A stretch of 64,000 bases of DNA. Source: Oceanimonas doudoroffii. GTDB lineage: Bacteria > Pseudomonadota > Gammaproteobacteria > Enterobacterales > Aeromonadaceae. The position numbers and the translations under genes were made by a program. This document shows positions 1 to 64,000 of this stretch, piece after piece; position 1 is the first letter of the stretch, and each line of letters starts with the position of its first letter. The notes beneath the pieces are model-generated. The model worked only from the letters and a program-made list of their open reading frames with translations. It did no database searches and was not told where the DNA came from. The stretch covers positions 124,001 through 188,000 of the forward strand of contig NZ_NBIM01000004.1 of NCBI RefSeq assembly GCF_002242685.1, in the 5' to 3' direction.

Positions 1-300
1 GTTACAGAAAAGTTCAGAGGCTCATTATTATCTGAATCATCAAAGTTAAATTCAACTATACCTTCTAATGACAAAGTTGCACAGGAGCTACGCTCAAGAC
101 TAAAAGAATATGAGTACGAGATGCATGCTCTGCAAGGTGAATCCGAGGAATATGAACGCTTATATCGATCTTACCCAGACAACAAAGATCAATACTTACC
201 AATATTTGAGGAAACTATTGATAAAAGGTGGAAACTAGCTGGAAGAATTAGAGCTATAGAAAATATGCTAAAGAATAAAGCATATAAAAATAATTATTAA
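1..300 (+). CDS. C-terminal fragment of an unrecognised, charged, probably coiled-coil island cargo protein
   Basis: Frame 1 is open from the window edge to TAA at 298-300, giving 99 residues with no start in view. The sequence is rich in Glu, Lys, Arg and Tyr and looks helical and heptad-like in its second half, ending in a Lys/Asn-rich tail. I do not recognise the family. It lies on the plus strand and converges on the island operon. It is the last gene of the cargo, which in GMT islands commonly holds anti-phage or antibacterial systems; that role is inference only. The AT-rich codon use matches the island. Confidence 0.6.
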   Translation, partial: VTEKFRGSLLSESSKLNSTIPSNDKVAQELRSRLKEYEYEMHALQGESEEYERLYRSYPDNKDQYLPIFEETIDKRWKLAGRIRAIENMLKNKAYKNNY

Positions 301-312
301 TGAAAGACTTAA

Positions 313-618
313 CTACGAAGTATGAGCCTCTAAGTCTGTCAGCACTTTTAAAGCAGCCTCAGGTCCAGAGCTGCATATCATCGTGTCACTCTTAAAATTA
401 CCACAAACCGCAGGTCTGTTTGACAACCCGAATAGCTTACATAGGTTGTTTTCATCGAGTTGCACACACCTTATACCAGCAGGCTTACCATTTGGCATTC
501 CTGGGATAGGAGATGATATCGAAGGCGCAATACAACAAGCACCACAACCTCTGCCTAACCTTTCAGAAATACAAGGTGACCAATCTGAAATGGCTATGTT
601 ATAAACTTCCACCATCAT
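313..618 (-). CDS. YkgJ-type cysteine-cluster protein, foreign copy with a rebuilt N-terminus
   Basis: This 101-residue frame has the cysteine cluster of the YkgJ/Fe-S-cluster-like family: CGACC at residues 25-29, then a PGMPNGKPAG stretch, RC near 51, a C near 60, RPAVC near 71 and a final C. From residue 25 on it resembles small proteins that usually begin with MECR-x-x-CGACC. The first about 23 residues (from MMVEVYN) are not family-like and appear to be supplied by the island. Codons are AT-rich (TGT, GGT, GCT), unlike the host remnant at 6148-6195, so this is not simply the displaced 3' part of the host gene. It starts 10 bp after the gmtX-like gene and could be co-transcribed with it. 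Metal or Fe-S binding is a family inference. Confidence 0.75.
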   Translation of the reverse strand: MMVEVYNIAISDWSPCISERLGRGCGACCIAPSISSPIPGMPNGKPAGIRCVQLDENNLCKLFGLSNRPAVCGNFKSDTMICSSGPEAALKVLTDLEAHTS

Positions 619-628
619 ATATCCACAC

Positions 629-1048
629 TCATTTTTTCAGGTTGAACTCTAACACATTTTTGTCTACTACGCCATGTCGTTCTAAATGCTCAAGATACTT
701 TTGAATATGATAAAGCTGATAGACTAACTCTAACCTTTCACCTTCGGAGATCCTCAGTAAATCTCTCAGTTCGTCTCTTTGTTTTCTATATTTATTTTTT
801 AAATCACGTTCTTTGCGTATCTGCTCTTTGCTTTCTTTACTTTCAACTTCTAAAGCTGGAGAGTTGATTTCCTTGCTCTTAGCTATTCTGCCTTTAATTT
901 CCTTATATCTTGAATGATTATAATTCAGTGCACCATTAGCTAAACCAGCTCGCTTTTCTACCGCATGCTGACTAACTTTAGCACCTTCAGAAATTAGCTC
1001 CAACAAGGCCTTCTCAGCTGCAATCGCACTTCGCTCTGTACTTTTCAT
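629..1048 (-). CDS. gmtX: GmtX-like small HTH/coiled-coil protein
   Basis: A 139-residue basic protein. Residues about 1-55 look like a small helix-turn-helix (ALLELISEGAKVSQHAVEKR, then a predicted recognition helix), followed by a Lys/Glu-rich coiled coil from about 60 to 125. It is the last of four overlapping genes: its ATG overlaps the end of the upstream recombinase gene by 4 bp. Small proteins of this build accompany recombinase sets in GMT islands (GmtX) and Tn554-type elements (TnpC), where they are thought to assist or orient recombination. The name is assigned from length, position and context; no catalytic motif is visible. Confidence 0.6.
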   Translation of the reverse strand: MKSTERSAIAAEKALLELISEGAKVSQHAVEKRAGLANGALNYNHSRYKEIKGRIAKSKEINSPALEVESKESKEQIRKERDLKNKYRKQRDELRDLLRISEGERLELVYQLYHIQKYLEHLERHGVVDKNVLEFNLKK

Positions 1049-3186
1049 AAAATAATTCCGTAGAACTCTAATGCTTGTTTATAGCTTTCCATTTCCAACC
1101 TGAAAAACTCCCTACTCGCTTCGGGTTTACCATCCTCTATAGACTGCAAATATAACAACCTGAACTTTTCATATCTTCTTTTCCAGATGGGTATGGAATC
1201 TTTATCAGCAACTAGGTTTTCACAATCAGGTCTACAGTTCGCTGACTGCGACACAGCTTTAAAATCACACTCTGTTCCATTCATACAATACATCCCGTTA
1301 CCTAGGGATACCAACTTTGATTTTCTCCTTTTAGCCAGTGATTTTGCTTGTTGATATGACTGATACGTTTTTAACTTAGAATCAACATGTTTCTGTTTCT
1401 CTAGTATCTCTCCTCCCCTCCCAAACAAGTTATTACCATTCTGAAATTTCATTGCCATTGTTGCAGCTCTTTCAAGATCTGCTCTTTCCAACTCTTTAGC
1501 AAAGGCGGACGATATTTTACCTGTTAGCATGCTAGATTCTGTTGATCCATCAGAATACCAATCAGCAAGCGTCTTACCAAGATGTTTTAGATGAGAAGCC
1601 AGTTGTCTCATTGTCACTAGCTCTAGCCGCCTTACATGTACAGCAATGCTTCTTCTAAATTGATGTGGGGTTACAGGCCACTTTGCTCCAGGATAGATAA
1701 CTGACTCTACATACTCAGGCTCAGCGATGTTGGGATTAAGTTTCCAAAACTCTTCAGTGTCTTCCTCTGTTATATATATATTATTCCTCTCAGTCCAATT
1801 CATAACCTTTTCTGAGTTCCTTTGAGTTTTCATCAATCTAAACTTACGATGAGTGATAAAATGCCTAGCATCTGTCTTTATATACAAATAATCCAACTCA
1901 TCTTCTTCGACGTTAAAAAGTGCTTTAGCTAACCCCCTCACTTTTGAGAAAACTATTTTAATATAAGGTGAAGCAGCCCACCACTCTTCGACTCCACCTT
2001 CACCGGCATATTTAAAAAGCTTTGACTTTACACCAACCCAACCATTCTCATCAATTAAAGCACCAAACTTTATTATATTTGACTCACTTAATCTCATCCC
2101 TGTCATAGATTGTATGGTTTCACAAGCGATCAAGGCAGCCCGATGATAAAAAATGTAAATCTGCTCTATATCTACATAATACTGCGGGAACCGTCTATTG
2201 TAACTTGTCCTTGCCAAAGGAACATCAACTAACCTTCCGTCAACAATCTTCTGATATGTGTAATTATTATTTTCATAGTCTCTAACGTCATCATCGGAAC
2301 GCCTAATTATAATTTCGCTAACTTTACAATCCTTATCAAAGTAAATATCCCTAAGAGAATCCTGACAAAACTCATCCACATAATACAACCAATTATTATT
2401 ATGGTCTTTTATATTGTTTTCCTTGATGTACTCTTTATACCTTTTAGGCAAACTAGAAACATACTTCCAATTATCTAGCTTGACATTTAAATCATCAAAG
2501 AAATCAATATAGGACTTCCAATACAACCCTAGTATTCTTATTGGCATGCAATAGGTTTGATTATCTCTTCGACCTGGTGATATGGTGCTAAAGTTAAAAT
2601 CAAGAAAATAACCAACCTCTTTGAAAAAGGTATGCTTCATATCACAAACTCTCGAAATAGATTTCAAGTAACCATCTATTGTCCCTGCTCTTTTACCTAT
2701 TGACAACTCACTGATGAACCTTTGTCTGATTGGCTCTCTGTCAAGCCAAAAGAAAGAATTAACTTTCATTTCAGCTAGAATCGAGGATACAGTTGCGAGC
2801 TTCTCTATAATTCTTATTATAGAGGATAGCTTCGCGCCTTTAGGATTAAACCAAATAAGATATAAGCCTATAACCTTAATTTCATTTTTAATTTTATATG
2901 GCAATTTAGAAAAACAAACTTTTCTATATGATTCATCTTCTCTAGCTAAATGCTTGGTAGTCCAAGTATCATCTTCAAACTTTATTGCTAGACCTCGATT
3001 GTTCCCAGGAACAACAAGAACATTACGCAGCATATCAAAGTTACTTTGATGAATGGCATTCATTACTAACTCTGGCGAAGGAAGCTCCACATTTTCAATT
3101 TCAAGTGAAAGCGCAGAATCAACATAGTTTGCTTCACAAGAACTAAAATTCACATTATTCTTTCCATGCATCTGAAACTCCTTCAA
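1045..3186 (-). CDS. gmtZ: Large tyrosine-recombinase-like integrase, GmtZ-like
   Basis: A 713-residue protein with a C-terminal tyrosine recombinase fold. Visible catalytic positions are Arg365 in MTGMRLSESN, His508 and Arg511 in PHQFRR, His535, and Tyr544 nine residues later in ADWY, the classical H-x8-Y spacing. A cysteine-containing tail follows (CMNGTEC, then ANCRPDC, about residues 630-660), which may bind metal. The core looks complete, so it may be active. The gene overlaps its upstream neighbour by 32 bp and its downstream one by 4 bp, indicating one translationally coupled operon. The GMT name is from context; a TnpB-type recombinase is the alternative reading. Confidence 0.7.
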   Translation of the reverse strand: MKEFQMHGKNNVNFSSCEANYVDSALSLEIENVELPSPELVMNAIHQSNFDMLRNVLVVPGNNRGLAIKFEDDTWTTKHLAREDESYRKVCFSKLPYKIKNEIKVIGLYLIWFNPKGAKLSSIIRIIEKLATVSSILAEMKVNSFFWLDREPIRQRFISELSIGKRAGTIDGYLKSISRVCDMKHTFFKEVGYFLDFNFSTISPGRRDNQTYCMPIRILGLYWKSYIDFFDDLNVKLDNWKYVSSLPKRYKEYIKENNIKDHNNNWLYYVDEFCQDSLRDIYFDKDCKVSEIIIRRSDDDVRDYENNNYTYQKIVDGRLVDVPLARTSYNRRFPQYYVDIEQIYIFYHRAALIACETIQSMTGMRLSESNIIKFGALIDENGWVGVKSKLFKYAGEGGVEEWWAASPYIKIVFSKVRGLAKALFNVEEDELDYLYIKTDARHFITHRKFRLMKTQRNSEKVMNWTERNNIYITEEDTEEFWKLNPNIAEPEYVESVIYPGAKWPVTPHQFRRSIAVHVRRLELVTMRQLASHLKHLGKTLADWYSDGSTESSMLTGKISSAFAKELERADLERAATMAMKFQNGNNLFGRGGEILEKQKHVDSKLKTYQSYQQAKSLAKRRKSKLVSLGNGMYCMNGTECDFKAVSQSANCRPDCENLVADKDSIPIWKRRYEKFRLLYLQSIEDGKPEASREFFRLEMESYKQALEFYGIIL

Positions 3187-4888
3187 TCTGCAGCCTTCTT
3201 TTAGCTCTTGCTATAATTTTCACATCAACAAAACTAAGAGCAAAATTGATTTTATCGACAATGTCCTTGTAATTTTCCACAGCCTTTTTCGATGAAATAT
3301 ATACAGCTTTATTGTACTCTATCATATGTTTAAAACTTAAAAGATGGTATATAGCTTCTTCATCCTCAACAACTGCACAATTTGGACAGTTGATGCAATT
3401 AGAAAGGTCAGCACATATTTTGGGATTTCTTTTGTAATTTCTTTGTTTTGAAATAAACCTTCTTGCATGTTGGGAGCCGCCAACTTCATCTAAACATCCG
3501 AGCCCATTAATTTGATATGGGACTTCGCCACTACTAGCCAGATTTACACCATAGCTATCAGCATATACCCTTCTCTCATCTATGCTTTTTTTATTTATAG
3601 CCAACCTGGTTAGCTCACCCAAGGCCTTGCTCATGGCCTGCCTAGCTTCTTCTGGATTACCGAGTGCATAATTATTACGGTATGTAGCCCAAGTGTGCTG
3701 AGCTTTATTCAATGTAACAAAAGGGTTACCTATTTCATTGTCAGCTAACTGCTCTACCGTCTTTCTAATACTCTGACTGGATATTCGGGGCATTAAGATA
3801 TCATTATTTTTTAACGCAACTACTAATGGGTGCCTATTGAATGCAACTAACGCTGGCTTAAACCTTCTGATCTCATCATCAGCACGGCTTATCATGAAGA
3901 AAAGTGAATTGTGATTTAGCGTGTAATTGTTACTCAACAAATACTTTACGAGCTCATTCCTTACCCTCATAAACTCCTTAAAAAATACCAGCCCTTTCTT
4001 ATCCCCCTGAACTGAGGAGTCACCTATATTTAACCTAACAAATTTTTTAGCCCTACCTTTAAAAATCCAGTCAGTCTCCATACCCTTATCATCAGAATTA
4101 ATACTATCCACTTCTATCTGGCAAAGTTGACTCTCATTACTCCACGTAAAAAAACAAAACAATACAAAAGAACTATGCATAAACCAATACACTGGGTTTC
4201 GGCACAACAAATCTACGACTATACTTGACGATTTCCACTTTACCTCTTTTACTTCTGCCAACTGTACTAGACTAAAGTCGCGAAAACCTTCAACTGTTCG
4301 TCTAATGTGGTCATCTATAATTTCTTTGTTAACTGAAAAGATCTCAAATGCAACTTTTACGACAACCTCTAGCTCTTTACTTGTGTAAACATTAGAGCTT
4401 GTCACTCTGCCTTTGTGCTGAAAGTTATATCTATATGGTGAGTTTATCACACCCAAGTACAGCAAAAGCTTATTAACAATAGAAAGCAGACCAAGGGCAT
4501 GCGTTCTTCCAATTTCTCTAGAATAAATTTTCTTTTGTAAACTTAATACATACTCCTGCAATGTAGAAGGATCATGAACATTCCTTCCTCTATCCACTTG
4601 GAAGTCAAAGAAAGCCTTCACAGCATTATAAACAGTACCCCTTCCTGCCGCACTATAACCTAAAATGAATTGAGCTACGGGCTTGGCAATAGCATTCATA
4701 TCAGAGGAATAGCTATCTATATGCTCATCAAAAAAAGCTTTAGCAACCCCTCTAGCTGATCTCGCGATCAAAGGAGAAGAGCCAAGAAAGCCTTCTAATG
4801 ATAAAAGGTTCAAGTCAATTACATAGCGACCATCTCCTACTTTACTAACATTTATGACTAAGTCAGAGTCGTATTTGTCGTTGCTCAT
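3155..4888 (-). CDS. Degenerate recombinase-like protein between the GmtY- and GmtZ-like genes
   Basis: A 577-residue protein with the length and position of the middle member of multi-recombinase operons. The usual first catalytic Arg region (G-x-R) reads TWSNESQLCQI, without the Arg. The box-II region reads QHTWATYRNN, and no convincing H-x8-Y motif follows. A cysteine cluster (CADLSNCINCPNC, about residues 490-505) resembles the zinc-finger-like tail of the neighbouring recombinase. I infer a catalytically dead or structural partner that forms a complex with the other two. It overlaps the upstream recombinase gene by 4 bp (ATGA) and the downstream gene by 32 bp. Confidence 0.6.
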   Translation of the reverse strand: MSNDKYDSDLVINVSKVGDGRYVIDLNLLSLEGFLGSSPLIARSARGVAKAFFDEHIDSYSSDMNAIAKPVAQFILGYSAAGRGTVYNAVKAFFDFQVDRGRNVHDPSTLQEYVLSLQKKIYSREIGRTHALGLLSIVNKLLLYLGVINSPYRYNFQHKGRVTSSNVYTSKELEVVVKVAFEIFSVNKEIIDDHIRRTVEGFRDFSLVQLAEVKEVKWKSSSIVVDLLCRNPVYWFMHSSFVLFCFFTWSNESQLCQIEVDSINSDDKGMETDWIFKGRAKKFVRLNIGDSSVQGDKKGLVFFKEFMRVRNELVKYLLSNNYTLNHNSLFFMISRADDEIRRFKPALVAFNRHPLVVALKNNDILMPRISSQSIRKTVEQLADNEIGNPFVTLNKAQHTWATYRNNYALGNPEEARQAMSKALGELTRLAINKKSIDERRVYADSYGVNLASSGEVPYQINGLGCLDEVGGSQHARRFISKQRNYKRNPKICADLSNCINCPNCAVVEDEEAIYHLLSFKHMIEYNKAVYISSKKAVENYKDIVDKINFALSFVDVKIIARAKRRLQIEGVSDAWKE

Positions 4889-6105
4889 AGTTCATCCTTT
4901 AGCGCTGTTGAGAAAAACTCATCCATCACTTGAGCAATACAATTTGCGAACCCTTCCTGATGAAAAAAACTAACGTACTTCAATGTTGTCTTTTCATCTA
5001 CATGCCCCATAAAATATTTGGTAACACTAATACATACCTCTTGATTTCCTGGTTCAATATTCATCGCAAACTTTATTAGATTATTTGCGAAAGTAGCTCT
5101 TAGATCATGAGGCTTGTGTGGGAAAATATCGCAATATTTTCTTTCGTATTCTTTCTTAAGCCTAAACCACGCGCTGTAGAACGCCTGCTTTGAAAAATCT
5201 CTTCCAGTTTTAGAAATAAAGAGACGGCTACTTTTAGCGCCAAGTGGGTTACGACTCTCTCTTTTAAGTTTCCTTAGGGAATATCTTTTAGAATTCTTGT
5301 AATCTAGAACCTGTTCAAGAAGGTTAGATGTAAAAAAAATCTCTCTTTCTTTTGAAAACTTCGTCTCCACATTTACACTAGGACCTATTTTTAGCCCTCT
5401 TATCACACTTTCTCCTTGAAAGAGTTCCTCTCTAAAAATACTTTCTGGAAGTGTAATTACCTCTGAAAGTCTCAAACCGCAGGTCAACATTAGTTTCAAT
5501 ATTAATTTGAATTCTTCACTTTGGTTTTCCATTAAACTTAACAATTTCGCCTGAGTTTTCTCATTCAATGGCTTAAGTGACTTCCCTCCCGCTTTTACAA
5601 CTCTTATTGCCAAGTCAGAACTTTGAACTTTCCGATATCCATCAACAATACTCAACTTAGATTTGTAATAGTTTTCAGAGTTAACAATACCTTCATAATC
5701 TAACATATCGTAGAAGTCTTTTATCACCAATATATAAGCATTGGCTGTACTGCTGCTCAATGTTTCACTGCTAACTCTTTCGATTAGATATTGTCGAAAA
5801 CCATAGGTGGGACTGTCATATTTAAATTCATAAGAGGAGAATGGATTAATATTGTAATCTATTAACCATCTCACCCATACTTTAAATGCTTTAACTGTCG
5901 GCGTAAGATCTTTCCTACCATCTGAAGCTTTTCTTATAACATATAAGTTGATTAACCTTCTCAACTTAGGACTAAAGTCACCGATCAAGATTGGAACATG
6001 AAAGCTCCTATAATTTCCCTTCATGACAAGGCGTTCATCATATGGGCCTAGGGTTTCTGCTACCCCCAGCCTAATAGGCACATTTACTAGTATGTCTACA
6101 GTCAT
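4885..6105 (-). CDS. gmtY: Tyrosine recombinase, GmtY-like
   Basis: A 406-residue site-specific recombinase with an N-terminal SAM-like core-binding region (about 60-150) and a C-terminal catalytic domain. The catalytic set is intact: Arg212 in TCGLRLSEV, His333 and Arg336 in PHDLR, Gly-His at 367-368 and Tyr377 in TTLKYV. It is the first gene of the four-gene operon. Its start lies about 65 bp inside the proposed island boundary, as expected for an integrase next to its own attachment site. It probably carries out excision and integration together with the downstream partners. Family membership as a tyrosine recombinase is secure; the GMT subtype is a contextual judgement. Confidence 0.8.
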   Translation of the reverse strand: MTVDILVNVPIRLGVAETLGPYDERLVMKGNYRSFHVPILIGDFSPKLRRLINLYVIRKASDGRKDLTPTVKAFKVWVRWLIDYNINPFSSYEFKYDSPTYGFRQYLIERVSSETLSSSTANAYILVIKDFYDMLDYEGIVNSENYYKSKLSIVDGYRKVQSSDLAIRVVKAGGKSLKPLNEKTQAKLLSLMENQSEEFKLILKLMLTCGLRLSEVITLPESIFREELFQGESVIRGLKIGPSVNVETKFSKEREIFFTSNLLEQVLDYKNSKRYSLRKLKRESRNPLGAKSSRLFISKTGRDFSKQAFYSAWFRLKKEYERKYCDIFPHKPHDLRATFANNLIKFAMNIEPGNQEVCISVTKYFMGHVDEKTTLKYVSFFHQEGFANCIAQVMDEFFSTALKDEL

Positions 6106-6147
6106 GAAACACCAAAGTTTCTAAAGCAGACTTTAAAGGTAGTAGTT

Positions 6148-6195
6148 CTAACTGATTTTGAACAGGGTGGCGCCGCAGTTGGGCCGGCACTCCAT
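6148..6195 (-). pseudogene. 5' remnant of the host ykgJ-type gene, cut by the island
   Basis: On the minus strand the chaC stop TGA overlaps an ATG (TGATG) that opens MECRPNCGA, the typical beginning of small YkgJ-type cysteine-cluster proteins. After codon 9 (GCC at 6171-6169) the family sequence, which should continue with two Cys codons, is lost and the frame runs through TLFKIS to a stop at 6148-6150. The first nine codons are GC-rich host DNA and what follows is AT-rich. This marks the insertion point and shows that chaC and ykgJ were a coupled pair before the insertion. Confidence 0.75.
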
Positions 6196-6767
6196 CAGCC
6201 TTCTCCTTCAACCGGTGGCAACAGCGCCACCAGCCCGGCCACATGGTCGTCATGCACGCCCTGGCGGGCCAGCGCTTCGGCCAGGTTGAGCAGATAGTCC
6301 CGGTTGCTGCCGCTGGGGCCATGGGCATGGGCGATCTGCGCCGCCATTTCCGCCGGCGGCGCGTCCCCCAGAAAGGCGGCGTTGTGCTCGGTGGCGAGGT
6401 AAATCAGGCCATCTTCGGCCTGGCCGCTGTCAAATTGCACCGCCACCCGCTCCCGCAGGTAGCCATTCTTTTCCCGCAAATCGAGCTGTGCCAGTACCGC
6501 CGGCTCAATACGGTAGGCCATGCCGTGGCAGCGGACCTTAGGCGCACGAACCAGGGTGGCTACCCGGCCCGGCTGCGCCGGCGTGCCGCGATGATCGTGG
6601 GAGCCCTGCCAGAACCGGCGCGCCCAGCCGTCAATCCAGGCCGGACGGCGTTCCACAAAGGGAAAGTCCGCCTTCCAGATAAGGGAGCCGTAGCCAAACA
6701 GCCAGAAGCTGTCATGCTCATCGAAATGGGTCATGGCGCGATTGTGCGCCCGGGTGTCGAAACTCAT
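6195..6767 (-). CDS. chaC: Gamma-glutamylcyclotransferase, ChaC family
   Basis: A 190-residue cytosolic protein of the ChaC family, which cleaves glutathione to 5-oxoproline and Cys-Gly. The signature YGSLIW lies near residue 26. The catalytic Glu is in LREKNGY near residue 100, and the HGMAY segment is also typical. The length is slightly shorter than E. coli ChaC, so the C-terminus was compared with the following gene: its TGA overlaps the ATG of the broken ykgJ remnant, so the gene itself appears complete and the island landed just behind it. No strong ribosome binding site is seen before either the first ATG or the second Met (residue 12), so the start is uncertain. Confidence 0.88.
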   Translation of the reverse strand: MSFDTRAHNRAMTHFDEHDSFWLFGYGSLIWKADFPFVERRPAWIDGWARRFWQGSHDHRGTPAQPGRVATLVRAPKVRCHGMAYRIEPAVLAQLDLREKNGYLRERVAVQFDSGQAEDGLIYLATEHNAAFLGDAPPAEMAAQIAHAHGPSGSNRDYLLNLAEALARQGVHDDHVAGLVALLPPVEGEG

Positions 6768-6874
6768 GGAATCTGTCGTGGTGAAAAATGCCGCACCATA
6801 ATGCCGCCGAACGGCCCGTTTGTCGAACTCGCCTCATGCTAGAATGCCGGTTTTTATGGCTAAGGAGCGGCATC

Positions 6875-7246
6875 ATGCGCCTCACCGTACATCACCTGAC
6901 TCAACTGCCCGAGCAACACAGGGCTCACGCGGAACTTATTCTGCAAGGCAAGCCCCTGCCCGAGAATCAGCCCTTTTTGCTGGCCACCTTTAACGACCGC
7001 GCCGTGGCCCTGGCCTGGCACCAGGACGAGCGCATCGGCTTTTTCGCGGTGCGGGACATTACTCGGCGTCGAGGCGTAGGCAGCGAGCTGCTGCGCCAGC
7101 TGAAGGCGGACGCCCAGGCTCACGGCCTCACTCGGCTGGAACTGAGCCTCGCCGGCCTGCCCGCCGAAGACGCCACGGCGCTGACGGCCTTTTTCAGCGT
7201 CTGCGGCTTTCGGCAAAAAGACGGAGTGCTAAGCTCTTTGCTGTAG
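6875..7246 (+). CDS. panM: PanD maturation factor PanM (PanZ), GNAT fold
   Basis: A 123-residue GNAT-type protein whose closest remembered match is E. coli PanZ/PanM, which binds acetyl-CoA and promotes self-cleavage of the aspartate decarboxylase zymogen PanD. It shares the start MRLTV-HHL (MKLTIIRL in E. coli) and the acetyl-CoA loop VRDITRRRGVG around residues 59-69. The start at 6875 is set by TAAGGAG at 6861-6867; a longer upstream frame lacks such a site. It is divergent from chaC and 34 bp upstream of fumC, so the two plus-strand genes may share a transcript. Its action on PanD makes pantothenate/CoA synthesis responsive to acetyl-CoA. Confidence 0.8.
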   Translation: MRLTVHHLTQLPEQHRAHAELILQGKPLPENQPFLLATFNDRAVALAWHQDERIGFFAVRDITRRRGVGSELLRQLKADAQAHGLTRLELSLAGLPAEDATALTAFFSVCGFRQKDGVLSSLL

Positions 7247-7280
7247 TCATGACCGTCTGACATCAATGGAGGAAGCAGTG

Positions 7281-8663
<1,383 letters not shown>

Positions 8664-8696
8664 ACCTACGGCGCGGTGCGGTCCGTCGGACCACAT

Positions 8697-8810
8697 TGCT
8701 GGGATTCGCTACGCTCATCACCAACCTACGCTTCTGTTTCATGGAGCTGCAAAGCTGACTGCCAGTTTTCGTCATTAGTAGGTTGCGAATGAGCGCAGCG
8801 TATTCCAACA
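8697..8810. repeat. Inverted pair of intergenic palindromic repeat units
   Basis: Two units of about 33 bp face each other: 8697-8729 (reading ..TTCGCTACGCTCATC..CCAACCTAC) and 8778-8810 (GTAGGTTGCGAATGAGCGCAG..). They agree at roughly three quarters of positions when one is reversed. A weaker third partial unit lies near 8838-8862 (CTACGCTCATCGCCCA). This CCAACCTAC/GTAGGTTG repeat class is common between genes in gammaproteobacteria. The pair could fold into a long hairpin at the 3' ends of fumC and the facing cryptochrome gene. Apart from this the gap holds nothing recognisable. Confidence 0.7.
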
Positions 8811-8925
8811 CAAAGCCGGCTGCGGAATTCTGATGATGCACTACGCTCATCGCCCATTTGCGATTCGTCCGCCTCATTCCCACGCTCAACATGGGAATGC
8901 ATAACGGAGCCTTCAGGCGAAAGCC

Positions 8926-10272
8926 TCAACACTCAAGCGGCACCAGGGGTGCCGGGTAATCCAGTAATTGCTCGCCGCGCTGGTGGCGTTCTACCTGTTC
9001 AAGGGTGACCGGGCCCAGTTCGGGCAGCCACTGGTGCAGGTGAGTGAGCTTGGGATCGTACTGGCGCCACTGCCGGTGCGGGTTGAAATGGCGCCCCTGG
9101 CGCGGATCGTGGCCGGCGCCGGCAATGTAGGCCCAGTTGCCCCAGTTGCTGGCCACGTCAAAGTCCACCAGGTGTTGTTCAAAAAAACGCGCGCCCAGCC
9201 GCCAGTCCAGCCCCAGCTCGTGCATCAGGCAGCTGGCCAGGTTCTGCCGAAGCCGGTTGGAGCAAAAGCCGGTGGTGATGAGCTCTTTCAGGCCGGCATC
9301 GATCATCGGCCAGCCGGTACGGGCATTACACCAGGCCTGCCAGTATGCGGCATTGAAAACGCCCGGCACCGCCTTGCCGGTGAGACCGCCGGCCGCAAAC
9401 AGCCGCGTGCCGTGCACCCGCAGCGACCAGTGAAAATACTCCCGCCACAGCAACTCAAAGCGCAGCCAGTAACTGTGCTCGTCGCTGCCCCAGCGCTGCT
9501 CGTAATCCAGAACCTGATGCCAGACAGTGCGGGGTGACAAGCAACCCCAGGCCAGGGCGGCACTGAGGTGACTGGAGAAATAACGGCCGATCAAATCGTT
9601 GCGGCTGGCCTTGTAATGGGCCAGGGCCCGTTGTTCAAACAGGTAGTGCTGCAGCCAGCCCCGGGCCGCCGTCTCTCCCCCCTGCCAGGCCGGATGGGCC
9701 GGCGCACCCGGCGTCGCGGGCCAGTGAATGCCGGTGGTCAAGGGGCAGGCCGCCGCCCGCAACCCACTCACCTCAATAGCCGATTGCGGTGCCGACACCG
9801 GCCAGGCCGGGGCTTTTTCCACCAGTTTTCGAAAGCCGGTGAAGCTGGCGGGAAATGTCTCGAATAACGGTTCAACCTGATGTGGTTCAAACAGCGGCTG
9901 GGTTTCAACCGTGCGCACGGTTACGCCGGCGTCTTGCAACCGAGTCAGCCAGTCGGTCTCTTCCGGCGCCTGGGCGGCATGAGTGACCAGTTCAAAGGGC
10001 TGCTGTCGGTGCCAGTCCAGCAGCAGCTTCACCGGCTCCCCTTCCAGCAGCGTCAGCGAAAACGGCGCCAGCCGCTCGCGTAAATCCGCCAGCGCCTGCT
10101 GCAAATAGGCCACCCTGGCGGTACCCAGCCGGTGCAGCCCGGCGTCGTCGGCCTGGCGCCAGTGGGCGGGCAGAATAAAAACCGCCGCCGTTGTTCCCTG
10201 GTACTCCGCCAGCCGTTGCCAGCCGGCGTGATCGTCCAGCCGCAGATCGTTGCGTAACCACAGCAGTCGCAT
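8926..10272 (-). CDS. DASH family cryptochrome / photolyase
   Basis: A 448-residue flavoprotein. The N-terminal photolyase domain starts LLWLRNDLRLDDH and covers about residues 1-130. The FAD-binding helical domain carries LLWREYFHW near 275, TGWPMIDAGLKEL near 320, a DASH-like VDFDVASNWGNWAYIAG run near 374 and DPRQGRHFNP near 395. DASH proteins repair cyclobutane dimers mainly in single-stranded DNA and may act as light sensors. The extended C-terminus of plant DASH proteins is absent, as usual in bacteria. It is monocistronic and convergent with fumC. A plain class I photolyase is less likely because of the ASNWGNW-AGAGHDPRQGRHF region. Confidence 0.85.
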   Translation of the reverse strand: MRLLWLRNDLRLDDHAGWQRLAEYQGTTAAVFILPAHWRQADDAGLHRLGTARVAYLQQALADLRERLAPFSLTLLEGEPVKLLLDWHRQQPFELVTHAAQAPEETDWLTRLQDAGVTVRTVETQPLFEPHQVEPLFETFPASFTGFRKLVEKAPAWPVSAPQSAIEVSGLRAAACPLTTGIHWPATPGAPAHPAWQGGETAARGWLQHYLFEQRALAHYKASRNDLIGRYFSSHLSAALAWGCLSPRTVWHQVLDYEQRWGSDEHSYWLRFELLWREYFHWSLRVHGTRLFAAGGLTGKAVPGVFNAAYWQAWCNARTGWPMIDAGLKELITTGFCSNRLRQNLASCLMHELGLDWRLGARFFEQHLVDFDVASNWGNWAYIAGAGHDPRQGRHFNPHRQWRQYDPKLTHLHQWLPELGPVTLEQVERHQRGEQLLDYPAPLVPLEC

Positions 10273-10285
10273 GGCCGTCTCCTGG

Positions 10286-10316
10286 TAAAAAAAGAACCCG
10301 GTACGCTGACCGGGCT
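10286..10316 (-). terminator. Intrinsic terminator of the AEP-binding protein gene
   Basis: On the minus strand, CCCGGT and ACCGGG arms (10309-10314 and 10297-10302) are followed by TTCTTTTTTT. It sits about 27 bp after the phnS-like stop codon. Confidence 0.7.
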
Positions 10317-10342
10317 CTCACTGACAGGCATTCATTCAAGCG

Positions 10343-11353
10343 CTATTTGGCTTCGCTCTTGCCGTCGTAACGGCGCTGCCACTCGGCCAGAATGGCCTCG
10401 CGCTGGCCGGCCGCCCAGGCGAAGTCGTTGTCGATCATCACGCTGGCCGGCTGCTCCGGAAAGTACTGCACCGGCCTGGCCACACCCGGCATTGCAACCA
10501 CCGCGAAGCTCTGATTATAGAGCTCGTTGGCCTGGCGGGTGACGGCGAAGTCCAGCAGCTTTTGCGCCGCCGTTTCATTGTCGGTGCCCTTGACGATGGC
10601 CGCCGCTTCCATTTCCCAGCCCACTCCCTCACTGGGGAAGACCAGATCCAGCGGGGCGCCCTGCTGCTTGAGGCTGGCCCCCCGGTAGGCCATGGAAATA
10701 CCGATGGTCGCTTCACCCGAGGCCGCCTGCACGCAGGGTTTGGAGCCGGAGTGCGTGTAGTTGGCAATATTCTGGTGCAGACCATCCATGTAGGCCCAGC
10801 CCTTATCTTCACCAAACTGTTGCAGCCAGGCCGAGACATCGAGAAAACCGGTACCGCTGGAAGCCGGGTTGGGCATCACAATATGACCCTGGTATTCGGG
10901 CTTGGTCAGATCCTGCCAGCTACTCGGTTTGGTCAGGCCATGCTTTTCGGCTTCGATGGTGTTGTAGCAGATCACCCCCAGCCAGGCGTTCATGCCCACC
11001 CAGTGAGGCGTGTCGCGGGCATCGCGGAACTCTTCCGACAGCTGTTCCAGGCCGGCCGGGGCATAGGGGGCCAGCATGTCGTGTTCATCCATCAGCATCA
11101 GGCTGGTAGCGGCCAGACCCCAGATCACGTCGGCCTGGGGGTTTTCCTTTTCCGCCAGCAGGCGCGCGGTAATAATCCCGGTCGAATCCCGCACCCAGCG
11201 AATGGCGACATCCGGGTTTTCCTGTTCAAAGGCGGCCTGATAGGCCTTTAGCTGATCCAGCTCCAGGGCGGTATAAACGGTCAGTTCGGTCTTGGCCTGG
11301 GCACCGGCGGCGGCCAGGGCCAGCAGCAAAGCCAGGGGGGTCTTCTTCAGCAT
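10343..11353 (-). CDS. phnS: 2-Aminoethylphosphonate ABC transporter, periplasmic binding protein
   Basis: A 336-residue secreted solute-binding protein with a Sec signal peptide (LALLLALAAAGAQA, cleavage near residue 20). It has the iron/AEP-type binding-protein fold: LTVYTALELDQ at 24-34, a TARLLAEKENPQADVIWG segment near 62-79, and VMPNPASSGTGF near 160. It captures AEP for the permease and ATPase encoded on the opposite side of the cluster. A TGGTATATACCA palindrome and a strong GGAGGAGG site precede it, and a terminator separates it from the eamA-type gene upstream, so it is its own PhnR-controlled unit. Specificity is inferred from the phnW-phnX context and similarity to the AEP-binding subfamily. 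Confidence 0.88.
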   Translation of the reverse strand: MLKKTPLALLLALAAAGAQAKTELTVYTALELDQLKAYQAAFEQENPDVAIRWVRDSTGIITARLLAEKENPQADVIWGLAATSLMLMDEHDMLAPYAPAGLEQLSEEFRDARDTPHWVGMNAWLGVICYNTIEAEKHGLTKPSSWQDLTKPEYQGHIVMPNPASSGTGFLDVSAWLQQFGEDKGWAYMDGLHQNIANYTHSGSKPCVQAASGEATIGISMAYRGASLKQQGAPLDLVFPSEGVGWEMEAAAIVKGTDNETAAQKLLDFAVTRQANELYNQSFAVVAMPGVARPVQYFPEQPASVMIDNDFAWAAGQREAILAEWQRRYDGKSEAK

Positions 11354-11368
11354 GCTTCCTCCTCCATT

Positions 11369-11380
11369 TGGTATATACCA
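11369..11380. promoter_or_regulatory. Probable PhnR operator before phnS
   Basis: A perfect 12-bp palindrome, TGGTATATACCA, lies directly upstream of the ribosome binding site of the AEP-binding protein gene. The identical word occurs before phnW and a variant before phnT. It contains the GT-x-TA-x-AC core known for HutC-type GntR regulators. Confidence 0.75.
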
Positions 11381-11470
11381 GAAAACATGCTCAGCTTAAA
11401 ACCAGCGAATGACAGTCCGGTGACAGTTTCGTGAAAAAGTGGATAACCGACACCATCATGGCCACCACGC

Positions 11471-11500
11471 AAAAAAGAAACGGCCGGGCAAGCCCGGCCG
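11471..11500 (-). terminator. Intrinsic terminator of the phnW-phnX-eamA operon
   Basis: A perfect 9-bp stem (CGGCCGGGC / GCCCGGCCG with an AA loop, 11481-11500) is followed on the minus strand by a T-rich run (11471-11480), about 30 bp after the eamA-type stop codon. Confidence 0.85.
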
Positions 11501-11530
11501 CATCACGGCTGTAATATGTTCCATTCGGCC

Positions 11531-12427
11531 TCAACCGGCCAGGGCCACCAGGGTCAGCCCCCCCAGTATCAGCGCGGCCCCGGGCAGTTTCCCTCCCCGG
11601 TACGACTCGCCCAACAGCCAGATGCCCAGCAACACTCCCAGGGGAATGCTGAGCTGACGCAAGGCCACCACATAGGAAACCTGACTGGCCAGGGCCAAAG
11701 ACCACAACACCAGGCTGTAGGTCAGCCCCATCATGATACCGGCCAGCATGGCGGGACCGGCCGACCGGCGCCCGGTTTGCATCAGCCCGGTGCGAAAGCG
11801 CGGCCACCACAACAATGGCAACGACGTCACCAGTACCGCCATCACCTGCAACCAGAGATAATACAGGACCAGGCTCTGCCGGCCGTGCAGCCCGTCCAGC
11901 CAGACCCGCAACAGCGAGATGGCATGAGCGTCGATCAGGCTGTAGCCGCTGGTGCCAACGGCGGCCAGCAGGGCCAGGGCGCAACCCGGTGTCAGGTACT
12001 GCCGCACCCGCCACTGGCGCAGACTGAGTACCGGCAACAGCAGGCAACCGGCCAGCATCAGGGCCATGCCGACCCCTGCCGCCGGCGTGATGACCTGGCC
12101 CAGGGCCAGCCCCCCCAACCCCACCAGCAACATGGGCAGGGCCCGGGCCAGCGGATAGGCCAGACTCAGGTCACCCTGACGATAGGCCGCGGCCAGCGCC
12201 GCCATATACAGGTTCTGACACAGTCCGCTGGCCAGCAGCCAGCCCCAGAAGGCCAGCCCCTGCTCTCGCCCCAGCATCCACAGGCCAAACGGCAGCAACA
12301 CCAGGCACTGGGTCAGGTTGGCCAGCCAGAAAAAGGCATAACCGGGGCTGACCCTCTTGCCAAGCAGGTTCCACAACGCATGCAACGCGGCGGAGCACAG
12401 CACCAGCAACAGGGCCAGCGGCGTCAT
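11531..12427 (-). CDS. EamA/DMT-family membrane transporter in the AEP cluster
   Basis: A 298-residue, very hydrophobic protein with about ten membrane segments arranged as two five-helix repeats, as in the drug/metabolite transporter superfamily. EamA-like features include the N-terminal ALHALWNLLGK and the C-terminal QLSIPLGVLLGIWLLGE region. Its ATG overlaps the phnX stop codon (TGATG), and it is last in the phnW-phnX operon ahead of a terminator. The context suggests movement of AEP, a related aminophosphonate or a breakdown product. The direction and substrate cannot be read from sequence. It is unusual because the cluster already encodes a full ABC importer. Confidence 0.8.
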   Translation of the reverse strand: MTPLALLLVLCSAALHALWNLLGKRVSPGYAFFWLANLTQCLVLLPFGLWMLGREQGLAFWGWLLASGLCQNLYMAALAAAYRQGDLSLAYPLARALPMLLVGLGGLALGQVITPAAGVGMALMLAGCLLLPVLSLRQWRVRQYLTPGCALALLAAVGTSGYSLIDAHAISLLRVWLDGLHGRQSLVLYYLWLQVMAVLVTSLPLLWWPRFRTGLMQTGRRSAGPAMLAGIMMGLTYSLVLWSLALASQVSYVVALRQLSIPLGVLLGIWLLGESYRGGKLPGAALILGGLTLVALAG

Positions 12428-13257
12428 CAGGGACGCTCGCCCCGGGCCAGGCGGGCGTTGATGTCGTCAATCACCGCCGGCAATTCGGCGATGGTGTCGA
12501 TCACATAATGGGCGCCGGTACCGGCCAGGCGAGCATGGGCCTTGCCGCGCAGACGCTGCTGCTCACTCGGCGCCAGGGCCTGCCAGTCTTCCAGCGACAG
12601 CCCTACCTCGTTGCCGGACACCGCCAGTGCCACCGTCCACATGCCGGCGTTCAGGCCTTCTTCAATACCCACACCGGTATCATCCACCTTGACGCAGGCC
12701 TGCACCGCCCCCGCCTCCAGGGCACAGGCCGCCCGCAGGCTCATTTCCGGCCAGGGCCGGCCGCGCTGCACGTCACTGGCGGTGATCACCACCTCGGGGG
12801 CATAGCCCTGCTCGGCGGCGCGCTGCACCAACTCAACGATCATGTCGCGGCTGTAGCCGGTATTGGCGCCCAGGCGAATGCCGCGACCGGTGAGCTCCGC
12901 GGCCACCCGATCCATGCCCGGGATCAGCACGGCGCTGTCGCGAATGCATTCGATCTGAATCTGCACGAAGTCCTGATACAGGCGATCGATTTCCGCCTCA
13001 CTTGGGGCCTCACCCTTGATCTGCAGCCAGGCTTCACGAATACGCGGCATGGCCAGCATCTGGCAAATGTGATCACGCTTTTCGCTGCCCATGGGAGCCC
13101 GGCACTCGGCCTGGGTGACGTCAATGCCTTCGCCGGCAAACAGGCGCCGAAAGGCGTTAATTGGCGCGACGGAGCCAAAATCCACCGTGGTGCCGGCCCA
13201 GTCCATGATCACCGCCTGCACGGCCCCGGTATAACGACGTTCAAAACGATAGCTCAT
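12427..13257 (-). CDS. phnX: Phosphonoacetaldehyde hydrolase (phosphonatase)
   Basis: A 276-residue HAD-superfamily enzyme that cleaves the C-P bond of phosphonoacetaldehyde to acetaldehyde and phosphate. The nucleophile Asp is in MDWAGTTVD near residue 19. The Schiff-base Lys is in APMGSEKRDH near residue 59, the feature that separates phosphonatases from other HAD enzymes. The C-terminal CVKVDDTGVGIEEG carries the acidic Mg-binding residues. It follows phnW by 15 bp and is coupled to the eamA-type gene, so transaminase and hydrolase are co-expressed. Confidence 0.95.
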   Translation of the reverse strand: MSYRFERRYTGAVQAVIMDWAGTTVDFGSVAPINAFRRLFAGEGIDVTQAECRAPMGSEKRDHICQMLAMPRIREAWLQIKGEAPSEAEIDRLYQDFVQIQIECIRDSAVLIPGMDRVAAELTGRGIRLGANTGYSRDMIVELVQRAAEQGYAPEVVITASDVQRGRPWPEMSLRAACALEAGAVQACVKVDDTGVGIEEGLNAGMWTVALAVSGNEVGLSLEDWQALAPSEQQRLRGKAHARLAGTGAHYVIDTIAELPAVIDDINARLARGERP

Positions 13258-13272
13258 TGTGGTTTCCTTTAT

Positions 13273-14367
13273 TTACCAGAAAATAGCGTCTTCGATGGCA
13301 GCCAGCAGGCCGGCCACGTCCTGTTGATACACTTCTCCTATGGTGCCGATGCGAAAACAGTCCACCGCCGACACCTTGCCCGGATAAATCACATATCCGC
13401 GCGCTTTCAGTCCTTCATAAAACCGCTTGAAGTCGTAGGCCGGCGCCTCGGGTGCGGCGAACACGGTGATCACCGGCGACTGCCAGTCCCGCGCCACCAG
13501 CGGCCGAAAACCGAGCCGTTCCATGCCATCCACCAGGGTCCGCTGGTTGCCTTGATAGCGCCGATGACGAGCGCCCACGCCCCCTTCCTGCTCCAGCTCG
13601 GCCAGGGCCTGGGCAAAGGCTCGCACCACATGGGTCGGCGAGGTAAAGCGCCACTTGCCGCCCTGACGTTCCATGCACTGCCACTGATCGAACAGGTCCA
13701 GGCTGACCGAACGGGCCTGGCCCTCACAGCGATGCATGGCCGCTTCCCGAGCGATGATGAAACTGAATCCGGGGACACCCTGAATGCATTTATTGGCACT
13801 GGAGATCAAAAAGTCGATGGCCAGCTCGCCCGCATCCATGGGGACACCGCCAAAGGAACTCATGGCGTCCACGATCAGGGTCTTGTGCCGTGCCTTGGCG
13901 GCCTGACAGAGTTCCGCCAGCGGATTGAGAATGCCGGTGGTGGTTTCACAGTGCACAAAGGCCACATGGCTGATGGACGCATCCGCCGCCAGTGCCTGGC
14001 TCAGCAGCTCTGCCGACAACGGCTCGGTCTCCGCCACTTCCATGGTGGCAAGGCGCAGCCCCAGGCAACGGGCAATATCGGCCATGCGCCGGCCGTAGGC
14101 GCCGTTGATCAATACCAGCAACTTGCCCTCGGCGGGTACGGCCGAGCCCAGCACCGCTTCCACACCGGCGGTGCCGCTGCCCTGCATCAGCACACTGGTG
14201 TAGCCCGAATGGGCAGTGGCCAGGCGCACCAGCTGGCGGCGAATGGGCTGCACCACGCCCTGGTTGTAATCGTCGTCCCAGGTACACCAGTCCTTCATCA
14301 TGGCCTCGCGCACCGTGGCAGAGGTCGACAGGGGGCCGGGGGTCAGCAGCAGATAGGGATTATTCAC
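13273..14367 (-). CDS. phnW: 2-Aminoethylphosphonate--pyruvate transaminase
   Basis: A 364-residue class V PLP aminotransferase that converts AEP and pyruvate to phosphonoacetaldehyde and alanine. It opens [15 protein letters not shown], has the [11 protein letters not shown] cofactor loop near residue 63, DAMSSFGG near 168 and the PLP lysine in SSANKCIQG near 194. The frame stays open far upstream, but the start is taken as GTG at 14367, 5 bp after AGGAG. This gives the usual family length (about 365), and an operator palindrome lies immediately upstream. It leads the phnW-phnX-eamA operon and is divergent from phnR. Confidence 0.93.
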
Positions 14368-14376
14368 GTTCACTCC

Positions 14377-14388
14377 TGGTATATACCA
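14377..14388. promoter_or_regulatory. Probable PhnR operator before phnW
   Basis: TGGTATATACCA, identical to the site before phnS, abuts the ribosome binding site of phnW in the phnW-phnR divergent region. A regulator bound here would block both initiation and early elongation of phnW. Confidence 0.75.
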
Positions 14389-14583
14389 AACTTGCAAACA
14401 CGATAACCGTACCGCCGTCGGCGGGCAAGGCAACAACCCCGGCTGCAACAAAAAATTCATCTGTAGCAGGCCTGTGCATTGACCTCCACAGGGGTAATAA
14501 TGGCCACCAGTTTCAACACCTTGACGACAACCACCGCGCCCTCGGGCGGTAAAAATAGTGGTGTAGTCCATAATGGAAAGAGA

Positions 14584-15285
14584 ATGAGCAAACCCCATTA
14601 CCAGCAGATCAGCGACAGCATTGAAGCCCAGATCCGCAGTGGCGCCCTGCCCACCAACAGCAAGCTGCCCTCGGAACGCCAGCTCAGCGACGCCTTCGCC
14701 ACCACGCGGGTCACCCTGCGCGAAGCGCTGTCGCGGCTCGAAGGCAAGGGGCTGATCTACCGCGCCAACCGCCGTGGCTGGTACATCACGCCGAGCCGCA
14801 TCAACTACAACCCGACCCAGGGACTGCCCTTCAACGAAGTGGTTTCCGGCCAGGGCCGACAGCCCCACACTCAAGTGCTGACGCACCAGCTGGCGCCGGC
14901 CGAGCCGGCGGTGCACCGAGCCCTGGGGCTGGCGCCCCTGACTCCCCTGCACCGTGTGCAGCGGCTGCGCTCCATCGATGGTCACGCGGTGCTGCTGGAA
15001 GAAAACCATGTGGATCCAGCCCGCTTTCCAGGCCTGGCCGAGCATGACCTGACCCGCTCCCTGACCCGGTTGTTCGAACAGGAATACGACGTCAGCATCG
15101 CCACCATGGAACTCAACATGTATCCGGTGGCCCTGGATGAAAACCGGGCCCAGGCCCTGGGCGTGGCGACCGGGGCCGCCGCCCTCTTTATCAGCCGGCT
15201 GTCACGGGATCCCGCCGGCAGGGCCATTGAACTGGACTGGGAGTACTGGCGCCACGACGCACTCAATATTCAGCTGTCGGTCTGA
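14584..15285 (+). CDS. phnR: GntR/HutC-family regulator of AEP use
   Basis: With the start at 14584 the protein is 233 residues: an N-terminal GntR winged helix ([47 protein letters not shown]) and a C-terminal UTRA ligand-binding domain from about residue 75. The chosen start follows GGAAAG and fits PhnR length. In-frame ATGs at 14500 and 14479 would add a low-complexity Thr/Ser leader. It lies between the two transcription units it probably represses, and three GT-x-TA-x-AC palindromes at the phn promoters match the HutC operator type. The effector is likely AEP or a pathway intermediate, by inference. Confidence 0.88.
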
Positions 15286-15354
15286 GCAAAAAACATCACC
15301 CTGTCAATAAAGTGTCACACCATCGTCACAAACACTTTGTAGATTGCCCGAAAC

Positions 15355-15366
15355 TGGTCTAAACCA
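15355..15366. promoter_or_regulatory. Probable PhnR operator before phnT
   Basis: TGGTCTAAACCA, embedded in the longer CTGG..CCAG palindrome, lies 15 bp before the phnT start. It keeps the TGGT-N4-ACCA arms of the two sites before phnW and phnS with a different centre. Confidence 0.7.
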
Positions 15367-15381
15367 GATGAGGGTAATCTG

Positions 15382-16437
15382 ATGACATATTTAGCAATCG
15401 ACAATGTGGTAAAGCACTTCGGCGACTTTCGCGCCCTCAAGGGCGTCAGCCTGACCGTAAAGGAAGGGGAGTTCATTTGTTTTCTCGGCCCAAGCGGCTG
15501 CGGCAAGACCACGCTGCTGCGCGCCATCGCCGGCCTGGACCTGCCTACCGACGGTCGCATTGAACAGGCCGGGCGCGATATCACCCAGGCGCCTCCCGAG
15601 CAACGCGACTTCGGCATCGTGTTTCAGTCCTATGCCCTGTTTCCCAACCTCACCGTGTACCAGAACATCGCCTTTGGCCTGGAAAACATGCGCCTGCCCA
15701 AAGACGAGATTCGCTCACGGGTGGCGGCGCTGCTGAATACCATCGGCCTGCCCGACAGCGGTAGCAAGTATCCGGGGCAACTGTCCGGCGGACAACAGCA
15801 GCGGGTGGCCCTGGCCCGGGCCATTGCCCTTTCACCCGGCCTGCTGCTGCTGGACGAGCCTCTGTCTGCGCTGGATGCCCGCGTACGCATTCAGCTGCGC
15901 GCCGAAATCAAACGGCTGCAGCGAGAACTCGGCATCACCACCATCATGGTGACCCACGATCAGGAAGAGGCCCTGGCCATGGCCGATCGCATCGTGGTGA
16001 TGAACCAGGGTGAGATCGAGCAGATCGGCACCCCTGAAGAAATCTACTATCAGCCCGCCACACCCTTCGTGGCCCGCTTTATCGGTGCCATGAACTTCTA
16101 TGCCGCCGTGGCCGACCATCACGGCCGCCTGAACCTGGGTGAACATACCCTGCCCCGTCAGGTCACCCCTGGCAGCCGGCACCTGCTGGCCTGGCGTCCG
16201 GAGCTGACCCGGCTGGCCGGGTCCGGTACCGGTCCTCAGCTGCGCGGGCGCATTCGGGAGCTGTCTTTCCTCGGTGCCTTTATTCGGGCCGAGGTGACGG
16301 TAGACAGTCACCCGGATCCCATCCTGGCGGATCTGTCGCCCCGGGACTGCGATCTGCAACGACTGCAGCCCGGGCAGGAAGTGGCGCTGGAGCTGCCGCT
16401 GGAGCATGCCCACCTGTTCAGCGGGGCCGGCGCATGA
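15382..16437 (+). CDS. phnT: AEP ABC transporter ATP-binding protein
   Basis: A 351-residue importer ATPase. It has Walker A GPSGCGKTT near residue 37, the Q-loop in FGIVFQSYALFPN, signature LSGGQQQRVALARA near 134, Walker B LLLLDEPLSALD near 155 and the switch His in VTHDQEEA. The C-terminal region from about 240 is a TOBE-like domain, as in polyamine, iron and AEP transporters. It ends in an ATGA overlap with the permease gene. It powers uptake of AEP bound by the product of the phnS-like gene on the opposite flank. Confidence 0.9.
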   Translation: MTYLAIDNVVKHFGDFRALKGVSLTVKEGEFICFLGPSGCGKTTLLRAIAGLDLPTDGRIEQAGRDITQAPPEQRDFGIVFQSYALFPNLTVYQNIAFGLENMRLPKDEIRSRVAALLNTIGLPDSGSKYPGQLSGGQQQRVALARAIALSPGLLLLDEPLSALDARVRIQLRAEIKRLQRELGITTIMVTHDQEEALAMADRIVVMNQGEIEQIGTPEEIYYQPATPFVARFIGAMNFYAAVADHHGRLNLGEHTLPRQVTPGSRHLLAWRPELTRLAGSGTGPQLRGRIRELSFLGAFIRAEVTVDSHPDPILADLSPRDCDLQRLQPGQEVALELPLEHAHLFSGAGA

Positions 16438-18110
16438 CCACCCTGAGCCTGCCCCGTACGGCCAGCCGGGACGACAAACTGCAGCGCTGGCTGCTGACCC
16501 TGGCCTGCGTGCTGTTTCTGCTGGCCCTGGTGCTGCCCCTGGGCCAGATCCTGCATACCGCCCTGGTGGATGATCAGGGCCGATTCGTCGGCCTGGATAA
16601 CATTCGTCGCTACCTGGCTACGCCGGCGCTGATCCACTCCCTGATCAATACGCTGACCATGGGCCTGTTGGTTACCCTGCTGGTAACCGGCCTGGCCTTT
16701 CTCTACGCCTATGGCCTGACCCGCACTCGGCTGCCGGCCCGGACCCTGTTCAAGGTGGTGGCCATGGTGCCGATACTGGCCCCTTCACTGCTGCCGGCCA
16801 TCAGCCTGATTTACCTGTTCGGCAACCAGGGGGGGCTGCGTCACTGGCTGGGCGACGAAAGCATCTATGGCCCCATCGGCATCGTACTGGGGCTGTCGTT
16901 CTGGGCATTTCCCCATGCGGTGATGCTGCTCAGCACCGCCATGGGCGCCACCGACGGCCGCTTGTTCGAAGCCTGTCGCGTATTGCGCGGCGGCCCGGTA
17001 CGCGCCTTTTTTCAGGTTACCCTGCCCGGCATCAAGTATGCGCTGCTCAGCACCCTGATGGTGGTGTTTACCATGGTGATCACCGACTTTGGCGTGCCCA
17101 AGGTGATCGGCGGCCAATACGCCATGCTGGCAACCGACATCTACAAGCAGGTGGTAGGCCAGCAGAACTTCGCCATGGGCGCACTGATCAGCACCCTGTT
17201 GCTGCTGCCGGCCCTGCTCGCCTTTGCCGCCGACAGCTGGTTGCAGCGTCGCAACAAGCAGTTGATCGACAGCCGTTCCCTGCCTTACCAGCCCGCTCCC
17301 AACCCCTGGCGTGACGGCTTTTTCCTGTTGTTCTGCAGCCTGATGGCCCTGGCCCTGCTGGCCGTGATCGCCATGGCCGGCTACGCCTCCCTGGTGCAGT
17401 TCTGGCCCTATAACCTGAGCCTGAGCCTGAACCACTACCGGTTTGATCTTATCGACGGCTGGCAGGCCTATGGCAACTCACTGCGCATGGCCGGCCTGAC
17501 CGCCCTGTTCGGCACCCTGACCATTTTCCTGGCCGCCTGGCTGGTAGAGAAGGGGCAGGGTCAGAACGGCCTGCGCAAGCTGCTGCACGGCCTGGCCATG
17601 GTGCCGCTGGCGGTGCCCGGCCTGGTGCTGGGCCTGGCTTACATCTTCTTTTTCAATCAGCCGGAAAACCCGCTGCGCGTACTTTACGGCGGCATGACCC
17701 TGCTGGTGGTGTCGACCATAGTGCACTTCTATACCGTCGGACACCTGACCGCGGTCACCGCGCTCAAGCAGTTGCCCGCCGAAATCGAGGCCGTAGCCGC
17801 CTCCCTGCGCATCAGCCGGTTCAAGGCCATGTGGCGAGTCAGCCTGCCCATGTGTCTGCCGGCGGTGCTGGATGTGGCCATCTACCTGTTCGTCAACGCC
17901 ATGACCACGGTCTCGGCGGTGGTGTTCCTGTACGGTCCCGACACCATGCTGGCGTCCGTTGCCGTGCTCAACCTGGACGACAGCGGCAACATCGCCCCGG
18001 CCGCCGCCATGGCCATGCTGATTTTCACCACCGCACTGCTGGCCAAGCTGCTGCACCTGGCCGCCAGCCGTGTCCTGCTGCGCCTGACTCAGGGCTGGAG
18101 ACAACGATAA
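16434..18110 (+). CDS. phnU: AEP ABC transporter permease, both halves in one polypeptide
   Basis: A 558-residue inner-membrane protein with about twelve helices in two homologous BPD_transp_1 halves. Each carries an EAA-type cytoplasmic loop: EACRVLRGGPVRAFFQVTLPGI near residue 180 and EAVAASLRISRFKAMWRVSLPM near 450. Salmonella splits this job between PhnU and PhnV; a single fused permease is the known alternative AEP form. It overlaps phnT at its start and the oxidoreductase at its stop (TAATG), so ATPase, permease and oxidase are translated from one message. Confidence 0.88.
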   Translation: MTTLSLPRTASRDDKLQRWLLTLACVLFLLALVLPLGQILHTALVDDQGRFVGLDNIRRYLATPALIHSLINTLTMGLLVTLLVTGLAFLYAYGLTRTRLPARTLFKVVAMVPILAPSLLPAISLIYLFGNQGGLRHWLGDESIYGPIGIVLGLSFWAFPHAVMLLSTAMGATDGRLFEACRVLRGGPVRAFFQVTLPGIKYALLSTLMVVFTMVITDFGVPKVIGGQYAMLATDIYKQVVGQQNFAMGALISTLLLLPALLAFAADSWLQRRNKQLIDSRSLPYQPAPNPWRDGFFLLFCSLMALALLAVIAMAGYASLVQFWPYNLSLSLNHYRFDLIDGWQAYGNSLRMAGLTALFGTLTIFLAAWLVEKGQGQNGLRKLLHGLAMVPLAVPGLVLGLAYIFFFNQPENPLRVLYGGMTLLVVSTIVHFYTVGHLTAVTALKQLPAEIEAVAASLRISRFKAMWRVSLPMCLPAVLDVAIYLFVNAMTTVSAVVFLYGPDTMLASVAVLNLDDSGNIAPAAAMAMLIFTTALLAKLLHLAASRVLLRLTQGWRQR

Positions 18111-19513
18111 TGCCAACACCACAACGCCCCTTCTGGCTGCAACAGGCTCTGGAGCGGGAGCAACCGGCACCGGCCGCCCCCCTCGATCGGCATCTTGAGG
18201 CCGATGTGTGCATCGTCGGTGGTGGCTACACCGGGCTGTGGAGCGCCATTCGGCTCAAGCAGGCAGAGCCGACACTCAATATCGTGGTGCTGGAGCGGGA
18301 ACTGTGCGGCAGTGGCGCCTCGGGTCGCAACGGCGGTTGCCTGCTGACCTGGTCCACCAAGTATCCGTCACTGCGCCGGCGTTACGGAGAGCAGGAAGCC
18401 GCCCGCCTGGTGCGCGCCTCGGAACAGGCGGTGCTGGAGATTCGGGATTTTTGCGAGCAACACGGCATCGACGCAGAACTGCGTATCGACGGCACCTGCT
18501 ACACCGCCACCAACGGTGCCCAGAGTGGCGCCATGGACCGCCTGGTGGCCGTGCTTGAGCACGCCGGGCTGAACAGCTGGTCCAGCCTGAACGAGGGAGA
18601 GTTGCTGGCCCACACCGGCTCCGAGGCCCACCTGGAAGGCCACTTCTCCCCCCTGGCCGGTTCGGTGCAGCCGGCGCTGCTGGTGCGTGGCCAGCGCCGG
18701 GTGGCGCTGTCCCTCGGCATTGCCATCTTTGAACACAGTCCCATGACCCGGCTCGGACGCGGCCGGCCGGCCCGGGTGGAAACGGCTCAAGGCAGCGTGA
18801 CCGCCGGCAAGGTCATCCTGGCACTGAACGCCTGGACCCCGAGCCTGTTTCGAGAATTCGACAAACACCTGGTACTGGTGTCGTCCGACATGGCGATCAC
18901 CACGCCGGCGCCGGCCGAGCTGAAGCGCCTCGGCCTGAACCATGGCGCCGCCGTGGTCGATGGCCGCACCTTTGTGCACTACTACCGCAGTACGCCCGAC
19001 GGTCGGCTGATGCTGGGCAAGGGCGGCAACCTGTTTGCCTACGGCAACCGGCTGCATGCGGCCTTTGACCAGCCCAGTCGCTATCGGGCCATGCTGAAGG
19101 CGGCGCTGCAGCGCTTTTTTCCCGGGCTTCGAGCCGGCATTGAAGCCACCTGGACGGGGCCATCGGACCGTTCCGCCACCGGCCTGCCGTTTTTCGGTCG
19201 GCTTGAGGGCGACGGCGATATTTACTATGGCCTGGGCTATTCCGGCAACGGCGTGGTGCAGAGCCTGCTGGGCGCCAAAATACTCACCAGCCTGGTGCTG
19301 GGACGAAACGATGAGTGGGCTCGCTGCGGCTTGGCCAGGGGACCCCAGGGGCGTTTTCCTCCCGAGCCGGTGCGCTGGCTGGGCGCCATGACGGTGCGCA
19401 ACGCCATTCGGCGCAAGGAAAACGCCGAAGACAGGGGTGACATGCCCTGGCCCTGGGATCGCTGGCTGGCACGCTTCGCCGATGCTGCCGGCAAGGCCGA
19501 CAAGGAAGCCTGA
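18110..19513 (+). CDS. FAD-dependent aminophosphonate-cluster oxidoreductase
   Basis: A 467-residue DAO-family flavoenzyme. The Rossmann dinucleotide motif DVCIVGGGYTGLW lies at about residues 31-43, an SGASGRNGG loop follows near 65, and the C-terminal GLGYSGNGV near 410 closes the FAD site. Proteins of this family recur in phosphonate clusters, and some homologues oxidise N-substituted AEP such as N-methyl-AEP to release an amine that PhnW can use or phosphonoacetaldehyde directly. That activity is inferred here. Start coupling with the permease stop (TAATG) fixes the ATG. A terminator follows 4 bp after the stop. Confidence 0.82.
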   Translation: MPTPQRPFWLQQALEREQPAPAAPLDRHLEADVCIVGGGYTGLWSAIRLKQAEPTLNIVVLERELCGSGASGRNGGCLLTWSTKYPSLRRRYGEQEAARLVRASEQAVLEIRDFCEQHGIDAELRIDGTCYTATNGAQSGAMDRLVAVLEHAGLNSWSSLNEGELLAHTGSEAHLEGHFSPLAGSVQPALLVRGQRRVALSLGIAIFEHSPMTRLGRGRPARVETAQGSVTAGKVILALNAWTPSLFREFDKHLVLVSSDMAITTPAPAELKRLGLNHGAAVVDGRTFVHYYRSTPDGRLMLGKGGNLFAYGNRLHAAFDQPSRYRAMLKAALQRFFPGLRAGIEATWTGPSDRSATGLPFFGRLEGDGDIYYGLGYSGNGVVQSLLGAKILTSLVLGRNDEWARCGLARGPQGRFPPEPVRWLGAMTVRNAIRRKENAEDRGDMPWPWDRWLARFADAAGKADKEA

Positions 19514-19517
19514 GCAC

Positions 19518-19546
19518 AAAAAAGGGATGCCTCGGCATCCCTTTTT
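19518..19546 (+). terminator. Intrinsic terminator of phnT-phnU-oxidoreductase operon
   Basis: AAAAGGGATGCC and GGCATCCCTTTTT arms with a short loop form a strong hairpin. It is symmetrical enough to serve the convergent glpX transcript as well. Confidence 0.88.
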
Positions 19547-19563
19547 CATTCGTGAAATCGGCG

Positions 19564-20571
19564 TTACAGAATGATGTCCTGCAGCTTGGCATCCTTGCGC
19601 GACAGAATATGAGTCGAGCGAATACGCCGTACGGTGCGTGACTTGCCCCGAATCACCAGGGTCTCGGTGTGGGCGTAGTTACCATCGCTGCTGATGCCCT
19701 CCAGCAGATCGCCCTTGGTGATGCCGGTGGCGGAAAAGATGACGTTGTCGGTGCGGGCCATGTCTTCCAGCTTGAGCACGGTACCCACTTCAATGCCCAT
19801 TTGCTTGCAGCGTTCAATCTCGGCCTGGCCGGCGGCCAGGTTTTCCTCGTTCGGGCCCTTGACCTCGTAACGGGGCAGCAGGCGAGCCTGCATGTCGCCG
19901 TCCAGGGAGCGGACCACGGCGGCGGAAATCACTCCTTCGGGGGCGCCACCCACACCATAGAGCATGTCCACTTCGCTTTCCGGAATACAGGCCAGAATGG
20001 AGGCGGCCACGTCCCCGTCGGGAATGGCGAACACTCGCACGCCCAGGGCCTGCATGGTCTTGATGGCCTTGTCGTGGCGCGGCTTGGCCAGGGTGATCAC
20101 GGTAAAGCGCGACAGCGGCTTGTTCAGGGCCTTGGCCACCGCCTTGATGTTCTGCTCGATGGACTTGTTGAGATCGATGGCGCCCTTGGCGCCGGCGCCG
20201 ACGATGAGTTTTTCCATGTACATGTCGGGCGCACGCAAAAAGGCCCCTTTTTCACCCACCGCCATCACCGCCAGGGCGTTGGACTGGCCCATGGCGGTCA
20301 TGCGGGTGCCCTCAATGGGATCCACGGCAATATCGACCTCGTCGCCGCCCAGGCCGACCTTTTCGCCGATATAGAGCATGGGCGCTTCGTCGATTTCGCC
20401 CTCGCCAATCACCACTTCGCCGCTGATCTCGATCTCGTTCAGCACATGACGCATGGCCGCCACGGCGGCGCCGTCGGCAATGTTCTTGTCGCCCCGGCCC
20501 AGCCACTTGTAGCCGGCCAGCGCGGCCGCTTCGGTCACCCGGGAGAATTCGATGGCCAGTTCACGTCTCAT
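19564..20571 (-). CDS. glpX: Class II fructose-1,6-bisphosphatase
   Basis: A 335-residue GlpX-type phosphatase producing fructose 6-phosphate in gluconeogenesis. It opens MRRELAIEFSRVTEAAALAGYKWLGRGDKN, nearly as in E. coli GlpX. It also has GEGEIDEAPML near residue 56 and the metal/substrate motif DIAVDPIEGTRMTAMGQ near 80-96. The length equals the E. coli protein. It lies alone, away from the glpFK genes it accompanies in enterics, and 21 bp downstream of the carbonic anhydrase gene, so the two may be co-transcribed. Confidence 0.95.
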   Translation of the reverse strand: MRRELAIEFSRVTEAAALAGYKWLGRGDKNIADGAAVAAMRHVLNEIEISGEVVIGEGEIDEAPMLYIGEKVGLGGDEVDIAVDPIEGTRMTAMGQSNALAVMAVGEKGAFLRAPDMYMEKLIVGAGAKGAIDLNKSIEQNIKAVAKALNKPLSRFTVITLAKPRHDKAIKTMQALGVRVFAIPDGDVAASILACIPESEVDMLYGVGGAPEGVISAAVVRSLDGDMQARLLPRYEVKGPNEENLAAGQAEIERCKQMGIEVGTVLKLEDMARTDNVIFSATGITKGDLLEGISSDGNYAHTETLVIRGKSRTVRRIRSTHILSRKDAKLQDIIL

Positions 20572-20592
20572 GAAAATTTCCTAATCAGTTAT

Positions 20593-21249
20593 TTATTGTT
20601 CGTCGCCCAGCACCCGCTGGCGGAACACGCGATATACATCGGGAATTTGATCCATGCCAGACACGCACATGTCCAGATCGTGCAGGCGGCCGTCCTTGAT
20701 ACCGTAAACCCAGCCGTGCACGGACAGGGGCTGACCCTGTTTCCAGGCATTCTGAACAATGGTGGTGTGACACAGGTTGGCCACCTGCTCGACCACGTTG
20801 AGCTCGCACATGCGATCTTCCCTGACCTGCTGATCTTCGATGGCGTTCAGGGTGTCTTCGTGCTTGTGGCAGATGTCCTTGATATTGCGCAGCCAGTTGT
20901 CAATGAGCCCCAGCTCCTTGTTCTGCATGGCCGCCAGCACACCGCCGCAACCATAGTGGCCGCAGATGATGATGTGCTTCACCTTGAGTACTTCAACGGC
21001 GTATTGTACCACCGACAGGCAGTTGAAGTCCGTATGTACCACCAGGTTGGCCACATTGCGGTGCACGAACACGTCACCGGGCAGCAGGCCGGTGAGCTGG
21101 TTGGCCGGCACTCGGCTGTCGGAACAGCCAATCCACAGGTATTCCGGTGCCTGCTGCAGCGACAGTTGTTCAAAAAAGGTCGGATCCTCTTTCTTGATGC
21201 GTTCGGACCAGTCCCGGTTATTGTCAAACAGATGCTTCAGTTCTTTCAT
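20593..21249 (-). CDS. can: Beta-class carbonic anhydrase
   Basis: A 218-residue cytosolic zinc enzyme interconverting CO2 and bicarbonate. The zinc ligands are visible as Cys42, Asp44 and Arg46 in GCSDSRVPA and as His98 and Cys101 in ICGHYGCGGV. The surrounding PGDVFVHRNVANLV is typical of the Can (YadF) type rather than CynT. It lies 21 bp ahead of glpX on the same strand. A second, unrelated delta-type carbonic anhydrase with a signal peptide is encoded at 54304-55161, which suggests a cytoplasmic/periplasmic division of labour. Confidence 0.95.
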   Translation of the reverse strand: MKELKHLFDNNRDWSERIKKEDPTFFEQLSLQQAPEYLWIGCSDSRVPANQLTGLLPGDVFVHRNVANLVVHTDFNCLSVVQYAVEVLKVKHIIICGHYGCGGVLAAMQNKELGLIDNWLRNIKDICHKHEDTLNAIEDQQVREDRMCELNVVEQVANLCHTTIVQNAWKQGQPLSVHGWVYGIKDGRLHDLDMCVSGMDQIPDVYRVFRQRVLGDEQ

Positions 21250-21294
21250 GGAATACTACCTGCCATGTTGTCGTTGGATATTAATAAAGTAGGC

Positions 21295-21320
21295 GGAAAA
21301 AAGGCCCGCAAAGGGGCCTT
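21295..21320 (-). terminator. Intrinsic terminator of rpoH
   Basis: On the minus strand AAGGCCC and GGGCCTT arms (21314-21320, 21301-21307) are followed by a T run, about 35 bp after the rpoH stop. Confidence 0.8.
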
Positions 21321-21354
21321 GAATCACCGAAAATGTCATAAAGGGCCGGACAGC

Positions 21355-22227
21355 TTATGCGTCCATGGCGGCCTTCAGTTTTTTCAGGGCGGTTTTTTCC
21401 AGCTGGCGAATACGCTCGGCGGACACGCCGTATTCATCGGCCAGGCTCTGCAGCGTGGTCTTGTCGTCTTCGTCGAGCCAACGGGCCTGAATAATACGCT
21501 GGCTGCGTTCGTCCAGGGCGTTCAGGGCGGCACGCAGGCGGCTGCTGGCGGCCTGCTCCCAGTTGGCTTCTTCCACCTGGGTAGCCACGTCGGAGCTTTT
21601 GTCTTCCAGGTAGTGCACCGGGGCAAAGCTGCCTTCGCGCTCGTCGTCGTCTGAAGCCAGATCAAAGGCCTGATCCTGGGCGCTCATGCGGGATTCCATC
21701 TCCAGCACTTCAGAGGGCGACACGCCCAGATCCTCGGCAACCCGGTTGACTTCCTGCTGGTTGAACCAGCCCAGACGCTTTTTGGACTTGCGCAGGTTAA
21801 AGAACAGCTTGCGCTGGGCCTTGGTGGTCGCCACCTTGACCACGCGCCAGTTGCGCAGTACATATTCGTGAATTTCGGCCTTGATCCAGTGAACCGCAAA
21901 GGACACCAGACGCACGCCCACGGTCGGGTCGAAACGCTTGACCGCCTTCATCAGGCCGATGTTGCCTTCCTGAATAAGATCCGCCTGAGGCAGGCCGTAG
22001 CCAGCATAGCTCTTGGCGATATGCACCACGAAGCGCAGGTGCGACATCACCAGCTGGCGGGCCGAGGCCAGGTCGCCGTCGTTCTGCAACCGCTCGGCCA
22101 GGGACTTCTCTTCCTCCGCGCTGAGCACGGGAATGGTGTTCACCGCCTGGATATAGGCCTCCAGGCTGCCCTGGGGAACCAGGGCAAAATGGCGCTGAAA
22201 ATCTGTCGTCATCAAACTCGTGTTCAT
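21355..22227 (-). CDS. rpoH: RNA polymerase sigma-32 (heat shock) factor
   Basis: A 290-residue sigma factor. Region 1.2 is near residues 25-50. Region 2 carries [38 protein letters not shown] at about 83-120. The RpoH box [17 protein letters not shown] is at 136-152, and region 4.2 ends [20 protein letters not shown]. It drives heat-shock genes. An inner Met at residue 6 is an alternative start. It stands beside ftsX-ftsE-ftsY in the order usual for gammaproteobacteria but reads as its own unit, with about 160 bp between it and ftsX and a terminator behind it. Translational heat control by its 5' mRNA is known in relatives but cannot be judged here. Confidence 0.97.
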
Positions 22228-22388
22228 TACCTGACTCCGTGTGAACGGCTTCGGTTATTCCCCTGCAATGACTCTATCGACTTCGCCGGTCACATGCCAG
22301 CGAATGAAAATTTATGGATTCGCCATCAAAAGTCAAGGGAAGCACCGGGCTGTGCTGCCCCAATAAGACCACAGTCTGGCCGCAAGGT

Positions 22389-23339
22389 TCAAGCCGGCTC
22401 TATGGCTCTTATGTGACGGCGCACGGAAAAACCGGACGCCAGCAGGCTTAAAAGGGTTCCAGTCAGCACCAAAAGCAGGCTTTCGTTCAGTCCCAGCCCC
22501 AGCAGGGTAAAATCACTCTGGTACAGGGCCGCCAAGGCACTGACCTTGTGACTGAGCCAGAACACCATGATCAGGGTCAGCCACCAGGCCAGCAGACCGC
22601 CGATAATGCCATACCACAGCCCCACATAGAGGAAGGGCCTGTGTATAAAGCCGTCGGTGGCGCCTACCAGCTTCATCACCTCGATCTCGTAACGGCAGCT
22701 GAGAATGTTGAGCCGCAGGGTGTTGCTCACCACCAACAATACTCCGGCCAGCAACAGCACCGCCATGCCCACCACCGCCTGGCGCATCAGCTCCACAATG
22801 CCCGACAGCCGGGCCAGCCAGGCCATGTCGAGCCGGGCCGTGGCCACCAGGGGCTCGGCGTTCATGTCGGCCAGCAGCAACTCGGCCATGTCGGGCTGGC
22901 GACCGCTTTCCGACAGGTTCAGGATCAGCACCGCCGGCAGCGGGTTTTGCTCTAGCAGATCGAGCGCCTCGGCAAAGCCGGCGGCGCCGCTGAAATCGGA
23001 CAGGCCCTGCTCCGGGCTGATATAGGTAACCTTGTAAATCTCGCTCATGCCCTCAAGCCGGGTCTGAAACGCCTTGACCTGATCTTCTGCACTGTTTTGC
23101 TTGAGATAGAGACTGATCTGGGCCTGGCTCTGCCAGAAGCTGCTTACCGACTCGGCATTTTTCAGCAACACGTAGAAACTCGCCGGCAGGGCCAGGCTGA
23201 CGCCGAGCACGGCAATGGTCATCAGCGAGCTGAGCGGCGTGCGCCACAGCTCACCCAGGCTGGCAAACAGCTGACGCAGGTGATCCACCCAGTACATGAC
23301 CAGGCGCTGATGCCAGGTCAGCTTGTGAGTACCGCTCAT
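22389..23339 (-). CDS. ftsX: Cell division protein FtsX
   Basis: A 316-residue inner-membrane protein of the FtsEX complex, which controls septal peptidoglycan hydrolases through EnvC-type activators. It has an N-terminal cytoplasmic stretch, a first helix near 45-65 (LMTIAVLGVSLALPASFYVLL) and a periplasmic loop of about 100 residues. Three C-terminal helices follow, with the FtsX-family VVSNTLRLNILSCRYEIEVMKLVGAT segment near 205-230. Its start overlaps the ftsE stop by 4 bp (ATGA). It is last in the ftsY-ftsE-ftsX operon. Confidence 0.95.
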   Translation of the reverse strand: MSGTHKLTWHQRLVMYWVDHLRQLFASLGELWRTPLSSLMTIAVLGVSLALPASFYVLLKNAESVSSFWQSQAQISLYLKQNSAEDQVKAFQTRLEGMSEIYKVTYISPEQGLSDFSGAAGFAEALDLLEQNPLPAVLILNLSESGRQPDMAELLLADMNAEPLVATARLDMAWLARLSGIVELMRQAVVGMAVLLLAGVLLVVSNTLRLNILSCRYEIEVMKLVGATDGFIHRPFLYVGLWYGIIGGLLAWWLTLIMVFWLSHKVSALAALYQSDFTLLGLGLNESLLLVLTGTLLSLLASGFSVRRHIRAIEPA

Positions 23340-23998
23340 ACCACCTCCTCCTGCATGCGTCCGGCGTTCAGCCGCAGGGTGCGGTGGCGCTGGGAATTGA
23401 TCAGGCCGGTATCGTGGGTGGCGATCAGCACGCTCACGCCAACCCGGTTAAAGGCTTCAAACAGGCGTAAAATGTCCATCGACAGCTCGGGATCCAGGTT
23501 GCCGGTAGGCTCGTCCGCCAGCAGCAGCAGCGGCTTGTTGACGATAGCCCGGGCAATACCCACCCGTTGCTGCTCGCCCCCCGATAACATGGGCGGAAAG
23601 TAACGATCCTTGCCGTGCAGGCCAACCTTGTCGAGGGCGGCCGACACACGCCGCTGAATATCGTGATGGCTGTAGCCTTCAATCACCAGCGGCAACGCCA
23701 CGTTGTCGAACACGGTGCGCCCCTGAATGAGGTGATGATCCTGAAAAATCATGCCGATGCGCCGACGCACAAAGGGAATGTCGCGGCGGGCAATGCGGCT
23801 GACGTTGCGGCCATTGAAATAAACCTGGCCATCACTGGGCCGCTCCATCACGCTGATCAACTTGAGCAGGGTGCTTTTACCGGCCCCCGAATGGCCGGTG
23901 AGGTACGCCATTTCACCCTTCTCTAAATGAAAACTGACCTTTTGCAGCGCCTGAAAGCCGCCACTGTATACCTTGCTAACCTGCTCGAAGCGGATCAT
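23336..23998 (-). CDS. ftsE: Cell division ATP-binding protein FtsE
   Basis: A 220-residue ABC ATPase partner of FtsX. It has Walker A GHSGAGKST near residue 36, the FtsE-typical RIGMIFQDHHLI Q-loop, signature LSGGEQQRVGIARA near 138, Walker B LLLADEPTGNLD and switch His in ATHDTGL. ATP hydrolysis is transmitted through FtsX to periplasmic amidase activation at the septum. It starts exactly one base before the ftsY stop region ends and overlaps ftsX by 4 bp, forming a tight three-gene operon. Confidence 0.96.
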   Translation of the reverse strand: MIRFEQVSKVYSGGFQALQKVSFHLEKGEMAYLTGHSGAGKSTLLKLISVMERPSDGQVYFNGRNVSRIARRDIPFVRRRIGMIFQDHHLIQGRTVFDNVALPLVIEGYSHHDIQRRVSAALDKVGLHGKDRYFPPMLSGGEQQRVGIARAIVNKPLLLLADEPTGNLDPELSMDILRLFEAFNRVGVSVLIATHDTGLINSQRHRTLRLNAGRMQEEVV

Positions 23999-25786
23999 TT
24001 AGTCTTCCCGGCTGAAAAGCGCCTCGATAAATTCGGAGGCATTAAAGGGACGCAAATCGTCGATTTTCTCGCCCACCCCGATATAGCGAATGGGAATGCC
24101 AAACTTGTCGGCCACGGCAAAGATAACGCCGCCCTTGGCGGTGCCGTCCAGCTTGCTCAGGGTGATGCCGGTAATGGGCACGGCGTCGTTGAAGATCTTG
24201 GCCTGGCTGAGGGCGTTCTGGCCGGTGCCGGCATCCAGGGTGAGCATGATCTCGTGGGGCGCGGCAGGATCAATCTTCTGCATCACGCGCACGATCTTCT
24301 TCAGCTCCTCCATCAGGTGCGCCTTGTTCTGCAGGCGACCGGCGGTGTCGGCAATCAGCACGTCCACCTTGCGCGCCCTGGCGGCTTCCACGGCATCGTA
24401 AATCACCGAGGCGGCGTCGGCGCCGGTGTGCTGGGCAATGACCGGAATGTCGTTGCGCTCGCCCCACACCTGCAGCTGCTCCACCGCGGCGGCGCGGAAG
24501 GTATCGCCGGCGGCCAGCATGACCGATTTACCCTCGGCCTGGAACTGGCGGGCCAGCTTGCCGATGGTGGTGGTCTTGCCCACGCCGTTCACACCCACCA
24601 TCAGGATCACGTAGGGCTTGTGTTCGCTGTTGATTTCCAGCGGCTGGTCGACCTTGGCGAGGATTTCCCCCATTTCTTCCTTCAGCAGCTCGTACAGGGC
24701 TTCACCGTCCTTGAGCTGCTTGCGACTGGCCTGGCTGGTGAGGTTGTCGATGATCGACATGGTGGTTTCCACCCCCAGATCGGCGGTGAGCAGCTGGGTC
24801 TCCAGCTCTTCAAACAGATCATCATCAATCTTTTTGCCCCGGAACAGGCCAAAGAAGCCCGAGCCCAGGTTTTGACGGGTTTTAAGCAATCCGGCCTTCA
24901 GGCGGGCAAAAAAGCCTTTTTTCGGGGTCTTTTCAGCCTGAGCGGCAGCTTCGGCGGCCAGACGCTCCTGTTCTTCCGCCTCCTGCGCCAGGCGCTCCTG
25001 CTCGGCCGCTTCCGCTTCAGCGGCCAGCCGGGCTTCTTCTTCCACCACCTGCCGGGCAGCTTCCTCGGCCTGTTCCGCAGCCAGCCGTGCTTCTTCCGCG
25101 GCTTTCGCTTCGGCTGCCAGCCGCGCTTCTTCCGCGGCCTTGGCTTCGGCCGCCAGCCGCGCCTCTTCCGCGGCCTCTTCCGCGGCCTTGGCTTCGGCCG
25201 CCAGCCGCGCCTCTTCCGCGGCCTTGGCTTCGACCGCCAGCCGTGCTTCTTCCGCGGCCTTGGCTTCGGCCGCCAGCCGCGCCTCTTCCGCGGCCTTGGC
25301 TTCGGCCGCCAGCTGCGCTTCTTCCGCGGCCTTGGCTTCGGCCGCCAGCCGTGCTTCTTCCGCGGCCTTGGCTTCGGCCGCCAGCCGCGCTTCTTCCGCG
25401 GCCTTGGCTTCGGCCGCCAGCCGTGCTTCTTCCGCGGCCTTGGCTTCGGCCGCCAGCCGCGCTTCTTCCGCGGCCTTGGCTTCGGCCGCCAGCCGTGCTT
25501 CTTCCGCAGCCTTGGCTTCGGCCGCCAGCCGCGCTTCTTCCGCGGCTTTGGCCTCGGCCGCCAACCGCGCTTCTTCCGCGGCCTTGGCCTCGGCCGCCAA
25601 CCGTGCTTCTTCCGCCCGGGCCTCGGCTTCCTGTTGCTTCAGCTGCGCTTCCACTTCCGCGCCATGACCGGCTTCCGCTTCGGATTCCACCGCATCATGA
25701 GGTGTTTGCTGTTCCTGTGGTTCTTCCGGCTGCTCGTCTTTCTTTTTGCCAAAGCCCAGCCAGGAGAAAAAACCTTTTTTCGCCAT
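23999..25786 (-). CDS. ftsY: Signal recognition particle receptor FtsY with an expanded repeat domain
   Basis: A 595-residue SRP receptor GTPase that docks ribosome-SRP complexes at the membrane. The C-terminal NG domain begins near residue 300 ([20 protein letters not shown]). It has the P-loop [26 protein letters not shown], the DTAGRLQN motif and the [14 protein letters not shown] element ([11 protein letters not shown]). The acidic A domain is enlarged by about fourteen 12-residue [12 protein letters not shown] repeats at about 60-235. The start is set at the ATG at 25786 ([11 protein letters not shown], a membrane-targeting amphipathic start); an upstream TTG would add three residues. 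It is longer than E. coli FtsY (497), the excess being the repeats. Confidence 0.95.
25086..25610. repeat. 36-bp tandem repeat array inside ftsY
   Basis: About fourteen in-frame copies of a 36-bp unit encode [12 protein letters not shown] on the minus strand. One copy has Gln for Arg, one has Val for Ala, and there is a 12-bp partial unit near 25170. Neighbouring copies are nearly identical at the nucleotide level, with alternating synonymous changes (CGC/CGT for Arg), which points to recent slippage or unequal recombination. The predicted product is a long charged helix. Confidence 0.9.
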
Positions 25787-25919
25787 TATTGCCAATACTC
25801 GCTGTTGTTCGGGACGATTAGGACTGGCCGTGATTCGGCCGCTTCATTAGAATGTTCGTCCCTTAATGGGGCACAAAACCGCCTTATACTAGCACTTTAT
25901 TGAAAGACGGCGAAACGAG

Positions 25920-26516
25920 ATGGCAAAAGCAAAACCGGCAAAAAAAACCGCTGCGGCCAGCGGCCAGATTCGGCTTATCGGCGGCCAGTGGCGCGGGCGA
26001 AAATTGCCGGTATTACACAGTGAAGGACTCAGACCGACCACGGACAGGGTCAAGGAAACCCTGTTCAACTGGCTGATGTTTGATATTCGCGATCGGCGTT
26101 GCCTGGATCTGTTTGCCGGCAGCGGCAGCCTGGGCTTTGAGGCCCTGTCCCGTTACGCCGCCGAGGTGGTGATGGTGGAAAAAGACGCCGCCGTAGCCGG
26201 CCAGCTGAAACGCAACCTGGCTACCCTGCCGGCGGCACCGGGCGCTGTGGTACAGGCCGATGCCGTGCAATTTTTGCAACAGCCGGCAACGCCCTTTGAT
26301 GTGGTGTTTCTCGATCCGCCCTTTCATCAGGAACTTCTGCCCAAAGTCTGCGAACGGCTTGAAAACCACGGCTGGCTCGCCGATGACGCCCTTGTCTATA
26401 TCGAACGGGAGCAGGGTCTGGCATTGCCCACCCTGCCCACCAACTGGAGCCTGCTGAAAGACAAGCAGGCCGGCCAGGTCAGTTATCAACTCTACCAAAG
26501 GGAGCAAGTGAAATAA
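25920..26516 (+). CDS. rsmD: 16S rRNA (guanine-966-N2)-methyltransferase RsmD
   Basis: A 198-residue SAM-dependent methyltransferase modifying G966 of 16S rRNA. The family-typical IRLIGGQWRGRKLPV is at about 17-31, RPTTDRVKETLFNWL near 39-53, motif I DLFAGSGSLGFEALSR near 63-78, and catalytic DPPF in VFLDPPFHQ near 126. It is divergent from ftsY across 133 bp, the conserved gammaproteobacterial arrangement. Its stop overlaps the next start (TAATG). Confidence 0.95.
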   Translation: MAKAKPAKKTAAASGQIRLIGGQWRGRKLPVLHSEGLRPTTDRVKETLFNWLMFDIRDRRCLDLFAGSGSLGFEALSRYAAEVVMVEKDAAVAGQLKRNLATLPAAPGAVVQADAVQFLQQPATPFDVVFLDPPFHQELLPKVCERLENHGWLADDALVYIEREQGLALPTLPTNWSLLKDKQAGQVSYQLYQREQVK

Positions 26517-26800
26517 TGAAGGTACTCAACCTGCTGATGCGGCTGGTAATGCTGGTGTTCTGGGCCGGTATTATTTACGCCCTGGTCGGCCCCGGTTTTG
26601 AAGAAGCCGGCTCCATGCCGCTGATCCTCGGCGCCGTGGTGCTGGTCATGCATGTATTGCAAATGCTGATGTTGAAACAGGTTGCCAGCCTGCTGAATCC
26701 CGGCGCCGGCGATTACCTGGAGGTGCTGGTGTTCGGCTCCTTTGCCATGCACCGCCACCGTGCCCGCCTGAAAGCACTGAGCGAACAGCAAAAGCGCTGA
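26516..26800 (+). CDS. DUF1145 family inner-membrane protein (YhhL-like)
   Basis: A 94-residue protein with two clear membrane segments (about 8-28 and 35-57) and a basic C-terminal tail (MHRHRARLKALSEQQKR). Small DUF1145 proteins follow rsmD in many gammaproteobacteria, as yhhL does in E. coli, and this gene is translationally coupled to rsmD. No function is established. Confidence 0.8.
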   Translation: MKVLNLLMRLVMLVFWAGIIYALVGPGFEEAGSMPLILGAVVLVMHVLQMLMLKQVASLLNPGAGDYLEVLVFGSFAMHRHRARLKALSEQQKR

Positions 26801-26801
26801 G

Positions 26802-27122
26802 TTATTGCTCCGGGCCTTCGGGTCCGGAACCACACCGCCAGCAGATCTCAAAACTGGCGTCGTTTTCCTCGCCGCAGCTCCCGCAATGCCAGGTCCCCTG
26901 GCTCTTTCGCTGATAATCCTGCAAGAACGTTCGCGCCCGCTGCCAGTCTTTTTCCTGCACCAGCAGGGTGACCTGGGCCACGTCCATGGGCAGCTCACCG
27001 AGCGCCCCCGCCAGGGCCTCTCCCTGAAGCTTTACCGCCATGCCACGGCTTTCCAATGCCCCCTTGAGGGTATGTGCCTCCAGGCTATGAGCCGCCTGAT
27101 ATACCGGTATCCAGTCGTTCAT
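26802..27122 (-). CDS. DUF2007-type protein with a C-terminal zinc ribbon
   Basis: A 106-residue protein. The N-terminal about 70 residues (VYQAAHSLEAHTLKGALESRGMAVKL) match the small alpha-beta DUF2007 domain, related to the PII-like ferredoxin fold and often called a putative signal-transducing domain. The end has two CxxC pairs (WHCGSCGEE and ICWRCG), a rubredoxin-like zinc ribbon. AAGGGAA precedes the ATG. It is convergent with the DUF1145 gene and begins immediately after the terminator of the upstream CsrB-type RNA. The role is unknown. Confidence 0.8.
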   Translation of the reverse strand: MNDWIPVYQAAHSLEAHTLKGALESRGMAVKLQGEALAGALGELPMDVAQVTLLVQEKDWQRARTFLQDYQRKSQGTWHCGSCGEENDASFEICWRCGSGPEGPEQ

Positions 27123-27146
27123 TCATTCCCTTCCGAACAGGCAATA

Positions 27147-27179
27147 GAAAAAGGGGGTGACATCATGTCACCCCCTTTT
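27147..27179 (-). terminator. Intrinsic terminator of the CsrB-type RNA
   Basis: A 14-bp perfect stem (27149-27162 with 27166-27179, arms AAAAGGGGGTGACA / TGTCACCCCCTTTT) is followed by TTTTCTAT on the minus strand. Confidence 0.9.
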
Positions 27180-27419
27180 GGGTTGTCGTATGGTTAATCC
27201 TTAAACCAAGTTGCTCCCTGCAATCCCTGACAATACCTTTTCCTTAAGGTGATCCTCTTACCGTTCCGTCGGCGTGTCCTTTTGGTCATCCTGACCGCAG
27301 TTCATCCTGAGCTGCTAGACTGTCTCCGTCCTGGGAGGTGTCCCTTACCGCATCCTGCGGGGTTCCTTTCGCCTTTCCTGGCAGCCGGTCCATCCTGACC
27401 AACTTCCTTGCTCCTTGCC
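27147..27419 (-). ncRNA. csrB: CsrB-type CsrA-sequestering small RNA
   Basis: No protein frame fits this stretch. Read on the minus strand, it carries about 19 GGA motifs in 270 nt, many in the CsrA form CAGGAT or AGGA (near 27288, 27304, 27352, 27390). The 3' part contains CAGGGAGCAAC, as in E. coli CsrB, and it ends in a strong terminator. RNAs of this type bind many CsrA dimers and relieve CsrA repression of translation. A -10 TATAGT and -35 TTGAGG sit just upstream, and a UvrY/GacA-like palindrome about 180 bp upstream. The 5' end is estimated from the promoter. Confidence 0.85.
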
Positions 27420-27425
27420 CTTCTA

Positions 27426-27453
27426 ACTATAGGGAACTTTCATTTTGCCTCAA
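27426..27453 (-). promoter_or_regulatory. Sigma-70 promoter of the CsrB-type RNA
   Basis: On the minus strand TTGAGG (27448-27453) and TATAGT (27426-27431) are separated by 16 bp. Transcription would start near 27419. Confidence 0.6.
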
Positions 27454-27589
27454 GCAGCCACACCGCCGAAAAAAGCCCGGTGTCACCATCGACAATATGA
27501 AAAACAAATACAACATACTGTTTATAAAAACAAAATTAAAAACACCCTGGCCTTGGTCCGCAAACGAAAACGCCTTTTCCCACAATCAA

Positions 27590-27607
27590 AGTGAGAGATC
27601 TCGCACA
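27590..27607. promoter_or_regulatory. UvrY/GacA-like binding site upstream of csrB
   Basis: GTGAGAGATCTCGCAC at 27591-27606 is close to the TGTGAGAGATCTCTTACA inverted repeat to which UvrY binds upstream of E. coli csrB. Its distance from the predicted start (about -170 to -190) is also similar. It lies between csrB and the divergent sulfurtransferase gene. Confidence 0.7.
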
Positions 27608-27707
27608 CGAGGCCAGGGCATTATCGTTACGCGTTGGGCAGGTAACAAAACGGTGGCGCCCCCGTTGCGGCTTCCTTAGGATTAACTTGTCTATTAAGGG
27701 AGGTTTT

Positions 27708-28565
27708 ATGAACAAACTGGAATTACCGTCGGCACTGGTGGAACCACAATGGCTGACCCGGCATTTGAATCACCCCGACCTGGTGGTGCTGGATGCCAGC
27801 TGGCACATGCCCGCCAGCGGCCGTAATGGCGTTGAGGAATGGCAACAGCGGCGCATTCCCGGCGCCCGCTTCTTTGATTTCGACGGCCGTATCAAGGATC
27901 AGCATGCCAGCCTGCCTCATATGCTGCCCGACGAGACCTTGTTCTCGGCCGAGGTCTCGGCCCTGGGCATCGGCAACCATCAGGCCATAGTGATCTACGA
28001 CAGCCTGGGTATCTTTGCCTCCCCCCGGGCCTGGTGGATGTTTCGCGCCATGGGCCATGACAGGGTAGCCGTACTCAACGGTGGCCTGCCCGCCTGGCAA
28101 AGTGAGGGACTGCCCCTGGAACAGGAAACGCCCGCCGCCATTGAACCCGGCCACTTCACCGCCCGGCGCCAGCCTCAATGGATTGCCGATGCCTCCGACG
28201 TGGAGCGGGCGTTGCAGGACAACGGCAGCCGAGTGCTGGACGCCCGCAGCCGCGAGCGTTTCAGCGGTGCCGCCGCCGACCCCCGCCCCGGCGTACGCCC
28301 CGGCCATATGCCCGGCGCCGCTTGCCTGCCCTTTAACGAGCTGCTTGAACAGGGCCGCCTGCTGCCGGCCGACCGGCTGGCCGACACCTTCTCGCCGCTG
28401 GTAAAAGCCGAGCAAAGGCTGGTGTGCAGCTGCGGCTCCGGCGTGACCGCTGCCATTCTGGCCCTGGGGGCCGAGCTGGCCGGTTACGACCAGATCGCCG
28501 TGTATGACGGCTCCTGGGCCGAATGGGGGGGCTCGGCCCACCTGCCGGTGGAGCAGGACGCCTGA
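27708..28565 (+). CDS. sseA: 3-Mercaptopyruvate sulfurtransferase
   Basis: A 285-residue two-domain rhodanese. The N-terminal inactive domain runs from WLTRHLNHPDLVVLDASW, and the C-terminal domain carries the catalytic Cys in CSCGSGVTA near residue 243. The CGSGVTA loop is the form seen in mercaptopyruvate sulfurtransferases rather than thiosulfate enzymes. The start is the ATG at 27708, 5 bp after GGGAGG. An upstream in-frame extension covers the UvrY-like site and promoter region and is not used. A terminator follows. Confidence 0.9.
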   Translation: MNKLELPSALVEPQWLTRHLNHPDLVVLDASWHMPASGRNGVEEWQQRRIPGARFFDFDGRIKDQHASLPHMLPDETLFSAEVSALGIGNHQAIVIYDSLGIFASPRAWWMFRAMGHDRVAVLNGGLPAWQSEGLPLEQETPAAIEPGHFTARRQPQWIADASDVERALQDNGSRVLDARSRERFSGAAADPRPGVRPGHMPGAACLPFNELLEQGRLLPADRLADTFSPLVKAEQRLVCSCGSGVTAAILALGAELAGYDQIAVYDGSWAEWGGSAHLPVEQDA

Positions 28566-28568
28566 AAC

Positions 28569-28596
28569 AAAAAACCCGCCAAAATGGCGGGTTTTT
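28569..28596 (+). terminator. Intrinsic terminator of sseA
   Basis: AAAACCCGCCA and TGGCGGGTTTTT arms enclose a short AAA loop 5 bp after the stop codon. It is bidirectional and also serves the convergent yijD gene. Confidence 0.88.
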
Positions 28597-28613
28597 ACGC
28601 TTGAGCGCGAAGC

Positions 28614-28991
28614 TTACTTTTCGGCTTCGGCCTTGGGGGCCGGACGCTCGGCCACACCCAGCTTGATCGCCAGCCAGATCACCAGTACCAGGGTGATCAT
28701 CACCGACAGGTAGTTGGTGCCCATTTCCGGGAACTGGGTACGCAGAAAGGCAGAGTAACCAAACACGCCGATCAGAAAGCTCAACAGGGCACACACCGGG
28801 GTGTCGCCTTCCATGGGAACGCTCAGATATTCCTGATACAGCATATGCGCAGCCAGCACCAGCGAGATAATGGGGAAAATGGAAAACGCCAGCTCACTCA
28901 CGCTCAGGGTAGCCAGGGTGGCATTGCCACACAGGCCCACAAGCAGCGCCAGCAATATGGGTTTACGGCGAATGTTCTTGTTTCCAGACAT
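28614..28991 (-). CDS. yijD: YijD family inner-membrane protein
   Basis: A 125-residue protein with four membrane segments (about 12-30, 35-52, 67-84, 95-112) and a charged Ala/Lys/Glu tail. It resembles E. coli YijD in the FPIISLVL segment, the central short loop and the SVMITLVLVIW last helix. It follows fabR by 23 bp, the order seen in enterics, and is probably co-transcribed with it. The function is unknown; a membrane-lipid link is suggested only by the neighbour. Confidence 0.82.
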   Translation of the reverse strand: MSGNKNIRRKPILLALLVGLCGNATLATLSVSELAFSIFPIISLVLAAHMLYQEYLSVPMEGDTPVCALLSFLIGVFGYSAFLRTQFPEMGTNYLSVMITLVLVIWLAIKLGVAERPAPKAEAEK

Positions 28992-29014
28992 AGTGATCCT
29001 TCCTGATTTAAGGC

Positions 29015-29626
29015 CTATAGCCGTTTTGCCTTGTTGTATGCATCTGCGCCCTTGGCGATCATGCGCAGTTGCAGAATCATGCGTTCCGCCAGCACGGCAC
29101 GCTCCTGTTCGTTCATGTCCAGCGCATCGGCGCCGGCACTGAACACTATGGTGACCATGGCCTGAGCCTGGGCCTCGGCATAGCCACGGCTGGTTTTCTG
29201 CTTTTCTTCCAGGTAGTCGGTCAATTCGGCGGTGAAATGCTGAATTTCCCGCGCCACCGCCTGCCGAAAAGCCGCCGAGGTGCCCGACCGTTCCCGCAAC
29301 AACAGCCGGAACACATCGGGGCTGCCGTCGATAAATTCCATAAAGGTCTTTACCGAAATCTGAATCACGCTGCCGCCATCGGCAATGCGCTGGCGCGCCT
29401 GACGCATGAGCTGACGCAGGGTCAGTCCGCCTTCATCCACCAGGGTCAGACCCAGCTCCTCCATGTCCTTGAAATGACGATAAAAGGAGGTGGGCGCCAG
29501 CCCGGCTTCCCGGGCCACTTCCCGCAGGCTCAGGCTGGAAAAACTGCGCTCGGCACTCAACTGGCGAAAGGCAGCGTCAATCAGAGACCGTCGGGTCTTC
29601 TCTTTCTGTTCTGCGCGAACGCCCAC
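29015..29626 (-). CDS. fabR: HTH-type repressor of unsaturated fatty acid synthesis
   Basis: A 203-residue TetR-family protein opening [20 protein letters not shown], nearly the E. coli FabR start. The HTH at about 30-50 reads [23 protein letters not shown]. FabR senses acyl-ACP/acyl-CoA saturation and represses fabA and fabB, so it sets membrane unsaturation. The effector domain covers about 70-200. Pairing with yijD supports the assignment. Confidence 0.92.
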
Positions 29627-29841
29627 GGCACACCATGCTTAAAACGTTAATGACGGAATCATACCCTGTTGCGCCGAAGCGGTCAGCCCCGATGGGGCAA
29701 TTTGTGATTGGCCGCATTCGGACGTCCGTTTTCGCCACCGCGGCCGACCGGCAACTGCCCCGTTGCATGGCCGTTTGAGCCCTATCTTTTACCCTTGAAC
29801 GGGCCCTTACCCCTATCGCCTTCTGAACATTCCGGTTTTCT

Positions 29842-29870
29842 TTGACAAAAACTCTGCAAAATTCCATAGT
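29842..29870 (+). promoter_or_regulatory. Sigma-70 promoter of the sodium symporter gene
   Basis: A consensus TTGACA (29842-29847) and CATAGT (29865-29870) are spaced by 17 bp, about 64 bp before the GTG start. The rest of the 307-bp fabR-symporter gap shows no gene. Confidence 0.7.
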
Positions 29871-29933
29871 CTTCGCCATTTTATATCGAAGCAAACTGTA
29901 CATTAATATTTACAGCATCAGGAGCAAGCGAAC

Positions 29934-31280
29934 GTGAACGCAAGGGCGCAATTCAGCAGCAAGCTGGGATTCGTGATGGCCGCCGCCGGCTCGGCCATCG
30001 GCGTGGGCAATATCTGGGGCTTTCCCACTCAGGCGGCCAGCAACGGCGGCGGTGCCTTTCTGCTGATGTATCTGCTGATGATACTGCTGCTGGGCTACCC
30101 CATGCTGGTGGCCGAAATCACCATAGGCCGTCACGGCCAGGCCGGCCCTTTTCACGCCCTGCAAAAGCTTACCAAGGGCCCCGGCCGGGCCATTGCCGGC
30201 CTGGTAGGGCTGGCGGCGGTACTCACCGTCAGCCTGATCTTCACCTTTTACGCCATTGTCTCGGGCTGGTTTATCGCCTACGCCCTGGAGCCGGTCGCCG
30301 GCCTGCTGGGACAGGATGCCGCCGCCACCTGGCTCACCGGCTTTTCCACCGCTCGCAACCTGGTGTTTACCCTGGCCTTCGCCCTGCTCAGCCTTTATGT
30401 CGTGAGCCGAGGGCTGGAGCAGGGTATTGAAAAGTGGTCGAGCCGGCTGATGCCACTGCTGCTGCTGATGCTGGTGCTGCTCACCGGCTATATGCTGACC
30501 CAGCCCGGGGCCGGCGAGGGCCTACGTGCCTATCTGGTGCCCGACTTCTCTCGCGTGCTGAACCGAGACGTGCTGATCGGCGCCCTGGGCCAGAGCTTCT
30601 TCTCCCTGTCGCTGGGGGCGGCGGTGATGATGCTGTACGGCTCCTACCTCAGCCGTCAGTCCAGCATTCCGGCACTGGCGGCCCAGGTGACCCTGCTCGA
30701 CACCAGCGTGGCCTTCCTTGCCGGCCTGCTGATTTTGCCGGCCATGTATGTGGCCCAGCACAACGGCGTGGCCATTTTCGCCGAAGACGGCAGCCTGCTG
30801 AGCTCCGACACCCTGGTGTTCTCGGTGCTGCCGGCACTGTTCGAAACCATGGGCCAGGCCCAGTACCTGATCGCCTTTGCCTTTTTCGTACTGATGATAG
30901 TGGCGGCGCTGACCTCTTCCATCTCCATGCTGGAAGCGCCGGTGTCGCTGGCCATTGAGAGCACCGGCCTGTCACGACTCAAGGCCACCTGGCTGATGAC
31001 CGCCCTGTGCACCCTGGTAAGCGTGATCATCGTGTTCAACTTCGGCAGCCTGTTTGGCCTGGTGATCACCCTGACCACCCAGTACGCCCAACCCCTGGTA
31101 AGCCTGTGCATCACCATTTACGCCGGCTGGGTGTGGCAGCGCAACAAGGTGCTGGCCGAACTCAAGTCCGGCTGCCCCGATGTGGAGCAGGGCCTGTTCT
31201 GGAAAATCTGGCCCTGGTACGTGCGCTTTGTGTGCCCGGTGCTGGTGCTGGTGGTGATCATTCAGTCCATCGGCGGCTGA
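29934..31280 (+). CDS. Sodium-dependent transporter, NSS/SNF family
   Basis: A 448-residue transporter with about eleven or twelve helices of LeuT type. The first helix carries the sodium-site signature GFVMAAAGSAIGVGNIWGFP (about 11-30), and GGGAFLLMY follows near 37. These carriers move amino acids or amines with Na+, but the substrate cannot be assigned. The GTG start at 29934 follows AGGAG at 29920-29924; the length is normal for bacterial NSS proteins. A strong promoter and a terminator enclose it as a single gene. Confidence 0.88.
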   Translation: MNARAQFSSKLGFVMAAAGSAIGVGNIWGFPTQAASNGGGAFLLMYLLMILLLGYPMLVAEITIGRHGQAGPFHALQKLTKGPGRAIAGLVGLAAVLTVSLIFTFYAIVSGWFIAYALEPVAGLLGQDAAATWLTGFSTARNLVFTLAFALLSLYVVSRGLEQGIEKWSSRLMPLLLLMLVLLTGYMLTQPGAGEGLRAYLVPDFSRVLNRDVLIGALGQSFFSLSLGAAVMMLYGSYLSRQSSIPALAAQVTLLDTSVAFLAGLLILPAMYVAQHNGVAIFAEDGSLLSSDTLVFSVLPALFETMGQAQYLIAFAFFVLMIVAALTSSISMLEAPVSLAIESTGLSRLKATWLMTALCTLVSVIIVFNFGSLFGLVITLTTQYAQPLVSLCITIYAGWVWQRNKVLAELKSGCPDVEQGLFWKIWPWYVRFVCPVLVLVVIIQSIGG

Positions 31281-31299
31281 ACGCCCTGCACTCCCCAAA

Positions 31300-31331
31300 C
31301 ACAAAAGGGCCGCAATGCGGCCCTTTTGTGT
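31300..31331. terminator. Intrinsic terminator of the sodium symporter gene
   Basis: ACAAAAGGGCCGC and GCGGCCCTTTTGT arms with an AAT loop (31301-31329) follow the stop by about 20 bp. The hairpin is symmetrical. Confidence 0.85.
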
Positions 31332-31714
31332 TGTTGACTGATAATTCGGTGCAAATACGAAGCACCAGCAGGGTTACCCCCACCGACACGCTTCAAGCCC
31401 CTCCCCGGGACGCTCGGCAAATGTATCTGACCGCCATGGATGGCGGGAATGCCGAAAATGCAGGAGCAATCATTCGGCCATGGCATTTGACGGTCGGTTA
31501 CGGCAATCCCTGCTGTTGCTCCGCTTAATATAAGCGCCGCATGTTAAACAGCGTCTGGCAACTCGGTGCCGAACAAGGAGGACAAAGGGTATCTGCTTTG
31601 CCGCACTCTCTGCGCCAAGGATGGCGCAGTGAAGCCTACATGGATGTATTCACGGCGTGTCGGCAAAGTAGTGCGCTTTGGCCGACGGTATTGCACGGCC
31701 AAACCGTGTACTAA
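31332..31714. repeat. Gene-free segment with two copies of a dispersed repeat motif
   Basis: This interval between two near-identical terminators has no convincing gene. Around 31605-31665 it carries a motif (GCCAAGGATGGCG.., AAGCCTACATGGATGTATTC, ACGGCGTG) that I recall as a widespread intergenic repeat in marine gammaproteobacteria. A related GCCATGGATGGCGGGAATGCC stretch lies near 31434-31455. The assignment is from memory of the motif. Confidence 0.4.
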
Positions 31715-31750
31715 AAAGCAAAAGGGCCGCTATGCGGCCCTTTGTGTTTT
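31715..31750. terminator. Intrinsic terminator of the oligopeptidase gene
   Basis: AAAGGGCCGC and GCGGCCCTTT arms (31721-31743) are flanked by A and T runs, about 20 bp from the minus-strand stop codon. It is nearly the same hairpin as at 31300-31331. Confidence 0.8.
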
Positions 31751-31765
31751 TCTCTTGCAGGTAAA

Positions 31766-33946
31766 TCAGCGCGTGACTTCGTCGTCCGGGGCATGTAGGC
31801 CGGCGGCCAGGTGACTGCCCTGCTCTTCATCGGCCAGCGCCAGCAGAAAGGCGTATTCCCGGGCCAGCTCGTGATAAGACTCAAAGCGGCCGGACTTGCC
31901 GCCGTGACCGCTGTCCATGTCGCAGTGCAGCAACAGCAGGTTGTCGTCGGTCTTCATCTCGCGCAGCTTGGCCACCCATTTGGCCGGCTCCCAGTACTGC
32001 ACCTGGGAGTCGTGCAGGCCGGTGGTCACCAGCATGTTGGGATAGGCCTGAGGCTGCACCTGATCGTAAGGGCTGTACGACTTCATGTAGTGGTAATAGT
32101 CGGCGTCGTTGGGGTTGCCCCACTCGCCGTATTCGCCGGTAGTGAGCGGAATCGACTCATCCAGCATGGTGGTAACCACGTCCACAAAAGGCACCGCCGC
32201 CACCACGCCCTTGTACAGCTCGGGAGCCATGTTAACCACGGCGCCCACCAGCAGGCCACCGGCGCTGCCGCCCGAGGCAAACACCCTGTCCTTGTCGCCA
32301 TAACCCTGTTGCACCAGGGATTGGGTCACATCAATAAAGTCGTGAAAGGTGTTCTGCTTGCTCATCAGCCGGCCCTGATCGTACCAGTCCCGGCCCAGCT
32401 CCTCGCCGCCACGTACATGGGCAATGGCATAGACAAAGCCCCGGTCGAGCAGGCTCAGACGCGCGCTGCTGAAGTCCGGATCCATGCTGGCGCCGTAGGA
32501 GCCGTAGGCATACACCAGCAGCGGGTTGCTGCCGTTGTGCTGAAACTTGTCGGCCCGGTACACCAGCGACACCGGCACTTTGGCGCCGTCCCGGGCGGTC
32601 ACCCAGACCCGTTCGCTGCGGTAGTCGTCGGCATTGAAATGCTCACCCACATACTGCTGCTTGAGCTCGCGCCGCTCCTGGGTATCCATGTTCACTTCAT
32701 AGATGGTGACCGGTCGGGTCATGGAGGAATAGCCGTAGCGCAGCCAAGGGGTGTCGGCCTCGGGGTTGGTACCCATCCAGCTCACATAGGCCGGATCGTC
32801 AAACTGGATCTGGCGCTCGCTGCCGTCGTTGCGGTTGATCTGACGCAGGTGCAGCAGGCCTTCGCGGCGCTCTTCCAGCACCAACCAGTCGCGAAACAGG
32901 GCATAGCCTTCCAGCAGCACGTCATCCCGGGCGGGAATGACCGGCTGCCACTGCTCGGGGGCAGTGGCCTCGTCGGTCACATAGAGGCCAAAGTTGGCAC
33001 CGTCCTTGTTGGAACGTACGTAAAGCCGCCCCTGATAATGCTCCAGATCGTATTCATGGCCGTGCTGGCGGGCCATAAACAGCTCGGGCTCGGCGTCGGG
33101 CTGGTCGGCAGGGATCATGCGCACTTCGCTGGCGTCGGTATTCCAGGCGCCGATGAAAATCACCTCGCCGGAGCGGCTCTTGTAAAGGCTGGTGTAGAAG
33201 CTGCTGTCCGCTTCTTCGTGCACCAGCACGTCTTCACTCTGCGCAGTGCCAAGCCGGTGGCGGTACACCTGAAACGGCAACAGGGTACTGTCGTCCTGTT
33301 TCACGTAAAACAGGGTTTTGCCGTCTTTGGCCCACACCAGGTTGCCGGAGGTGTTTTCCAGCACTTCGGGGTAAAGTTCACCGGTTTCCAGCGACTTGAA
33401 GCGGATCTGATACTGGCGCCGGGACAAAAAGTCTTCCGAAAACGCCAGGGTTTGCTGATCCGGGCTGACCGCCATCTGGCCCTGGCCGTAATAGGCCTGG
33501 CCTTCGGCCCGCTGGTTGCCGTCGAGCAACACTTCCACTCGCTCCGGGTTGCTCTCGGGGTAACGCTCGGCAATGCCGTACTCCTGGCCTTGCTGATAAC
33601 GGGTGCGGTACCACCAGCCCTGCTTCAGGTAAGGCACGCTGTTGTCGTCCTGGCGAATACGCGCCACCATTTCCTGAAACAGTTTTTCCTGCAGCTCATC
33701 CAGCGGCGTGAGCACTTGCTCACTGTACTGATTTTCCTGCTCCAGATAGGCAATCACTTCGGGATCATCACGCTCGTCGTCGCGCATCCAGTGATAGTTG
33801 TCCACGCGCACGTCGTCGTGGTTGCTGAGCAGGTGGGGAATTTTTTTGGCGACTGGCGGTTTCACTTCCACGTCGGTTCCTTTGGCATAGGGTTTGGCAC
33901 ACGCCACCCATGCTAACATCAGGCAAAGCCTTACCCTATTACGCAC
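31766..33946 (-). CDS. ptrB: Oligopeptidase B, S9 prolyl oligopeptidase family
   Basis: A 726-residue serine peptidase that cleaves short peptides after basic residues. The N-terminal beta-propeller spans about 60-440. The hydrolase domain has the nucleophile Ser in FASGGSAGGLL near residue 560, and the charge-relay His in MDSGHGGKSGRF near 690. KIPHLLSNHDDVRVDNYHWMRDD near the start is typical of PtrB. A short hydrophobic leader (LCLMLAWVACAK) suggests export, unlike cytosolic E. coli PtrB. The GTG start at 33946 is supported by AAGGAG 8 bp upstream. Confidence 0.9.
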   Translation of the reverse strand: MRNRVRLCLMLAWVACAKPYAKGTDVEVKPPVAKKIPHLLSNHDDVRVDNYHWMRDDERDDPEVIAYLEQENQYSEQVLTPLDELQEKLFQEMVARIRQDDNSVPYLKQGWWYRTRYQQGQEYGIAERYPESNPERVEVLLDGNQRAEGQAYYGQGQMAVSPDQQTLAFSEDFLSRRQYQIRFKSLETGELYPEVLENTSGNLVWAKDGKTLFYVKQDDSTLLPFQVYRHRLGTAQSEDVLVHEEADSSFYTSLYKSRSGEVIFIGAWNTDASEVRMIPADQPDAEPELFMARQHGHEYDLEHYQGRLYVRSNKDGANFGLYVTDEATAPEQWQPVIPARDDVLLEGYALFRDWLVLEERREGLLHLRQINRNDGSERQIQFDDPAYVSWMGTNPEADTPWLRYGYSSMTRPVTIYEVNMDTQERRELKQQYVGEHFNADDYRSERVWVTARDGAKVPVSLVYRADKFQHNGSNPLLVYAYGSYGASMDPDFSSARLSLLDRGFVYAIAHVRGGEELGRDWYDQGRLMSKQNTFHDFIDVTQSLVQQGYGDKDRVFASGGSAGGLLVGAVVNMAPELYKGVVAAVPFVDVVTTMLDESIPLTTGEYGEWGNPNDADYYHYMKSYSPYDQVQPQAYPNMLVTTGLHDSQVQYWEPAKWVAKLREMKTDDNLLLLHCDMDSGHGGKSGRFESYHELAREYAFLLALADEEQGSHLAAGLHAPDDEVTR

Positions 33947-34057
33947 ACGTCACTCCTTTTCGGTCCGCACAAAAAACGACCAAATCATATCTACAGAATA
34001 CGCCGCCAGCCAGAAAAACCGGTGAAAAATGCCAAATAAAACGGAAAGGAAATTCAA

Positions 34058-34083
34058 ATGAAGCCGCGTTATGCGGCTTTTTC
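34058..34083 (-). terminator. Hairpin behind the ydbH-ynbE-ydbL operon
   Basis: AAGCCGC and GCGGCTT arms (34061-34067, 34073-34079) lie 15 bp beyond the ydbL stop. The T run is strong on the plus strand but weak on the minus strand, so termination of ydbL is likely but not certain. Confidence 0.55.
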
Positions 34084-34094
34084 AGGGGAAGTGA

Positions 34095-34409
34095 TCACTT
34101 ACGTTGCCAGCGACCATCGGCCAGCTGCACATACTGGCCGCTGGGGGTACGCTCAATATTGAGCTGGCCGGCGCGGGCCTGCACCACCGCCAGGCTGGTG
34201 CCGGTCTTGCGGGCGATGTCCCGGTAGCTTTCCAGCCGCTTGCGGTTAATGTCGCTGGCAACGGCGTTAACCTGGCCGCCGCCCTGCACCACGCCCACCA
34301 GGCCGTTGAGTTGTTCACCGATAAGTCCCTGCCGTTTGGCCTGCTGCAGATCCAGCGCCCAGGCCGACAGGCTCAGGGTTGCCGCCAAAATCATAGCCAA
34401 CCATCGCAT
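34095..34409 (-). CDS. ydbL: YdbL family (DUF1318) periplasmic protein
   Basis: A 104-residue protein with a signal peptide (MRWLAMILAATLSLSAWA). The mature DUF1318 domain carries LQQAKRQGLIGEQLNGLVG and ends with a GQYVQLADGRWQRK tail. The start at 34409 follows GAGGAGG; a longer frame has no such site. It ends the ydbH-ynbE-ydbL operon, whose products are linked to lipid transport between the membranes. In E. coli YdbL appears to act as a chaperone-like factor for YnbE assembly. Confidence 0.88.
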   Translation of the reverse strand: MRWLAMILAATLSLSAWALDLQQAKRQGLIGEQLNGLVGVVQGGGQVNAVASDINRKRLESYRDIARKTGTSLAVVQARAGQLNIERTPSGQYVQLADGRWQRK

Positions 34410-34419
34410 ATCAACCTCC

Positions 34420-34602
34420 TCAGAACAGCTCCTGCTCTTGCTCAAACAGTTTTTCCAGCTCCCGGTCCACCCGCACGCGAATCTCGTGATCCACCTTGAC
34501 GTTCAGGTTTACCGTGATCGGCTTGTCGGGTACCACGACCTCCACCCTGGGAGTGCAGGCCGCCAGCCACAGGCTCCAGAACACCAGGATTGCTACTCTC
34601 AT
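34420..34602 (-). CDS. ynbE: YnbE family lipoprotein
   Basis: A 60-residue lipoprotein with lipobox LAAC at residues 13-16 and a short mature part (VVPDKPITVNLNVKVDHEI, then a Lys/Glu-rich helix). YnbE anchors in the outer membrane and completes the YdbH bridge. Its start overlaps the ydbH stop by 4 bp, and ydbL follows 10 bp later. Confidence 0.9.
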   Translation of the reverse strand: MRVAILVFWSLWLAACTPRVEVVVPDKPITVNLNVKVDHEIRVRVDRELEKLFEQEQELF

Positions 34603-36386
34603 TCGTTGCTTCCCCCTTGCAGCCCGGCCGGCAGCCGCTCGCTCAGTTGCTCGGCAAAACGCAGGCTCGTCAGCAACTGTAACAGGTTTTCCTCGTGCCG
34701 GTAATTGAAGTTGACCGGGTGCAGGCGCTCGCCCACCGGCGCCTGGCCCCGCAACCGGCTCACGATAACCGCATCCCCCTTCGGGGTCATGGCCAGTTCG
34801 GCCTCCAGCCGGTGGTAACGCAAATCCTTTAGCATACCCAGGGTCAGGGCGAGGGACAGGTTGTCCTCGGCGGCACCAAGCAGGGTGTCGGCGGCCTGGT
34901 AGGACACCCAGCCGTCATCGCCCCACAACCGGCCATTCTCCACGCTGAAACGGCCGTCAAACACAAAGGGCAGCCGGCCATGCAGGTCGCCGTCGCCGGT
35001 CAGTCCCGGCAACGCCGCCAGGCTCAGCAACTGCGCCAGGGAGATGTCCTGCAAATGCAGCTCACCCCGGGAGTGTGCTCCCAGTTTCATCGGAGACAAC
35101 GCCAGCCGCCCGTCCAATACACGCCCGGTGAGTCCCGCCAGCCAGAACGCATTGTTGCGCCAGTCCAGGGCGGCGTGAATATTCGTGACCGGCACCCCGG
35201 TGTTGAGCTCACCGATGGTCAGGCCACTGCCCGGACTCAACACCAACCCCTGGCGCCGCCACCCCAGACCCAGTTGTCCGGTCACGCCCTGCGCCCGCAC
35301 CTCGCCCAGCCCCAGATCACCGTCACTCAGGGCCAGATCCAGGGTCACCGGCCGAGTGGCATCCAGCAGGTTGCCGGCCCGGCCCGACAACGTCAGTTCA
35401 CCGCCGCTGACTGTGGCCACCGGCAGGTTCAGCCAGCCCTGCAGCCAGCCGGTCACCGCCGCCAGCGGCAGTGACTGTTCGGGCAACTGCAGGGCCAGGC
35501 CGCCCTGACGCCGCCAGTAACCGCTTACTTTCACTTGCGGGTTCAGCCGCAAGGTCAGCTCACCTTGTTGATGATCGGTCAGGCTCAGCTCCAGCCGGCC
35601 ACCGGGAAGGCCTTGCTGCTGCCAACGGCCGTCTCGCCAGCTCAGGGTCCAGTGGCCAACGCCAGTCAGGGGAAGGGCCCGAGTCGGACGCAGGCTCAGG
35701 TCGCGCAGCCGCCCTTGAGGCCAGGACAGCTTCGACAGGCTCAGGCGGGAAGCGGGCTGCCAGTACCAGCCCTGCTCACCCTGCGCCAGCCGCCCCCGCA
35801 GTCGCAGTTGGCCCGCGAACGGCGCCGGCAGCGCCGTGCTCGCGTTCAGTTGCAGGTCCTGCCCGGGCTTCCACTCGCCTTCCATGGCCACCAGCCCGGT
35901 CAGGGCCGGCAACAGCAGCGAACCCGGCAGGGTGCCCCGCCAGCGCCAGCCGCCATCCCGGGGCGTCAGCAACAGGGTCAGCTCACCGCCGCCGGTCTGC
36001 CAGTCAATGTGCATGCCGGCCTCATCGCGGCGCAACCGGGCTGGCCCGGTCAGCTCGCCCTGAGGCAGGTACAGCACCAGACGTTCAATGGCAAAATCGA
36101 CCGGCGGCAGGGTCAGCAGCAACGACAGGGCATCCCGCTCCCCTTCCGTGCCCTGATTACCACTGCGGGAACAGGTGAGATCCAGACTGAGCCGCGCCAG
36201 CCGGCCGGAAATGCCGCCGTCGCGCCAGTGCAGTTCAAAGCCCTGGGCCCGCTCCCGCGGACAGGCGGGCACATGAGCACGCTCCAGGCGGGCACTCAGC
36301 TCCAGCCAGGACGGCAGCACCTGCGCGCCCCCCGACACCGGCCAGAGCAACAGGGCGGCCATCAAGCCGCAAACAATGCCCCTCAT
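34599..36386 (-). CDS. ydbH: YdbH family AsmA-like intermembrane lipid transport protein
   Basis: A 595-residue protein with an N-terminal signal/anchor (VCGLMAALLLWPVSGGAQ) followed by long beta-rich sequence and a C-terminal DUF748/dicarboxylate-like domain (LHGRLPFVFDGRFSVENGRLWGDDGWVSYQ near 480-510). YdbH, TamB and YhdP are AsmA-like proteins that form a hydrophobic groove across the periplasm to carry phospholipid to the outer membrane. It is shorter than E. coli YdbH (879 residues), with fewer repeat strands. It heads the operon with ynbE and ydbL. Confidence 0.88.
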   Translation of the reverse strand: MRGIVCGLMAALLLWPVSGGAQVLPSWLELSARLERAHVPACPRERAQGFELHWRDGGISGRLARLSLDLTCSRSGNQGTEGERDALSLLLTLPPVDFAIERLVLYLPQGELTGPARLRRDEAGMHIDWQTGGGELTLLLTPRDGGWRWRGTLPGSLLLPALTGLVAMEGEWKPGQDLQLNASTALPAPFAGQLRLRGRLAQGEQGWYWQPASRLSLSKLSWPQGRLRDLSLRPTRALPLTGVGHWTLSWRDGRWQQQGLPGGRLELSLTDHQQGELTLRLNPQVKVSGYWRRQGGLALQLPEQSLPLAAVTGWLQGWLNLPVATVSGGELTLSGRAGNLLDATRPVTLDLALSDGDLGLGEVRAQGVTGQLGLGWRRQGLVLSPGSGLTIGELNTGVPVTNIHAALDWRNNAFWLAGLTGRVLDGRLALSPMKLGAHSRGELHLQDISLAQLLSLAALPGLTGDGDLHGRLPFVFDGRFSVENGRLWGDDGWVSYQAADTLLGAAEDNLSLALTLGMLKDLRYHRLEAELAMTPKGDAVIVSRLRGQAPVGERLHPVNFNYRHEENLLQLLTSLRFAEQLSERLPAGLQGGSNE

Positions 36387-36454
36387 GGCAAAAATCCACT
36401 TGCGCCGCTTGGCACAGGTTTTAAGCTGAAGCCAGTGACAGGGAGGAAGCCATC

Positions 36455-36811
36455 ATGGACACCTTTGTGCTCTGGGCCATTATCATCATCGCCTTCGTGG
36501 TGATTGGCCGGCAGCTGTACCGGCGTTTCTACGACCATATTCAGCCTCAACACAGCCTCAAGGTAGTGATCACCGGCAAACAGATGCGGGAATTCATGGG
36601 CCGCACCCGCCAGGAAAACACCGAGATGCCGCCGCCCCGGGTGAATTACTATGTCAGTTTTCGACCCCAGAGTGGCGGCCGGGAGCGGGAGTTTCAGGTT
36701 AGCGAGCACCTCTATGAGCGGCTTGAGCCCGACAGCACCGGTACCCTGGTGATCCAGGGCCGGCGCTTTATCGCCTTTGAGCCGGACGACGTTATCCTGG
36801 ATAACGACTGA
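36455..36811 (+). CDS. DUF2500 family membrane-anchored protein (YhhM-like)
   Basis: A 118-residue protein with one N-terminal helix (VLWAIIIIAFVVIGRQL) and a small beta-rich soluble domain containing NYYVSFRPQSGG near 62 and a GTLVIQGRRFIAFEPD end. These match E. coli YhhM, which sits beside rsmD there; here it lies 10 kb away. GGGAGGAAG precedes the start. It is divergent from ydbH, and its end overlaps the convergent DUF411 gene by 20 bp. The function is unknown. Confidence 0.82.
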   Translation: MDTFVLWAIIIIAFVVIGRQLYRRFYDHIQPQHSLKVVITGKQMREFMGRTRQENTEMPPPRVNYYVSFRPQSGGREREFQVSEHLYERLEPDSTGTLVIQGRRFIAFEPDDVILDND

Positions 36812-37223
36812 ATACCGCGGTCTCGCCCTGACGGTCAATGCTCAGCACCTCGTAGGGGGAGCCGGGAATGTCCATGCCCGGCGCACTCTGGGGCATGCCG
36901 GGAATGGTCAGGCCATGCACCTCGGGGCGTTGTTGCAGCAGCCGTTTCACATCCGCCGCCGGCACATGGCCCTCGATGACATAGCCACCCACATGGGCGG
37001 TATGGCAGGAAGCCAGTTCCTGTTTGACCCCGGCCCGCACCTTGACGGCTCCCATGTGCTCGGTGTCAATGCTGTTGACCTCAAAGCCGGCCTCGCGCAT
37101 GTGCTCCACCCAGCCTTCGCAGCAACCGCAGGTGGGCGACTTGTACACGGTCACCGGGCCGGTAACTGCCATGACCGGGGTGGCCAGCAGCAGGGTCAGA
37201 CTCAGCAGGCTGTTTTTCATCAT
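36792..37223 (-). CDS. DUF411 family metal-binding protein
   Basis: A 143-residue exported protein (signal LLSLTLLLATPVMA). The CxxC-type motif SPTCGCCEGWVEHM lies near residues 30-43 and a C-H pair in ELASCHTAHVGGYVIEGHVPA near 70. DUF411 proteins often lie in copper resistance clusters and are taken to bind copper in the periplasm; none of those partners is adjacent. AGGAGA precedes the start, and two adjacent ATGs are possible. Confidence 0.85.
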   Translation of the reverse strand: MMKNSLLSLTLLLATPVMAVTGPVTVYKSPTCGCCEGWVEHMREAGFEVNSIDTEHMGAVKVRAGVKQELASCHTAHVGGYVIEGHVPAADVKRLLQQRPEVHGLTIPGMPQSAPGMDIPGSPYEVLSIDRQGETAVFSRYPG

Positions 37224-37365
37224 GATTTCTCCTGGTCGCGCAACCATATTGTGCAATCACTCCAGACTACCAAATCACGCCGGCAGCGTCCCGGCCCTTG
37301 GTATTCAGGCCGGCGCCAAACGGTTATGCTAGCCGCCCTGATAACAACATAACTCTGGAGTCACC

Positions 37366-37755
37366 ATGTCCTATCTTGCCGTCAAGCACGCGCACATGAT
37401 GTTCGCCCTTATCAGCATTGTGCTGTTTATGCTGCGGGCCTGGCTGGCCGTGCCGTCCCCGGCTCGGGTCAGCAACAAGCTGCTGAAGATTCTGCCCCAT
37501 ATCGTCGACACCCTGCTGCTGCTGTGCGGCATCTGGCTGGCGGTGCAGATCAATCAGGCGCCCTTTGGCAACAGCCCCTGGCTGACCGCCAAGGTGGTGG
37601 GCCTGGTGCTGTATATTGTGGTCGGCACCATCGCCATTAAACGCGGCAAGACCCGGCAGCAACGGCTGGCGGCGGCGCTGGCTTCCATCGCCATCTTTGC
37701 CTATATCTACGGCGTCGCCGTGAGTAAGTCACCCCTGTCCTGGCTGGCACTGTAA
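37366..37755 (+). CDS. SirB2 family membrane protein
   Basis: A 129-residue protein with four membrane helices, opening LAVKHAHMMFALISIVLFMLRAWLAV with the conserved KH-H pattern of SirB2. A second conserved segment is LPHIVDTLLLLCGIWLAVQINQ. SirB2 members lie near invasion or TCA-type genes in various bacteria, but no function is proven. It is preceded by its own upstream region of 109 bp and followed by a convergent peptidase gene. Confidence 0.85.
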   Translation: MSYLAVKHAHMMFALISIVLFMLRAWLAVPSPARVSNKLLKILPHIVDTLLLLCGIWLAVQINQAPFGNSPWLTAKVVGLVLYIVVGTIAIKRGKTRQQRLAAALASIAIFAYIYGVAVSKSPLSWLAL

Positions 37756-37777
37756 TACCCCGCGCCCGACGTTATCC

Positions 37778-39328
37778 TTATTTTCTAACGTCGGGCGCCG
37801 TGGGCCATACCGGAAACACCGGAAAGTCGCCCGGCGCCAGCCAGCTCCAGCCCGCTTCCTGATACAGGGCGTTGACGGAGCGCGGATCCAGCATCAGCGC
37901 CGCCAGCGGCGCCAGGGGCTGATCCATGGGCACCAGCAAATCCCCCGGCCCCAGCCTCACCGATCCGGCTTGAGAAGCCACCTGTACCCGCCACTTTTCA
38001 CGCACACCGGTTCGGCGTTCGATGGGGGGCAGCAACGCCTCGATGAGCAGGCGCTCGGCACGCACCACTTGCGGCGCACTCAGGGTGCTGAAACGAATAT
38101 GGTGATGATGCAGCCAGCGCGCCATGCGCTCCCGCTCCCGGGTCACCGCATAGGCCGGCGGCAGCGTCACCGGCTCGCCGGCCATGATGCGGTTTTGATT
38201 GATAAAGGCATGAAAACGGCGCTCGCCGTCGGTCATCCGTACCAGCGGCAACCACAGCTCAGGCTGTTCGGGGTTGCGTTCAAAGCGCATATCCATCCAC
38301 AGGGTACGGCCATTCTCGGCCTGCGAGCGCCAGCCGGTGCGCGCCCGACGTGTCAGGGGCACCAGTCGTGAAGCCTCGTCGGCGGTCAGCCGCAACAGGG
38401 TCAGCAGGGCCAGGTGCTGCTTGCGCACCCGCTCGGCAATATTGCGCGGCGTGGCATAACTTCCGGCCTTGTGATCCAGCCGGCTTTCGATCAGCACAGA
38501 TACCCGCCCCTGCAGGGCGGCGTAATTGCGCAGGTTGGTAATGCCCAGTCCGCCCCGGGCCACCCCCTGCCCCAGGCGCGTGATCTCGCCCCGGTAGGGC
38601 GCGGCTTCAAGCCCTTCCAGAGTCACCCGCCGTATCAGCGCCGGCAGCAAGTGGTGCTCGGTGTAGTCGCGCAGGGGGTCGTCGATGTTGGGGTTGTTGC
38701 CGACTTCGAACTGGGTTTCCACGTCGGTCAGCCAGCCCTGCTCCCGAGTGAGCTGGCGCTTCCAGATGCCGGACTCATGAGAGTCATAAACCAGATCCGG
38801 GTCAAAACGGTGCAGGGCATTGACCAGCAAGCGGGTTTCGCCGGCGGCCAGAGCCACATAATCGATATTGGTGTTGTCATCGTTGGCATTGTGGCGGCGG
38901 GACAGATCCCGCCCGTCCGGGTTGGCCATGGCCACCAGCACCAGGTTCAGTCGTGCCAGCAGCCCGTCGTGCTCACCGCTCAGCAGCTCCCGGGCCAGCT
39001 GCTGCACCGCCTCCGCCCCCGCCGGCTCGTTACCGTGCTGGGCCGCCAGCACCATTACCGTGGCCTTGCCCGGCTCGGGCCGCTGCGCCTGCAAAAAGGC
39101 CGGCGACGACGACACCAGCAGGGCGTCAATGGGCCGGCCGCCGGCGGAATCCCCCAGGGGCACCAGTCGAGCCTGTTCATGGCCGTCGGCCAGCGCCACA
39201 AGGTACTGACGAATGTCGCGACTGTCGGGCAACACCATAAATTCGCTTTTTTCAAAGGGGGTTGGCGCGACCGGCACGCCCCACACCAGGCTTGCCCACA
39301 GCGCCATCAGGACGGTCAGACACCTCAT
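37778..39328 (-). CDS. Secreted M14 family zinc carboxypeptidase-like protein
   Basis: A 516-residue protein with a signal peptide (VLMALWASLVWG). It has an M14 carboxypeptidase domain: the zinc pair His-x-x-Glu in LAAQHGNEPAGAEA near residue 98, NPDGRDLSRRHNANDDNTNID near 142, and the third zinc ligand His in VYDSHESGIWKR near 189. The catalytic Glu expected later may be in SVLIESRLDHK near 290. It probably trims peptides or murein peptides in the periplasm. The C-terminal 200 residues are unassigned. It is monocistronic. Confidence 0.82.
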   Translation of the reverse strand: MRCLTVLMALWASLVWGVPVAPTPFEKSEFMVLPDSRDIRQYLVALADGHEQARLVPLGDSAGGRPIDALLVSSSPAFLQAQRPEPGKATVMVLAAQHGNEPAGAEAVQQLARELLSGEHDGLLARLNLVLVAMANPDGRDLSRRHNANDDNTNIDYVALAAGETRLLVNALHRFDPDLVYDSHESGIWKRQLTREQGWLTDVETQFEVGNNPNIDDPLRDYTEHHLLPALIRRVTLEGLEAAPYRGEITRLGQGVARGGLGITNLRNYAALQGRVSVLIESRLDHKAGSYATPRNIAERVRKQHLALLTLLRLTADEASRLVPLTRRARTGWRSQAENGRTLWMDMRFERNPEQPELWLPLVRMTDGERRFHAFINQNRIMAGEPVTLPPAYAVTRERERMARWLHHHHIRFSTLSAPQVVRAERLLIEALLPPIERRTGVREKWRVQVASQAGSVRLGPGDLLVPMDQPLAPLAALMLDPRSVNALYQEAGWSWLAPGDFPVFPVWPTAPDVRK

Positions 39329-39528
39329 GACGACTCCGTAAAGGCTCAGTTATTTCAGTAAGTTATAGAACCATTCCAAGCGTTTCCACAAGGCCGTCAT
39401 CACGTCAGAAACAGTCCCGAAAACCCCATGTGTGGAAAAATGGCGACACTCCATCACGAAAAGGTTGCGTCAGAACTTGTCACACCCTGTGCCTAGGATA
39501 CAATCATCCCAAGCAAGAGGGCATAACC

Positions 39529-40491
39529 ATGAGTAAGAAACTGCTGAGACAACTGACCCTGGCGCGCTGTGTTCCCTATCGTCCATACAAGCTGACCGCG
39601 CGCCAGCTGCAAGAGAAACTGGAAGAAGAAGGAATTCAGGTCAGCCTGCGGACCGTGCAGCGGGATCTGGAAGAAATGTCGGGCATGGGCCTGTTTGATC
39701 TGACTTCGGATGATCGCAGCAAACCCCATGGCTGGTGTTTTGAACGCAATGGTTTGAACGACTTCGCCAACTTTATGCCGCTGGGCCTGGCCATGGCGCT
39801 CAAAACCTGGAACGACCAGGCCGCCGACCTGCTGCCGGCCAGCGTGTTGACCGAACTCAACCCGATCATCGACAAGGCCACCCAGGTCATCAACGACAGC
39901 CAGAGCGAGCTGGCCAGCCGCTGGATGGAAAACGTGGTGCAACTGCCCAAGCCATTCCCGGGCAGCCCGGAAATGCGCCGCGCCACCACCATTCGCGACG
40001 CCCTGTGGCGGGGCCGCAAGTTTGGCGCCGAGATCAAACGGGTGATCAAGGGCCGCACCGTCTGGCTGCGCTACGAGCAGGTCAACCCGCTCGGCATCGT
40101 CACCCGCAAGGATGGCCCCATGCTGCTGTGCACGGTGTCGGACATGGATCCCAAGATTTACGGCATTCCCTTTGAGCACATCAAGGACGTGGAGCTGAGC
40201 AGCCGCCCGGTGACCCAGCCGCGGGAGTTCAGCGTACACAAGCTGATTCGTGAAAAAGGCTATCAGGAAGAGGCGGATACCATTCATTTTGTGGGCCGCA
40301 TTACCAATCCGGGCCGGTCGCTGCTGGAAGACACCATTCCGGGCCACAATCCCCGATTGACCCGTTACGACAAGCAAAGCATGATGGTGGAAACCGACGT
40401 CAAAGATTCGCCCGAATTTCGTCGCTGGCTCACCGACATGGCAGGCAAGGTAGAGATACTGGCACCGGAATCCCTGAAAACCGCCAAGTAA
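39529..40491 (+). CDS. HTH and WYL-domain transcriptional regulator
   Basis: A 320-residue regulator. The N-terminal winged helix (LTARQLQEKLEEEGIQVSLRTVQRDLEEMSGMGLF) lies at about 22-58. The WYL-type sensor domain has KGRTVWLRYEQVNPLGIVTRKDGPMLLCTV near 180-210, and a WCX-like end follows. WYL proteins commonly respond to nucleic acid or nucleotide ligands, often in DNA damage or phage defence. The start at 39529 follows AAGAGGG. A terminator hairpin separates it from the second ftsZ gene, which may be its target. Confidence 0.85.
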   Translation: MSKKLLRQLTLARCVPYRPYKLTARQLQEKLEEEGIQVSLRTVQRDLEEMSGMGLFDLTSDDRSKPHGWCFERNGLNDFANFMPLGLAMALKTWNDQAADLLPASVLTELNPIIDKATQVINDSQSELASRWMENVVQLPKPFPGSPEMRRATTIRDALWRGRKFGAEIKRVIKGRTVWLRYEQVNPLGIVTRKDGPMLLCTVSDMDPKIYGIPFEHIKDVELSSRPVTQPREFSVHKLIREKGYQEEADTIHFVGRITNPGRSLLEDTIPGHNPRLTRYDKQSMMVETDVKDSPEFRRWLTDMAGKVEILAPESLKTAK

Positions 40492-40510
40492 CGGTATTCA
40501 CACTGATAGC

Positions 40511-40541
40511 AAGGGCTGACTGGTTCAGCCCTTTTGTTTTT
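40511..40541 (+). terminator. Terminator or attenuator between the WYL regulator and ftsZ2
   Basis: AGGGCTGA and TCAGCCCT arms (40512-40519, 40525-40532) are followed by TTTTGTTTTT. The T run ends about 15 bp before the ftsZ2 ATG, leaving no room for a promoter downstream of the hairpin. Confidence 0.8.
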
Positions 40542-40555
40542 CCACGGAGTACAGG

Positions 40556-41638
40556 ATGAACGAGATCCTTTTTGAACCCGCCGAGCCCGACTGCGACACC
40601 ATTCGCATCAGCGTGGTGGGTGTGGGTGGCTGCGGTGGCAACACCGTTAACCTGCTGGCCGACCACAGCCTGCCGTCCCATGTCAGCACCATGGCGATGA
40701 ACACCGACGCCAAGGCCCTGCAGCAAAGCCGGGTGGAAACCCTGCAGCTGGGCCGGGAACTGACCCGGGGCCTGGGCGCCGGCGCCGAGGCGGAAGTGGG
40801 ACGACGTGCCGCCGAAGAGAGCGAGGCCGACATTCGCGCCCGCCTGCAGGGTGCCGACCTGTGCTTTATTACCGCCGGCATGGGCGGCGGCACCGGCACC
40901 GGCGCGGCCCCCGTGGTGGCCCGGCTGGCCCGGGAGATGAACATCATGACGGTGGCCATCGTCACCCGTCCCTTTGGCTTTGAGGGCAAAAAACGCGCCC
41001 TGATGGCCGAACAGGGTCTCGACAACCTGGCCGAACACACCGACGCCCTGCTGGTACTGCCCAACGACTACCTGCTCAAGGTGCTGGGCGCACGCACTCC
41101 GCTGCTCAAGGCCTTTTCCGAAAGCAGCAAGGTGATTCAGAACGCGGTGCGCGGCCTGGCCGACATCATTGGCCAGACCGGTCTTATCAACATCGACTTT
41201 GCCGACGTGCGCACCATCATGAGCCAGCAGGGCAAGGCGGTCATGGGCATCGGCCTGGCCAGGGGCGAAAACAAGGTGGAAGAAGCCACCCTGCAGGCCC
41301 TGAACAACCCGCTACTGGAAAAGGTGGAGCTGGGCCGGGCCCGGGGCGTGCTGCTCAACGTGGTGGCCTCGGCCGACATCGGCCTCGACGATTTTCAGAA
41401 GATCGGCGACCGGGTGGCCGAGTGTGTGGGCGAAGACGCCACCGTGGTCTCCGGCATCACCCTGGATCCGGAGCTGACCGACAGTATTCAGGTCACCATG
41501 ATCGCCACCGGCATTCAGCCGGCCAAGGAAAGCATCGCCCCGGTGCAGTCGCCCAAGCCGGCGCAGCCGACGCGCCAGGACGGACCCGAGCCGGAAGGCC
41601 TCGATATTCCCGCCTTTCTGCGCCAGCGCCAGCAGTAA
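40556..41638 (+). CDS. FtsZ paralogue outside the division cluster
   Basis: A 360-residue tubulin-like GTPase with a complete FtsZ layout. It has VVGVGGCGGNTVN near residue 20, the tubulin signature GGGTGTGAAP near 105, FNF-like PFGFEGKKRA near 136, the T7 catalytic loop NIDFADVRTIM near 212, a short linker of about 30 residues and the conserved C-terminal peptide GLDIPAFLRQR. GTPase and partner-binding sites therefore look intact. A typical gammaproteobacterium has its main ftsZ behind ftsA in the dcw cluster; no fts neighbours are found here, so I read this as a second copy. Its role could be accessory or regulatory. Confidence 0.88.
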   Translation: MNEILFEPAEPDCDTIRISVVGVGGCGGNTVNLLADHSLPSHVSTMAMNTDAKALQQSRVETLQLGRELTRGLGAGAEAEVGRRAAEESEADIRARLQGADLCFITAGMGGGTGTGAAPVVARLAREMNIMTVAIVTRPFGFEGKKRALMAEQGLDNLAEHTDALLVLPNDYLLKVLGARTPLLKAFSESSKVIQNAVRGLADIIGQTGLINIDFADVRTIMSQQGKAVMGIGLARGENKVEEATLQALNNPLLEKVELGRARGVLLNVVASADIGLDDFQKIGDRVAECVGEDATVVSGITLDPELTDSIQVTMIATGIQPAKESIAPVQSPKPAQPTRQDGPEPEGLDIPAFLRQRQQ

Positions 41639-41658
41639 ATGCCGGCGGCACACACCAC

Positions 41659-41691
41659 AAAAAAAGGCCGACGCAAGCGTCGGCCTTTTTG
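41659..41691. terminator. Bidirectional terminator between ftsZ2 and gltS
   Basis: Perfect 14-bp arms (41661-41674 and 41677-41690) with A and T runs serve both convergent genes. Confidence 0.9.
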
Positions 41692-41708
41692 CTGGCTGAC
41701 CGTCAGGC

Positions 41709-42917
41709 TCAGCCGAACACGTTCAGACACCAGGTAATGGCGGGGATGGCCACGATGTCGATCAGCACGGCTCCGCACAAGGGCGCCACGATAAAGGCCT
41801 TGTGGGAGAACACTCGGTAGCGGTCGCACACCGCGCCCATGTTGGCCACGGCATTGGGGGTGGCGCCCAGACCATGGCCCACAAAACCGGCACAAAGCAC
41901 GGCGGCGTCGTAGTTGCCCCCCATCAGGCGGAACATCACAAAATAGGCCAGCACAATAATGGCCAGGGTCTGCACCGCCAGAATGACCAGCAGTGACCCG
42001 CCCAGATCCGCCAGCTGCCACAACTTCAGCGACATCATCGCCATGGTCAGGAAAATGCCGAGGCAGAAATCCCCCACCACGTTGTTGGCACTGTCGGACA
42101 GCGGCAGCACCCGCACCACTTCGTTGAGGTTGCGAATCACGATGGCCACAAACATGGCGCCCACGTAAGACGGCAGAATAATGTCGAGGTGCTCGCGCAG
42201 GTTACCGCTCAGCCACAGGCCGGCCACCATGGTGCACAGCACCACGGCCACGCTCTTGAGCAGCAGGGTGCCGGTCACCGGTTCGCGGCTCGGCTTTTCC
42301 GACTCTTTCAGCTTTTCCAGCTCGTGTACCTGCTCGGCCTCAATGGCCACGTTGTGGCGCTTGATCAGCAACCGGGCCACCGGGGCGCCCAGCAGGCCGC
42401 CGGCCACCATGCCAAAGGTGGCCGCCGCCAGCGCCGCGGTGGTGGCACCGGTCACGCCCAGGGCCTCGGCCTCGGGACCAAAGGCGGCAGCGGCGCCAAA
42501 GCCGCCTTCCAGCGACACCGCACCGGCCATCAGGCCCAGCAGCGGGTGTTCACCCAGGGCGGAAGCAATGCCGATGCCGATGCCGTTCTGCATCAGCGCC
42601 AGCAGCCAGCAGGCCACCAAATACACGCCCAGCACCTTGCCGCCCTTTTTCAGCAGTGCCAGGCTGCCGCCCAGGCCCACGGTGGCGAAAAAGGCGATCA
42701 TCAGCGGGCTTTGCAGCGCCAGATCGAATTTAAACTCCACCTGGGCCCAGTCCCGGGCCAGCCAGGCGAACACGGCAAAGCCAAAGCCGCCAATCACCGG
42801 CGCCGGCACACACAGCTGGTGCAGCACCGGAATGCGCCGTTGCAGGTACATGCCCAGCATCAGCAGCAGCGCGGCCAGGGTGGTCGTGGTCATCACGTCA
42901 AAGGTCATCACGTTCAT
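41709..42917 (-). CDS. gltS: Sodium/glutamate symporter GltS
   Basis: A 402-residue membrane protein of GltS length. It has the characteristic repeated reentrant segments: GVSLEGGFGAAAAFGPEAE near 135-150 (here AVSLEGG) and GFVGHGLGATPNAVANM near 345-361. The first helices (ALLLMLGMYLQRRIPVLHQLCVPAPVIGG) are also typical. It imports glutamate with sodium. It follows hutG by 34 bp on the same strand, so glutamate uptake is linked with a glutamate-producing step. Confidence 0.92.
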   Translation of the reverse strand: MNVMTFDVMTTTTLAALLLMLGMYLQRRIPVLHQLCVPAPVIGGFGFAVFAWLARDWAQVEFKFDLALQSPLMIAFFATVGLGGSLALLKKGGKVLGVYLVACWLLALMQNGIGIGIASALGEHPLLGLMAGAVSLEGGFGAAAAFGPEAEALGVTGATTAALAAATFGMVAGGLLGAPVARLLIKRHNVAIEAEQVHELEKLKESEKPSREPVTGTLLLKSVAVVLCTMVAGLWLSGNLREHLDIILPSYVGAMFVAIVIRNLNEVVRVLPLSDSANNVVGDFCLGIFLTMAMMSLKLWQLADLGGSLLVILAVQTLAIIVLAYFVMFRLMGGNYDAAVLCAGFVGHGLGATPNAVANMGAVCDRYRVFSHKAFIVAPLCGAVLIDIVAIPAITWCLNVFG

Positions 42918-42951
42918 AAAACTTCCCTATAGATACAGCTTGAGGGGCCTG

Positions 42952-43902
42952 TCAGCCGGCCAGGCGGGCCAACAGGCGCGCGGCCACACGGGCCGTGAGT
43001 GAATGGTGATCCCGTGCCGGATTGAGCTCGGCAATATCGGCCATCATCACCTTGTTGCTGGCCTTGATGCGCTCCAGCGCAGCTTCCAGCAGGCCCATGT
43101 CCATGCCCCGCACCGCCGGCGCGCTTACGCCGGGGGCCAGGCTGGCGGGCAATACGTCCAGGCAAATGGTCAGGTAGATAACATCCACCTCGGCCAGCGC
43201 CTGATCCAGTGCGTCAAACAAGGGCACCGGGTTCCAGCCGTTCAGCTGCTCATCCAGCACAATGCGGGTGTTCAGCTGTTCGGCGCGGTCAAACAGCGCC
43301 GCCGTGTTGTGGCAACGGCTGACGCCAATACAGGTGTAATGAAAGGGCGTGCCCAGCTGCTCGCACAGCAGGGCACACTGGTTAAAGGGCGTGCCGGAGC
43401 TGGCCCGGGCGGAACGACGCAGATCCAGATGGGCATCAAAGTTAATGATGCCGACCCGGGGCTGGCTGCCCCTGTCCTGCAGGTGGCGCATCAGGCCGGT
43501 AAAGCTGCCAAAGGCAATCTCGTGCCCGCCCCCAAGGCCAATCACTCGGTGGCCGCTGTTGAGCAGGCGGGCCACCTGTTCGGCATAGAGCGACTGGGCC
43601 AGTTCCAGCTCGTCCTCGTGGCAGAACACGTCACCACCATCATAGAGCGGCAGCTCACCGTGCCAGGACAGATTGGCGGCGGCGGTGCGCAGCGCTTTGG
43701 GTCCCATGGCGGCGCCGGGGTTGCCCTGGTTACGGCGCACGCCGGCGTCGCTGCAAAAGCCAAGCAGCGCCACCCCGGCCGCCGACGGCCCGGTCAGCGA
43801 CTGCACCTGCTGGTGCCAGCGCCGGGCCAGCGGGCCCTCTTCGGCGTCAACCCGGCCCTGCCACAGATTCATGTCGGCGATCTTGTAGGTGGTTTGCTTC
43901 AT
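42952..43902 (-). CDS. hutG: Formimidoylglutamase
   Basis: A 316-residue ureohydrolase that releases glutamate and formamide from N-formimidoyl-glutamate in histidine breakdown. Manganese-site motifs are GLGGGHEIAFGS near 120, NFDAHLDLR near 150 and YLTICLDVLPASLAPGVSAPAVRG near 240. In the last motif Cys stands where arginase relatives have the first Asp of Asp-x-Asp. The start at 43902 is fixed by AGGAG 5 bp upstream; a TTG further up would add eight residues. No other hut genes are in the window. It lies between an IclR regulator (20 bp) and gltS. Confidence 0.88.
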   Translation of the reverse strand: MKQTTYKIADMNLWQGRVDAEEGPLARRWHQQVQSLTGPSAAGVALLGFCSDAGVRRNQGNPGAAMGPKALRTAAANLSWHGELPLYDGGDVFCHEDELELAQSLYAEQVARLLNSGHRVIGLGGGHEIAFGSFTGLMRHLQDRGSQPRVGIINFDAHLDLRRSARASSGTPFNQCALLCEQLGTPFHYTCIGVSRCHNTAALFDRAEQLNTRIVLDEQLNGWNPVPLFDALDQALAEVDVIYLTICLDVLPASLAPGVSAPAVRGMDMGLLEAALERIKASNKVMMADIAELNPARDHHSLTARVAARLLARLAG

Positions 43903-43922
43903 CTTGACTCCTGCACTCTTGT

Positions 43923-44645
43923 TCAATAACTCATGGCGCCCAGACGCTGGGCCGCCTCACAGGTCCAGCGAATCCACTGGGCGGCGGCGGGACCCACTCG
44001 CTCCGCCGGCGCCATCAGGCTGATGCCGCCAAGCAGTTGCTCCCGGCTGCTCAGCACCGGGGCACTGACGCCCCAGATGTTGGGATCCATCTCCCCTTCG
44101 GACACCGCATAGCCCTGGGCGTGAATGTGCCGCAGCTCGGATTCCAGCTCCTGGCGCGGCGTGAGCGCCAGACCGGCCAGTGCCGCCTCACGCAGGCCCT
44201 CGTCGGCAAAGGCCAGCAGCGCCTTGGCGCTGGCGCCGCGCAACAACGGCTGGGACTGCCCCTTCTGGTAGCAGCAACGCAGCGCCTGGGAGCTGTCGAT
44301 CATTTCCACGCACAAGGCGCGCCGGCCGGACACCATCATCAGCGCCGCACTTTCGCCGGTGCGCACCGCCAGCTCGCTAAGCAGGGGCCGGGCCCAGGTC
44401 AGTACGCTGTTATGCTGCTCAAAGCCCGCCGCCAGCTGCACCGCCATGGGCCCGGGGGCGTAATGGCCACTGTGGCGCTCCTGCACCATGGACCAGCGGC
44501 TGAGTGCCGCCAGATAGCGGTAGGTGCTCGACAACGGCAAACCGGTCTGCTCTGCCAGCTCGCGGGCCGTGATCGGCTCGGGCGCCACGGCCAGGGCCGA
44601 CAGCAGGGCGAAAACCTTGTCCTGGGATGATGTTTTTTCCGGCAT
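43923..44645 (-). CDS. IclR family transcriptional regulator
   Basis: A 240-residue regulator. The N-terminal winged helix (KVFALLSALAVAPEPITARELAEQTGLPLSSTYRYLAAL) is at about 8-46, and the IclR effector domain runs from about 70 to 235. The start at 44645 follows AGGAGG; a frame reaching further upstream has no such site. It is first in an apparent iclR-hutG-gltS operon and probably senses a histidine or glutamate-pathway metabolite. The target is inferred from position only. Confidence 0.87.
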   Translation of the reverse strand: MPEKTSSQDKVFALLSALAVAPEPITARELAEQTGLPLSSTYRYLAALSRWSMVQERHSGHYAPGPMAVQLAAGFEQHNSVLTWARPLLSELAVRTGESAALMMVSGRRALCVEMIDSSQALRCCYQKGQSQPLLRGASAKALLAFADEGLREAALAGLALTPRQELESELRHIHAQGYAVSEGEMDPNIWGVSAPVLSSREQLLGGISLMAPAERVGPAAAQWIRWTCEAAQRLGAMSY

Positions 44646-44824
44646 GTGTCCTCCTGGGGGGCGCGACCTTCGCTCGAAAAGCGAGCTAAGTAAATCTCGA
44701 TTCTCACAATGTGATAAATAAACGCAATTTAAATGCACTTATTCCACGAATGTGAAAAAAATGACACATTTTTCTCAGGGGAAAAGAGGTGACCGGAGCG
44801 GCGGAAAGGGTAAAAAACGGACAG
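44646..44824. other. Upstream region of the iclR-hutG-gltS operon
   Basis: This AT-rich stretch has short inverted motifs (TTCTCACAATGTGATAAA near 44701, GTGAAAAAAATGACAC near 44752) that could bind a CRP- or IclR-type regulator. No gene is visible. Confidence 0.4.
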
Positions 44825-44853
44825 AAAAAAGGGCAGGCCAAACGGCCTGCCCT
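44825..44853 (-). terminator. Intrinsic terminator downstream of the EEP hydrolase gene
   Basis: GGGCAGGCC and GGCCTGCCC arms (44831-44839, 44844-44852) are followed by a T run on the minus strand. Confidence 0.82.
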
Positions 44854-44866
44854 GACATGAAGAATA

Positions 44867-45037
44867 TCAGCGGATTGTGCGGGTCACCAACCCGTACAAC
44901 TGAAACTTCGAAAGCAATCTAGGGTCTCGAACAGCATTTAATCGCCAAAACGCCTCGGTTCCCAGCCTTTCATTTTCAATGTTTGATATCGCTCGCGTTA
45001 TTGCCTGCCAGCCCGGTAAAAGCGTGAAGATTCTCAC
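44867..45037 (-). CDS. Possible small protein following the EEP hydrolase gene
   Basis: A 56-residue frame opens at GTG (45037), one base after the stop of the hydrolase gene, and ends 14 bp before a terminator. The product would be basic (RIFTLLPGWQAITRA, then a C-terminal RDPRLLSKFQLYGLVTRTI). The codon use is less GC-rich than its neighbours, and no family is recognised. It may be a real coupled gene, a remnant or untranslated 3' sequence. Confidence 0.25.
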   Translation of the reverse strand: MRIFTLLPGWQAITRAISNIENERLGTEAFWRLNAVRDPRLLSKFQLYGLVTRTIR

Positions 45038-45038
45038 A

Positions 45039-46154
45039 TCACGGTACGATATCCACCCACACCAGTCGGTGATCCGAGCCCATGGCCCGGCGCGCCGGGC
45101 GCCCGTTGCCCCGCCAGAACCAACCGGCCTCATCCTGCTCCGGAGCGGGCCAGAGCACACCGCTGGCACTGGCTTCCACTCCGGCCCCGGGCAGCACATA
45201 GTCCAGCCGCAGGCCGTGCACATGGGTCCATAGCCGGGCCGGCCCCCGGCGCACGTCAACGGGGCGCAGCCGGCGCGCCCCCGCCGAGGCAGGCCGCAGC
45301 CGGCCCCGGCTGACCGTCTGGTTCAGCGCCGCATCCGCCAGCAGGGCGCGGATCTTTGCGCGAAAGCCGTTGCCGTCCTGCGGATCGGCATTCAGATCCC
45401 CCAGCAACACAAAATCGGCGCCGGGTGCCAGGCCGCCGGCACGACCGTGATCGTCCACCAGATAATCCCCCTTGCCCGGGCGAATATAGTCGTGCCACAG
45501 CCTGAGCTCATCGTGGTTGCGGCAGCTGTTGCGTCGCTCCGGGCCCTCATCGATGGGGGGTGTCGGGTGGCAGGCCAGCAGGTGCAACACGCGGCCGCCG
45601 GGAAGGCACACCGGCAGATCCACATGGTTCTTTGACGACAACGGCAGAAAGTTCAGCACCGAGGCTGGGTAAAAGGGTCGGCCGTCGATTTGAGGCAGGC
45701 GAGCGCCGGGCATGTTCGTCCATAAAAAACGGCGAAAGGTACGCAGTTTGTCGGTTAACAGCGGCAAACGCGACAAAATGGCAAAACCGTACTGACCGTG
45801 AAAGGCGCCAAAACCCAGGCCGTCCCCAGGCAGCTCGGGCGCCGGGCCGCCGTCGAGTGCCCGCGGCCCGGCCAGGCCGGTGTTGACCGGTGCCAGATAG
45901 CGGTAGGGGTAGTCAATGCCGCGCTCTCCCGCCGCCAGGTAGTGACGCACGAAGGCCTGCAGGTGGCGGTCGTCGGTGCCCTCGCCATCGTGATCAAACT
46001 CGTTCAGCAGCAGAATATCGGGCCGAACCCCCTGTACCATGGCGGCCAGGTGGCGCAACTGAGGGCTTCCGGCCCCGGCGATCTCCGCCGCCAGGGCGCC
46101 GGGCGAAGCCCGGTCCAGGGCCATGTTGAAGGTGGCAATTCGTATTTTTTGCAC
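45039..46154 (-). CDS. Endonuclease/exonuclease/phosphatase family protein
   Basis: A 371-residue protein of the EEP fold. It has RIATFNMALDRA at the start with the metal-binding Asn, LLLNEFDHDGEG near 50 with the catalytic Glu, FVLLGDLNADPQDGNGF near 250 with the Asp-x-Asn pair, and a final GSDHRLVWVDI with the Asp-His pair. All expected active-site residues are present. Substrates in this family range from DNA to phospholipids and phosphoinositides, so the activity is open. No signal peptide is evident. The start is GTG at 46154 with only a weak ribosome binding site. Confidence 0.82.
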   Translation of the reverse strand: MQKIRIATFNMALDRASPGALAAEIAGAGSPQLRHLAAMVQGVRPDILLLNEFDHDGEGTDDRHLQAFVRHYLAAGERGIDYPYRYLAPVNTGLAGPRALDGGPAPELPGDGLGFGAFHGQYGFAILSRLPLLTDKLRTFRRFLWTNMPGARLPQIDGRPFYPASVLNFLPLSSKNHVDLPVCLPGGRVLHLLACHPTPPIDEGPERRNSCRNHDELRLWHDYIRPGKGDYLVDDHGRAGGLAPGADFVLLGDLNADPQDGNGFRAKIRALLADAALNQTVSRGRLRPASAGARRLRPVDVRRGPARLWTHVHGLRLDYVLPGAGVEASASGVLWPAPEQDEAGWFWRGNGRPARRAMGSDHRLVWVDIVP

Positions 46155-46222
46155 TCGGGGTTATTGCCTTTGTCGCTTAAAATGTCATCATTTTGTTTTG
46201 AACGTTTTCAGGGAAGAAAACC

Positions 46223-46543
46223 ATGTTTGGCATACTAGCGGCAACCTCTGCCGCGCTGTTTGTATTGCTTTATCTGCTGCGCCGGCGACAGGAAAGTTTC
46301 TGTATTTCCATTCACGGCATGCGCCTGCAGGTGAAACGGGGCGCACCGCCCCAGGCGCTGCTGAGCCACTGCCGGCGCGTGGCCGACGACGCCCGCACGC
46401 TCAAAGGCACGGTGCGCGGCATTCGCCGCGGCAACGGCGTGGTGTTGATGTGCTCCCGCAGCATTCCCGCTTCCTACCGGCAGGACATTCGCCTGTTCTG
46501 GCAAAAACAGCCGCATTCGAGCGAACCAAAGGGCCAGTTATGA
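46223..46543 (+). CDS. DUF3634 family small membrane protein
   Basis: A 106-residue protein with an N-terminal helix (ILAATSAALFVLLYLLRR) and a basic soluble domain (ISIHGMRLQVKRGAPPQALLSHCRRVADDAR). This fits DUF3634, found in Vibrio- and Aeromonas-type bacteria without known function. AGGGAAG precedes the start. It is divergent from the EEP gene. Confidence 0.72.
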   Translation: MFGILAATSAALFVLLYLLRRRQESFCISIHGMRLQVKRGAPPQALLSHCRRVADDARTLKGTVRGIRRGNGVVLMCSRSIPASYRQDIRLFWQKQPHSSEPKGQL

Positions 46544-46608
46544 GTCCCATCCTTGACTTGTTTTCCGTTTCCCGCTTTGCTGGACATATTCCCTTATCAA
46601 GAGATTGC

Positions 46609-47289
46609 ATGATGAAGAAACTCAGCCCGCTTCTGCTATGCGCCCTGCTGGCCGCCTGCGCCGGCAAGCCCGCCTCCGATACCGACGCCGATACCGCCAA
46701 GACCACGGAGGCGGCCGAACAGGAACAGCAGGTCACCCCCAAGGGTGAGTTTGCACAGATCGATGTCAGCCGTTCCCGGGAAGCGATGGACGAGATCGCC
46801 GACGGCAAGGCCGACACCATCAACAAGATACTGCAAAGCCCCAACGACTATGCGCCGCCGGTGCTGTATCTGATGTCGGCCATCATGTTCGACAACGACT
46901 ATCAGGATCAGGGCACCTTCTGGTATTACGCCGCCCAGCTGCGCGCCCGCAGCGACGCCAACAAGTCCGGGGATGAAACCACCCACGCCGCCGTTACCCG
47001 GCTCAACCAGCAGTTTGGCGTGCGCATCGGCCCCCACTCCCTGGAAAACCCGACTCGGCTGCGCTCCATCGTGACCCAGGTGCTGAAATGGGACAGCGAA
47101 CAGAGCCGCGGCTATGATCCGCGCTGGATAGCTTTGCAGGGCCGGGATGTCACCACCGAAACCCAGGTGAACTTCGCGCCCCGGGAAAAGTGGCAGGAAA
47201 TCGACGCCCTCACCCGCAACCAGTTCCGTCAGGGACTGGAGCAGGCCCTGACCCAGATTAGTGCCCGCCAGGGTGAACAGGCCCAGTAA
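46609..47289 (+). CDS. Predicted lipoprotein of unknown function
   Basis: A 226-residue protein starting MMKKLSPLLLCALLAACAGK, with a clear lipobox (LAAC) near residue 17. A low-complexity Asp/Ala/Thr/Glu linker follows, then a mostly helical domain (PPVLYLMSAIMFDNDYQDQGTFWYYAAQLRAR near 81-112). The YYAAQLRAR pattern resembles a Sel1/TPR-like helical pair, but no family is recognised. The start is the ATG at 46609; an open frame upstream crosses the DUF3634 gene. A terminator follows. Confidence 0.75.
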   Translation: MMKKLSPLLLCALLAACAGKPASDTDADTAKTTEAAEQEQQVTPKGEFAQIDVSRSREAMDEIADGKADTINKILQSPNDYAPPVLYLMSAIMFDNDYQDQGTFWYYAAQLRARSDANKSGDETTHAAVTRLNQQFGVRIGPHSLENPTRLRSIVTQVLKWDSEQSRGYDPRWIALQGRDVTTETQVNFAPREKWQEIDALTRNQFRQGLEQALTQISARQGEQAQ

Positions 47290-47318
47290 GTCATTACCCA
47301 CGTCCTTTTCCATACTGA

Positions 47319-47345
47319 CATCCCGGTCTTTACCGGGATGTTTTA
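47319..47345 (+). terminator. Intrinsic terminator of the lipoprotein gene
   Basis: CATCCCGGT and ACCGGGATG arms with a CTTT loop are followed by TTTTATTTT. Confidence 0.85.
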
Positions 47346-47426
47346 TTTTGGCACTCTCCGTCGCAGTGAATGGTCATACCAACACGTCCGTTAATGGCGC
47401 GGCACAGTCAGCTGGAGAATCCTCGA

Positions 47427-48101
47427 ATGAGCACAGAAACACTTCCCCCCGTCCGTGTATGGGACTGGTCGGTTCGCCTGTTTCACTGGAGCATGCCGGT
47501 GCTGCTGGCACTGCTGTGGTATTACGCCGGCGAAGACATGGACAAGCACATGCTGTTTGCCCAGCTGCTGCTGGGGCTGCTGCTCTACCGGGTGATCTGG
47601 GGCTTTGTGGGCACCCCCTACGCCCGCTTTAACCACTTTCTCTATCACCCGCGCCATGTGCTGGCCTATGTGCGCGCCAGCCTGCGCCCGCAAAAACCCG
47701 TCTACCTCAGCCACAATCCCCTGGGCGGCGTCATGGTGCTGGTCTTGCTGGGCGGCCTGCTGCTGCAGGGTGGCACCGGGCTCTTTGCCACCGACGACAT
47801 CTTTTACACCGGCCCGCTCTACGACTACGTCACCGGAGACACCGCCGAGCAAATGACCCGCTGGCACAAGCGCTGGTTCTACTGGGGACTGCTGGCGCTG
47901 GTAGGGCTGCACGTGCTGGCGGTGCTGCTGTATAGGCTACGGGGTGAAAACCTGGTGGGCCCCATGATCACCGGCCGCAAGCAGGCCCCCGCCGACAGGG
48001 TGGCCGACCACCTGCGGCATGAAGCACGCTTTCCCTGGGTGCGCTTTGTGCTCACCGCCGGTGTCGCCTGGGGCGCGGTGACGGCGTTATTTCAGCTGTA
48101 A
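47427..48101 (+). CDS. Cytochrome b561-type (Ni-hydrogenase-like) membrane protein
   Basis: A 224-residue di-haem membrane protein with four helices. Candidate haem His residues are in RVWDWSVRLFHWSMP (near 20), FNHFLYHPRHVLAYV (near 75), MTRWHKRWFYW (near 150) and LVGLHVLAVLLYR (near 163). This b/b6 family passes electrons from quinol to a soluble cytochrome. A class II cytochrome c gene converges from the other side, which may be its partner. The start at 47427 has GGAG about 9 bp upstream. Confidence 0.87.
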   Translation: MSTETLPPVRVWDWSVRLFHWSMPVLLALLWYYAGEDMDKHMLFAQLLLGLLLYRVIWGFVGTPYARFNHFLYHPRHVLAYVRASLRPQKPVYLSHNPLGGVMVLVLLGGLLLQGGTGLFATDDIFYTGPLYDYVTGDTAEQMTRWHKRWFYWGLLALVGLHVLAVLLYRLRGENLVGPMITGRKQAPADRVADHLRHEARFPWVRFVLTAGVAWGAVTALFQL

Positions 48102-48103
48102 AT

Positions 48104-48137
48104 AAAAAACGCCGGGGCAAGCCCCGGCGTTTTTTAT
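48104..48137. terminator. Bidirectional terminator between cytochrome genes
   Basis: AAAAACGCCGGGGC and GCCCCGGCGTTTTT arms enclose a two-base loop and serve both convergent cytochrome genes. Confidence 0.9.
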
Positions 48138-48155
48138 TGGCCAGACGACAGCGCC

Positions 48156-48617
48156 TTAGTCTTTACGGTAGTTGTCGTGGCAGCCCTTGCAGGTTTTGAA
48201 CAGCTGGCCGGCGGCCTGACGAGCCTGAGCCTGATCAAAGCCCTCCTCACCGGACACCTGCACCAGGTTCTTCAGGGCGTCACCAAAGTCCTTGCCCTTG
48301 GCCTGCATGCCTTCCATATCGTCCCAGGCCTTGGGCAGCAGGTTGCTCTCCTTTACCTCGCGGGTTTCGGGAAAGTAGGTTTCACCCAGCAGGCTGGCGG
48401 CATTGCTCATGTTAATCGCGCGCTGGTGCAGGGCGGCGGCGTCAAAGTCGATGTCACCCTTGGCCATGCCACCAATCACACCCGCCTGGGCGGCCATCAC
48501 CTGGTACAGGGACTGGCGGTACTTGACCGCGTCTTCGGGCTTGAACAGATCGGCCTGGGCGAAGACCGAGCTGGCAAACAGGCCGGTTGCGGCCACCATC
48601 AGTGCTTTTTTCAACAT
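48156..48617 (-). CDS. Class II cytochrome c (cytochrome c' type)
   Basis: A 153-residue periplasmic protein with a signal peptide (LMVAATGLFASSVFA). It has a four-helix mature part starting FKPEDAVKYRQSLYQVMAAQ and a single haem-binding CKGCH near the C-terminus (FKTCKGCHDNYR), the usual position for cytochrome c'. Cytochromes c' bind NO or serve as electron carriers. It is convergent with the membrane cytochrome b gene, so a small electron-transfer pair is possible. Confidence 0.92.
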   Translation of the reverse strand: MLKKALMVAATGLFASSVFAQADLFKPEDAVKYRQSLYQVMAAQAGVIGGMAKGDIDFDAAALHQRAINMSNAASLLGETYFPETREVKESNLLPKAWDDMEGMQAKGKDFGDALKNLVQVSGEEGFDQAQARQAAGQLFKTCKGCHDNYRKD

Positions 48618-48851
48618 TGCTGTGCTCCTGAAGAAAAAGGAATAACAAGGTGCTCAAAAGGCACCCTTTTTAGTAGGCATTCAACGGTATCTCACCCGTT
48701 CGCCGGGATCTAGCGCAAGTTACCGAAAATAACCGAATCGCGGCTCGCCCGTGATGCCTACCACGGCAAATGCGTCTTCACTCCCGGCCAGCTCTGCAAT
48801 ACTGAAATACAGGGCAAATCAGCCCCGTCATTCGGTAACAAGGAGCCCAAC

Positions 48852-49268
48852 ATGTATCAGCACATCATGATTCCGGTGGATCTGGCCCACGTGGAGCGGC
48901 TACACACGGCACTGCAAACCGGTGCCGACCTGGCCCGGCTTTACGACGCGACGGTCTGCTATGTGGGCGTGTCGTCCAACGCCCCGTCCGAGGTGGCCCA
49001 CAATCCTCGGGAATTTGAGCGCAAGCTGCAGGCCTTTGCCACCGATCAGGCGGCCCGGCACCAGCTGCCCAAGGTCAGCAGCGCCGCCTGCATCAGCAAG
49101 GATCCCGCCGTCGACCTGGATCGCACCCTGCTCAAGGCGGTGAAAGACAGCGGCGCCGATCTGGTGATCATGGCTTCCCACGTTCCCGGCCTGGCCGAGC
49201 ATCTGTTTGCCTCCAACGCAGGTTACGTGGCCAACCATGCCGAGGTGTCGGTACTGGTGGTGCGCTAA
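48852..49268 (+). CDS. Universal stress protein, UspA family
   Basis: A 138-residue single-domain Usp: MYQHIMIPVDLAHVE at the start, ALQTGADLARLYDATVCYVGV, and the C-terminal ATP-binding-type stretch SGADLVIMASHVPGLAEHLFASNAGYVANHAEVSVLVVR. The usual G-x2-G-x9-G-S nucleotide loop is altered (here SHVPGLAEHLFASNA), closer to the UspF/G group with SHxPG. AAGGAG precedes it. A stand-alone gene with no visible partner. Confidence 0.9.
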   Translation: MYQHIMIPVDLAHVERLHTALQTGADLARLYDATVCYVGVSSNAPSEVAHNPREFERKLQAFATDQAARHQLPKVSSAACISKDPAVDLDRTLLKAVKDSGADLVIMASHVPGLAEHLFASNAGYVANHAEVSVLVVR

Positions 49269-49441
49269 GGCGCGCCACCGGTAAACATAACGACACTAAT
49301 CAAATTTGATGGCTTCAGCCGGCACGCGCCCGAGATCAACACACTACTAAACAACCACTTATATTATCCCTCGAGTTGAAAGATCACGCTTTTAGTCCTT
49401 ATCGCTTGATCATTACAACCCTAACCTTTAGGCTACTCACA

Positions 49442-49463
49442 ATTAATTGAACGTTCAATTAAT
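49442..49463. promoter_or_regulatory. 22-bp perfect palindrome, probable TetR/BetI-type operator
   Basis: The sequence is centred on ATTGAACGTTCAAT, and the arms match over 11 bp each. BetI binds sites of this type before choline/betaine genes, and the next gene is a BCCT-type transporter. It lies about 275 bp before that gene; a promoter probably overlaps it. Confidence 0.7.
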
Positions 49464-49697
49464 GAGTGGCGAGCACTATCGCAACACGCAACAGTGAACA
49501 ACGGCAGCGTTCGGGCAGGCAGACAGCCCGCATGCCATCTGCTTCGAGGAGTTTTCAGACCAGCCAGAGCATCCATTCAGTTTTTACCTATCGCAATCGC
49601 GGCATGTGCCATCGACCGGGCGATAGTTAAGACCTGATCTGCGCCTCACTGCGCAGATGGAAGCTCCTTTTGTGTATCAACAACAGGAGAAAACACA
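49464..49697 (+). other. Long leader region of the BCCT gene
   Basis: No gene is seen. Two hairpins stand out: CGGGC..GCCCG near 49514-49532, and TCTGCGC/GCGCAGA near 49637-49658, the latter followed by a T-rich stretch (CCTTTTGTG). It could be an untranslated leader with attenuator potential; I do not recognise a known riboswitch. Confidence 0.35.
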
Positions 49698-49742
49698 GTG
49701 TCTTTGATGAATAAGGAAATAACCGGAGGCGAGCAACAATGA
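49698..49742 (+). CDS. Possible 14-residue leader peptide coupled to the BCCT gene
   Basis: After CAGGAG (49684-49689) a GTG opens MSLMNKEITGGEQQ and stops at a TGA that overlaps the transporter's ATG (ATGA). The frame contains the transporter's own GGAGG-like site. The arrangement suggests translational coupling or control of the transporter. Confidence 0.4.
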   Translation: MSLMNKEITGGEQQ

Positions 49743-50956
49743 CCACATTGCTGTCAGCAGGGATTCTGCTTACCTTCGCCGCCATTGCCCTGATCCTTTA
49801 CCGCTGGGGCAATATTCGCTGCATCGGCGTCACCCCGGTGCGCACCTTCACCTTTATCGCCATTCTTTTTACCTCCGGCCTGGACGTGGGACTGATCATG
49901 TTCCCGTTGACCGAGTTCGCCGGCTACGCCGATCTGGCCGCCAGCCCGGAATATGGCTTCAGCAACCCGCTGGCCATTGAGTTCGGTTTCTGGGGCTTTC
50001 TGATCTGGGGCTTCTACTTTCTCACCTGCTTCTATTTCTGTGTGATCGAGCCGCGGGTGGGCTTCTTTGAGCTGGCGCCGGTCAAGTTCATCAACAACAT
50101 GGTGATCATCGGCACCTGCGCCTTTACCGCCTTTTTGCTGCTGAGCAACCTGCCCTGGTACATGCCGGACATGGGCGACGGCAGCAGTGTGGTAGGCGGC
50201 TTCTACCTGATCGTGCTGCTGGTCATCGCCGCCGCGGTGTATTCCAGCACCAGCCTGCGCTACGTCAAAATTCTCAGCCTGGGCACCAGCTGGCTGTTTA
50301 TCGCCCTGATTGCTGCCATGTGGGGCAGTGCCTTTATCGGCACCGGCAATGCCCTGGGCGAGTTTGTCGGCACCTTTGCCCTGCTGGGGGACTATTTCGG
50401 CAACCTGCACCGCTTTGTTCTGCCCATCAATGACTATCACGAGTTCTATTTGTACTGGTGGTTCTCCTGGAGCATCATGATCGGCCAGTTTACCGCCCGG
50501 TTTGTGGGTGGCCTGCGCACCTGGCAACTGCTGGCGGCCATGCTGGTCTTTCCGTCCCTGGCCATCGCCACCTGGTTCAGCGTGCTCTATTACTTCCACC
50601 TGAACGAGCTGAGCACCGCCGGCTTCTTCAACTGGGCCATGGTGGTGGTGGGAATCTCCATGGTGATCAACTCGCTGGACTCGCTGATAAGACTCTATAC
50701 CGACAACCTCAACCTGTCGGTGTCCCGGCTGGGCAAGGTGCGCTACTTCGCCGGCAACCTGGTGGCGCTGGCCGGCCTGACCCTGCTGTTCCGGCTCGAT
50801 TTCCTGGAGATTCAGTGGGTGGGCGCCCTGGTGATCGGGCTGTTCTTTGCCTGTGCCGGCTATATGCTGCTGTACAAGCGTGCCGATGTGCTGGCCATTG
50901 CGGGCTCCCCCGCCGCCAACCGCATCGATTACAGCAAACTCGAGTGGGCGAACTGA
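49739..50956 (+). CDS. BCCT-family-like choline/betaine-type transporter, short form
   Basis: A 405-residue protein with about eleven helices. The BCCT-like core is visible in WWFSWSIMIGQFTARFVGGLRTWQL near 240-264, comparable to the WW-WSP-GxFIARxSxGRTI signature, and in FGFWGFLIWGFYFL near 84. It is shorter than usual BCCT carriers (500-680), lacking the N-terminal helices and the long C-terminal tail. BCCT carriers import betaine, choline, carnitine or DMSP, which would suit a marine host; the BetI-like palindrome upstream suggests choline or betaine. The substrate remains open. Confidence 0.75.
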   Translation: MTTLLSAGILLTFAAIALILYRWGNIRCIGVTPVRTFTFIAILFTSGLDVGLIMFPLTEFAGYADLAASPEYGFSNPLAIEFGFWGFLIWGFYFLTCFYFCVIEPRVGFFELAPVKFINNMVIIGTCAFTAFLLLSNLPWYMPDMGDGSSVVGGFYLIVLLVIAAAVYSSTSLRYVKILSLGTSWLFIALIAAMWGSAFIGTGNALGEFVGTFALLGDYFGNLHRFVLPINDYHEFYLYWWFSWSIMIGQFTARFVGGLRTWQLLAAMLVFPSLAIATWFSVLYYFHLNELSTAGFFNWAMVVVGISMVINSLDSLIRLYTDNLNLSVSRLGKVRYFAGNLVALAGLTLLFRLDFLEIQWVGALVIGLFFACAGYMLLYKRADVLAIAGSPAANRIDYSKLEWAN

Positions 50957-50990
50957 TTATCGCCATTCCCCTGGATGGTCTTGCCCGAGT

Positions 50991-51022
50991 AACAAAACGG
51001 CATCCCGGGGTGCCGTTTTGTT
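50991..51022. terminator. Bidirectional terminator between the BCCT and DUF1415 genes
   Basis: AACAAAACGGCA and TGCCGTTTTGTT arms (50991-51002, 51011-51022) overlap the stop codon of the DUF1415 gene. Confidence 0.88.
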
Positions 51023-51590
51023 ATTCGGAATCCGGTGACCGGGTGCACTGCGCCAGCAGCCGGACAAAGAAGTCGTTGCCCTTGCGCCGGGCAAACTGAA
51101 TATTGCGCTCGGGAATGGACTCGGGATCGTCATAGTCTGCCAGGGCTGTTTCCATGCTGGCTTCACGAATAATATGCAGGGTGGGATAAGGCGAGCGGTT
51201 GGTGTAGTTGGCAGCGTCATCCTGAGGCTCACCATCAAAACAATAGTCGGGATGAAAGCTGGCGAGCTGATATTCTCCCTCAAGCCCCTGATCGAACAGC
51301 AAGTCGTTGGCCAGATCGACCAGATCCAGATAGGCATAAAACCCCTCAAATCCCCGGGGCAGGATCACCAGGGTGGTTTCCACCTCCGGCTGTTCATCCA
51401 GCAGCCTGCACTCTGCCAGCAGTGCCTGCAGCACCATGGCCGGTTTGTGCTCTTCCACCACCACATAGCGAATACTGGCGCGCTCCACCTCCCGCCGGGC
51501 AAAGGGGCAGAGGTTGTATTTCATGATCACCTGCTTCACCCAGTTTTCGGTGTGCGCCATGTACTGCGCGTGTTTTGACTGTTCCGGCAT
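51021..51590 (-). CDS. DUF1415 family protein
   Basis: A 189-residue soluble protein. It shows DUF1415 hallmarks: WVKQVIMKYNLCPFARREVE at 17-36, TLVILPRGFEGFYAYLDLVDLAND near 92-115, and YQLASFHPDYCFDGEPQDDAANYTNRSPYPTLHIIRE near 127-163. The conserved CPF and HP-Y-F segments suggest an enzyme, but no activity is known to me. It lies 23 bp downstream of the DUF3047 gene on the same strand. Confidence 0.9.
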   Translation of the reverse strand: MPEQSKHAQYMAHTENWVKQVIMKYNLCPFARREVERASIRYVVVEEHKPAMVLQALLAECRLLDEQPEVETTLVILPRGFEGFYAYLDLVDLANDLLFDQGLEGEYQLASFHPDYCFDGEPQDDAANYTNRSPYPTLHIIREASMETALADYDDPESIPERNIQFARRKGNDFFVRLLAQCTRSPDSE

Positions 51591-51613
51591 GACTCGTTTC
51601 TCTTCTGTTGCGG

Positions 51614-52243
51614 TTAATCGGCGCTAAACACCAGTTCCCCATAATAACCGATGGCGGTGCCGCCGCCGTTGTCGGCGTCGGTCATGATGGCCACCGCCTC
51701 AAGGTAGCGAAAGTCCTTGCCGAACAGCCGGCGCAGATCGTCCCTGAGGTTGCGTTTTTCCCGCACCCAGCCCGGGTCTGTCCCCTGTCGAAGCGCCAGC
51801 ATCATGGCCTTGTCGCCGGTAAAGGGATTGGGCCAGTGCCGGCCCGCCGCAACCTCCCGGGTCCACACATAACTGATGGCCTTGCTGCTGAGCCGGGTCC
51901 AGCCATCGCGCACCACCACATAAACCCGCAACGCAAAATCGTCGCCGGCCTTGCCGCGCTCGTTGGCGGTGCCCGAAAACCGCTCCACCCGCCATTGCCA
52001 GCTGAGCCAGGGGGTAGCCTGCAGATCGATACGCCCTTCGTAAAACAGGCCCGAGGCCGCGCCCCGGCTCTCGGCCCGAAGCACCTGCCGCCCCAGCCCG
52101 GCATCCGGCGCCAGCCGGTAAGCGGTGCTGCCCTCAAAGCGTTTTTGTTTCCAGCCCAGCATATCGGCCGGGGTAAAGGTCAGCGCCTGCGCCGGTATGG
52201 CAACCAGCAAGGACAACAATATGGCAAACAGACGAGGGCGCAT
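51614..52243 (-). CDS. DUF3047 family exported protein
   Basis: A 209-residue protein with a signal peptide (LFAILLSLLVAIPAQA). The mature domain is beta-rich, with WLSWQWRVERF near 75 and DDFALRVYVVVRDG near 102. DUF3047 is a secreted domain of unknown function resembling carbohydrate-binding jelly rolls. It precedes the DUF1415 gene and may form an operon with it. Confidence 0.85.
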   Translation of the reverse strand: MRPRLFAILLSLLVAIPAQALTFTPADMLGWKQKRFEGSTAYRLAPDAGLGRQVLRAESRGAASGLFYEGRIDLQATPWLSWQWRVERFSGTANERGKAGDDFALRVYVVVRDGWTRLSSKAISYVWTREVAAGRHWPNPFTGDKAMMLALRQGTDPGWVREKRNLRDDLRRLFGKDFRYLEAVAIMTDADNGGGTAIGYYGELVFSAD

Positions 52244-52282
52244 GGCGATTTCCGCAAAAAGGATCTTCTGCCAGTATAGGTA

Positions 52283-52567
52283 TTACTCCCAGCGCGCCCA
52301 CCACAGCGCCACCGGCAGCAGCAGGTTGGCCAGCACGGTGAACCAGAACACCGCCTGAAACGAGGGCTTGCGCGACTTGTGCCGAAGCAGGTGGCGGGCC
52401 AGCCAGGCACCGGGCCAGCCCCCAAGCAATGCCAGCCCGTGCAGGGTGCGCTCACGCACCCGCCACTGCCCCAGCCGGGCGGCGCGTTTGTCCCACCAGT
52501 AAACCCCAAAGGTGACCAGGCTGAGCACCAGATACCACAGCGCCAGCCCGGCATAGACCCGAATCAT
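52283..52567 (-). CDS. DUF1294 family membrane protein
   Basis: A 94-residue protein with two helices (5-25 and 70-90) and the DUF1294 core [46 protein letters not shown]. In other bacteria this domain is joined to a cold-shock domain; here it stands alone. AGGAGAAA precedes the start. It is divergent from the acuR-like gene. Confidence 0.87.
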   Translation of the reverse strand: [94 protein letters not shown]

Positions 52568-52593
52568 GTGTTTCTCCTGTGTGCATTGCCTTT

Positions 52594-52612
52594 TATAGAC
52601 AACCAGTCTAAA
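52594..52612. promoter_or_regulatory. Probable AcuR operator before acuR
   Basis: TTATAGAC and GTCTAAA flank a 5-bp spacer (TAGAC-N5-GTCTA), 10 bp before the acuR ATG. The same pattern occurs before acuI at 53270-53290, which points to autoregulation and joint control. Confidence 0.75.
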
Positions 52613-52621
52613 TTATGTCCC

Positions 52622-53251
52622 ATGAATGCTTCCACCCCCAAACGCCGGGGCCGGCCTCCCAGGCAGCCCCGCGATAATCCCGACACCCGCGACGCCCTGA
52701 TCCGTTGCGGCGTGGCGGTGCTGACCGAGCAGGGCTTTGTCTCTACCGGCATCGACGGCGTGCTGAAGCAGGTGGGGGTGCCCAAAGGCTCCTTTTACCA
52801 CTATTTCGACAGCAAGGAAGCCTTTGGCCGTGCGATCATGGAGCGCTACGCCGCCTATTTCGCCGCCAAGCTGGACCGCTGGCTGCTGGATGACGACACC
52901 CCGCCCCTGAAGCGCATTGACCACTTTATGCAGGACGCCATGGCCGGCATGGCCCGCCACCATTTTCGGCGCGGCTGCCTGGTGGGCAACCTGTGCCAGG
53001 AAGTGACCATTTTGCCGGACAGCTACCGCGAGCAGCTGCAGGCCATACTGCAAAGCTGGGAACAACGGCTGGCGGCCTGCCTGCGACTGGCCGCCGAACG
53101 GGGCGATCTGGCCGCCGACGCCGACTGCGACCGACTGGCGGAATTGTTCTGGATTGGCTGGGAAGGGGCCGTGCAACGGGCCCGCATAGTACAAAGCGAT
53201 GCCCCCATGGCGCTGTTCGGCCAGGAGTTTCTGGCCCGGCTGCCACGTTGA
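52622..53251 (+). CDS. acuR: TetR-family regulator, AcuR-like
   Basis: A 209-residue repressor. A basic, Pro-rich N-terminus (TPKRRGRPPRQP) precedes the HTH at about 30-60 (GFVSTGIDGVLKQVGVPKGSFYHYF), and a C-terminal domain has CLVGNLCQE near 118. AcuR proteins release DNA on binding acrylate and control the acrylate-handling gene acuI and DMSP lyases. It lies just ahead of acuI with matching palindromes at both genes. No clear ribosome binding site is seen, so the transcript may be nearly leaderless. Confidence 0.85.
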   Translation: MNASTPKRRGRPPRQPRDNPDTRDALIRCGVAVLTEQGFVSTGIDGVLKQVGVPKGSFYHYFDSKEAFGRAIMERYAAYFAAKLDRWLLDDDTPPLKRIDHFMQDAMAGMARHHFRRGCLVGNLCQEVTILPDSYREQLQAILQSWEQRLAACLRLAAERGDLAADADCDRLAELFWIGWEGAVQRARIVQSDAPMALFGQEFLARLPR

Positions 53252-53269
53252 GCGTTTTTTAACACCCAT

Positions 53270-53290
53270 TTATAGACGATTGGTCTAAAT
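53270..53290. promoter_or_regulatory. Probable AcuR operator before acuI
   Basis: TTATAGAC-N5-GTCTAAAT lies between the acuR stop and the acuI ribosome binding site. It repeats the arms of the site before acuR. Confidence 0.75.
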
Positions 53291-53304
53291 GAAAGGAGCA
53301 CACC

Positions 53305-54291
53305 ATGTTTAACGCCATTCTGCTCACCCAGGCTGACGACAAGGCCACTCACGCCGCCCTGACGCCCCTGCCCTGCGACGATTTGCCCGAGGGCGAGGTG
53401 CTGGTGCGGGTGGAATGGAGCACCCTCAATTACAAGGACGCCCTGGCCATTACCGGCAAAGGCCCCATAGTACGGCGCTTTCCCATGGTGCCCGGCGTGG
53501 ATCTGGCCGGCGTGGTGGAACACAGCAACAGTGACCAGTGGCGCCCCGGCGACCATGTGCTGGTGAACGGCTGGGGCGTGGGCGAGCAGCACTGGGGTGG
53601 CCTGGCCCAGCGGGCTCGAATGCAGGCGGGCTGGCTGACCCGGCTGCCGACAGACCTCAGCGGCCGCCAGGCCATGGCCATTGGCACCGCCGGCTACACC
53701 GCCATGCTGTGCCTGATGGCGCTGGAACGTCACGGCCTGACCCCGGAGCAGGGCGAGGTACTGGTCACCGGCGCCAACGGTGGCGTGGGCAGCCTGGCCA
53801 TCATGCTGCTGGCGCAGCGGGGTTATCGAGTCGTGGCCTCGACCGGCCGCATGGAAGAAAAGGACTACCTCACCGCCCTGGGCGCGGCCGAGGTCATGCA
53901 CAGAGACGAACTCTCCGCCCCCGGCAAACCCCTGGCCAAGGCCCGCTGGGCCGCCGTGGTGGACTCGGTGGGCAGCCACACCCTGGCCAATGCCTGCGCC
54001 CAGACTCGGGAAGACGGCCTGGTGGCCGCCTGTGGCCTGGCCCAGGGCATGGATTTTCCGGCGACCGTGGCGCCCTTTATTCTGCGCGGCGTGACCCTGC
54101 TCGGCATTAACAGCGTGACCCGGCCCCAGGGCGAGCGGGAGCAGGCCTGGACCCGGCTGGCGCAAGAGCTGAACACCGACCGGCTGGAGCAAAACACGCG
54201 GGAAATTGGCCTGAGCGAAGCCATTGACGCCGCGCATGCGTTGCTGGCCGGCCGGGTGCGTGGCCGGCTGGTGGTGGACGTGAACCGTTAA
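53305..54291 (+). CDS. acuI: Acryloyl-CoA reductase (NADPH), AcuI
   Basis: A 328-residue medium-chain reductase of the YhdH/AcuI group. It has VRVEWSTLNYKDALAITGKGPIVRRFPMVPGVDLAGVV at 32-69 and the nucleotide-binding loop VLVTGANGGVGSLAIMLLAQRGY near 155-175. It reduces acryloyl-CoA to propionyl-CoA, detoxifying acrylate formed from DMSP. GAAAGGAG precedes the start. The acuR neighbour and paired operators support the role; no DMSP lyase is in the window. Confidence 0.92.
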   Translation: MFNAILLTQADDKATHAALTPLPCDDLPEGEVLVRVEWSTLNYKDALAITGKGPIVRRFPMVPGVDLAGVVEHSNSDQWRPGDHVLVNGWGVGEQHWGGLAQRARMQAGWLTRLPTDLSGRQAMAIGTAGYTAMLCLMALERHGLTPEQGEVLVTGANGGVGSLAIMLLAQRGYRVVASTGRMEEKDYLTALGAAEVMHRDELSAPGKPLAKARWAAVVDSVGSHTLANACAQTREDGLVAACGLAQGMDFPATVAPFILRGVTLLGINSVTRPQGEREQAWTRLAQELNTDRLEQNTREIGLSEAIDAAHALLAGRVRGRLVVDVNR

Positions 54292-54303
54292 GCCGTTGCC
54301 GGA

Positions 54304-55161
54304 TCAGAAGGTGCCGTCAGACAACAGCTGCGGGTTGCTCACCAGGTTGCGCACGCCGTGGGCGTGATCCTCGTTAAAGTCGTTCTGCCGGCACCACTCG
54401 CCCACAGAGGCAATGTTGACCTTGAGCACCTCGGGGCGCACGCCCCAGGTCACCTGAAAGGGTGAGCCCTTCTCGTTGTAGGCCGGGCCCGTGGTGGAAC
54501 CGGCATACTGCACCGGCGTGCCGGTGTTAGCGGGAATATTCAGGCCCTGATGGCGGCCCTGGCGCACGCCGTGGGCGGCCAGCTCGCCAAAGTCGGCGGC
54601 GCCGGCGTCGTTCACCAGCACATAGACCTGGGCCTCCACCCGCAGTTGCGGATTTTGCCCGGCCTGGCTCAGGCAGGCGGCCAGGGTGGGGCCGGGAGTA
54701 ACCTGGGCGCTGGAATGCACATAGTGCACCTCTATGGTGTCGCCGGGGTAAAGGCTGCCATGACGGCCGGGGCAGATGTCGCCCTGCACCGGCGCCAGCT
54801 CCCGCTCGCTCAGGGTGCCCGAATAACGATAGCCGCCCTGATAACCGCGACCGTCACCGTTGCCGGCAAAGCGGGTGAACTGCCCGCCCTTGTGCTCGGC
54901 GTTCTTGTGAAAGTGAATATTGCACAGGTTCATTCGGCTGGCCGGCGGCGCCGGACTGAAGACGACGGGGTTGCTGCCTTTGAGCCGATCGATGTCTCGA
55001 GGAGATTGCGGGCCAAAACCCTGACCGGTGGTGTTTTGCGACAAGCGCTGACGTTGTTGCTCGATTACCGTGTCGGAAACCGGCTGTTCGAGGGTATCGG
55101 CCATCACGGCCACGGGGGTGACCACGCCAGTGGCCAGGGCGAAAAGCGTCGCTGCCTTCAT
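54304..55161 (-). CDS. Delta-class-like carbonic anhydrase, exported
   Basis: A 285-residue protein with a signal peptide (TLFALATGVVTPVAVMA). The family core has GFGPQSPRDID near 48 and MNLCNIHFHKNAEHKGGQF near 77-95, with His ligands in IHFHKNAEHKG. SLYPGDTIEVHYVHSSA follows near 136-152 with a second His cluster. This matches the PF10563-type delta carbonic anhydrases known from marine algae and some marine bacteria. It probably equilibrates CO2 and bicarbonate in the periplasm. The start is set at 55161 by GGGAAG upstream. It is convergent with acuI. Confidence 0.8.
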   Translation of the reverse strand: MKAATLFALATGVVTPVAVMADTLEQPVSDTVIEQQRQRLSQNTTGQGFGPQSPRDIDRLKGSNPVVFSPAPPASRMNLCNIHFHKNAEHKGGQFTRFAGNGDGRGYQGGYRYSGTLSERELAPVQGDICPGRHGSLYPGDTIEVHYVHSSAQVTPGPTLAACLSQAGQNPQLRVEAQVYVLVNDAGAADFGELAAHGVRQGRHQGLNIPANTGTPVQYAGSTTGPAYNEKGSPFQVTWGVRPEVLKVNIASVGEWCRQNDFNEDHAHGVRNLVSNPQLLSDGTF

Positions 55162-55303
55162 GTTCTTCCCTGTGTGGAATGAATGAGACTCGAATGCTAA
55201 CCACCCTCGCCGACCTGTCAAGCCGGCCCGGGCCGCGGTAACGGGCTGTTATCCCGTCAGAATCCCGCTAAAATGCATTTCTTTTCGCCTACGCCGATCC
55301 TGA

Positions 55304-55681
55304 ATGTTACCCGTGCCGCGCCTTCATCAGCCCGTTTGCCGTGCCGCCGCCTGGCTGGCGCTGCTGGCGACCCTGATGATCTATGCGGCGCCGCTGGTTT
55401 CCCAGCGACTGGTGGCAACGTCGCCTCATCATTCGGCGCACCATTCATCCCATCATGACGCCGGTCATCACGGCCACCATGCCCCGGCCACCGACCACCA
55501 TGCCGGTCACGAGGCTTGCGGCTACTGCACCCTGCTGGGCCAGCTGTGGTGGTGTGTCGTCCGGCCTGCCGCCGCCGCCGTGGCACCCGCGACCGTGCCC
55601 CCGGCCCTGTACGAGCCGGCCACGCCGCCGCTGGCGCGGGGGCACGCCCCCTTTCAGCCCCGCGCCCCGCCACCGAGTTGA
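55304..55681 (+). CDS. DUF2946-type His-rich membrane-anchored protein
   Basis: A 125-residue protein with one N-terminal helix (AAAWLALLATLMIYAAPLVS) and a His-rich stretch (about 42-68, with HH and DHHAGHEAC motifs). A CGYCTLLGQLWW segment near 71 and a Pro/Ala-rich tail follow. DUF2946 proteins are often next to copper or siderophore genes and may bind metal in the periplasm. The start lacks a clear ribosome binding site. It runs in the direction of the PepSY gene. Confidence 0.72.
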   Translation: MLPVPRLHQPVCRAAAWLALLATLMIYAAPLVSQRLVATSPHHSAHHSSHHDAGHHGHHAPATDHHAGHEACGYCTLLGQLWWCVVRPAAAAVAPATVPPALYEPATPPLARGHAPFQPRAPPPS

Positions 55682-55799
55682 TGCTCTTGCTTATGTCCGC
55701 GCCCACCGGCACGGCAATCTTTTTGACGGTGTTTCGCTGCGTCGAAACGCCCTTATGTTGGCGCGCGCCATGCTCGGCGGCGCCCCGCAAGGAATTCTT

Positions 55800-57194
55800 A
55801 TGGCATCATCAACCCCAGCCCGGCAACGCTCAGGCAACGCGGCCCGGGCCACTGCCCTGACCGCCTTTCTGACCCGGCTGCATTTTTATATTGGCCTCTT
55901 CGTGGGCCCCTTTATTCTGGTGGCCGCCCTCACCGGCACCCTCTATGTGCTGACCCCCCAGCTGGAAAACCGGCTGTATGCCGATCAGCTCACCACAGAC
56001 TCTACCGGCCCGCAGAGGCCACTGGCGGAGCAGATTGCCGCCGCCCAGGCCAGCCTGCATGGCGAGGAAACCCTGGCCAAGGTGCGCCCGGCACCGGCGC
56101 CCGGCACCACCACGAGAGTGATGTTCCATCAGCCCGGCCTGAACGACTATGAACACCTGGCGGTGTTTGTGGATCCGGTCACCCTTGAAGTAAAGGGAAC
56201 CCTGGTCAGCTACGGCACCAGCGGCACCCTGCCCGCCCGCATTGTTCTCGACTATCTGCACCGCCACCTGATGCTGGGGGAAGCGGGCCGCATTTACAGC
56301 GAGCTGGCCGCCTCATGGCTGTGGATTGCCGCCCTGGGCGGCGTATGGATGTGGTGGCGCACCGGCCGGGGCGGTCGTGGTGCCGGCCGCAGCCCACGGC
56401 GCAGGCTGCGCCGCTGGCACAGCCTGACCGGACTGTGGCTTGTGGTGGGGCTGGTGTTCTTTTCGGCCACCGGGCTGACCTGGTCCAAATGGGCTGGCAG
56501 CAACATAGGCGCGCTGCGTGCCCAGATGGGCTGGGTCACCCCGTCATTGTCGGTGCAGCTCAACGGCACCGCCCCCGCGAATCACGCTCAGGGCGCACAC
56601 GCCGGCCACGGCGATCACGGCACCCATGGTGCGCCCGCCATGCCCACCAGCCTGGCGCTCTGGGACCAGGTGCTGGCCAGCGCCCGGGCCGCCGGCATCG
56701 ACGCCGGCAAGCTGGAAATCAGCCCCGCCGCCAATGCCGACAGCGCCTGGCAGGTCAAAGAGCTGGACCGCTCCTGGCCCACCCAGGTAGATGCGGTGGC
56801 GGTCGACCCGCGCGATATGAGCATTACCAGCCGGGCCGATTTTGCCGACTATTCGCTGGTGGCCAAGCTGATCCGCTGGGGCATAGACGCCCATATGGGC
56901 ATTTTGTTCGGCCTGCCCAACCAGTTGCTGCTGGCGGCCTTTGGCGTGGCCCTTAGCGCCATGACGGTGCTCGGCTACTGGATGTGGTGGCGTCGCCGCC
57001 CCGCTCCCGGTGCCACTCAGGCCTTGCTGTGCCAAAGCTGGGCCCGCCTTGGCCTGCCCGCGCGCCTCGTTAGCCTGCTGCTGGCCCTGGCTCTGGGCTG
57101 GAGCCTGCCGCTGATGGGCGCCAGCCTGCTGCTGTTTGTGCTGATCGATCTGCTGCGCGCACGCACCGCCGAGGCCGCCACCGAACCCGCCTGA
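55800..57194 (+). CDS. PepSY-associated TM domain protein, putative metal reductase/permease
   Basis: A 464-residue inner-membrane protein with the PepSY-TM layout. It has a first helix LHFYIGLFVGPFILVAALTGTLYVL near 27-51, a periplasmic PepSY region, LRRWHSLTGLWLVVGLVFFSATGLTWSKW near 190-220, a His-rich loop (AHAGHGDHGTHGAP near 265) and C-terminal helices. Such proteins occur with iron-siderophore or copper uptake systems. The start at 55800 has AAGGAA 7 bp upstream; the frame is open further upstream across the DUF2946 gene. It lies 118 bp after that gene. Confidence 0.82.
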   Translation: MASSTPARQRSGNAARATALTAFLTRLHFYIGLFVGPFILVAALTGTLYVLTPQLENRLYADQLTTDSTGPQRPLAEQIAAAQASLHGEETLAKVRPAPAPGTTTRVMFHQPGLNDYEHLAVFVDPVTLEVKGTLVSYGTSGTLPARIVLDYLHRHLMLGEAGRIYSELAASWLWIAALGGVWMWWRTGRGGRGAGRSPRRRLRRWHSLTGLWLVVGLVFFSATGLTWSKWAGSNIGALRAQMGWVTPSLSVQLNGTAPANHAQGAHAGHGDHGTHGAPAMPTSLALWDQVLASARAAGIDAGKLEISPAANADSAWQVKELDRSWPTQVDAVAVDPRDMSITSRADFADYSLVAKLIRWGIDAHMGILFGLPNQLLLAAFGVALSAMTVLGYWMWWRRRPAPGATQALLCQSWARLGLPARLVSLLLALALGWSLPLMGASLLLFVLIDLLRARTAEAATEPA

Positions 57195-57205
57195 CCACCT
57201 CACCC

Positions 57206-57231
57206 ACGGCGGGCCCCGGCCCGCCGTTTTG
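57206..57231. terminator. Terminator between the PepSY gene and the ABC exporter gene
   Basis: CGGCGGGCC and GGCCCGCCG arms are followed by TTTT on the plus strand. Confidence 0.75.
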
Positions 57232-59028
57232 CTAAGGCTCGCCCCGAAAGCGCTGCTGCTGTTGCAGCCGCCATAGCTGGGCGTAGCGCCCATCCTTTGC
57301 CAGCAACTGCTCATGGTTGCCCTGCTCGGCAATGCGTCCTTCCTGCATCACCAGAATATGATCGGCGTCCACTATGGTGGACAGCCGGTGGGCGATCACC
57401 AGGCTGCTCTGACCTTGAGATACCTCGCGAATGGCGCGCAAAATGCTGCGCTCGGAGCGGCTGTCCAGGGACGAGGTGGCCTCGTCAAACACCAGTATCG
57501 GCGGGCGCTTTAGAATGGTGCGGGCAATGGCCACCCGCTGCTTTTCGCCGCCGCTGAGTTTCAGCCCCCGCTCCCCCACCAGGGTGGCGCTGCCTTCGGG
57601 CAGGCTGGCGATAAAGTCACTCAGGTGCGCCAGGCGTATGGCCTCGTTCACCTCCTGCTCGCTGGCGTCGATGCGGCCATAACGAATGTTGTCGTAAATG
57701 GAGGCGTTAAACAGCACCGTATCTTGCGGCACGATGCCGATGGCCCGGCGCAGCGAAGCCTGGCTCACCTCACGAATGTCCTGACCGTCGATCAAAATGG
57801 CGCCCTCTCCCACCTCGTAAAAGCGAAACAGCAGCTTCACCAGGGTGGACTTTCCCGAGCCGCTGGCCCCCACCACCGCCAGCTTTTGCCGGGGCCTCAG
57901 GGTAAAGCTCAGCTCATGCAGAATCTGCCGGTCGGGGCGATAGCCAAAGCTGACGTTACGAAACTCGATTTCGCCCCGAGTGACCTTAAGCTCGGGCGCA
58001 TTCTCCACATCATTGATTTGCGGCCGGCGGCGCAGCAGGGCAAACATGCGCTCAATGTTGGCCAGCGAGCCCTTCATCTCCCGGTACACAAAACCGAGAA
58101 AATTCAGCGGCAGAAACAGCTGCATCATAAAGGCGTTGATCAGCACAAAGTCGCCCAGGGTCATGGTGCCCGCCACCACCCGCTGGCCGGCCAGCACCAT
58201 CATGGCGGTCATGGCCACGGCAATGATCAGCGCCTGGCCGCCGTTCAGGGCAAACAGGCTGAGCCGGTTGTTGCGCCGGGCCCGCTCCCACTCCGCAAGG
58301 TCTTGGTCGTAGCGGCCCGCCTCGTACTGCTCGTTGTTGAAGTATTTCACCGTTTCAAAGTTGAGCAGGCTGTCTACCGCCCGGCTGTGGGTTTGCGAGT
58401 CGGCCTTGTTGGCGGCGCGCACAAAGCCGGTGCGCCAGTCGGTGGCCACCACCGACCAGGCCACGTACGCCACCACGGCGCCAAGCGTGATCAGTGCAAA
58501 CCACACCGAGTAGTTGATCAGCAGCAGCGCCGTGACCAGGCCGATCTCCAGCAAGGTAGGCACGATATTGAACACCATAAAGCGCAGCAAAAAGCCCACC
58601 CCGGTCACGCCCCGCTCTATGTCGCGCGACAGGCCGCCGGTGCTGCGGTTGAGGTGAAAGTCGAGCTCCAGCCGGTGCAGGTGGTTGAACACGCCGAGGC
58701 CAATGCGGCGCATGGCCCGCTCGGTAACCCGGCCAAACAGGGCATCGCGAATTTCGCCAAACAGCACGTTGGCAAAGCGCACCGTGCCGTAGGCCAGCAG
58801 CAACCCCAGGGGCAGCGCCACCACAGTGCTGACGGCGGTGTCCATGCCATCGACAATGTATTTGAGAATAAAGGGCAGGCCCACGCTGGCCAGCTTGGCC
58901 GCCACCAGGCAGCACAGCGCCAGGCCAATGCGGCCCTTGTAGGCCAGCAGGTAAGGAACAAGCGTTTTCAGGGTGCGAATATTGATGGTGGCGTCATCCA
59001 TATCCGGGTGGTACGAGCCTCGGCGCAT
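57232..59028 (-). CDS. ATM1-type ABC exporter (fused permease-ATPase)
   Basis: A 598-residue half-transporter. The six-helix membrane domain covers about 25-320 and includes the RHHLxLDFHLNRSTGGLSRDIERG-like loop near 110-135. The ATPase domain has Walker A VGASGSGKSTL near 385, signature LSGGEKQRVAIARTIL near 490, Walker B ILVFDEATSSLD and the switch His in VIAHRLSTI. The FETVKYFNN segment marks the ATM1/heavy-metal exporter group, which moves glutathione-linked metals or sulfur species. It shares a strand with the DUF2459 gene, 7 bp behind it. Confidence 0.9.
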   Translation of the reverse strand: MRRGSYHPDMDDATINIRTLKTLVPYLLAYKGRIGLALCCLVAAKLASVGLPFILKYIVDGMDTAVSTVVALPLGLLLAYGTVRFANVLFGEIRDALFGRVTERAMRRIGLGVFNHLHRLELDFHLNRSTGGLSRDIERGVTGVGFLLRFMVFNIVPTLLEIGLVTALLLINYSVWFALITLGAVVAYVAWSVVATDWRTGFVRAANKADSQTHSRAVDSLLNFETVKYFNNEQYEAGRYDQDLAEWERARRNNRLSLFALNGGQALIIAVAMTAMMVLAGQRVVAGTMTLGDFVLINAFMMQLFLPLNFLGFVYREMKGSLANIERMFALLRRRPQINDVENAPELKVTRGEIEFRNVSFGYRPDRQILHELSFTLRPRQKLAVVGASGSGKSTLVKLLFRFYEVGEGAILIDGQDIREVSQASLRRAIGIVPQDTVLFNASIYDNIRYGRIDASEQEVNEAIRLAHLSDFIASLPEGSATLVGERGLKLSGGEKQRVAIARTILKRPPILVFDEATSSLDSRSERSILRAIREVSQGQSSLVIAHRLSTIVDADHILVMQEGRIAEQGNHEQLLAKDGRYAQLWRLQQQQRFRGEP

Positions 59029-59035
59029 GGGTCAG

Positions 59036-59689
59036 TCAGTTGTGTGAAGAATACCCCTGAGCATACTCCCCTTTGGCGGAACGGGCCTGGCGCATCAGTG
59101 CCCCGGCGGTAAACGCCAGCGCCGGGCGCAGGGGCAGCCCCGCCGCCACCAGCCGCCGGGCCACCCAGGTGTTGCAGGTGTGCAACAGATGATAGGACTC
59201 CACCGAGGCATAAAAGCGGCCGCCGCCATAGCGCCCCGCGCCCACGTCCCTTAAATTGCCCGCCTCGTTGCGGGCAAAGGACGCCGCCACCTCGCCCAGC
59301 AGCCGCTCCATGCCGGCGGGGGGTACGCTCAGTTCCAGCACCGGCAGCCCGGCAAATGCCACCGCCGGTGACTGCGACAACGGCACCAGGTGCAGCACGG
59401 TATCCGTGGGCCAGAGCAGGGCCCGCAATGCCAGCCCGGCCCCCGCCCGCTCATGCTGATAAAACGCCCGATCACCCCAGCCCACTTCAATCAACCGGGC
59501 GGCAGGAAAGGCTGCTTTCAGTTCCGACAAATGCCGCTGCAATCCCACCGCCGGCAACACCAGCCCCACATGCCGGCCGTGATCCACCAGATACAAATCT
59601 TGCCCCCGCTCCTTCGCCGGCCGCCACTCACTCGCCGCACCGCAGCCGGTGCAGAGCAAGGCAAGCAGCAGTACAAGCCAAAGGTGCAT
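59036..59689 (-). CDS. DUF2459 family lipoprotein
   Basis: A 217-residue protein with a lipobox (LLCTGC near residue 15) and a DUF2459 domain: DLYLVDHGRHVGLVLP near 32-47, VGWGDRAFYQ near 69-78 and a C-terminal LLHTCNTWVARRLVAAGLPLRPALAFTAG near 170-198. The His, Cys and Asn positions suggest an NlpC/P60-like papain-fold enzyme, but this is unproven. It is probably co-transcribed with the ABC exporter, 7 bp downstream. Confidence 0.85.
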   Translation of the reverse strand: MHLWLVLLLALLCTGCGAASEWRPAKERGQDLYLVDHGRHVGLVLPAVGLQRHLSELKAAFPAARLIEVGWGDRAFYQHERAGAGLALRALLWPTDTVLHLVPLSQSPAVAFAGLPVLELSVPPAGMERLLGEVAASFARNEAGNLRDVGAGRYGGGRFYASVESYHLLHTCNTWVARRLVAAGLPLRPALAFTAGALMRQARSAKGEYAQGYSSHN

Positions 59690-59740
59690 AGTGAATTCTC
59701 AGGCGATGGGGATGATTCTTGAGTATTGCAGATAAAGAAA

Positions 59741-59773
59741 AGCAAAACGGGCCACGATGGGCCCGTTTTGCTT
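59741..59773. terminator. Symmetrical terminator upstream of the DUF2459 gene
   Basis: AGCAAAACGGGCC and GGCCCGTTTTGCT arms flank a short loop. It may end the cupin transcript coming from the right. Confidence 0.75.
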
Positions 59774-59981
59774 GATGAGTAACGTGTCAAACATCTGCGC
59801 GGCGCTTTGACTTGTTAGAACATATGACCTCGCCATGTTTCCTTCATTTCTTTATTTGAATGAGTCAATCTGACGTTAGGCGAGAACATTGTATGGCGCC
59901 CTTTTCAACTATAGCTCTAGCTCTGCTCCTTCTTTCCAATGGGCTGCACGCCCCATACGGACCGTGCGGCAAAAGAGTTCA
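59774..59981. other. AT-richer flank of the cupin gene
   Basis: This stretch has lower GC than the surroundings and no convincing gene. It and the cupin gene share the change in composition, which hints at a small acquired segment. Confidence 0.4.
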
Positions 59982-60449
59982 CTACTTCCGAGGGTCATCG
60001 GCAGGGTTGATATAGGTGATCCCCCATGGTCCCATCCCGTTGAGCTGCACGATCACCTCCTCATTAGTCCACGCGAAATGGTTCGTATTGGGTTGAATGA
60101 TCATCAGGCTCCCCGGCCCCAAAGCTGAGGTCTTCTGAGGATCAAGCTTGTCGCCCATACCCATATGAAAGGTGCCAGACAGGACGGTGACCCTCTCGAC
60201 GGCCGGGTGCATGTGGGCTGGAAGGCTATAGTTGGCGGGGAACTTGAGGCGCGCCGTAAAGGGAACCGCTTCGTTCATCGGCCCCTCAAGCACTGCGATC
60301 TTTGCGCCCGGTGGCAAGGAGGGAACATCGTTCCACTTGAGATCACTCGGGATGATCATTTGATGACCATCTGATTGCGCCCAACTCGCAGATACAGCGA
60401 TAACAGAGCCGACCAGGATGACAGCTACGCTGTGGATCCAAGATTTCAT
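59982..60449 (-). CDS. Exported cupin-domain protein
   Basis: A 155-residue protein with a signal peptide (VILVGSVIAVSASWA). A single cupin barrel carries LPAHMHPAVERVTVLSGTFHMGMGD near 75-99, the first metal-binding motif with two His and a Glu. PGSLMIIQPNTNHFAW near 112-127 is the second motif with a His. ChrR- and quercetinase-like cupins have this layout; the substrate is unknown. Its composition is lower in GC than its neighbours, and it is flanked by gene-free sequence, so it may be horizontally acquired. Confidence 0.82.
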   Translation of the reverse strand: MKSWIHSVAVILVGSVIAVSASWAQSDGHQMIIPSDLKWNDVPSLPPGAKIAVLEGPMNEAVPFTARLKFPANYSLPAHMHPAVERVTVLSGTFHMGMGDKLDPQKTSALGPGSLMIIQPNTNHFAWTNEEVIVQLNGMGPWGITYINPADDPRK

Positions 60450-60706
60450 GATGTTCTCCTTTTTGCACAGTACGTAGGGTCAATCATAGGATAGAGACAC
60501 GGGCCTTGTTCCCGTTTATGCCCGCGCCTAATACCTGTTTACTGACCTGTCTCATTTATGCACATCCAAAGACACTTTATTAAATCTCAACCTATTGCCT
60601 CATCGATAAAAGGCAATGCGCAATAGCCAAGGATTGACGCGTTTCACATGAAACCACGCCATGCTTGCGTTAAGCTGGGGCTTTCTCGCGCCGGGGAGGA
60701 AGGCCG
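60450..60706. other. Gene-free segment before zntB
   Basis: Nothing coding is seen. The cupin gene's ribosome binding site (AGGAGA) lies at its left end, and the zntB site (GGGGAGGAAGG) at its right end. The middle is AT-rich. Confidence 0.4.
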
Positions 60707-61666
60707 ATGGAACCGCTACCGCAACAGTGCATTTATCGCCTGCAGCTTGGGGGGGAGAACGGGTTGCAGCCGCTGGCAGAAAGTGAGCCGGCGGCGGCGC
60801 CGGTATGGCTGCATCTGGACTATGAGCAGCCCGAAAGTGCCGGCTGGTTGCATACCACGCCGCTGATTCACGACAGCGCCCGGGACACCCTGCTGGGCCA
60901 GAGCAGCCGGCCCAAGCTGGTGCGCCAGGGCGATAACCTGCTGCTGACCCTGCGGGGCATCAACCACAACCAGGGCGACAGCCCGGAAGAGATGGTGGCG
61001 CTGCGCATTTACATCACGCCCCAGCTGATTATCAGCAGCCGGCACCGGCCCCTGCTATCGGAGCAGGACGTATACGAGCAGCTCGCCGACAGCGAGGGCC
61101 CGGTCACGCAAGGAGACTGGCTGGTGGAAATGTGCGACGCCCTCACCGACCGGGCCGGCGAGTTTGTGGAAAGCCTGCACGATCAAATTCTGGAGCTGGA
61201 AGAGCGCATTCTGGAGCGGGAAAGTCCGGCCCAGGGCCAGCTGGGCCGTATTCGTAAACAGTTGATTCTGGTGCGCCGTTACCTTTCTCCTCAGCGGGAT
61301 CTGGTGGCGCGGCTGGCCAGCGAGAAAATCGGCTGGCTCAACGACGACGATCGCCGCCGCCTGCTCGATATTGCCGACCGGCTGAGGCGCTGGCTGGATG
61401 ATCTCGACGCCGGTGTGGCGCGCACCGCGGTGCTGGCGGACGAGGTCAATAACCTGATGGCCGAGGCCACCAACCAGCGCGCCTATCAGATGTCGATCAT
61501 GGCGCTGCTGTTTCTGCCCGCCAGCTTTCTTACCGGCCTGTTCGGCATCAACCTGGCCGGCATGCCGGGGGCCGATCACCCCGCCGCCTTCTGGATTTTC
61601 TGCCTGAGCCTGCTGGCCCTGGGCGGCGGCCTGGGGTTCTGGCTGCACCGCAATCGCTGGTGGTAA
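60707..61666 (+). CDS. zntB: Zinc transporter ZntB, CorA family
   Basis: A 319-residue protein with a large N-terminal cytoplasmic domain, a long helix with a coiled coil (ELEERILERESPAQGQLGRIRKQLILVRRYLSPQRD near 162-197), and two C-terminal helices. The CorA-type signature appears as FGINLAGMPG near 284, with Ile in place of Met in GMN, as in ZntB-like members. A final LHRNRWW tail is conserved. It moves zinc across the inner membrane. GGGGAGGAAGG precedes the start. Confidence 0.9.
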   Translation: MEPLPQQCIYRLQLGGENGLQPLAESEPAAAPVWLHLDYEQPESAGWLHTTPLIHDSARDTLLGQSSRPKLVRQGDNLLLTLRGINHNQGDSPEEMVALRIYITPQLIISSRHRPLLSEQDVYEQLADSEGPVTQGDWLVEMCDALTDRAGEFVESLHDQILELEERILERESPAQGQLGRIRKQLILVRRYLSPQRDLVARLASEKIGWLNDDDRRRLLDIADRLRRWLDDLDAGVARTAVLADEVNNLMAEATNQRAYQMSIMALLFLPASFLTGLFGINLAGMPGADHPAAFWIFCLSLLALGGGLGFWLHRNRWW

Positions 61667-61667
61667 G

Positions 61668-63047
61668 TCAGCCCAGGGTAAGCACCCGGTCCGCCACCTT
61701 GTTCACCAGCGCCGCCTCGTGGCTCACCAGCAGCAGGGCGCAGCCCCGTTCCCGGGCCAGATCGGTCAGCAATTTGATGGTGTGCTGCTGGGTCACCAGA
61801 TCCAGCCGCGAGGTGGGCTCGTCGGCAAACAGCAGCACCGGCTCCAGCAGCAGAATGCGCAGGATTGCCAGCCGCTGCAGCTCGCCCCCCGATACTTCCC
61901 GGGGCAGGCGATCCAGCAGATTCAGAGACAGCCCCAGGCGGGGCAGCAGCCGCTCCACTTCGGCCCAGTCCTTGCGGTGCAGTTTCACCAGATCCTGCAG
62001 GCCCTGGCCCAGGCGGCATTCCGGGGCAAAGGCGGCAGGCGGATCCTGATACAGCTTCTGGTAGCGGGTGCGAGGCAGGCTGGCATCGCGCCATACCGTG
62101 CCGGCGTCCGGCTCCAGCACGCCTAAGCAAATGCTGCCCAGGGTGCTCTTGCCGCAGCCGCTCGGGCCCACCACCCCCATGATCTCGCCGGCGTTCAGCT
62201 CAAAGGAAACATCACTGAACAGGCTGCGGCCGCCCCGGGACTTGGCCAGCCCTTCCACTTGCAGCACGCGCTCACCGGCGCCGGTTGGCGCCAGAGCCGG
62301 CCAGGCATCGGGCTCCGCCGCCAGCAGGGCCCGGCCATAGTCGCTCACCGGCGCCTTCAGCACGGCTTTCGCCGGGCCGGATTCCAGCACCTCGCCATTG
62401 CGCACTATCATCACCTCGCCGCCGAGCTGGCGGGCCACGGCAATGTCGTGGGTAATGGTGAGCAAGCCACCCCCCGCCTCAGCCACCTGCCTGAGCAGGC
62501 CGGTCACTTGATCCCGGCTGCCGGCGTCCAGGCCCTTGGTGGGCTCGTCGGCAATCACGATATCGGCGCCGCCGGTGCTGGCGGCGGCAAAGGCCAGCCG
62601 CTGCATCATACCCCCCGAGAGCTGGCCCGGCAGCCGATCAAGGGCATGACCCAGGCCAAGCCGGGTCAGATCCTCTTTGGCCAGCCGCCGGGCTTCAGGC
62701 CAGTCCCGGTCCGCCAGGTAGCGATAGCCCTCGGCCACCTGATCCACCGCCTTCATGGTGGGGTCCAGCGCCAGCCAGGGCTCCTGGGGCAGCATGGTGA
62801 GCCGGCGGCCCCACAGTTTGCGCCGCTCGGCGGCGGGCCGGCCGCTGAGTTCTTCGCCCCGCAGCCAGAGCCGGCCTTCCACCCGCAGCGCCGCCGGCAG
62901 GTTGCCCATAATGGCCTGGGCGATCAGGCTCTTGCCGGAGCCGGTTTCCCCCAGCAGGGTCAGCGGCCGTCCGGCGGTCAGGGTAAACGACAGCGGCCGC
63001 ACTATGCCGGGCACCGCCAGTTGCTGTGCTTTCAGCAATTCGGTCAT
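61668..63047 (-). CDS. Fused two-domain ATPase of a peptide/nickel-type ABC importer
   Basis: A 459-residue protein with two ABC domains in one chain. The first has Walker A GETGSGKS near 36, signature LSGGMMQRLAFAAA near 139 and DEPTKGLD. The second has GPSGCGKST near 284, signature VSGGELQRLAILRI near 385 and ADEPTSRLD. It belongs to the oligopeptide/nickel family (DppD plus DppF fused), shorter than YejF. The start overlaps the permease stop (ATGA). The genes after it are two permeases encoded upstream, with a binding protein expected beyond the window. Confidence 0.88.
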   Translation of the reverse strand: MTELLKAQQLAVPGIVRPLSFTLTAGRPLTLLGETGSGKSLIAQAIMGNLPAALRVEGRLWLRGEELSGRPAAERRKLWGRRLTMLPQEPWLALDPTMKAVDQVAEGYRYLADRDWPEARRLAKEDLTRLGLGHALDRLPGQLSGGMMQRLAFAAASTGGADIVIADEPTKGLDAGSRDQVTGLLRQVAEAGGGLLTITHDIAVARQLGGEVMIVRNGEVLESGPAKAVLKAPVSDYGRALLAAEPDAWPALAPTGAGERVLQVEGLAKSRGGRSLFSDVSFELNAGEIMGVVGPSGCGKSTLGSICLGVLEPDAGTVWRDASLPRTRYQKLYQDPPAAFAPECRLGQGLQDLVKLHRKDWAEVERLLPRLGLSLNLLDRLPREVSGGELQRLAILRILLLEPVLLFADEPTSRLDLVTQQHTIKLLTDLARERGCALLLVSHEAALVNKVADRVLTLG

Positions 63048-63880
63048 GGTTTGCGGCCTCCCGCCAGCAGGTTAAGGGCCAGCACCAGCAGAAACACCGC
63101 CGCTATGGGTTGCAGCAGTATCCAGGGGGCCTCGTGGTAATAGGGCAACAGCTCGGTCATCATCAGGCCCAGCTCGGCGGTGGGCGGGCGCAGCCCGACG
63201 CTGACAAAACCCAGGGCGGCAATGGCCAGAATGGCGGTGGCGGCGCCAAAGGCACCCAGGGTCAGCACCACGGGCGCCAGCGCCGGCCACAGGTGACGGC
63301 GCACTATATAGCCGGGGCCAAAGCCCAGCAGGCGCGAGGCCTCGATTTGCGGCGATGCCATCAGGGTACGGGTGGTCAGGCGCACCACGCGAAAATATTC
63401 AATCCACAGCACCAGGGCAATGCCCACATACAGGGTCCAGAAATTACCCGGCGCCAGGGCCACCAGCAGCAGCACCAGCAACAGCCCGGGCAGGGCCAGC
63501 AGGGTGTCGGCCAGCACGCCCAGCGCCCGGTCTACCCAGCCGCCGCGCCAGCCGGCAAGCACGCCCAGCAGCACGCCGGGCACGGCGGCGGTCACCACGC
63601 CCAGCAACGACAGGCCCAAAGACAACTGCACCGCCGAGCTCATGCGCGCCAGCATGCTGCGGCCCAGGTGATCGGTGCCAAACGGTTCGGCTGCTCCCGG
63701 CGCGGCCAAAATGCGACTGTAATTCTGCTTTACCGGATCCAGATCCATCACCAGCGGCAACACAAAGCCAAACAGGGCCAGGGCCAGCAACAGGCCGGAA
63801 CCCCAGCGCTGACGGGTGTTCAGCCACCGGCGACCGCCGGCTTGGGCCGCCGGGGCAGTCAGGGTCGTAGCCTGAGTCAT
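63044..63880 (-). CDS. ABC importer permease, DppC type
   Basis: A 278-residue permease with a cytoplasmic N-terminus and six helices. The BPD_transp_1 region carries FGTDHLGRSMLARM near 74-87 and the EAA-type loop EASRLLGFGPGYIVRRHLWPAL near 185-206. The start at 63880 follows GAGAAGGAGAG. It overlaps both its neighbours by 4 bp (ATGA), so the three genes form one operon. Substrate unknown, probably peptides or metal-chelate. Confidence 0.88.
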   Translation of the reverse strand: MTQATTLTAPAAQAGGRRWLNTRQRWGSGLLLALALFGFVLPLVMDLDPVKQNYSRILAAPGAAEPFGTDHLGRSMLARMSSAVQLSLGLSLLGVVTAAVPGVLLGVLAGWRGGWVDRALGVLADTLLALPGLLLVLLLVALAPGNFWTLYVGIALVLWIEYFRVVRLTTRTLMASPQIEASRLLGFGPGYIVRRHLWPALAPVVLTLGAFGAATAILAIAALGFVSVGLRPPTAELGLMMTELLPYYHEAPWILLQPIAAVFLLVLALNLLAGGRKP

Positions 63881-64000
63881 GCTTCTCTCCTTCTCGGATC
63901 GATACGGTGGCACAACAGGTCCACCAGGGCGTTCAGCAGCACGAACATCAGCCCCAGCACCAGGGCGGTGCCCTGGATCATGGGCACGTCCCGCGCCACG
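63877..64000 (-). CDS. ABC importer permease, DppB type, C-terminal fragment
   Basis: Only the last 40 codons are in the window, ending in HRIDPRRREA and a TGA that overlaps the next ATG. RDVPMIQGTALVLG followed by a helix and a DLLCHRIDPR end is the standard DppB C-terminus. The gene continues beyond the right edge. Confidence 0.85.
   Translation of the reverse strand, partial: VARDVPMIQGTALVLGLMFVLLNALVDLLCHRIDPRRREA

Follow-up and report, generated by a model that had tools for sequence, protein, structure and literature searches.

A probable strand-biased circularizing integrative element in ykgJ of Oceanimonas doudoroffii carries a divergent ykgJ of its own

The ykgJ gene of Oceanimonas doudoroffii is interrupted by an island of 13,552 bp, which has the core operon and the termini of a strand-biased circularizing integrative element (SE) such as SE-6283 (Tn6283) of Vibrio alfacsensis, and which carries a complete and divergent second ykgJ directly behind the core gene srap. 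The reading of the whole as an SE in ykgJ that brings a replacement for the gene it breaks is one in which we have good confidence. The window, i.e. the whole stretch of DNA analysed, comprises 64,000 nucleotides (C4:124001-188000) of the 3.83-Mb genome; coordinates without a prefix are positions in the window.

The upstream neighbour of ykgJ is the host gene chaC (6195..6767, minus strand; Pfam ChaC 3e-52), as it is in the related loci L015, L017 and L018, and the ykgJ start at 6195 (minus strand) overlaps the chaC stop. The first-pass annotation had proposed that host ykgJ is cut after nine codons, MECRPNCGA, and this is borne out by the sequence at 6195-6169 and by the empty sites of relatives. 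The 5' fragment (6169..6195, minus strand) ends in GGCGCC, the 6 bp adjoining motif C, and the cut lies between 6169 and 6168, directly behind TGYGGNGCN, in agreement with the core TG(C/T)GG(C/T)GC that had been named as a candidate crossover. The element begins with ACCCTG, and its left terminus, motif C (ACCCTG...TTAGAAC; 6144..6168, minus strand), has counterparts of the form ACCCT...TTAGAA in the attL sites of five further ykgJ-SEs; SE-6283 also has ACCCT near its left end.

The AT-rich island leaves the window at the left edge and has its right end outside it. Both junctions were read in L007 (C4:112001-132000) and place the island at C4:116617-130168. The left junction reads host ...TGCGGCGCC followed by ACCCTG, and the right junction ...AGGGT GT GCTTTC followed by host TGCTGCATCGCC. 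The element ends form imperfect inverted repeats, ACCCTG...TTAGAA against ACCCTA...TTAGAA, with a register shift of one base. The 3' remainder of host ykgJ was found at the far end, at C4:116398-116628, with 49% identity to the ykgJ frame inside the element, so that both ends of the island lie in the same gene. These two, the element copy and the host remnant, are the only strong YkgJ matches in the genome; the next match has E=0.002.

The empty site is preserved in the same genus. A single YkgJ match was found in each of 21 of 22 genomes, and none in the remaining one, which is 84% complete. In all five loci fetched ykgJ is open without a stop and adjoined by envC; chaC is on the other side in three of them (L015, L017 and L018), giving an intact chaC-ykgJ-envC order, and the other two have an intact ykgJ with no chaC within 1.5 kb. 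Neither a relative without ykgJ behind chaC, among these five loci, nor a far island end in another gene was found. The insertion therefore happened within this genus and its target was ykgJ, as the earlier annotation had suspected.

The intA-tfp-intB-srap operon is at the left end of the element, as in SEs. The gene intA (4885..6105, minus strand) encodes a tyrosine recombinase of 406 aa with R-H-R-Y (Pfam Phage_integrase 5.8e-13; profile match to SE-6283 IntA 2.1e-20). It is followed by tfp (3155..4888, minus strand), encoding a tyrosine-recombinase-fold protein of 577 aa recognised by alignment and by a profile match to SE-6283 Tfp (9.8e-06), and by intB (1045..3186, minus strand, counted from the first start of the frame, a TTG; the true start may be further downstream), encoding a large recombinase of 713 aa with R-H-R-Y (profile match to SE-6283 IntB 5.4e-13). 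The small accessory protein Srap, of 139 aa, is encoded at 629..1048 (minus strand; profile match to SE-6283 Srap 2.3e-05). As judged by eye, IntA and IntB have R-H-R-Y and Tfp does not, which is also the pattern in SEs; in the alignment Tfp lacks the first Arg and the His. Profiles from six ykgJ-SEs pair each core protein with one of the four of SE-6283, at E between 2.1e-20 and 2.3e-05 (five target sequences, Z set to 1000). Beyond the operon, the 3' part of the first cargo gene, a 178-aa frame, occupies 1..300 on the plus strand, and the cargo runs on to the right element end at C4:116617. It is very likely that the element in ykgJ is an SE. A gamma-mobile-trio element, the first candidate, was rejected, as none of six window proteins had such an NCBIfam match.

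The element-borne ykgJ (313..618, minus strand; 101 aa; Pfam CxxCxxCC E=8.7e-08) is the fifth gene in line, AT-rich, on the same strand as srap and starting 10 bp behind it. An AT-rich ykgJ-type frame with a different N-terminus had been reported downstream of the island operon, and this is what is found: the N-terminus is of the SDWSPCIS type, and its first two cysteines are separated by seven or eight residues rather than three. The further suggestion, that the frame is a 3' part of ykgJ which the element had captured, was rejected, since the frame is complete and conserved, with the whole family domain and an N-terminus of its own. Recent capture is not upheld either, as the copies make up their own subfamily, occupy the same place in every ykgJ-SE read and bear the marks of purifying selection. 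The eight cysteines are invariant in 17 of 17 element-type rows aligned. The dN/dS of the element ykgJ copies was 0.041 and 0.031 in two close pairs, and that of tfp was 0.140 in the one close pair tested; these ratios indicate that the element ykgJ is under strong purifying selection. Phylogenetic trees of the domain without the N-terminus (77 columns, bootstrap not settled) gave one supported clade of element and element-type proteins (96/91, 96/97), apart from the host genes and with one standard protein (P0045) included; the second tree left out 15 element-type rows of unclassified context and 8 chromosomal rows of the first. The host ykgJ remnant of this genome grouped with its own genus, and the element ykgJ does not appear to have been captured from the present host.

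At least eight relatives of Tfp were found, in Vibrio, Shewanella, Corallincola, Pseudoalteromonas and one further source, scored among the 8000 candidates sharing most words. Six ykgJ-SEs were read, namely the present one and those of an uncultured Vibrio (L008/L051/G324, taken as Vibrio), Vibrio F10 (L009/G542), Vibrio 99-70-13A1 (L010/G558), G233 (taken as Shewanella donghaensis) and G441. Each of the six lies behind M(D/E)CRxxCGA of ykgJ, and the use of one codon by six elements in different hosts shows that the position is not due to chance. All six also have ykgJ directly behind srap, and the remaining cargo varies among them. For three further elements (V. campbellii, Corallincola and one other contig) the pairing of Tfp with YkgJ was inferred rather than read from the loci; in the putative V. 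campbellii pair Tfp is close to that of G324 and YkgJ is distant from it. Co-inheritance of ykgJ and Tfp gave a Mantel r of 0.645 (55 of 20000 permutations as high) over nine pairs, three of them of inferred pairing; the correlation is driven by two close pairs, and one case is discordant.

Two of these loci hold additional features. A second SE-like core operon (L051:2119-8036, minus strand), at the 3' end of ycgN, adjoins the ykgJ-SE of the uncultured Vibrio and faces away from it; the ycgN 3' end is also an insertion point in L171. In the ykgJ-SE of G441 (L092/L093) a 306-aa frame with an identical start, which we take to be IS-like, occurs three times, twice between tfp and srap and once in the cargo.

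A survey of insertion targets was based on a search of the order (394 genomes, 22 with a Tfp match) and of Vibrio (227 genomes, 50 with a Tfp match), because a class-wide search of 369 genomes with a broad Tfp alignment matched only the window's own genome. Part of the Tfp matches listed were taken, and 71 loci with 71 intA frames were read. There were 27 at gor, 18 recognised as breaking a gene, 17 with unclassified upstream contexts (L101 and L184 being one place), 3 at a contig edge (of which L183 has a bcp copy) and 6 others, beside trmA, a LysR gene or the ycgN 3' end, which were scored outside the gene-breaking class. The broken genes were recognised by motifs chosen after seeing the loci, and a homologue of the broken gene is carried in 15 of the 18 gene-breaking insertions and for five of the seven genes: ykgJ (6/6), bcp (5/5), radA (2/2), topB (1/1) and a gene for a YgjP-like metallopeptidase (1/1). 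No copy was found in the 17-18 kb searched for comM (0/2; L107, L111) and dinB (0/1; L060). The counts are not independent, because loci of one target are related, and the ykgJ copies were found by motif because the nine-codon ykgJ piece in L007 is too short for a homologue search. LysR-type homologues in L156 and L181 (25-26% identity) and one of a methyltransferase in L109 (32%) were left uncounted, together with out-of-frame low-complexity matches in L007; the LysR and methyltransferase families are large, and these homologues may be due to chance. The ykgJ, bcp and topB copies immediately follow srap, the copy of the YgjP-like gene comes after a cargo gene, and the radA copies lie upstream of intA.

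The gor 3' end was the commonest SE insertion point in the survey (e.g. L053, L058 and L152), and the gor frame is almost complete there. In six of seven loci looked at the frame reaches EEFVTM with a stop within three codons; the seventh does not have this pattern. No gor homologue was found from intA onward in the 27 gor loci, three of which have less than 3 kb available after the core. The gor insertions, which leave the gene almost whole, make a contrast class for a rule of replacement. Such a rule, that SEs in gene bodies generally carry a replacement, in several lineages as the fifth gene, with an altered site that is immune and a copy that the host may keep, is put forward tentatively, as a proposal somewhat more apt to fail than to hold. 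If it is true, SEs in gene bodies would offer bacteria a general way of exchanging genes for divergent versions. What had been a remark on single elements (bcp in SE-6283, recA in the recA mobile element) becomes testable over five target genes.

In the proposed mechanism IntA and IntB, together with Tfp and Srap, would copy out a circle, with the strand bias predicted from the likeness to SEs, and the circle would be inserted between TGYGGNGCN and TGYTGY. Host ykgJ would thereby be inactivated, and its function would pass to the element copy, which probably shares the transcript of the recombinase operon and may also be read from the chaC promoter. A working replacement for the broken gene is a likely reading, and if the copy does take over, the insertion should therefore cost the host little. 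Growth data are published for SE-6283, which is inserted in bcp and carries a bcp for which its authors suggest compensation (PMC9345347, PMC5991714). The maximum growth rate of E. coli with SE-6283 in bcp equalled that of the wild type; a cost-free replacement is nevertheless not shown, because the bcp deletion grew faster and the strain with the SE ended at a lower density, formed more aggregates and contained more dead cells (PMC5991714). The present element, together with the related ones that break other genes and carry a homologue, suggests that such elements are able to replace the genes they disrupt.

In one group of Vibrio the element version may have become the only copy of the host. 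A YkgJ match at E 1e-10 was found in 225 of 227 Vibrio genomes; the ten best matches extend over the element-type N-terminus, and the score falls off clearly after them. Of these ten, four belong to ykgJ-SEs already described and six come from G516, G587, G452, G162, G175 and G198, in which the element-type ykgJ is the only YkgJ match and sits between ycgN and recR. Three ordinary Vibrio loci (L122, L124 and L126) have the short form of ykgJ at this ycgN-recR locus. No core genes of ykgJ-SEs were detected by tblastn in 20 or 40 kb around the six resident copies. A host that came to depend on the copy and then lost the element, so that the replacement stayed as the only ykgJ, is a possible explanation.

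The opposite course, in which the element-type ykgJ is native to one Vibrio group, was captured by an SE and then spread, concerns the take-over step only and is judged rather unlikely, though it is the strongest of the alternatives. It would account for the six genomes that hold the gene at its native locus without an element, and the tree tolerates all element copies as one clade (AU test, p=0.26, no rejection) and is compatible with transfer in either direction. The six resident copies, however, form a group of their own, which one tree nests within the element copies. Element copies are present in this genome, in Vibrio and Shewanella and, by inferred pairing, in Corallincola, and the usual chromosomal ykgJ in the searches is of the short MECR type.

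That the copy serves the element rather than the host, by entering homologous recombination as decoy or donor or by acting as a recombination factor, is improbable. The copy does follow the core operon in place and strand, and for Tn552-II it is proposed that the target and the target-gene-like gene (tgl) may act together in transposition (PMC12486829). Selection at the protein level and the retained cysteines point instead to a working protein, and different targets are matched by different proteins (peroxiredoxin, topoisomerase, RadA, metallopeptidase). Moreover, intA, tfp, intB and srap are the genes named as needed for attL x attR recombination of SE-6283; as far as described, bcp was not among the genes targeted for knockout, and the tfp knockout was unobtainable (PMC10214605). 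Still less probable, and disfavoured here, is that the internal ykgJ was picked up by chance as ordinary cargo in an AT-rich host and resembles the target by coincidence or through inaccurate excision there. The varying remainder of the cargo and the seemingly distant YkgJ of V. campbellii beside a close Tfp would fit this. Against it stand the same place in six of six elements, the element-type N-terminus, purifying selection and the same arrangement with the bcp and topB copies.

The left arm of the attachment site was scored against a host consensus with 12 fixed positions, which spans the 15 bases to the left of the spacer. The score is 8-12 of 12 for 31 chromosomal ykgJ genes, 5-7 for the six element copies and 6-7 for the six copies resident in Vibrio; the comparison is descriptive because the consensus was written from such host genes. 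The site used in this genome scores only 9 in a hand count, and strict agreement with the consensus is therefore not needed. The element copy is possibly protected from insertion; it may not itself be a target, because its left arm is rewritten with the longer stretch between the first two cysteines, although this is the weaker part of the proposal. Among the other targets, the five bcp copies read show QL at the cut in place of the GE of GVWGEKKF, and the RadA copies read CGYDSPRW or CSYESSKW, the host pieces ending in CNDCGA and continuing as GADFPRW. Excess divergence at the left arm of the bcp copies was not found, 8 to 38 of 104 windows being as low or lower.

The junctions also bear on the origin of the element. 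The attL keeps the host GGCGCC. At attR, AGGGT is followed by eight bases foreign to the host, which end in GCTTTC here, in GTCCTA in G233 and in GGTTTA in G441. The form GGNGCN, expected in these last six bases from a ykgJ donor under the SE model, is present in none of the three elements read to the right end. If the SE model holds, these copies would therefore have come from elsewhere, e.g. plasmids; later mutation could also explain the bases. In pSEA1, SE-6283 lies between two genes annotated as porin.

The kind of element is known. SE-6283 shares intA-tfp-intB-srap, ACCCT near the left end, insertion within a host gene, bcp, and a homologue of that gene immediately behind srap; it differs in its target, in core proteins that are only about 20-30% identical in local alignments, and in that the copy described here has a remodelled N-terminus at the attachment site. 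The recA mobile element (RME) of Vibrio likewise breaks its target, recA, and carries a divergent complete recA (PMC4405046, PMC4334540), but is a 32.8-kb island with a phage integrase and XerS, the SE core operon going unmentioned in the available text; it is defined by insertion in recA, and the target here is ykgJ. Tn552-II and elements of the Tn554 type have tnpABC followed by a target-gene-like gene, for which rescue is proposed, and insert site-specifically by way of a circle with a biased spacer (PMC12486829); they are Gram-positive with another target, and Tn554 has no tfp counterpart according to PMC10214605. GInts resemble the present element in a four-gene operon of recombinases and a small protein (PMC5385486). 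As described, their non-catalytic protein is GinC, the third in the order ginABCD, whereas here the second protein is without the catalytic residues and the third has them; SEs and GInts are published as separate clusters. With SE-6283, RME and Tn552-II as precedents, the ykgJ element adds a new lineage to a kind already known.

The literature searched gave no earlier mention of this lineage, of the additional target genes or of the ykgJ copies resident in Vibrio. The words ykgJ, cysteine cluster and target gene are absent from the main text of the 2023 SE survey, and a YkgJ-family frame is mentioned in an SGI1-related element of V. cholerae. The new parts are thus the breadth of targets and the possible take-over by the host, and the exact boundaries given above help to find the ykgJ-SE lineage in other genomes.

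The cargo of the element includes, left of the window, a repeat of about 115 bp in two copies (L007:8770-8882 and L007:9991-10113), 75-78% alike and beside small genes; the repeat ends resemble integron attC sites, but in folding no strand was much better than shuffles (best z -1.49). Among SEs of different targets a cargo pair recurs, as seen by eye, with a frame of about 180 aa followed by one of about 460 aa that starts MLRKWQ or MQLRQWQ (L050:10848-12754; L062:10802-12747 and L064:9338-11262, the last two on the reversed locus). Relatives of the recombinases also lie on plasmids, with 159 records for Tfp (about 34-36% identity at best) and 281 for IntA (about 38%); among the matches listed, most are from Enterobacter and other enterobacteria.
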